IMG/VR virus record: IMGVR_UViG_3300036818_000038 | Location: 1-24,684 of that record | Source: a virus | Strand: one strand, 5' to 3' | DNA length: 24,684 nucleotides | Shown: positions 1 to 24,684 of the stretch, piece by piece | Layout of the letters: each line of letters begins with the position of its first letter | Position numbering within the stretch: the first letter of the stretch is position 1 | Translations under genes and position numbers: made by a program | The notes under the pieces: model-generated | What the model saw: the letters and a program-made list of their open reading frames with translations, nothing else | The model's database searches: none | Told to the model about the DNA's origin: nothing

Positions 1-2666
1 CCGCCGAGACCCCCGCCGCCGCCGATGTAGGACTGGACCGCGCCGCCGCCCTTCTTCCCGCCGTGCGCCCGGACCGTCACGCTGGCCCCGGTGAAGAACG
101 AGTCGCCGCCGTCGGTGCCGTCACCGGACCCGGCCACGTTGTCGACCGGGGTGCCGGCGACGCCGCGCAGCCCCACCGAGTAGGCATGGTTCGCGCCGGG
201 GGTGAGGTCCAGGCTGGTCTCCCAGGCGATCTCACCGCCGCCCGCTCCCCCGCCCGCGTTCTGGCGGCCCGTGGTCGACCCGCCGCCACCGCCGGCCGCG
301 CCGCACACCACCGTGGCCTGCACCGCGTACGCCAGGTAGGCGTCGTCCACGTAATGCAGCTCACCGCTGGCCGGGCTCGCGACCTGGACGGTCAGCCGGG
401 CGAACGCCGCGCTGGCCGGGGCTGTGACCCGCCCGTTGATCTGCGTCCACGCCGAGGTCGAGTCGGTGACCGGGGACAGCGCGACGATGCCGAGGCTGCC
501 CGAGGCGGCGTTGAAGAACTGCGCGCCGACCGTCACGCTGCGGGCGGTCGCGCCGGCCCGGACCCAGGCGCGGACCGCGATCCGGTCGCCCGCCGCGCAG
601 GGCACGCCCTGTACGGGCACGTTCGCCGCGGTCGTCGACGCGGCGATCATCGTCGCCGCGGACGCGGCCTGCATCCGCAGCGAGAACGCACCCGAGTGGG
701 TCTGGGTCGAGGACGCCGTCAGGGTCGCGTTGGTCGCCAGCCCGTCGCCGCCGGTCCACTGCCCGACCGTGCCGGTGTCGAAGTTCATGGAGTCCCCGGA
801 CAGCCAGTTCGGGTTCTCCGGCGGTGCCACGTACTGGTTGGTCGTGCCCGGCGTGCCCGGCAGCTGGAATGTCTGGGTGGTGGCCTGCTGCTCGACATAC
901 CCGAGCTGGCAGTGCACCGACAACGGCGCCGGGGCGGTCCCGAGCACGTCGTAGAGGACGTACGACCCGCCGCGGATCGACGCGGGCCGCTTCGGGCTGG
1001 TCAGGTAGGTCGCGCGGAGCCCCGACAGGTACCCGGTGGCGTCGAGCTCCAGCCGGTTCAGCCAGGTGTGCACCTGGTTCCACGCCGTGATCGAATAGGA
1101 GACCACGTTGTTGTAGGCGAACACCCGGCCCTGCGGGATCGTCAGCGACACCTGGTTCCACACCGGCCAGTTCGGGTCGGCGCTCGCGTTCATCGGCACG
1201 CGGGCCTGGAACGAGATGGTCCGGGCCAGGTTGTCGGTCAGGGTCATGGTGACGGTGACCGGGGTGTTCCGCTTCCAGTACCGGAACCGGCCCGCATCGG
1301 ACCCGACGCCCAGCCAGAACGTCAGCTTCCCGTAGCTGGTGAGGTCGACCGCGGCGGGCAGGGTGCGGGTGTACAGCAGCGGGCTGTTAGAGTCGGTCAG
1401 CTCGTGCCGCCACCGCGCCGAGTTCGTGAACAGCGCCGCGACCGGCGACTGGGACCACCAGGCCGCCTGCGTCGTGGTGGACACGGCGGAGTAGTCGTCG
1501 ACGGTCAGCGGGGTGACCGGCGCGGTCTGCCCGGCCACCGGGCTGTCGAAGTTGAGCTGGGTCAGCGCGTCGCTGCGGCCGTACGGCAGCGCGTCGAACG
1601 TGATGACCAGCTCGGAGACGAGCTGCATGTTCATCAGCACGTCGTGGACAACCGTGGACGCCTTGGCGCGGAAGCAGTCCCAGACCAGGTTGAGCTGGCC
1701 GTTCTGCCCGTTCGGCGCCCACACCAGCGTGAACTGGTCGGCGCTGATCGCCGCCAGCAGGACCTCGCGGGCGGCGGCGAGGGTGAACCGGTCGGCGATC
1801 AGGTTCCCGGTGGTGGGCACCTGGATGACGACCGGGAGGGTGATGGTCCTGTTGTCGGCCCGCCACCCCACGGGGCGCGAGCCATCACCCATCAAGCTGA
1901 CCAGGAGGTCGATGACGGGCTGGGGGTCGCCCAGGTCGTAGCCTTTCCCGACCCGGAACAGCGCCCCGGCGCACTGCGGCAGGGTTGATGCGACGCCGCC
2001 GCCGAGCAGCTCGATCACGGAGGCGAGCACGAGGCTGTCAGCCATGACGGGGGCTCCAAAGGTCAGGACCGCGGGCGGCGGCGCGGACGCGACCGCCAGG
2101 GCGGCTGTCGGGTGGGCCTGGCCGGTCTGCGCGACCGGGCCGGTCACGCTGCCTGCGGCGCCAGCCGCGGGCGGGAGGACGCCGGTGCCGGGCGCGGGGC
2201 TGGGTGCGGCGCCGGCGGCGCTGGCGAGGCCGGCCAGGGCGACGACGGCTGGGACAGTGGCTGCGGCGGGTGCGGGTGCGGCGCCGGCGGCGAGGGCCGG
2301 CCCGGCCTGGACGGTGAGGGCGGCGCCGGGCTGCGGCGCGGCGGCGGCGGCCTGGGCGGCTCCGGCCGGGGCGACCCAGGATGATGAGGTGCCGATGGCC
2401 GGGGCCGCTGCGGCCGCCGCCGAGCTGGCCGCGCCCGCCAGGGCGACAACCGCGACGCCGGGGCCGGGAGCGGCCCCGGCCGCGGCCGGAACGCCGGCGG
2501 GTGCGGTGGTCGCCGTGACCGCGGAGACGGCCGGGGCTGGCGCGGTGCCCGCCGCCGTGGCCAGGCCGGGCGTGGCGGTGGCGGCCTGGGGCGGGGCGAG
2601 CCTGCCGGGTGATGCGGCACCGGGGACAGCCCGGCCGGGTACGGCGTCGGTCAGCGTGATAGCCAT
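1..2666 (-). CDS. Large tail-tip / minor tail protein, 3' end beyond window
   Basis: An open frame runs from an ATG at 2666 to the left edge with no stop, giving 888 visible residues. The ATG has a strong GGGAGGGG ribosome site (2672-2679) and follows the upstream fibre gene by 19 bases. Residues 1-207 are an Ala/Pro/Gly/Val-rich low-complexity leader with degenerate repeats of the type ALAGxASAAGAAP. From residue 208 (MADSLVLASVIEL) a globular protein begins, with a segment around 260-310 (TITLPVVIQVP, then FTLVWAPNGQ and DCFRAK) resembling the N-terminal part of large siphophage tail proteins. Beta-rich sequence follows, then a Gly-rich end (AGGGGSTTGRQNAGGG, GGDSFFTGASVTVRAHGG) typical of Gly-rich tail-fibre tips. 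Inferred role: tail tip or baseplate component, possibly host-wall contact. The family assignment is by recall; the coding frame is secure. An alternative start is the in-frame ATG at 2045. Confidence 0.85.
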   Translation of the reverse strand, partial: MAITLTDAVPGRAVPGAASPGRLAPPQAATATPGLATAAGTAPAPAVSAVTATTAPAGVPAAAGAAPGPGVAVVALAGAASSAAAAAAPAIGTSSSWVAPAGAAQAAAAAPQPGAALTVQAGPALAAGAAPAPAAATVPAVVALAGLASAAGAAPSPAPGTGVLPPAAGAAGSVTGPVAQTGQAHPTAALAVASAPPPAVLTFGAPVMADSLVLASVIELLGGGVASTLPQCAGALFRVGKGYDLGDPQPVIDLLVSLMGDGSRPVGWRADNRTITLPVVIQVPTTGNLIADRFTLAAAREVLLAAISADQFTLVWAPNGQNGQLNLVWDCFRAKASTVVHDVLMNMQLVSELVITFDALPYGRSDALTQLNFDSPVAGQTAPVTPLTVDDYSAVSTTTQAAWWSQSPVAALFTNSARWRHELTDSNSPLLYTRTLPAAVDLTSYGKLTFWLGVGSDAGRFRYWKRNTPVTVTMTLTDNLARTISFQARVPMNASADPNWPVWNQVSLTIPQGRVFAYNNVVSYSITAWNQVHTWLNRLELDATGYLSGLRATYLTSPKRPASIRGGSYVLYDVLGTAPAPLSVHCQLGYVEQQATTQTFQLPGTPGTTNQYVAPPENPNWLSGDSMNFDTGTVGQWTGGDGLATNATLTASSTQTHSGAFSLRMQAASAATMIAASTTAANVPVQGVPCAAGDRIAVRAWVRAGATARSVTVGAQFFNAASGSLGIVALSPVTDSTSAWTQINGRVTAPASAAFARLTVQVASPASGELHYVDDAYLAYAVQATVVCGAAGGGGGSTTGRQNAGGGAGGGEIAWETSLDLTPGANHAYSVGLRGVAGTPVDNVAGSGDGTDGGDSFFTGASVTVRAHGGKKGGGAVQSYIGGGGGLG
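2043..2057 (-). promoter_or_regulatory. Internal ribosome site and in-frame ATG
   Basis: GGAG (complement of 2054-2057) lies 8 bases before an in-frame ATG (2045-2043), exactly where the Ala/Pro-rich leader ends and the globular tail protein begins. This could be the true start or a second start giving a shorter product. Confidence 0.45.
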
Positions 2667-2685
2667 CGCAGCCCCTCCCGCGCGG

Positions 2686-4410
2686 CTACCGCACCTGCTC
2701 GAAGGTCAGCGTCTTGACGGTGAAGCTGTTGGTCCCGGTGGTGCCCGCCTGGATCGACAGCACGAGCCGGGTCGCCGTGGTCGTGTTGATCACGCCGGGG
2801 CTGGTGACCGGCACGGTGGCGCCGGCGAAGGTCGGCGTCGAGGATGCGGTCATGCCGATCTGGATGTTGTTCATCCAGATGTAGCCCTGCATCGTGCCGC
2901 TCGCGCCGGCGGTGATGATCGCGTACTCGAGCTGCAGGTAGTAGTCGATCCCGGACTCGGCGGTGGTCGAGGCGGCGTGCGTGAACGGGATGACCTGCGT
3001 GTCCGCGGTGGTGCCGGCGGTCCCGGCCCGCAGGTTCAGCGTCCACGACGAGGCGGTGGTGACTGGGTTGGTCCACTTCGCCCAGATGTGGGCGCGGAAC
3101 ACCGACCCGGCCAGCAGCGTCGCCGCGGAGGCCGGCATGACCGCCATGACGGTCTCGGTGGTCGTGACCGCGGCGAGGTTGACCGCGGACACGGCCGGGT
3201 TGAGGGTCCCGGCGATGACCCGCCAGGCGGCCCCGTCGGAGACGATTTCGATGTACTGGCCGGGCGCGTACAGGAAAACGGCGAGGGCGCCGTCGATGGT
3301 CTCCGAGGCGTTCCCGTCGACCGTGACGATGTTGGCACCGGTGTCGGTTTTCTTCAGGGTCAGCAGCCGGCCGGTGGCCGTGGACGCGGCCGGGAGGGTG
3401 ATCGTGAACGCGGCGGAGGTGGCGTCGCACAAGATCACCGAGTCGGCGGAGGTGGCGGTGTAGTTCGCGGACTTGGAGACGACCGCCTCGGCGAGCGAGG
3501 TGACGGTGACCGGGCCGGTGAACGTGGCCCCGGCGAGCGGCGCGTACGGGGCCAGGGACGGGATCTGCCCGAACGCGGCGGCGTCGGACGCCGCGGTGCC
3601 GTTGGCGAGGCCGGTGATCTTCTGGGAGCCGAGCGCGACCGCGGCGGTCGGCGCGGCGACCTGGTCCAGGCGGGGCATGGCGTGGACGTGCTTGGCGTCG
3701 GCGGCCATGCCCTGCGCGCCGGCGGCCTGCGTGCCGAGCGGCTGGATGTCCCCCGCCGTGGTGTCGAGGGTCAGGGCGTTGCCGGTGGCCTGCCAGTTCG
3801 CGCCGTCTGAGACGACGGTGACCGACTGCCACTGCTTGGCCAGCGTCCAGGTGGTGGCCCCGTCGATCGTCTGGGTGCTGTTCGGGTCGACGGTGACCGC
3901 GTTCGCGGAGGAATCGGTTTTCTTCACCGTGTAGGTGCGGCCGAGCGCGCCCACGGCGGTGGGCAGGTTGACGGTGAACGCGGCCGTGGTGGCGTTGCAG
4001 ACGATCACGTTGTCCGCGGCGGTCGCGGTGTACGTGGCGGTCTTCGCGACCAGGCTGGAGATCAGGCCGGGCCAGCCCTGCGCGAGCTGGCCGAGCCCCC
4101 CGGCGGTGATCAGCAGCTCGAGGGTGAAGTTCGACCCGTGGTTGGCCGTGGTGCTGCCCTCGGCGCCCCTGGTGACCGTGGCGGTGGTCCCGGAGATGTT
4201 GGTGATCCACAGGACCTCGCCGGGCAGGGCCGGGTCGCAGCACCGGCAGAACGTCGGCGGGCTTGCCGCGCTGGACACCGCCGGGAAGCCGGACAGGCCG
4301 GTGACCGTCCACGACTCGGATGTGCCGCTGCTCGGCGTGGTCGTCCCGCCGGAGGTTACGACCGGGGCGGTGACCGCGGGGTTGGCGAACAGCTCGGCCG
4401 TGACCGACAC
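2686..4410 (-). CDS. Fibre-like minor tail protein with duplicated domain
   Basis: 574 residues. The GTG start (4410-4408) shares its first base with the TAG stop of the tape-measure gene (TAGTG), so translation is probably coupled. A long frame continues upstream but overlaps the tape-measure coding region, so the short start is preferred. The protein is Thr/Ala/Val-rich and beta-rich. Two copies of a module of about 90 residues stand at 121-210 and 311-401, each with a YTAT-AD-VI-C start, a KKTD motif and an ETIDG or QTIDG motif. Between them is HVHAMPRL (241-248) followed by LGSQKITGLANGTAASDAAA (260-279), a motif seen in many phage tail-fibre proteins. A Cys cluster (FCRCC) lies at 54-58. 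The position directly after the tape measure fits a tail-tip or receptor-binding part. The exact role and receptor are unknown. Confidence 0.85.
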   Translation of the reverse strand: MSVTAELFANPAVTAPVVTSGGTTTPSSGTSESWTVTGLSGFPAVSSAASPPTFCRCCDPALPGEVLWITNISGTTATVTRGAEGSTTANHGSNFTLELLITAGGLGQLAQGWPGLISSLVAKTATYTATAADNVIVCNATTAAFTVNLPTAVGALGRTYTVKKTDSSANAVTVDPNSTQTIDGATTWTLAKQWQSVTVVSDGANWQATGNALTLDTTAGDIQPLGTQAAGAQGMAADAKHVHAMPRLDQVAAPTAAVALGSQKITGLANGTAASDAAAFGQIPSLAPYAPLAGATFTGPVTVTSLAEAVVSKSANYTATSADSVILCDATSAAFTITLPAASTATGRLLTLKKTDTGANIVTVDGNASETIDGALAVFLYAPGQYIEIVSDGAAWRVIAGTLNPAVSAVNLAAVTTTETVMAVMPASAATLLAGSVFRAHIWAKWTNPVTTASSWTLNLRAGTAGTTADTQVIPFTHAASTTAESGIDYYLQLEYAIITAGASGTMQGYIWMNNIQIGMTASSTPTFAGATVPVTSPGVINTTTATRLVLSIQAGTTGTNSFTVKTLTFEQVR

Positions 4411-7400
4411 TAGCGGGCTCCGATCCAGGCGGCGTGCGCCGCGAGCCGGGCCGGAGCCCTGCCCGCGGCGGCGATACCCGCAGCGGTCCGGTTCGGGCCG
4501 GCGTCGAGCAGGGAGGCGATCCGGTCCAGCTTCGCGCCGACCGGCCCCCAGCCGCCCGCAGGGCCCGTCTGCGCCTCGGGGGTGACCAGCTCCCGGCCCG
4601 CCTCGCCGAACCGGTACAGCGCGTTGCTGTACCGGCCGACGCCGGTCACCGGCTCGTTGAGCCACCCGCCGCGGGCGAAGCGCCGCGACCCGGCGGTGCC
4701 CAGGCTGGCGCCTACCGGGTCCGACGCCCAGGGTCCGTAGCCGGACTGGGCGAACAGGCTGATCGCGGCGCGGGTGTTGTTCGCGGCGTTGAGGAGGTTG
4801 CCGTACGCGCCGCCCTGGCTGATCCCGGAGGTGGGGGTGATCTGGTACAGGCCCCACCCGGTCAGGCCGGGCGGCTGGCCCTGCTGCACGGCGGACGGCC
4901 GGTCGCCGGATTCGGCGAACGCGATCCGGGCCATGTTCGTGGCGGCCCAGGCCGGCCCGCCGAGCGACTTCCACATGCCGGAGACCGCCCCGGCGGTCAT
5001 GGTGCCGCCGGTGCCGGAACCGCCGGCGGCGGCGCCGAGCCCGCCGGGCGGGATGCCGGTCCACAGCAGCGGCAGGTAGTGCAGGTTTTGCAGGGTCGGG
5101 CCGAGGCCGCCGCCCTGGCTGATGACCTGCGACGCGGACCGCACGATCGCGACGTGGCCGGGGTCGGGGCCGCCGGGCGGCGAGTGGTACAGGGCCAGGC
5201 CGCCGGGCTGCGGCGGGCCCCGCTTGACCCACGCTCCCTGCGCCTCACTCGTCCGGGGTGCTTGAATTTTAAAGTGCTCGTAGATCGCCTGGACAAACCC
5301 GGAACAATCGGCCCCGCCAGGCACAGCAGTCCCACCCCAAACATAAGGGATTTTCCCGAGGAACCGCATGGCGTAGTCGGCGATGGCGTTGCCGGACGCG
5401 CCGCCGCCGTTCGCCATCAGCCACCCGACGACGTCCTTGACGAGGGTCTTGGGGATCTGGGTGAGGATCTGCCCGAGCACGGCGGTGGCCCCGCCGCCTT
5501 TGACGCCGAGCAGGTCCGAGAAGGCGTTGGTCAGCGCGGCCGAGTTGCCGGTGGCCAGCGCGGCGGTGATCTTCGCGATGTCGAGCACCTTGTGGATCAG
5601 CCCGCCGATCGTCCCCGGGTGGACGCCGGGCTGGCCGTGCGGCCCGACCGGCGGGTTCTGGCCGACCTTCCCCCCGGCGGCGAAGCCGGGCACCCCCCAC
5701 GCCCGCAGGTCGGCGGCGTGCGCGCGGGTGGTGTCCTTATCCACCACGGCCTCGCCGCCCTCGGTGAGGATCAGGTGCCGGTCACCGCCGCCGAACCCGG
5801 GGATGCGCCCGCCCTCGGCGAGCCCGAACGGGTGGACGTTCTTGATCGGCTTCCCCAGCCCGATGTGGGAGGTGATCCAGTCGAACACGTTGATGATCCC
5901 GTTGAGGACCGTGTCGACCACCTTGACGACCGGGCCGCGGATCGCGGCGGTCAGGTTCCCCCACCAGCGGCCCACGGCGGTCACGGCGGAGCGGAACCAG
6001 CCGGGCAGGTCCTTGGTGAACAGGTTGGCCATCGGCGTGACCGTGTTCCGCCACACCGTGTTCCACCCGGAGGTGAACGCGCCCGCGACGTTGCGCCACC
6101 ACAGCTTCGCCGCGCCCAGCGCGGAGCTGAACCAGCCGGGGATGGTCTTGGTGAAGAACGACCCGAACTTGGCGCCGAAGTCGCGCCACAGCCAGTTGTA
6201 GAAGTCCTTCCCGATCTGCTTCATCAGGCCCCAGGCGGCCCGCCAGTGGTCGCGGACGAACTCGGCGGCGAGCCGGATCAGGGTCAGGCCGGGGATCAGG
6301 GCCTGGCCCCAGCCGTGGGTCAGGAACTCCCAGGCGTCCTTCGCCGCGCCCTTCACCGCCGACCACACGGCGGACCAGTGCCGGACCAGCTCGGTCACGG
6401 CGATCACCAGGCCGGCGATCGCGACGACGATCAGGCCGATCGGGTTGGCGATCAGCTCGCCGTCGAGGATGGCCTGGGCGACCGCCCACAGCCGGATCCC
6501 GATGACCAGCAGCTTGACCCCGGCGACGACCGCGAGGATGGCGACGGCGATGCCGGACAGGACGCCGGGCGGGATCGCGGTGACGATCGCGTTCAGCGCG
6601 ACGGCCAGGTCGGTGAGCGCCCGGGCGCTGATCCCGGCGATCACCCGGGCGAAGCCGGTGATCAGCGGCAGGATCACGGGCAGGAGGATCGCCAGGGTTT
6701 GCAGGGCGACGGTGGCGAGCTGGGTCAGCGACGGCGCCAGGGCGACGACGGCGGCGACCAGTGCCCCGCCGAGCTGGCGGGCGAGCTGGGTGATCAGCGG
6801 CAGCAGCGGGGGCAGGAACCGGGCGAGCAGGCCGAGCGCCCCGGTGACTAGCTGGGTGATCACGGGCAGGATCACGGCGATGGCCCGGCCGAGCTGCCCG
6901 GCGAGGATCGCGGCGAGCTGGCCGACGAACCCGATGATCGGCGGGAGTATCGGGGTCAGCCCGCGCAGCAGCGCGGAGATCAGCACGCCGAGCGGCCCGA
7001 CGATCGACTCGATCGCGTTGCCGATGACGGCGAAAACCCCGGAGTTCTCCAGCACGGTGAACACGCCGGAGATGGCCGTGGCGAACCCGGCCAGGGCGGG
7101 GGCGATGGTGCGGAATAGGCCGGCTACCGCCTTGAACGCGGCGACCAGGTCGCCCAGGATCGCGCCCGCGAGGGACGCGAGGACCTTACCGAGGATGACC
7201 AGGAACGGCATCAGGGAGACGATGATCCCGGCGAACTGGGAGAACACCGGGGCCAGCGCGCGGGCGAAGATCCCGGCGAGCTGCCCGATGACCGGCAGCA
7301 GCGCGTCGACCACCCCGAACAGCGCGTTGAACAGCTTGACCGACGGGCCGATGGCCGGGGCGAGCTGAGTCAGCAGCCCGCCGAGGGCCCGGCCCAGGCC

Positions 7401-8693
7401 GCCCAGGAAGGAGAACAGGGAGGCGGCGACCGGGGTGGCGGCCTTGATGATGGTGATGAGCCCCGGCAAGATGCCGGTCAGCAGGCCGGTCAGCGCGTCG
7501 ATCAGCGGCTTGACCAGCGGGGCGACGGCGCGGAACGCCTGGCCGAGCAGCGGCAGCACGGCCTTGGCCAGGTTCCCCAGCCCGTCGATGAACGGCTTGG
7601 CCAGCGTGGCGGCCCCGGCGAACATCTGCCGCAGCGGCCCGGTGAGCTGGCCGAGCAGCTTCGCGACCTGGGCGACCGGGCCGGCGAACAGCGGCGCGAG
7701 GGACTTGGAGAACGTCTCCCACGTGTCCTTGATCTTGGTCTCGGACGCGATGATGGACTGCAGCGCCGGGGAGAGCTGCCGGATCTGGGCGTTAACCTGG
7801 GCGAGCTTGGCCTGGGCGGCGGCGGCCTGGGCCGGGGTGGTGGCGTTCCGCGCGGCCGTCTGGGCCTGGGTGCGGGCCTGGACGAGCGGGGACACCTGGG
7901 ACTGGACGGCGGAGAACCCGCCGGCGAGCGCCCCGGCGCCGAGCCCGGCCACGCCGGCTGCGCCGCCGATGCCGGCCAGGGCGGGCAGCGCGCCCAGCCC
8001 GAGCGCCCCGGCCCCGCCGATCAGCCCGGCCTTGCCCAGGACCTGAAGGCCGAGGATGTTCGGGCCGATCCCGGCGGCCAGGCTGGGGATGAACCCGCGG
8101 CCTCCGCCCTGCGCGCCGGCCCGGCCCAGGAACGACCCGCCGCCGCCGGCTCCCCCGCCGCCCGCGGTGGCACCGCGGAAGAACGCGGCGGCGGCCCCGG
8201 CGGTCAGCCGGGCGAACGACGAGGCGAACCCCCGGCCGGCCTGGGTGCCCGCGTCGGAGCCGGACCTGGCGGAGTCGGCGACGAACCGGCCCTGGAAGTC
8301 GCGCAGCTTGCCTTGCGCGTCGACGGTGAACCGGTCGCCGTAGGCGCGGCCCGCGCCGCCACCGGCCCCGGTGGCGGCCCGGATGCCGGCTGCGGCGTCG
8401 CCGGTGAAGAACGAGGTGACGATCCCCTTGGTGAGCGCGCCGAACGCGGACGTGAAGGACCGGCCGGCGGCGTCGCCGCTCTGCCCGCCGGCTTTCCCGG
8501 AGTCGGCGACGAGCTTGGTCTGCATGTCGCGGAGCGGCGCCTGGGCGGCCTTGCCGAGCGAGTCGCCGAACGTCTTGCCCGCGGCCTGCCCGGCCGGGTC
8601 GGCGTCGATCTTGCTGAGTTCCTTCTCGGCCTGCCGCTTGTCGACCCGCAGGATGAGGTCCATGAAGGCCCGGGCGTAGCCGTCAGCCGCCAC
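4410..8693 (-). CDS. Tail tape-measure protein with NlpC/P60 and lysozyme-like domains
   Basis: 1427 residues, the longest gene in the window. GTG start with ribosome site GGAGGGAGG six bases upstream. The N-terminus has two related segments (39-96 and 115-172) sharing GDxF/L, LRD-Q, F/LVADS and a Gly-rich tail. A long hydrophobic, Ala/Leu/Gly/Pro-rich region from about 220 to 900 is typical of tape measures, which set tail length and line the tube. About 1105-1215 is an NlpC/P60-type peptidase: PYVWGG, then GGADCSGF with Cys1130, and GHVAIV with His1180. About 1235-1330 looks like a lysozyme/transglycosylase-type fold (IAFAESGDRPSAV with Glu1261, then GLYQITPTSG). These domains would let the tail tip open the wall during DNA entry. 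The codons around Cys1130 are unusually AT-rich. Tape-measure call is firm; the second hydrolase domain is less certain. Confidence 0.93.
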   Translation of the reverse strand: MAADGYARAFMDLILRVDKRQAEKELSKIDADPAGQAAGKTFGDSLGKAAQAPLRDMQTKLVADSGKAGGQSGDAAGRSFTSAFGALTKGIVTSFFTGDAAAGIRAATGAGGGAGRAYGDRFTVDAQGKLRDFQGRFVADSARSGSDAGTQAGRGFASSFARLTAGAAAAFFRGATAGGGGAGGGGSFLGRAGAQGGGRGFIPSLAAGIGPNILGLQVLGKAGLIGGAGALGLGALPALAGIGGAAGVAGLGAGALAGGFSAVQSQVSPLVQARTQAQTAARNATTPAQAAAAQAKLAQVNAQIRQLSPALQSIIASETKIKDTWETFSKSLAPLFAGPVAQVAKLLGQLTGPLRQMFAGAATLAKPFIDGLGNLAKAVLPLLGQAFRAVAPLVKPLIDALTGLLTGILPGLITIIKAATPVAASLFSFLGGLGRALGGLLTQLAPAIGPSVKLFNALFGVVDALLPVIGQLAGIFARALAPVFSQFAGIIVSLMPFLVILGKVLASLAGAILGDLVAAFKAVAGLFRTIAPALAGFATAISGVFTVLENSGVFAVIGNAIESIVGPLGVLISALLRGLTPILPPIIGFVGQLAAILAGQLGRAIAVILPVITQLVTGALGLLARFLPPLLPLITQLARQLGGALVAAVVALAPSLTQLATVALQTLAILLPVILPLITGFARVIAGISARALTDLAVALNAIVTAIPPGVLSGIAVAILAVVAGVKLLVIGIRLWAVAQAILDGELIANPIGLIVVAIAGLVIAVTELVRHWSAVWSAVKGAAKDAWEFLTHGWGQALIPGLTLIRLAAEFVRDHWRAAWGLMKQIGKDFYNWLWRDFGAKFGSFFTKTIPGWFSSALGAAKLWWRNVAGAFTSGWNTVWRNTVTPMANLFTKDLPGWFRSAVTAVGRWWGNLTAAIRGPVVKVVDTVLNGIINVFDWITSHIGLGKPIKNVHPFGLAEGGRIPGFGGGDRHLILTEGGEAVVDKDTTRAHAADLRAWGVPGFAAGGKVGQNPPVGPHGQPGVHPGTIGGLIHKVLDIAKITAALATGNSAALTNAFSDLLGVKGGGATAVLGQILTQIPKTLVKDVVGWLMANGGGASGNAIADYAMRFLGKIPYVWGGTAVPGGADCSGFVQAIYEHFKIQAPRTSEAQGAWVKRGPPQPGGLALYHSPPGGPDPGHVAIVRSASQVISQGGGLGPTLQNLHYLPLLWTGIPPGGLGAAAGGSGTGGTMTAGAVSGMWKSLGGPAWAATNMARIAFAESGDRPSAVQQGQPPGLTGWGLYQITPTSGISQGGAYGNLLNAANNTRAAISLFAQSGYGPWASDPVGASLGTAGSRRFARGGWLNEPVTGVGRYSNALYRFGEAGRELVTPEAQTGPAGGWGPVGAKLDRIASLLDAGPNRTAAGIAAAGRAPARLAAHAAWIGAR

Positions 8694-8715
8694 GGCGGGC
8701 CTCCCTCCAAGGGGG

Positions 8716-8997
8716 TCAGGTCACGGTGGTCGCGTCGCCGGCGAGGCCGGACGCGGCGAGGAACGCGCGGATCTGCGCGGCCCGCCCGGCCGGGTCGGTC
8801 TCCCGGCCGGTGCCGGGGTCCTCCGCGCCGTCGAGCTGGTCGGCGGGGTCTTCCCAGGTGCCGACCTCGTGTTTCTTCGCGCCGGCTTTCAGCGCGGCGG
8901 TCGCCCAGGTGGCGTGGGCCAGCTCGAGCGCCTGCCGGGAGCGGGCCTCGTCAAGCCAGATGCAATACACCGCGTCGAGCCAGCCGCGGGCGCTCAG
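8716..8997 (-). CDS. Tail assembly chaperone C-terminal part (gpT-like, -1 frame)
   Basis: This frame lies -1 relative to the preceding chaperone and its convincing part begins where that frame ends (LSARGWLDAVYCIWLDEARS), running 93 residues to TGA at 8716. It ends 23 bases before the tape-measure start, the invariant place for the frameshifted gpGT-type chaperone of siphophages, which helps the tape measure assemble. No ATG/GTG with a ribosome site precedes it; it is probably made as a frameshift fusion, or from a rare CTG overlapping the TGA. The frame is open back to 9564, but its Gly/Arg/Pro-rich translation there looks like a shadow. Role is inferred from position and frame relationship. 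Confidence 0.7.
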   Translation of the reverse strand: MSARGWLDAVYCIWLDEARSRQALELAHATWATAALKAGAKKHEVGTWEDPADQLDGAEDPGTGRETDPAGRAAQIRAFLAASGLAGDATTVT

Positions 8998-9671
8998 TTG
9001 GCCTTGGCGGCCTGGATCTGCTCCCGCTCGGTGTCGGTCAGCTCGCGGACCTGGACGCCGGGACGGCCCAGGTTGATCGTCCGGTGCACCGGCTCCTCCG
9101 GGGCCGGCGGTGCCGGGTCCGCCGCCGGGGCCAGGACCACGTCCACGTCGTTCGCCCAATCCGGCGGGATGATCCCCTCCGGGTCCACCGCTCCCCCGGC
9201 CGCCGGGGAACTGGCCACCCTCGCCGCTGCCGGGGCGGGTGCCGGAGGCGAGACGGGCGAGGGTGAGGCGGCCGGCGACGAGGCCGCGGTTTTCGGCGGC
9301 CCAGCCGGCAAGCGCGAGAGACTGCCCGGGGGGCGCGCGGTGATCTCCTCGATGAGGTCGGTCATGATCTGCGCGACGACCGGCGCGGGAGTCCGGTGCC
9401 GGCGGCGGTGCGCGGCGAACGCCCGGTGGGACTCCTCGCCGAGGACCAGCCGGTAGAAGCGGCCCACCGCCGCGACTGCCTCCGGGTCGAACCAGCCGTC
9501 GCCGGCGTCCACCAGCGGCGTCGCCAGGTCGATGAAGTCCTGGGCGTCGAGCTGGCCGTGGCATTCGAAGGTGACCCCGTCAAGATCAAAAGACAGCCCC
9601 TCGGTGGAGATGATCTCCTCCTCGGGGCTGGTGCCGGGGGCTGGCTTGGAGCTGTACGAACGTGGCGGCAT
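8994..9671 (-). CDS. Tail assembly chaperone (gpG-like)
   Basis: 225 residues from an ATG at 9671, chosen because it has an AAGGAAAGGGG ribosome site about eight bases upstream and because the frame further upstream translates to low-quality Pro/Arg-rich sequence. The N-terminal ~115 residues are compact and charged (LSFDLDGVTFECHGQLD, FDPEAVAAVGRFYRLVLG, APVVAQIMTDLIEEITARPPG), the arrangement seen in actinophage tail chaperones. The C-terminal part is Pro/Ala/Ser-rich and then returns to a charged end (VQVRELTDTEREQIQAAKAN). It acts in the infected cytoplasm on the tape measure and is not normally in the virion. A -1 slippery heptamer lies at the end of the conserved part, and the next frame holds the gpT-like tail. 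Confidence 0.82.
   Translation of the reverse strand: MPPRSYSSKPAPGTSPEEEIISTEGLSFDLDGVTFECHGQLDAQDFIDLATPLVDAGDGWFDPEAVAAVGRFYRLVLGEESHRAFAAHRRRHRTPAPVVAQIMTDLIEEITARPPGSLSRLPAGPPKTAASSPAASPSPVSPPAPAPAAARVASSPAAGGAVDPEGIIPPDWANDVDVVLAPAADPAPPAPEEPVHRTINLGRPGVQVRELTDTEREQIQAAKAN
9327..9333 (-). promoter_or_regulatory. Candidate -1 ribosomal slippery site (C CCC CCG)
   Basis: In the chaperone frame the sequence reads CGC CCC CCG GGC. The heptamer C-CCC-CCG fits the X-XXY-YYZ rule with both codons able to re-pair after a -1 slip, and the downstream gpT-like part is in exactly the -1 frame. It is followed by GC-rich sequence. However, frame 0 still looks coding up to its stop at 8994, so a slip nearer the stop cannot be excluded. 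Confidence 0.4.
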
Positions 9672-9714
9672 CGCGGATGCCCCTTTCCTTCGGGTGGGTT
9701 TTAGGGTTGGGCGG

Positions 9715-9912
9715 GTGGACTGGCGGGAGGCGGCGCTGGCGGCGATCAGCGAGGGGGCGTGCCCGAACCACGGCGGCCCTGGCCACCAGGTATGGCTCGG
9801 TGAGCACCGCAGGCGGGCCGGGTGGTGCGGGTCGTGCCGGATCTGGTGGCGGGCCGACGCGGCGACCGGCACCGTCCACGCCCACTACGACACCGCCGAC
9901 CTGGGAGAATAA
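9715..9912 (+). CDS. Small zinc-ribbon-like protein, opposite strand
   Basis: 65 residues on the plus strand, the only convincing gene in this orientation. GTG start at 9715 with a weak AGGG (9703-9706) eight bases upstream; a second GTG lies at 9694. Cys16-x2-His19 and Cys38-x2-Cys41 (WCGSCRIWW) make a CxxH...CxxC zinc-ribbon pattern, with several Trp residues. Third codon positions are almost all G or C, while the minus-strand reading of the same bases is poor low-complexity sequence. It lies between the tail chaperone (divergent, 43-base gap) and a small minus-strand zinc-finger fragment (convergent, 41-base gap), a place where phages often carry a moron, that is, a separately transcribed added gene. 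Function unknown; nucleic-acid or protein binding is the usual role of such ribbons. Confidence 0.62.
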   Translation: MDWREAALAAISEGACPNHGGPGHQVWLGEHRRRAGWCGSCRIWWRADAATGTVHAHYDTADLGE

Positions 9913-10663
9913 GCGTGTAGTTAATCCCGTTACGCGAATCCCATGACGACGGGTCACAGGCAGGCGAGCCACTCGTACTCGGCGCGGTGCGCGCGGGAGC
10001 AGAAGTGCAGCGGCCGGCCGTCCTCGTAGTGCGACACCGCACCGAGGCTGCGGTCCCCAGAGCCGGCCGCACACCCAGCAGAAATAGACCGCCGGCACGG
10101 CCCGGTAACTGCCGCAGCGGGGTCTGGAAAATGGCTTTGAATAGCCGCGACCCGGTGGCGGGCTTTTCCATCGAGAACTGCGTCGCGATGGTCGCGTTAT
10201 TGGCCCCCTTATGGCGGCCCAACGTGATCGTCCCCGTTTGGAAGCACTGCCGGTAGACCCACCTTTCGGTGTGGTCCTCGCTCTCGAAGCCGAGCATTGT
10301 CCGCACTTCGGTGCCCAGGTCGGGCGGTTCGAAGGTGACAATTCCCGTGCCCGTCGTCAACACGCCGCCGTTGAACGCCAGCTTCATGGCCGTGCTGGTG
10401 ATCTGCGACATGGCGAACTGCACCGACGAGTCCCGGCCGGTGGTCACGACCTGGATGTGGTCCAGTTCCTCCGCCACGTCAACCGGCGACGTGGCCGGGT
10501 TGTAGGACAGCTCCGAGCCGTCCTCGGTGTACCCGATCGGCACCCACGAAGCCGATACCGTGGCCCACGGAGTTGTCAGGTCGGCGGGCTCGGCCGTACC
10601 CAACGGGGCGAAATACAAAAAGCCCGGCCCGAGGCCGAGAGCGGTGGCATTTCCGCGTGCCAT
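9746..10663 (-). CDS. Major tail tube protein (C-terminal part doubtful)
   Basis: ATG at 10663, one base after the TAA of the upstream gene, with GAGGAG as ribosome site. Residues 1 to about 190 match the style of siphophage tail tube subunits: GPGFLYFAPLGTAEPADL, WVPIGYTEDGSELSY, GFESEDHTERWVYRQC and a late FSMEKPATG, RLFKAIFQTPLR. Tube subunits of this type normally stop a few residues after such a motif. Here the frame continues about 115 residues as Arg/Thr/Ser/Pro-rich sequence that overlaps two better small genes in other frames, so the extension is probably not native. A TAG-to-CAG change at the codon after TPLR, or a nearby indel, would explain it. The subunit forms the hollow tube between terminator and tape measure. 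Confidence 0.85.
   Translation of the reverse strand: MARGNATALGLGPGFLYFAPLGTAEPADLTTPWATVSASWVPIGYTEDGSELSYNPATSPVDVAEELDHIQVVTTGRDSSVQFAMSQITSTAMKLAFNGGVLTTGTGIVTFEPPDLGTEVRTMLGFESEDHTERWVYRQCFQTGTITLGRHKGANNATIATQFSMEKPATGSRLFKAIFQTPLRQLPGRAGGLFLLGVRPALGTAASVRCRTTRTAGRCTSAPARTAPSTSGSPACDPSSWDSRNGINYTLILPGRRCRSGRGRCRSPRRPATRSGTTRTTRPACGAHRAIPGGQGRRGSGTPPR
9954..10098 (-). pseudogene. Frameshifted small zinc-finger gene
   Basis: In one frame the minus strand reads VPAVYFCWVCGRLW; in the next frame it reads RSLGAVSHYEDGRPLHFC, then SRAHRAEYEWLACL and TGA at 9954. Removing one base from the GGGG run at 10055-10058 joins them into a 47-residue protein with Cys7-x2-Cys10 and Cys33-x3-His37, a treble-clef or TRASH-like zinc-finger layout. 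The GTG at 10098 is the likeliest start, but no clear ribosome site precedes it. Either a one-base insertion inactivated the gene or the run was miscounted in sequencing. It overlaps the improbable C-terminal extension of the tail tube frame. Confidence 0.5.
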
Positions 10664-11035
10664 TTACTTGTGCTCCTCGCTGCTTTCGGGGGCGGGAGCG
10701 GGCGGCGCGGGTGCCCACTCGGGGATTTCGGTCAGCTCGCCCCAGCCGAATTTCTCGACCAGCTCGGCGGGCACCCGGTCACCGGGGTTGAACGCCCGGA
10801 CCGGCGCGGCGGCGGCCTCGGGGTTGGAGACGTACAGCGGCTCGCGGGCGATCGCGTAGGGCACGCCCGGCGGCATCACCGGGGCGTCCGCGAGGTCGGC
10901 GAGCCTGCCGCCCCGCACCTCCCCCGCCGCCCTGGCGTCGGGCTTGTCTGCGGGCTTGTCTGCGGGCTTGCTCGCGGGCGGCTTGGCGTCGGCGGGCGTA
11001 CCGGCCTCGTCGGTCTTCTTCGCTGTGTCAGCCAT
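10664..11035 (-). CDS. Small Ala/Pro/Lys-rich protein beside tail tube
   Basis: 123 residues, ATG at 11035. The longer frame upstream translates to Arg/Pro-rich shadow sequence over two other genes, so this start is preferred. The first 40 residues are charged and Ala/Pro/Lys-rich, with repeated ASKPADKPADKPD. The middle is globular (GVPYAIAREPLYVSNPEAAA, AFNPGDRVPAELVEKFGWGE). The end is Pro-rich and acidic (PEWAPAPPAPAPESSEEHK). It ends one base before the tail tube start and carries that gene's ribosome site in its last codons, so the two are probably translationally coupled. No family recognised; a minor tail or assembly protein is a guess from position. Confidence 0.75.
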   Translation of the reverse strand: MADTAKKTDEAGTPADAKPPASKPADKPADKPDARAAGEVRGGRLADLADAPVMPPGVPYAIAREPLYVSNPEAAAAPVRAFNPGDRVPAELVEKFGWGELTEIPEWAPAPPAPAPESSEEHK

Positions 11036-11040
11036 CCGTG

Positions 11041-11379
11041 TCACCCCGAGTAGGTCTTGGCCTCGACGGTCAGGCCGGTGATCGACGAGTAGGAGATGTT
11101 GACGTTGCCGTTCAGGTCGCCGAACGGGTTCTGCGGGAACGGGCCGATCTCCCGCACCCCGGTCGCGGGCAGCGTGAACGTGAACGGCGCGATCGTCGTG
11201 CCGAGCGGGCCGCCGCCGGCGGGCGGCGTGATCGTCAGCGTCGACGCGGTCCCGGTCGTGATCAGCCGCAGGTACGTCGAGCCGCCTGCGGGGAACGTGT
11301 CTCCGGTCACTGCGGGGGTGATCGCTGCGGGCGTCACGCCCGCCCGTGACACGGACTGCACTGCATAGGCCGTGGCCAA
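11041..11379 (-). CDS. Small beta-rich structural protein
   Basis: 112 residues from a TTG start at 11379; the GGGAGG five bases upstream decides this start. The sequence is Thr/Gly/Pro/Ser-rich with alternating hydrophobic residues (STYLRLITTGTASTLTITPP, FTFTLPATGVREIGPFP, GNVNISYSSITGLTVEAKTY), suggesting a small beta sandwich. Proteins of this style occur near the tail tube or capsid genes in actinophages and are usually annotated only as hypothetical or minor structural. It sits between the tail terminator-like gene and the small Ala/Pro-rich gene, five bases from the latter. Confidence 0.75.
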   Translation of the reverse strand: MATAYAVQSVSRAGVTPAAITPAVTGDTFPAGGSTYLRLITTGTASTLTITPPAGGGPLGTTIAPFTFTLPATGVREIGPFPQNPFGDLNGNVNISYSSITGLTVEAKTYSG

Positions 11380-11400
11380 CAGGGCCTCCCTTCGAGGCGG

Positions 11401-11835
11401 TCAGGGCTGGTAGAGGATGAAGTCGGCGCCGGTCGTGAACTCGTAGACCTCGCCGCCCGCAGCCTGCGGCGGGACGAAGCCGGGGTCGGCGACGTTGTCG
11501 GCGACCAGGACGAGGACCCCGGTCTCGCCGCACGGCTGCGGTGAGCCGGTCAGCTCGGCCCAGGCGTTCGCCAGGGCGACCGCGGCGGTCTCGGCGACGT
11601 CGACCCGGCCGGCGAAGACGTGGGCGGTGACCCGGCAGCGGGACGGGCCGGCGTCCTCGGCGCACACCTGCCCGGTGACGCCGGGGTCGCGGTAGAGCAG
11701 GGCGTAGGCGCCGTGGGCGGGTGAGCGGATCTCGCGGCCCTCGAAGCAGCCCCGCGGGAGCGGGCGGCCTTTGCCGGTCAGGGCGGGGTGGGAGTTGATC
11801 CACGCCCGGATCGCGGCCTCGGCGGCAACAGCCAC
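11401..11835 (-). CDS. Tail terminator-like protein
   Basis: 144 residues from a GTG at 11835 with GGAG eight bases upstream. It begins AAEAAIRAWINSHPALTGKG, has a central beta-rich part (GAYALLYRDPG, SRCRVTAHVFAGRVDVAETAA) and a helix (VALANAWAELTGS), and ends with a short beta segment (VYEFTTGADFILYQP). Order, length and style fit the actinophage tail terminator, which caps the tail tube before it joins the head; it lies after the neck genes and before the tail tube, where the terminator is expected. The assignment rests on synteny and recalled family style. Confidence 0.68.
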   Translation of the reverse strand: MAVAAEAAIRAWINSHPALTGKGRPLPRGCFEGREIRSPAHGAYALLYRDPGVTGQVCAEDAGPSRCRVTAHVFAGRVDVAETAAVALANAWAELTGSPQPCGETGVLVLVADNVADPGFVPPQAAGGEVYEFTTGADFILYQP

Positions 11836-11851
11836 GGCGGGGTCTCCGTTC

Positions 11852-12761
11852 CTAGAACAGGGCCGCCCGTATCCGGGCGAGCCGTATCCGGCCGTGCTCG
11901 ATCGCCTTCGGGTCGTTGTCCGCGAGGACGCAGGACAGCCCCTCGGCGGCGCACGCCTGCCCGGTCGGCCCGGTGCCGGCGAACGGGTCCAGCACGAGCC
12001 CGCCGGGCGGGGTGACGAGGCGGACCAGCCAGCGCATCAGGGTGACCGGCTTGACGCACGGCCAGCCGGTGCCGTCCGGCAGCCGGGTCCGCTCCGACCT
12101 GGGGGCTTTGGCGCAGGCTACGACGATGGGCTCATGGGCGGGCTTGAGCGCAGTCCCCCAGCCTTCCCAGCGGGCGGCGTCCTCGGTGGCCGGGGCGGTC
12201 TGCATCCCATTCGCCGTGAGCGCGTCCGGGTCGTCACGCCAAGGCCGATCCCAGCCCTCCGTATGCGAGCCGCCCCCCGGAGATGCCATGAGGACAGTCC
12301 TGCCGTCCGGTCGCATCTTCGGCCCGGAAGCTTCCCGCTCAGCTCCTGCTGCCTTGTCGATGGCCTTGGACACGTCCAGCGACTTCGGGAACCCCTGGCC
12401 GTAGACCCAGTGCAGGGCTGTCCCTGATCTCGAACCCGGCCAGCCGGATCGACAAGCCCATCAGGTCCGCGGTGCGCGGCGCGGCGAACGCGAGCAGGCA
12501 ACCGCCGGGCTTGAGCACCCGGTAGCACTCATCCCACGCGGCGGGCGGCGGGACGAACCGGTCCCACCTCGTGGACATGAAACCCCGGCCGTCCGGCACG
12601 AACGAGCGGGCACCGGCCAGCCACTCGGCCAGCGCCTTGATGACGACCTTCGGTTTCAGGTCGGCCAGGCCGTAGGGCGGGTCGGTCACTACCGCGTCCA
12701 CGGCGCCGGGGGGCAGCGGCAGCCGTGCCGCGTCAGCGCGGAGCAGGACGACCTCGGACAT
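11852..12761 (-). pseudogene. DNA methyltransferase broken by a single-base frameshift
   Basis: ATG at 12761 with GGGAG six bases upstream. The first frame (to about residue 115) carries the catalytic motif DPPY at 27-30 and YRVLKPGGCLLAF. It then runs into nonsense after GFEIRDS. Dropping one base from the GGG at 12415-12417 (minus-strand CCC) continues it as LHWVYGQGFPKSLDVSKAID, then TALKPAHEPIVVA and the S-adenosylmethionine-binding motif LDPFAGTGPTGQAC near the end, stop at 11852. Motif order (DPPY before FAGTG) indicates a beta-class amino-methyltransferase, DPPY being most usual for N6-adenine. Repaired length is about 302 residues, normal for the family. It lies in the accessory segment between HNH and tail genes and may have protected phage DNA from host restriction. 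As read it is inactive unless the indel is a sequencing error. Confidence 0.85.
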
Positions 12762-12772
12762 GCGTCTCCCAA

Positions 12773-12892
12773 ATGCGCGGAATTATGCGCGGAAAGTCCG
12801 CCGTAAGTCAGGCGGAACCGCAGGCCACAGCCATCTAGCCGGCTAACGGCGGGGACGTATATGCGCGGAAAGTCCGCGTAATACGCGCGGAA
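12773..12892. repeat. Intergenic cluster of ATGCGCGGAA repeats with dyads
   Basis: The intergenic region upstream of the methyltransferase holds ATGCGCGGAA at 12773-12782, 12785-12794 and 12861-12870, and a one-mismatch copy (ACGCGCGGAA) at 12883-12892. Two copies extend to the identical 18-mer TATGCGCGGAAAGTCCGC (12784-12801 and 12860-12877), which itself contains the dyad GCGGA-AAG-TCCGC. The region is more AT-rich than its surroundings. It may be an operator, promoter region or recombination site; no clear T-tract supports a terminator. Confidence 0.7.
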
Positions 12893-13306
12893 CTAGCCGA
12901 GGTGGCCGGTGAGCTGACCCGCCTGCAAGTGGCCGTGGTAGTAGCCGGGGGTGCCGGGTTCCCCGGCGGCGATCGACGGGGACACGGTCAGCGACGGCGG
13001 GTCGCGCGGGTCTCCGTCGCGGTGCCAGTGCCCGCCGCTGGTCGACGGCGCGTCGACCATCCAGTCAACCGGTTCCCCGGCCGGGCGGCTGTCCCGCCAG
13101 GTGTAGCGGCGCAGCCCGAGCTCCACCCGGCCGGCCCGCTCGAGCCAGAAGCACGGCCAGCCCACTAAGCCGGTTTCCTGTCCGTGGCAGCCCTGCGGGC
13201 ACGGCCGGAAGTTGGACGCCTGGTGCTCGCACTCGTACCGCAGCGGCTCGACATCGCCGCGGAACGTGGTGCGGCGGTCGGCATCGGCCGCGTACTCGTG
13301 CACCAC
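12893..13306 (-). CDS. Unknown Cys/His-containing protein, probably displaced gene remainder
   Basis: The convincing part begins near 13328, just after the HNH stop, and ends at TAG 12893. A GTG at 13306 gives 137 residues but has no well-placed ribosome site, so the start is uncertain; the frame upstream is a shadow inside the HNH gene. It opens PGRNPYVVHEYAADA, then has a metal-site-like stretch CEHQASNFRPCPQGC with further HGQETGLVGWPCFWLERAGR, RRYTWRDS and a Gly/His-rich end. The opening repeats the PGSNPYTVHEVA segment near the end of the gene on the other side of the HNH gene. The simplest reading is that it is the 3' part of that gene, separated by the HNH insertion. Function not recognised. 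Confidence 0.6.
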   Translation of the reverse strand: MVHEYAADADRRTTFRGDVEPLRYECEHQASNFRPCPQGCHGQETGLVGWPCFWLERAGRVELGLRRYTWRDSRPAGEPVDWMVDAPSTSGGHWHRDGDPRDPPSLTVSPSIAAGEPGTPGYYHGHLQAGQLTGHLG

Positions 13307-13324
13307 GTACGGGTTGCGGCCGGG
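13295..13324 (-). repeat. Imperfect repeat flanking HNH gene, copy B
   Basis: Encodes PGRNPYVVHE. It matches the copy at 13942-13971 (PGSNPYTVHE) at 8 of 10 residues and 22 of 30 bases in the same reading direction. The two copies bracket the HNH gene. Confidence 0.6.
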
Positions 13325-13325
13325 C

Positions 13326-13946
13326 TCAGTGCTCCTGCCCGGCGAGCGGGCACTTGTCCTTGTCGGACTTGGCCAGGTTGCAGGACCCGCACAGGGCCTG
13401 GAAGTCCGGCGGGTAGCCATTGCGCTTGAGCCAGGCGTAGAAGTCGCGGGAGCCCCGGCCGATTGAGCGTCGGTGGGCATTGCCGCCTCCGTTGATGTGG
13501 TCGATGGTGAGCAGCTGAGCATGGATGACGTGGCACCCCGGGCAGGCGCACCGGCCGCCGTATGCGGCGATGGCCTCCGCCCTCAGCTGCTCCCGCTTGG
13601 CGTTGCGCTGATCGCGCAGCTCCTGGCGGTGGGCCTCGAAATACCGGCCAGCGGCGGCCTTGCGCTGCTTGCTCCACGCCTTCGGGTCGGCGGCCTTCCG
13701 GGCGGCCTTGGCGGTAGCGTCCGCGCCGGGGTTCGCGCGGCGCCAGCCTGCCGCGCGCTGGCGGTTCCGGACAGCGCAGACCCAGTACCGCTTGCTGCGC
13801 GTGATCTCTACCCGGGCGCCGCACCCGCTGCACCAGGCCGTCGCGGCTTCCTCATCGACCTCACTGAGCCGGTGGTCCCTCGCTGCCGGGGTGGACCCGG
13901 TGTCCGCTGAAATCGGTGTCCACGTCCTCCCAGGTAGCAACCTCAT
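13326..13946 (-). CDS. HNH homing-type endonuclease
   Basis: 206 residues from the ATG at 13946, the only good in-frame start; this overlaps the upstream gene by 86 bases and has no strong ribosome site, so the true start is uncertain. A CxxC pair (39-42, WCSGCG) comes first, then a basic helical region, then the HNH core: YGGRCACPGC (129-138), LTIDHINGGG with Asp149-His150, FYAWLKRNGYPPDFQALCGSCN (Cys186, Cys189, Asn190), a well-known arrangement in phage homing endonucleases with paired zinc-binding Cys residues. Such enzymes cut DNA lacking their gene and so spread it between phages. It sits between two pieces that share a repeated segment, suggesting insertion into a pre-existing gene. 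Domain call is firm; homing activity is inferred. Confidence 0.85.
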   Translation of the reverse strand: MRLLPGRTWTPISADTGSTPAARDHRLSEVDEEAATAWCSGCGARVEITRSKRYWVCAVRNRQRAAGWRRANPGADATAKAARKAADPKAWSKQRKAAAGRYFEAHRQELRDQRNAKREQLRAEAIAAYGGRCACPGCHVIHAQLLTIDHINGGGNAHRRSIGRGSRDFYAWLKRNGYPPDFQALCGSCNLAKSDKDKCPLAGQEH

Positions 13947-14499
13947 GCACAGTGTACGGGTTACTACCTGGCTTGTGCACAGGCGCGAACGGCCGGGTGG
14001 TCCGCTCGGTCACGTGCTCACCGCTGGCGTCTACCCAGTCGCCGTGGTCGACGAGGGTGAAGTCTTCCATCCGCTCGTGCACGTCGACCAGGCCGAGCGT
14101 GTCGAACAGCCAGCGGACCCAGGTCGCGCAGTCGAATGTCGCCGGGGGCACCGGGAAGTAGTGGTGCACGGTCAGCGCCGCGCCGAGGGCGGCGGCGAGA
14201 TCCCCGGCCGCCGCGGTGACCGGGCCGGGAAGCTCGCCGCCGTGCTCGGCCAGCGCGGTGAGCAACTGCCGGGCGAGACGCTCCAGGTCATACGGGGCGT
14301 AGCTGTCGGGGCCGTGCCGGACGACTGTCAGGGTCAGGCCGCGGGATTCCCCCGTGTGCCGGCCGGGCTTGTCGCGCTGCAGGTCGTCCTCCAGCGTGAC
14401 CTGCCAGCCGAGGTGCCGCCGGTACTGCAGCCTGGCGACGGCGCCGGCTAGGGCCTCCGGGTACGGGGCCACCTGCCGCATCATGGGCTCAGCGGGCAT
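13861..14499 (-). CDS. Unknown protein of neck/tail junction, 3' end probably altered by HNH insertion
   Basis: 212 residues, ATG at 14499 with a G-rich AGGG ribosome site. No family recognised. It starts MPAEPMMRQVAPYPEALAGA, has RRHLGWQVTLEDDLQRD, a helical Ala-rich middle (DLERLARQLLTALAEHGG) and FDCATWVRWLFDTLGLVDVH. Its last 40 residues (PGSNPYTVHEVATWEDVDTD) use codons such as CCA, GGT, AGT, ACT, CAT, GTT and GCT, unlike the rest of the gene, and resemble the start of the protein beyond the HNH gene. The tail may therefore have arrived with the HNH insertion. It follows the gp10-like gene in the operon; a structural or neck role is only positional. Confidence 0.7.
   Translation of the reverse strand: MPAEPMMRQVAPYPEALAGAVARLQYRRHLGWQVTLEDDLQRDKPGRHTGESRGLTLTVVRHGPDSYAPYDLERLARQLLTALAEHGGELPGPVTAAAGDLAAALGAALTVHHYFPVPPATFDCATWVRWLFDTLGLVDVHERMEDFTLVDHGDWVDASGEHVTERTTRPFAPVHKPGSNPYTVHEVATWEDVDTDFSGHRVHPGSEGPPAQ
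13942..13971 (-). repeat. Imperfect repeat flanking HNH gene, copy A
   Basis: Encodes PGSNPYTVHE near the end of the upstream unknown gene, with unusually AT-rich third codon positions. It is the partner of the copy at 13295-13324. Confidence 0.6.
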
Positions 14500-14520
14500 C
14501 GCGCAGCCCTCCCCCCTCTT

Positions 14521-15003
14521 TTAGTTGATTCGGATCGTGACGCCGTTCAGGGACCGGGCGGCGGGTTTGATGAACGGCCGCGCCCTGGTGCCGGGGTGGT
14601 GCACGACCCGGCCGAACGTGTCCCCCGTCGCCGCGTTGTGCAGCGGCCACGGCCCGCGGGACGCGATGATGTGCGGGGGGGTGCCGAACTCGATCATGCC
14701 GCCGAGGAGCTGCGGGCGGGACCACGGCGGGCCCACCGTGTCGGTCGGGCCGATGATGTAGTTGCCGTCCGGCTGGCGGAACGCGCGGATGGAGTTGCGG
14801 AGCGTCCCGGACCGGCGGGCGACCTGCCGCGGGTGGCCCGGCTTCGGGCCGCGCTCGGGGCCGGTGTAGACGGGGCAGCGGGCCTTCATCTCCAGCACCG
14901 CCGCGTCGGCGAGCCTGCGCATCGCGCGGCCGACCGGCCCGGACGGGCTGGTGGTGTCCAGCTTGATCGCGGCCTCATCCCAGTAGACGTTCACCTGCGC
15001 CAT
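14521..15003 (-). CDS. HK97 gp10-like neck / head-tail protein
   Basis: 160 residues, ATG at 15003 with a strong AGGAGG seven bases upstream. Contains an N-terminal helix (AMRRLADAAVLEMKARCPVYTG), the typical VARRSGTLRNSIRA motif, and MIEFGTPPHIIASRG near the end, followed by GTRARPFIKPAARSL. This motif series (Cys-Pro-Val-x-Thr-Gly, S/TGxLRxSI, E-G-Ter-H) is that of HK97 gp10-like proteins, which act in head-tail joining or early tail assembly. Placed between connector-type genes and the tail terminator, as expected. Its start overlaps the end of the preceding small gene by 29 bases. Confidence 0.85.
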   Translation of the reverse strand: MAQVNVYWDEAAIKLDTTSPSGPVGRAMRRLADAAVLEMKARCPVYTGPERGPKPGHPRQVARRSGTLRNSIRAFRQPDGNYIIGPTDTVGPPWSRPQLLGGMIEFGTPPHIIASRGPWPLHNAATGDTFGRVVHHPGTRARPFIKPAARSLNGVTIRIN

Positions 15004-15190
15004 GCGGCACCTCCTCTGCTCGGGTCGAGGGCGCGGCTGACGTGTCCGCGCCTGGTGCGCCCTCCCCGACCCACCAGGACAGGTAGGCGTCCGCCTCGGC
15101 CGTCGAGCACCCGGCCGCCCTGGCGATCGCGGCCAGGGGCTCCCCCGCGAGGTACGCGGCGCGGATGACGGCGTGCTGCCCGCGGGTCAA
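14975..15190 (-). CDS. Small helix-turn-helix-like protein
   Basis: 71 residues from a TTG at 15190 that overlaps the TGA stop of the preceding connector gene, so it is probably translated by coupling; no separate ribosome site is seen. The first 45 residues (QHAVIRAAYLAGEPLAAIAR, AAGCSTAEADAYLSWW) have the helix-turn-helix pattern of small DNA-binding or sigma-region-4-like domains. The end is low complexity and overlaps the gp10-like gene. In the neck cluster it might instead be a small connector component; function unproven. Confidence 0.6.
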   Translation of the reverse strand: MTRGQHAVIRAAYLAGEPLAAIARAAGCSTAEADAYLSWWVGEGAPGADTSAAPSTRAEEVPHGAGERLLG

Positions 15191-15690
15191 ATGAACCGGC
15201 CGTCGACGCCGCCCCAGAACCCCGGGCCCATCACCGGGGTGAAGTCCCCCGGATCCCGGTCCGCGTACGGCGGCGGGTCCGGCGCCGACCAGAACGGCAC
15301 CGACTCCGACACGCCCTCCCCCTGGATCTGCAGCCGCCGCAGAAGCTGGGTCAGCTCATACTGGGCCCGCTGGTCGAGCGACTGGTAGACGTGGATGTCC
15401 GCGTCGCGGTTCGGGTCCATCAGCTCGATGTCAGCCGCCGCCCGCCACGCCGCCGCGTTCCGCGCCGCGTCGAGCAGCTCCTGGTCGTGGTAGCCGTCGA
15501 GCTGCCCGGTCTGCGACAGCACGTTCCGCACCGCGGCGTCGATGACCGCCTGGGCCTGCCCCGCGTCCGGGGTGGTGTTGGCCGTGAACGTGCCCAGCAG
15601 CTTGTCGGAGCCGGGCGTGGTCATGTCACGGGTGCGGGTCAGGACCAGCCGGCCCACGTCGTCGAGCGCCGGTGCCCAGGGTTCCGCCAC
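15187..15690 (-). CDS. Head-tail connector / adaptor protein
   Basis: 167 residues from a GTG at 15690 with GGAGGG about five bases upstream. The sequence is largely helical: APALDDVGRLVLTRTRDM, QAVIDAAVRNVLSQTGQ, LLDAARNAAAWRAAADIEL, SLDQRAQYELTQLLRRLQIQ, followed by a Pro-rich end. This helical pattern, and its place right after the capsid genes and before gp10-like, fit the actinophage head-to-tail adaptor that docks onto the portal. Assignment rests on synteny and helical style rather than on a diagnostic motif. Confidence 0.72.
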   Translation of the reverse strand: MAEPWAPALDDVGRLVLTRTRDMTTPGSDKLLGTFTANTTPDAGQAQAVIDAAVRNVLSQTGQLDGYHDQELLDAARNAAAWRAAADIELMDPNRDADIHVYQSLDQRAQYELTQLLRRLQIQGEGVSESVPFWSAPDPPPYADRDPGDFTPVMGPGFWGGVDGRFI

Positions 15691-15761
15691 GATGCCCTCC
15701 GTCTAGTCATGCAGGTGAGCCCCGCGCCTGCCGGGGGGACGCCAGGCGGGGGCTCGGCCTG

Positions 15762-16304
15762 CTACTGGCCCGCGAGGACCCCGCCGTGCTTCTCCACGAG
15801 CTGGTCGCGGGTCATCGCCTCGGCCTCGGTCCGGTCCTGGCCCTGCTTGACGGCGTAGTCTACCCACACCGGCTTCGGCGCGTTCGGCTTCGGCCCCTGG
15901 CGGGCGCGGGACTCCTCCGCCACCCTGGCCTGCGCGGCGTGCTCTTCGCGCAGCCCCTCGTCGCCGATCACGACCGGTGACCCGGACGGCTCGACGAGCG
16001 TCGGGCGGCCCGCCGGGACGCCGCCGGGCATCTGCTGCCCGGACGGCACGGCCGGGTCGGTGTCCAGCGCCGCCTCACGGGTCGCGGTGGTCTCGCCCCG
16101 GAGCCGGGCCTGCTCGGCCAGCTCGTCCGGGGTGTAGACGACCTCCACGGCCCGCAGCGCGCCGCCGATGCGGAGCAGCGACCGTTCCGCGAGTTCCTCC
16201 GCGGTGCCCGCCTCGGGCAGCAGCTCACCGCGGGCGAACCCCTGCGTCTCGCCGCCTACGGTGACGTTGGCGTTGGCCCACACCACCTGGTCCATCGTCG
16301 GCAT
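15762..16304 (-). CDS. Unknown protein after major capsid, SAP/HeH-like C-terminus
   Basis: 180 residues, ATG at 16304 with AGGAGGAG about nine bases upstream. The N-terminus (VVWANANVTVGGETQGFARG, ELLPEAGTAEELAERSLLRI) is a small globular part ending in VVYTPDELAEQARLRGET. A long disordered Pro/Gly/Ala stretch follows. The last 33 residues (PVWVDYAVKQGQDRTEAEAM, then TRDQLVEKHGG) look like a short SAP/HeH-type helix-extended-loop-helix, often found at the ends of small phage head or neck proteins. It lies between major capsid protein and adaptor, a position usually filled by a neck or hypothetical protein. Function not established. Confidence 0.68.
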   Translation of the reverse strand: MPTMDQVVWANANVTVGGETQGFARGELLPEAGTAEELAERSLLRIGGALRAVEVVYTPDELAEQARLRGETTATREAALDTDPAVPSGQQMPGGVPAGRPTLVEPSGSPVVIGDEGLREEHAAQARVAEESRARQGPKPNAPKPVWVDYAVKQGQDRTEAEAMTRDQLVEKHGGVLAGQ

Positions 16305-16321
16305 GGTTCTTGTCTCCTCCT

Positions 16322-16336
16322 GGCCCGCTCCGGGCC
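16322..16336 (-). other. Perfect hairpin before ribosome site
   Basis: GGCCCG-ctc-CGGGCC forms a six-base-pair hairpin with a three-base loop, just upstream of the AGGAGGAG of the next gene. No T-tract follows, so it is not a classical terminator. It may tune translation of the gene starting at 16304 after the abundant capsid message. Confidence 0.4.
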
Positions 16337-16367
16337 GGTCACGGGTTTTCGGTCGGGGGGCCTGGGG

Positions 16368-17324
16368 TCAGCCGGTGTTGCCGGTGATGGCGACGATGGC
16401 CTGCGGCTCCTGGACGATCGGCACGACCGGCCTGCGCCCGCGAACCAGCCACTGGTCGTTGGCCGCCGGGTCGCGCCTGGTCCAGGACTCGACGCCGTTG
16501 GCGGGATCCCCGGAGTACTCCGGGCTCTCCAATCGCTCGTACGCGAGCCCGCCGAGCATGGTGCTGTCGAGGATGAACGCCTTGTAGGTCGACAGGGCCG
16601 GGATGTTGTTGGTGGCCAGCAGCCGCAGCCCGCCGATCATCGGCACGTCACCGCGGGCGGTGACGGTGGCGTTGCCGCCGCCGGCCTCGCGGGCCAGCCC
16701 GGCGATGATGTTCTTGTCGGCCATGATCCGGGCGATGCCGATGTCGGTGCTGATGACGGTATCGGCGGAGTAGCCCTGGTCGTAGCTGGCGATCTTCGCC
16801 TTCCCGGTGAGCAGGTCCAGGAGAATGTTCTCCGAATTGTCGGTCGCGGTCCACCCGGTTCCGGTCGCGGCGATCTGGTTACCGGCCGGGACTGCCGCGC
16901 CGATAAGGGTCATGCACGTCGTGTCGACCTGCTTCACGAGGTAATTCGTGATTTTCAGCAGCGCGATATCAATAGCGCGCCTCCCGTACCGGTGAATATG
17001 CTCATCGGTAATGGGAACGTCCTGGCCCCATTTCGTGACCCCGGCCAAAGCCGCAGGTCCGGGGGCCGCCGGGGAGCGCGGGTATTCCGCGCCCGCATTT
17101 ACGGCCTCGGGCGGCTTAGCCGTGTAAATGGATTCGGTCTGCTCATAGAGCAGAGCCCCGCCGGACGTTTCGTAACGCCCGGTGAGAATGGAATCCGCCA
17201 GGAACCGGGCCTCCGCAATGGTGCGGAGACGCCGCTGGACAAGGGCCGGCGAATTGAGAAACCGGCTGATCGTCAGAATGTCGCCGCTGAGGGTCGGCGG
17301 CGCCGGGGGATAGATGTGGGGCAC
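16368..17324 (-). CDS. Major capsid protein
   Basis: 318 residues from a GTG at 17324 with AAGGAGGAG just upstream. Features typical of HK97-fold actinophage capsid subunits: an N-terminal region LTISRFLNSPALVQRRLRTI, a beta-rich part with GGALLYEQTES, VTKWGQDVPITDEHIHRY, long helix DIALLKITNYLVKQVDTTCM, a central ILLDLLTGKAKI, and ending LATNNIPALSTYKAFILDS, GGLAYERLESPEY, WLVRGRRPVVPIVQEPQAIV. It lies after protease/scaffold and decoration genes and before the connectors. Hundreds of copies would form the shell, assembled on the scaffold part of the 1016-residue protein. It has its own strong ribosome site and follows a terminator, so it may have a separate promoter. Its N-terminal half uses more A/T-ending codons than its neighbours. 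Confidence 0.88.
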   Translation of the reverse strand: MPHIYPPAPPTLSGDILTISRFLNSPALVQRRLRTIAEARFLADSILTGRYETSGGALLYEQTESIYTAKPPEAVNAGAEYPRSPAAPGPAALAGVTKWGQDVPITDEHIHRYGRRAIDIALLKITNYLVKQVDTTCMTLIGAAVPAGNQIAATGTGWTATDNSENILLDLLTGKAKIASYDQGYSADTVISTDIGIARIMADKNIIAGLAREAGGGNATVTARGDVPMIGGLRLLATNNIPALSTYKAFILDSTMLGGLAYERLESPEYSGDPANGVESWTRRDPAANDQWLVRGRRPVVPIVQEPQAIVAITGNTG

Positions 17325-17375
17325 TACTCCTCCTTGGTGTGATGTGCCTGGCCGACCCCCGGCGCGGTGGGGGCA

Positions 17376-17413
17376 CGAAACAAACCCGCAGGCCCCCGTT
17401 GGGCTCTGCGGGT
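17376..17413 (-). terminator. Intrinsic terminator-like hairpin before major capsid gene
   Basis: ACCCGCAG (17384-17391) pairs with CTGCGGGT (17406-17413), with additional GCCC/GGGC pairing inside. On the minus strand the stem is followed by TTTGTTTC. It lies after the last decoration gene and before the capsid gene. Confidence 0.65.
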
Positions 17414-17429
17414 ACGGCTCGGGCTCGGG

Positions 17430-17831
17430 TTAGCGCTGCATCCAGCGGACGGTTCCGCCGTCTACGGCCGTGGTCAGCGCGACACCGATGATGGCGCGGC
17501 TGGTGATCATGTCGGCCTGGCCGGGATCGGCCGGGACTATTGGGGCACCGGTGACCTGGCAGCCGGTGCGGCCGGAGGCCACGAGCTGGTCCCCGGCGAG
17601 GATCGCCCCGTCTGCGGGGCCGTCGAACACCGGGCTCGCCGCGGTCAGCGTGACCGCGTACCCGGCGGCGGCGTCCTTGTTGGCGACGCCGATGTATTTC
17701 AGTGACCCGGCGGCGGCTTTCTGGCAGGTCCCGGACCCGGCGACCTCGAGCGGGTCACCGCCGGTGATGTTGTCGGCGGCCTGGAGGGTGATGGTCAGGC
17801 CGGGCAGGAAAACCGGTGAGTAGTCCGGCAC
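17430..17831 (-). CDS. Capsid decoration-type protein, paralogue 4
   Basis: 133 residues from a GTG at 17831 with TAGGAG six bases upstream; the TAG is the stop of the preceding gene. It shares the layout of its neighbours (DYSPVF start, ITGGDPLEV, YIGVANKDAAAGYAVTL, GDQLVAS, IIGVALTTAVDGGTVRWM), which matches the small beta-rich DUF2190-type cement/decoration proteins recalled from siphophages. Such proteins bind the outside of the expanded capsid and stabilise it. It is the most divergent of the four and has two Cys. A terminator follows. Family by recall; paralogy is seen directly. Confidence 0.78.
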   Translation of the reverse strand: MPDYSPVFLPGLTITLQAADNITGGDPLEVAGSGTCQKAAAGSLKYIGVANKDAAAGYAVTLTAASPVFDGPADGAILAGDQLVASGRTGCQVTGAPIVPADPGQADMITSRAIIGVALTTAVDGGTVRWMQR

Positions 17832-17840
17832 CGGCCGCTC

Positions 17841-18560
17841 CTAGCCCCTAGTGGTTTTCCAGCGGACCAGCCCGCCGGCGGACGGTGAGGCGCGGACAGC
17901 GACGCCGATGTCCAGCCCGGCGGCGGAGGTCCCGGCGACTTGCCCGGCGGCTGCGGCCGAGACCAGCTCGCCGGCTGAGACCCCGGTCGTGTTGCCCGCC
18001 GGGGACTGCGCGCCGCCCGACGTGGGCGGCGCGGTCAGCGTCAGCGGCGTGCCGATCGCGGTCGGCGCCCCCGCGCCCTGCTGCCGGGTCAGCGTGTTCC
18101 CGCCCGGCTGGGACACGTAGGCGAACCATCCGGTTGCGCCAGCCTGCGCGCCCGGGCTCGGGACGGTGATCGTGGACGTGCCGCCCCCGGCCGCGGTGAC
18201 CGTGCCCTGCGCCGACGCGACGGTCTCACCCGAGGCGTTCACGTAGGTCACGGTGACCTTGTAGACCCCGTCGGCCACCGTGCCGCCTGCGGGCGACGTG
18301 GTGGGCACAGGCGCGGCCGGGGCCGGGAGCTGCGCCCCGGTCGTCGTCTCGTGGACCACGCCCGCCCCCATCAGCACCGACACCGGGGCTCCCGGCGCGG
18401 CGTCGTGGGCGGCGACCCCCGCGAATGCGGCGGTCGGCCCGGACGCCGGCGAGACCGTATCGGCGGCGGTGAACGCGAGCACCTGCCCGCCGGTGATGGC
18501 CGCCCCCGCGGTGAAGGGGGCGACCAGCGGCTGGCCGTAGACCGGCGTGTAGTCGGTCAC
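17841..18560 (-). CDS. Capsid decoration-type protein with inserted domain, paralogue 3
   Basis: 239 residues from a GTG at 18560. The start (DYTPVYGQP, AGAAITGGQVLAFTAADTV, FAGVAAHDAAPGAPVSVLMG, GVVHETTTGAQ) and end (GELVSAAAAGQVAG, LDIGVAVRASPSAGGLVRWK) align with the shorter neighbours. Between them, at about residues 77-180, an extra segment is inserted: GGTVADGVYKVTVTYVNASG, then TITVPSPGAQAGATGWFAYV and SQPGGNTLTRQQ, resembling an Ig- or fibronectin-like beta domain. Such insertions could display a sugar- or protein-binding domain on the capsid surface. No clear ribosome site beyond a G-rich stretch; it is likely coupled to the upstream gene four bases away. Confidence 0.8.
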   Translation of the reverse strand: MTDYTPVYGQPLVAPFTAGAAITGGQVLAFTAADTVSPASGPTAAFAGVAAHDAAPGAPVSVLMGAGVVHETTTGAQLPAPAAPVPTTSPAGGTVADGVYKVTVTYVNASGETVASAQGTVTAAGGGTSTITVPSPGAQAGATGWFAYVSQPGGNTLTRQQGAGAPTAIGTPLTLTAPPTSGGAQSPAGNTTGVSAGELVSAAAAGQVAGTSAAGLDIGVAVRASPSAGGLVRWKTTRG

Positions 18561-18564
18561 CGGC

Positions 18565-18939
18565 TCAGCCCCTGGTGGTCTTCCAGCGGAGCACCCCGCC
18601 GGCGCCGCCCACCGCGCGGACCGCGATGCCGAGCTCCGACCCGGCCGCGGCCCCGCCGGCGATCTGCCCGGCGGCGGCGGAGGCGATCAGCGCCCCGGCC
18701 GCCACCGCGACGGCCGTGGTCTGCGTCTCGTGGACGATCCCGGACCCGGCCAGCACCGTGACCGGGGCACCCGAGGCGGCGTCGTGGGCGGCGACCCCGG
18801 CGAACGCGGACGAGGCCCCGGCTGCGGGGATCACCGTGTCAGCGGCCGAGTAGACGAGCACCTGCCCGCCGGTAATGGCCGCGCCCGCGGTGGCCTGGAG
18901 ATGCTGGGGCCGGCCGTAAAGGACTGCGTAGTCGGCCAT
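18565..18939 (-). CDS. Capsid decoration-type protein, paralogue 2
   Basis: 124 residues, ATG at 18939 with GGAGG seven bases upstream. Nearly the same plan as the 127-residue paralogue at 19414: DYAVLYGRPQ, AGAAITGGQVLVYSAADTV, FAGVAAHDAASGAPVTVLAG, GIVHETQT, then GIAVRAVGGAGGVLRWKTTR. The C-terminal RWKTTRG is identical to that of paralogue 3, supporting recent duplication. Probable outer capsid cement protein. It begins a new stretch after a terminator-like hairpin. Confidence 0.8.
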   Translation of the reverse strand: MADYAVLYGRPQHLQATAGAAITGGQVLVYSAADTVIPAAGASSAFAGVAAHDAASGAPVTVLAGSGIVHETQTTAVAVAAGALIASAAAGQIAGGAAAGSELGIAVRAVGGAGGVLRWKTTRG

Positions 18940-18956
18940 CAGGCCGCCTCCCTCTC

Positions 18957-18994
18957 ATGAAGAAACCCGCCCGGCCTCCCTGGCCTGCGGGTTT
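18957..18994 (-). terminator. Intrinsic terminator-like hairpin
   Basis: AAACCCGC (18963-18970) pairs with GCGGGTTT (18987-18994), with GGCC/GGCC pairing inside. On the minus strand the stem ends in TTTCTTCA. It lies between the 114-residue gene and paralogue 2. The rest of 18995-19068 shows nothing clear. Confidence 0.65.
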
Positions 18995-19068
18995 GATCCC
19001 TGCGCGTGTCGTGCGGTCAGCCGACCAGCGACTTCCGCCGCAGCAGATGGCCACCGCCCTGGACGGGG

Positions 19069-19413
19069 TCAGCCATCGCTGTCCTCCCAGAGGTCGGCTG
19101 TGACCGTTGGCGATGACCCTCCCGTGAGCGCGACCAGGTTGAAGCGCAGGAACCGCGTCAGCGTCCCGAAACTCAGGTCGCCCTGCCAGATGGGCTGGTT
19201 GCCTGTCATCCCAGGCCAGTCCAGCTGCACGAGAGGAATCCAGTTGGTCCCGTCGAAGGAACCTTCGATGTTGTACTTGGCTTCGGTCGGGTTGCCGGTG
19301 AAGGTCACCTGGTAGGAGACCTTCCGGATGAACCGCCGGTAGTCGTACTGGGGACCCGGCCCGGGGCTGCTGGCTGCGTTCAGGAAGCGGACCGGGTAGA
19401 ACGAGTAGGCCAT
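19069..19413 (-). CDS. Small beta-rich structural protein of unknown type
   Basis: 114 residues, ATG at 19413 directly abutting the TAG of the preceding decoration gene. Rich in aromatic and beta-forming residues: YSFYPVRFLNAAS, YDYRRFIRKVSYQVTFTGNP, YNIEGSFDGTNWIPLVQLDW, LTRFLRFNLVALTGG, VTADLWEDSD. This is the look of a small beta sandwich (jelly-roll or discoidin-like), but no specific family is recognised. Being between two capsid decoration paralogues it is probably a head surface or minor capsid protein. It is followed by a terminator-like hairpin. Confidence 0.75.
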   Translation of the reverse strand: MAYSFYPVRFLNAASSPGPGPQYDYRRFIRKVSYQVTFTGNPTEAKYNIEGSFDGTNWIPLVQLDWPGMTGNQPIWQGDLSFGTLTRFLRFNLVALTGGSSPTVTADLWEDSDG

Positions 19414-19797
19414 CTACCCGACCAGCGACTTCCACCGCAGCACGGCCGTGGTGAGGGCGGTTCTCACGGCGACTCCGATCGCGACGGCACCGTAGCCGGT
19501 GCCCACGGTGCCGGTCACCCCGCCGGCCGCGCCTGCGTAGACCAGGCCGGCAGCGGTGATCGTGGAGCCGCTGTTGTTGGCTGTCTCGTGGACAACCCCG
19601 GAGCCCATCAGGACCGTGACCGGGGCGCCGCTGGCGGCGTCGTGCGCGGCGATGCCCGCGTAGTTTGTCGGATTCGCTCCACTGGGTACCACCGTGTCCG
19701 CAGCGGAGTAGGACAGGAGCTGCCCGCCGGTGATGGCGGCCCCGGCCACCAGCGTCGTCTGCTGGGGCCGGCCGTACACCGGGGCGTAGTCGCTCAT
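19414..19797 (-). CDS. Capsid decoration-type protein, paralogue 1
   Basis: 127 residues, ATG at 19797, overlapping the end of the protease/scaffold gene by four bases (ATGA type). Pattern: DYAPVYGRPQQ, AGAAITGGQLLSYSAADTV, YAGIAAHDAASGAPVTVLMG, GVVHET, then AIGVAVRTALTTAVLRWKS. This plan repeats in the next three decoration genes and fits DUF2190-like cement proteins. Such a protein would bind the capsid after maturation by the adjacent protease. Confidence 0.8.
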   Translation of the reverse strand: MSDYAPVYGRPQQTTLVAGAAITGGQLLSYSAADTVVPSGANPTNYAGIAAHDAASGAPVTVLMGSGVVHETANNSGSTITAAGLVYAGAAGGVTGTVGTGYGAVAIGVAVRTALTTAVLRWKSLVG

Positions 19798-22700
19798 CGG
19801 CGGCCGTCCCTACCAGCGGCCTGCCGGTCGCCCAGCTCGCCGAACTGCGGGACGCCGGGCGCGCCGGCGACGCCGCCCTTGAGGTCGTCCGGGTAGAGCG
19901 CCTCGTACGCCTGGGCGCCCTCGAACTCGCCCAGCTCGGCGTCGAACCCCGGCCGCCCGTCCGGGCCGACACCGACCGGGACCAGCCCGGCGGCGAGCGC
20001 CTCGACGTGGCGGCGGGTGCCGTCCGGGTCGCGGTCCCACATCGCCTTGTAGTGGTCGAGCCGCGACTGGGGGAACTTCCCGTTGGTCATGGCGCCGGCC
20101 AGGACCGTGTCCCGCTCCGCGACCCGCATCCGGGCCAGGGCGTGGTCACCCGCGGCGGCGCGTGCCTGCCAGTCGCGGATCACCTCGCCGTCCACCAGGT
20201 AGGTGCCGGGGCTGATGACCGGCAGGTCGCCGGGCTGCTGCCCCTCACCGCCGGCCGCCGCCGACACCTTCGGGCCGGCGAACACGGTGGCGATGTCCGC
20301 CGCGGTGACCGGCTCCCCTTCCCTCTTGCCGAGCCGCTGGCGGATCGCGGCCATCTGGTCGTCAGTGAACTCCACGTCGGAGCCTCCTTGGTTGCTGGCC
20401 GCCGCTTGCGGCGCTGCTGATACGGGGTCGTGGACATGCCGGTGCACCGCGTCCTTGGCGTGGCGGTGCTTGTGGTCGTGGGTCTGGTCGTCGCCCTGCG
20501 CGCCGTACGCGGCGTGCGGGTGGGAGTGCTCGCCGTCGTAGGCGTCGTGGGACTCGGCGGGAGCATCGCCGGCGGCAGCGGCGCTGGTGTGGGCGTGGTC
20601 GTGGGTGGCGTCGCCGTCGTGGGTGTGCTCGTGGGCGTGCATGCCGGGCGGGCAGCCCTTGGTGGTCATCCCGCCCGCCGCCGCCGCGGCGTCCTCGCCG
20701 TAGGCGGTGTGCGGGTGGGAATGCTTCCCGGTGAACGCGCCGTGCGGCCCGGCCGGGCTATCCGACGAGGACGGGTCGGCCGGGTTCTCGCTGGAGGGCC
20801 GGCCGGGATCCTCGCTGGACGGCGCGGCCGGCTTCTTGGCCGCCTCCACCGTCGCCCAGTCGTCGGCTTCGGCGCCGGCGGCGTTGAACTCGGGCGGGTC
20901 CTGCCCGGCCTCCCGCAGGTGCGCGGCCAGGTGGTTGTACGCGGTCCGCTTCGAACTGGCCGACACGCCGGCCAGGCCGCCCCTGGCGCCGTTGAGCGCG
21001 GCGATCGCCGCCGAGCAGCCCGCCGGGTTCGCCGCGCCGACCTGCCCGCCGGACACGTCGTGGTGCGGCAGCGAGCTGTCCGTCTTGGAATCGCCGGGCA
21101 GCGCGAACATGGCCCGGATCGCCCCGGCGGCGGGGTCGTCGCCCAGGGCGCGGACGGCGGCCCCGCCGTCCCACGCGGCGATGACGGACCGGGATTCCTC
21201 CGCGGACGCCCAGACGGCGACCGGGCCGTGGCCGCGCCCGGCGGCCACGTCGGCGTAGGAGGCCAGCGGGGCGGCCTGCCCGAACTGGACCGCCGCCCCG
21301 CTGATGCTGAACGGGACCCGGAACAGCTTCCCGGATTCCTCATCAGCGACGATCAGCTGGGTCGGGTCCATTTGCATCTCGGTGATCCAGTGGGACTGCG
21401 GTACGCCCGCGGCGTAGTAGGCGCGGCGCACGTCCTCCTCGCTGATGGGCACGGCTGACTCCTCTTCGGTGTCGGTGGGATCGGTGCGCCACGACTCCCC
21501 GGCCGAGGCGGTAGTGGGCGCGGGCGCGGGCACGCCGTACAAGGCGGCGATGTCGCCGAGCTCGCCGAGGACCCCGACGCCGGGCGGGGTCACGCCGAGC
21601 AGCGCGACCGCGGTCACGACGAAGGGGTGGTGGTGGCCGATCTGGCACCGGAACCGGTACTTTCCCTCGACCGAGCGGCGCGGGTAGGCCGAGGGGGCGA
21701 TCGCGCCGAGCCAGCCGGGCATCCCGGCCAGGTCACCGCGCAGCTTCGCCCCGTCGATCCGCATGTTGGCGACCCGCCCGATAGTCGGCTCGCCGTCCTG
21801 GTCCGGGCCGGGCGCGAACCGCTTATCCAGGTGGCCGATCTTGATGACCGGCGGGCCCACCGCCGGGCAGCTCATCGCCTCGACCGCCGAGGTCAGGTCA
21901 CCGGCGGTGAACGTCTGCCGCCCGGTGGACAAGGACCAGGTCCCGGCGGCGAGCAGGTCAACGCCGGGGATGGTCACCAGGGCCGGGAGATGCTCCTGCC
22001 CGGCGGCGGCCTGGGCGCGTTCGGGGTAGTAGCCGATCCCGCCGGGGTGCTGCGGTTGCAGCGACGGCGGGGCGCCCGGCCCGGACGGGCGCAGCCCGAA
22101 CCCGGACTCCGGGTAGGTGCCCGCCGGGATCTTGTCCAGGCTGTCGGCGACGGCCTTCAGCTCCGACCCGAACCCGAGCTTGGCCCGCCGGGCCGACTTC
22201 ACCGCGGCGTCCATGTGGACTTTCGCGGCGCCGATCTGCCGCTGCCCGACCATCCGGGCGACGTTCCGCAGCGCGGTCACGGTGGCGGCTGAATCGGCAC
22301 CGCCGCCGCGGGCGTCGGCTTCGATTTCCCCGGCGAGGTTCTCGATGGAGCGGATGTGCGCGAACGACCCCGGCGTGTCAGCGCCGGGGGGCTGCTCGGG
22401 GATGACTTCCAGCGCGGTCCGGTCGGGGTGCACGACCGGGTACATATGCTCGTTCTCGTTGTCCGGGCTGGTCAGGTCCATCTTGAGTAGCTGCGGGTCC
22501 CCCGGTGCCTTGCCGACACGGTCGACCCGCATGACCCGGCCGCCGATGGCGATGTGGTCGCCCTTGCGGACCTTGCCGGCCTCGCGGATCTCGCCGCCGC
22601 GGTCGCCGCCGCCGAGCCCGCCCTGGCCGGTCCACCGGCCGTGCCAGTCGCGGGCCTGGCCGGGGCTGAACGCCACCACCTCACCGGAGGCGGCGAAGCT

Positions 22701-22844
22701 GCCGGAGCTGATCATCCGGCTGGCTTCGGCGACATAGTGGGCGGCGGCCTGCGCGGCCTGCTCGCTGCTGGCGCCCGCCCCGGCGAACAGGCGGGTGAGC
22801 ATGGCGGCAGCCTGGGCCTGCTGTTCCGGGGTCGGGGCGGCCAT
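19794..22844 (-). CDS. Capsid maturation protease fused to scaffold, with His-rich linker
   Basis: 1016 residues, ATG at 22844 sharing its first base with the upstream TGA. Order: an Ala-rich helix; RDWHGRW at 65-71; a small domain with KGDHIAIGGRVMRVDRVG (about 92-145); a protease-type region recalled from actinophage maturation proteases and Mu gpI-like proteins (LAAGTWSLSTGRQTFTAGDL, IKIGHLDKRF, IGRVANMRIDGAKLRGDLAG, SAYPRRSVEG, HPFVVTAVALLGVTPPGVGV); a segment YAAGVPQSHWITEMQMDP; PHHDVSGG with GCSAAIAALNGARGG; a His-rich repeat linker; and a scaffold-like end (FTDDQMAAIRQRLGKREGE, IRDWQARAAAGDHALARMRV, DHYKAMWDRDPDGTRRHVEA). The protease removes the scaffold during head maturation; having both in one chain couples assembly and cleavage. 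The catalytic residues cannot be named with certainty; Ser in YPRRSVEG is a candidate. Confidence 0.83.
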   Translation of the reverse strand: MAAPTPEQQAQAAAMLTRLFAGAGASSEQAAQAAAHYVAEASRMISSGSFAASGEVVAFSPGQARDWHGRWTGQGGLGGGDRGGEIREAGKVRKGDHIAIGGRVMRVDRVGKAPGDPQLLKMDLTSPDNENEHMYPVVHPDRTALEVIPEQPPGADTPGSFAHIRSIENLAGEIEADARGGGADSAATVTALRNVARMVGQRQIGAAKVHMDAAVKSARRAKLGFGSELKAVADSLDKIPAGTYPESGFGLRPSGPGAPPSLQPQHPGGIGYYPERAQAAAGQEHLPALVTIPGVDLLAAGTWSLSTGRQTFTAGDLTSAVEAMSCPAVGPPVIKIGHLDKRFAPGPDQDGEPTIGRVANMRIDGAKLRGDLAGMPGWLGAIAPSAYPRRSVEGKYRFRCQIGHHHPFVVTAVALLGVTPPGVGVLGELGDIAALYGVPAPAPTTASAGESWRTDPTDTEEESAVPISEEDVRRAYYAAGVPQSHWITEMQMDPTQLIVADEESGKLFRVPFSISGAAVQFGQAAPLASYADVAAGRGHGPVAVWASAEESRSVIAAWDGGAAVRALGDDPAAGAIRAMFALPGDSKTDSSLPHHDVSGGQVGAANPAGCSAAIAALNGARGGLAGVSASSKRTAYNHLAAHLREAGQDPPEFNAAGAEADDWATVEAAKKPAAPSSEDPGRPSSENPADPSSSDSPAGPHGAFTGKHSHPHTAYGEDAAAAAGGMTTKGCPPGMHAHEHTHDGDATHDHAHTSAAAAGDAPAESHDAYDGEHSHPHAAYGAQGDDQTHDHKHRHAKDAVHRHVHDPVSAAPQAAASNQGGSDVEFTDDQMAAIRQRLGKREGEPVTAADIATVFAGPKVSAAAGGEGQQPGDLPVISPGTYLVDGEVIRDWQARAAAGDHALARMRVAERDTVLAGAMTNGKFPQSRLDHYKAMWDRDPDGTRRHVEALAAGLVPVGVGPDGRPGFDAELGEFEGAQAYEALYPDDLKGGVAGAPGVPQFGELGDRQAAGRDGRR
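20425..20741 (-). repeat. Histidine-rich repeat linker in protease/scaffold gene
   Basis: Two copies of a unit like DAYDGEHSHPHAAYG and GAFTGKHSHPHTAYG alternate with stretches such as MHAHEHTHDGDATHDHAHTS and DQTHDHKHRHAKDAVHRHVH. The density of His and Asp suggests divalent metal binding. It separates the protease part from the scaffold part. Confidence 0.8.
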
Positions 22845-24684
22845 CAGACCTTCTTGATCGCGTCGAGGGCCTCCTGGAGGAACAAGGGGCCGGTGGCGGA
22901 CATGGCAGCGAACATGGGGTTGTCCAGGTTGCCGGTCTTGACCCCGATGAACGTCAGCAGCGCGACCGCGGCCAGCCCGAGGATGTGGTGGATCAGCTTG
23001 CGGATCGACTTCTGCTTGTCAGCGACCTTCTGCTCGTCCGCGATCGTGGCCTTGTGGAACCTGGCCAGCTCGGCCTGGCTCCGCACCAGCTCAGCCTTGA
23101 CCTCGGCGAGCTGCCGGTGCTGCTCGGTGGTGAGCCGCTCGGCGGCCTGGGCGACCTGCTCGCTGATGATCTGGGCGAGCTGGCCGGCGGCATCGGCGGC
23201 GGCGGGCGCGACCGCCACAGCGGTGTCAGCCGGCGTCTCCGGGCTGGGGACGCCGGGGACGTGGGCGAACCGGCCGTGCTCGTCGCGGACGTACTCGCGG
23301 GCGGCCACGTAGGCGGAGCCGAACAGCTCCAGCCCGTCCCACGCCGGCCCGGCCAGGGTCAGCCCGGCCGCGTGCTTGTCCAGCTCGGCGTGCTGCGCGG
23401 TCCACATCCCGGTCGCCGCGTGGTGGGCCAGCGCGCAGTACCCCTTCGGGTCAGCCAGGTACTTGCCCAGGTGGTCGACGCACCGCTGCCAGTCGCCGCC
23501 CTCACCCCACCGGATTTTCTGGGCGCCCTCGCCGTGGACCCAGTACTCGTGGAGCGCCTCGGCGTTCCCCCGGTTCCCCGGCCCGTTGTCGCCCTTGGCT
23601 GCGGCGGGCGTGACATCGGGTGAGTCGGCGGTGCCGCCGCCGGGTGCGGAGTCCACCCCGGAAATGTCGAGGTGCAGCGCGATGTCCTGCGCTTCTTCCT
23701 TGGTGGCGTGGCAGGCGAGCAGGTGCCCGTCGCCGGTCATCGAGGCGTGCGGCAGGTGCGCCGGGCACGCCGGGTGGTGCTCGACGACGCCGGGGAACCG
23801 GGCGGCAGCGTAAGCCTCCTCCTCCCGGCGGACGCGAGTGACCTTGTGCCGCCCGCCCCGCCGGTCCACCACCTCGCGCGTGGCGTGGTCGTACCGGCCG
23901 CGCACGTCGTTCCCGGCCGTGGTGTGGCCCCGGACCTGGTGGCCGTGGAGCCGGGCCGCCGGGGCGCCAGGGCCACCGCCAGCGCCGGTCCACCGGCCGT
24001 GCTCGTCGCGGGCCTCGTCCTCGTCGAAGCCGAACAGCGCCGCAACCTCGCCGGACGCGGCGAGCGCTTCCAGGTCGGTGAACGCCGGGGAGTTGCCGGG
24101 CATCAGCAGCGTGCACTCCCCCGCCCACGCGGCGGACGGATCGGCCGCTGCGGCGCAGCCGGGCTTGACCTGCCGCCACTGGTAGCCGCCCCCGCCGGGC
24201 TTGGAGATGAACTCGTAGGTCTTGGCGTTCTTGCCGGTGCCGACCTGGTAGTTGTTCCACCCGAGGTACTTGACGGGGGTGGTCTTGTTGCCGGTGACGT
24301 GCTGGGCGACGGACCGGAGCCGGGACGGCCGGGCCTGGGCCGGCGCGGTGGTGGACTGCCCGCTCGTGCTGGGCTTGCGGGTCGTGGTCTTGCTGGCCCC
24401 GCCGCCGCCGGTGCTGGGCTTGGTCGTGCCGGTCTTGCCTGCGCCGCCGGTGCTGGGCTTGTGGCTGGTGCTCGTCTTGTGACCGGTGCCCGCCGGCCCG
24501 CCCTGGTGGGCCTGGTTCTTCAGCCGCAGCGCGGCGGTCGTCTTCGGGCCGACCAAGCCGTCGACCTTGAGGCCGTGCGCCTTCTGGTACCCCTTGACTG
24601 CGGCGAGGGTTTTCAGGCCGAAGATCCCGTCGACCTTCAGCGGCGGCTCGGCGCCCAGCGCGTTGAGGCGGCGTTGCAGGTCCC
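22844..24684 (-). CDS. Peptidoglycan-binding, coiled-coil, membrane-anchored protein; 5' end beyond window
   Basis: The frame is open to the right edge; 612 residues are visible, so a start at 24556 is not real. Residues 2-52 form a peptidoglycan-binding type 1 domain (LQRRLNALGAEPPLKVDGIF, KGYQKAHGLKVDGLVGPKT). A Thr/Lys/Ser/Gly-rich linker follows (STGGAGKTGTTKPSTGG), then YLGWNNYQVG with GYQWRQVKPG, then RDEHGRW (about 225), a His/Cys-rich part (HHPACPAHLPHA), a Trp-rich block (EYWVHGEGAQKIRWGEGGDW, GKYLADPKGYCALAHHAATG), a second RDEHGRF (about 470), a coiled coil (AERLTTEQHRQLAEVKAELV) and a hydrophobic segment near the end (ILGLAAVALLTFIGV). It precedes the maturation protease, a slot usually next to portal or minor head protein. 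Role unknown: a wall- and membrane-interacting head-module protein is inferred. Confidence 0.8.
   Translation of the reverse strand, partial: DLQRRLNALGAEPPLKVDGIFGLKTLAAVKGYQKAHGLKVDGLVGPKTTAALRLKNQAHQGGPAGTGHKTSTSHKPSTGGAGKTGTTKPSTGGGGASKTTTRKPSTSGQSTTAPAQARPSRLRSVAQHVTGNKTTPVKYLGWNNYQVGTGKNAKTYEFISKPGGGGYQWRQVKPGCAAAADPSAAWAGECTLLMPGNSPAFTDLEALAASGEVAALFGFDEDEARDEHGRWTGAGGGPGAPAARLHGHQVRGHTTAGNDVRGRYDHATREVVDRRGGRHKVTRVRREEEAYAAARFPGVVEHHPACPAHLPHASMTGDGHLLACHATKEEAQDIALHLDISGVDSAPGGGTADSPDVTPAAAKGDNGPGNRGNAEALHEYWVHGEGAQKIRWGEGGDWQRCVDHLGKYLADPKGYCALAHHAATGMWTAQHAELDKHAAGLTLAGPAWDGLELFGSAYVAAREYVRDEHGRFAHVPGVPSPETPADTAVAVAPAAADAAGQLAQIISEQVAQAAERLTTEQHRQLAEVKAELVRSQAELARFHKATIADEQKVADKQKSIRKLIHHILGLAAVALLTFIGVKTGNLDNPMFAAMSATGPLFLQEALDAIKKV

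Follow-up and report, generated by a model that had tools for sequence, protein, structure and literature searches.

The window, that is the whole stretch of DNA analysed here, is the IMG/VR virus record IMGVR_UViG_3300036818_000038 (24 684 bases, GC content ∼72%). It contains a siphophage structural module, and most of its genes lie on the minus strand. Relatives of its major capsid gene occur in 265 phage-collection records, mainly from phages of Gordonia, Arthrobacter and Mycobacterium, and the host type of the virus is GC-rich bacteria. Between a neck gene and a gene assigned as tail terminator by its position, the minus strand reads in the following order: a complete gene belonging to a family of unknown function, here named UP, a frame for an HNH endonuclease and a downstream frame that ends at position 12893 (Table 1). 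Judged by third-position GC, coding extends over UP, over the HNH frame from about position 13860 and over the downstream frame from about position 13325.

Table 1. Features between the neck gene and the tail-terminator position of the window
Feature	Positions	Strand	Description
Neck gene	15003-14521		Bounds the locus on one side
UP	13861-14499	minus	Complete gene, 212 aa
UP tail module	13885-13974	minus	HKPG subtype; by profile and alignment
32-bp repeat, upstream copy	13942-13973	minus
Hairpin	13930-13971	minus	Within the coding sequence of the UP tail; arms of 13 nt, loop of 16 nt
HNH endonuclease frame	13326-13946	minus	N-terminal zinc-ribbon-like segment; HNH motif in C-terminal half
32-bp repeat, downstream copy	13295-13326	minus	Directly after the HNH stop codon
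Orphan tail module	13241-13324	minus	GPG subtype; by profile
CEHQASNFRPC tag	13199-13231	minus	After the orphan tail
DUF6527-like gene	12893-13165	minus	Probably starts at GTG 13165; shares the reading frame of the orphan tail
Tail-terminator-position gene	11835-11401		Bounds the locus on the other side; role inferred from position

The two copies of a 32-bp repeat flank the HNH gene and share 24 of 32 bases (BLASTN E-value 0.004); between positions 12700 and 15100 they form the only direct pair of 32-mers with at least 24 identities. The corresponding peptides had already been pointed out in the initial annotation, and both are present: PGSNPYTVHE close to the C-terminus of the 14499-13861 product and PGRNPYVVHE at the opening of the frame that follows the HNH stop codon.

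UP matches phrog_1540 weakly, its mycobacteriophage relatives are 28% identical and many further relatives are contained in IMG/VR; a family search of GTDB genomes yielded no match. The structure model of UP (pLDDT 89.5) has a mycobacteriophage protein of unknown function as its sole structural match (Shandong1/TClif-like fold). We aligned UP with 55 IMG/VR relatives and found all 55 to be single, uninterrupted genes that end in one tail module. Two subtypes of this ending are observed: most of the family ends in PGxDPYxVxExxTDxDRRTSFRGExNP (GPG subtype), and L002, L010, L012, L013 and the more divergent L016 end in HKPGxDPYxVHQxASxEDxDTDFRGRRxHP (HKPG subtype). In none of these HKPG members does an HNH gene follow directly.

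Tail profiles were built from the uninterrupted family genes of other phages (55 relatives). The end of UP (KPGSNPYTVHEVATWEDVDTDFSGHRVHPG) is recognized by the HKPG-type profile with an E-value of 1.6e-18 and the downstream tail (PGRNPYVVHEYAADADRRTTFRGDVEPL) by the GPG-type profile with an E-value of 1.7e-14; the rest of the window gives nothing near those two scores. As these E-values are far beyond chance, the two tails are true homologues, and together with the uniqueness of the pair between 12700 and 15100 they rule out a chance similarity. Uninterrupted relatives in the set that are without the HNH gene carry one copy of the segment only. The picture of one repeated gene end, from which the initial annotation started, holds.

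A tree calculated from the gene bodies only places UP inside the HKPG group (support 99/92) and next to L012 and L010 (98/94). A tree-conflict test between the UP body and its adjacent end revealed no conflict: both fall into the HKPG clade. Since body and tail are congruent within this subclade, UP is not a hybrid; judging from its sequence it is a whole gene that is native in its subclade. It had been suggested that the local gene end came in with the inserted DNA as a version of its own; this is not supported, since body and tail are congruently HKPG, and HNH-free members share this ending. The proposal resembles the homing of fungal mORFs, which in the mtDNA of Glomus and Allomyces have produced hybrid genes of atp6, atp9, cox2 and nad3 (PMC3630166, citing Paquin et al. 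1994). By such homing the HNH gene would have been inserted into a resident gene together with a replacement C-terminus, which became fused to the resident body, and the native C-terminus would have been pushed downstream. The order of parts is indeed that of the mitochondrial hybrids, namely body, imported end, endonuclease and displaced end (PMC3630166), and the two ends are alike in protein and recoded in DNA. However, the body and the supposedly imported end are both of the HKPG subtype, so that the defining sign of different origin fails, the same end is native in relatives without the HNH gene and the displaced end is of another subtype than the body. We consider this course of events quite improbable, and a hybrid gene of the mORF type was rejected on the congruence of UP.

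The downstream frame (13306-12893) is composite: it consists of a family tail with a CEHQASNF tag (13324-13166) and, continuing in the same reading frame, a DUF6527-like gene. The orphan tail starts no more than 2 nt from the HNH stop codon and is 64% identical to the tails of L014, L017, L033 and L045; its best identities to endonuclease-free relatives are 64–69%, and a close relative was not found. The uninterrupted family gene of L044 ends alike, with a tail, then CEHQASNFTPCRICGA and a stop codon. Because the orphan tail is of a different subtype (GPG with a CEHQASNF tag, as in L044), it is not the original end of UP; its sequence identifies it as derived from another member of the UP family. 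The initial annotation had seen the displaced 3′ part of the interrupted gene here, which is correct in so far as the frame does start with a UP-family end, but this end is not UP's own. An uninterrupted protein joining both products of the window, as would be expected from that view, was not found when the downstream protein was compared with IMG/VR, phages and GTDB genomes. The tag itself (CEHQASNFxPC) was located at 3001-3150 in L044, 4136-4168 in L083 and 11549-11581 in L084 as well as at 13199-13231 of the window. CxxCG ends the tag in L044, L083 and L084, a pattern as if a small zinc-binding end piece had moved between genes.

The end of the DUF6527-like segment is 55% identical over 88 aa to a gene of L090, a backbone relative of the window (capsid 75%, neck 65%), whose gene has the equivalent position, flanked by the neck and tail-terminator genes, and is not preceded by a family tail. 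The protein from L090 is distantly homologous to one from L058, for which a match to DUF6527 was obtained (PF20137, E-value 8e-8). A Shine-Dalgarno-like AGGA lies ten bases upstream of GTG 13165, and this GTG aligns with the start in L090; therefore the orphan tail that precedes the DUF6527-like gene is probably a relic. Alternatively, the whole downstream frame could encode a working protein with the tail module and CEHQASNF as N-terminal domain, the neighbouring HNH gene being incidental. The frame contains no stop or frameshift, its third-position GC is 0.93 over 30 codons, and CEHQASNF is also the terminus of two unrelated proteins (L083 and L084), so that end pieces of this kind pass from gene to gene. 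Yet the module is C-terminal in every other find, the best start with an AGGA (GTG 13165) lies past it and the L090 homologue begins at the equivalent place. Moreover, only one of 50 leave-one-out family scores fails to exceed the score of the orphan module, a deficit to which its missing first residue may contribute. A working protein of this kind is thus rated as low as mORF-type homing.

The HNH protein contains the catalytic motif and zinc-binding cysteines: TIDHINGGG...H and CGSCN are conserved with the HNH protein of L016 and with phage HNH proteins. It matches phrog_1035 with an E-value of 1e-4, passes no cut-off of Pfam or NCBIfam and has no close relative in IMG/VR; a close allele free of the element was not found either. 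The structure model of the protein is poor (pLDDT 51). The only ATG of the frame, at 13946, is located inside UP, and a TTG is present at 13940. A group I intron or an intein was also considered and dismissed: Rfam gave no match near threshold, and the UP stop codon at 13861 precedes most of the HNH gene. Among the family loci examined, only the record of L089 has another family gene directly before HNH-type genes. There (L131, 1420-2829) the family gene is followed by two small genes, one with a Pfam HNH match and one that is HNH-like by its pattern of cysteines and histidines only. L016 has a related HNH gene on the opposite strand, at a distance of 1.5 kb from the family gene.

What occupies the interval between neck and tail terminator differs among backbone relatives. 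L090 has the DUF6527-like gene without UP, HNH gene or tail, L086 and L088 have no gene there and in L087 and L089 its place is taken by a haem peroxidase-like gene; the interval is therefore regarded as a cargo locus. The peroxidase-like genes extend over 10352-11986 in L087, identified by sequence likeness, and over 10909-12849 in L089 (An_peroxidase, E-value 6e-11). Further along the same interval, the window carries a DNA methyltransferase (12761-11852) in two overlapping frames (12761-12339 and 12373-11852), which reflects either a pseudogene with a frameshift or faulty assembly. The methyltransferase and the DUF6527-like gene are separated by a gap that contains a perfect 18-bp direct repeat, TATGCGCGGAAAGTCCGC, at 12784-12801 and 12860-12877.

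The two subtypes of tail could also go back to tandem paralogues, an HKPG gene and a GPG gene that lay side by side until the arrival of the HNH gene and a deletion removed the second body. Short tandem paralogues of the UP fold do exist beside the full family gene in L016 (5444-5752) and L064 (3694-4125), but these are without the tail module, and no locus with two tails was encountered among the family loci examined, HNH-free relatives included. We regard such a history as unlikely, if somewhat less so than the two alternatives discussed above.

The locus holds two homologous tails of different subtype, a UP gene that is not a hybrid, an HNH gene exactly between the tails and a DUF6527-like gene that recurs in L090. 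Our best reading is that this arrangement is a scar of gene shuffling between viruses and not a new kind of element. Specifically, a module of a complete HKPG-subtype UP gene and an HNH gene would have replaced the body of an older GPG family gene, leaving a scar of phage mosaicism; we give this version about an even chance. The DUF6527-like gene would be the native content of the locus, and in the ancestor a GPG-subtype gene of the UP family with a CEHQASNF tag would have stood ahead of it. The incoming module would then have displaced the body of the older gene with a break at the conserved PGxNPYxVHE segment, so that only its last 28 codons and the tag remained, in frame with the DUF6527-like gene. 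Cutting by the HNH endonuclease at the tail segment may have driven the exchange. Replacement is favoured because the tails are of different subtype, UP is congruent, the relatives are single-tailed and tail plus tag are intact in L044; the cargo character of the locus, the distance of at most 2 nt between HNH stop codon and orphan tail and the HNH-type neighbours in the record of L089 argue in the same direction. We infer the order of events from one genome. A phage with the presumed ancestral arrangement, in which the family gene precedes or is fused to the DUF6527-like gene, was not found; in L058 the two genes are adjacent in the opposite order.

The initial annotation had also noted A/T-ending codons in the upstream copy of the repeat. 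Third-position GC is indeed 0.42 over 12 codons of the UP tail versus 0.93 in the UP body, a decrease that no other of the 56 family members equals (mean 0.09, sd 0.14); in the downstream copy the value is 1.0. A hairpin has its arms, CCAGGTAGTAACC and GGTTGCTACCTGG, on these A/T codons; the arms form 12 Watson-Crick pairs and one G-U pair, and the loop contains ATG 13946, the only ATG of the HNH frame. Among random codings of the same protein with the codon usage of the window the pairing arises at a frequency of 1.5e-5, a value that overstates the case since the geometry was picked post hoc. In the HNH-free sister L012, 11 of 13 pairs are found with equal geometry (P = 0.017 with its own codon usage), and at three pairs both sides have changed between the two hairpins. 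The remaining 54 family members average ∼5 pairs and reach at most 8 of 13; conservation of the hairpin throughout the family is ruled out, as its geometry is matched by L012 only. A recoded flank that guards the carrier against its own endonuclease had been considered but finds no support, and the recurrence of the geometry in the HNH-free L012 argues against a guard tied to the HNH gene. A role in HNH expression is possible from the sequence because the only ATG of the HNH gene sits in the loop. That the hairpin is purpose-built, was maintained in the gene end by compensatory changes in the window and L012 and then came to serve a captured HNH gene as its start region appears very improbable to us; if true, one segment would end one protein and control the expression of a homing endonuclease.

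With mORFs the locus has in common an endonuclease gene flanked by two forms of the same gene end, which are similar at the protein level but differ in DNA and of which one is displaced; by this arrangement alone it looks like an mORF-type hybrid. However, mORFs leave a gene body fused to a foreign end whereas UP is wholly native to one subclade, and the nuclease is of the HNH type in a phage rather than LAGLIDADG or GIY-YIG in a mitochondrion. HEGs are known to occur at boundaries of genetic exchange between phages (PMC10448857). Like these, the HNH gene of the window is situated at a junction of sequences of different origin beside structural genes; unlike them, it is a single HNH gene with no demonstrated island or partner HEG, and its junction falls within the orphaned end of a gene. 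The same publication mentions a ribonucleotide reductase gene split by a free-standing HEG (PMC10448857). There, too, the endonuclease gene parts pieces that resemble one gene, but here UP is complete, the downstream piece stems from another family member and there are no working halves. By analogy, the locus is best read as one of the nuclease genes at phage exchange boundaries. It would then provide a clear example, at the resolution of gene segments, of an HNH gene placed exactly on the joint at which two members of one phage gene family were recombined. Such a joint can pass for a hybrid insertion of the mORF type, and the test for a shared history of body and end is applicable to other nuclease-flanked repeats.
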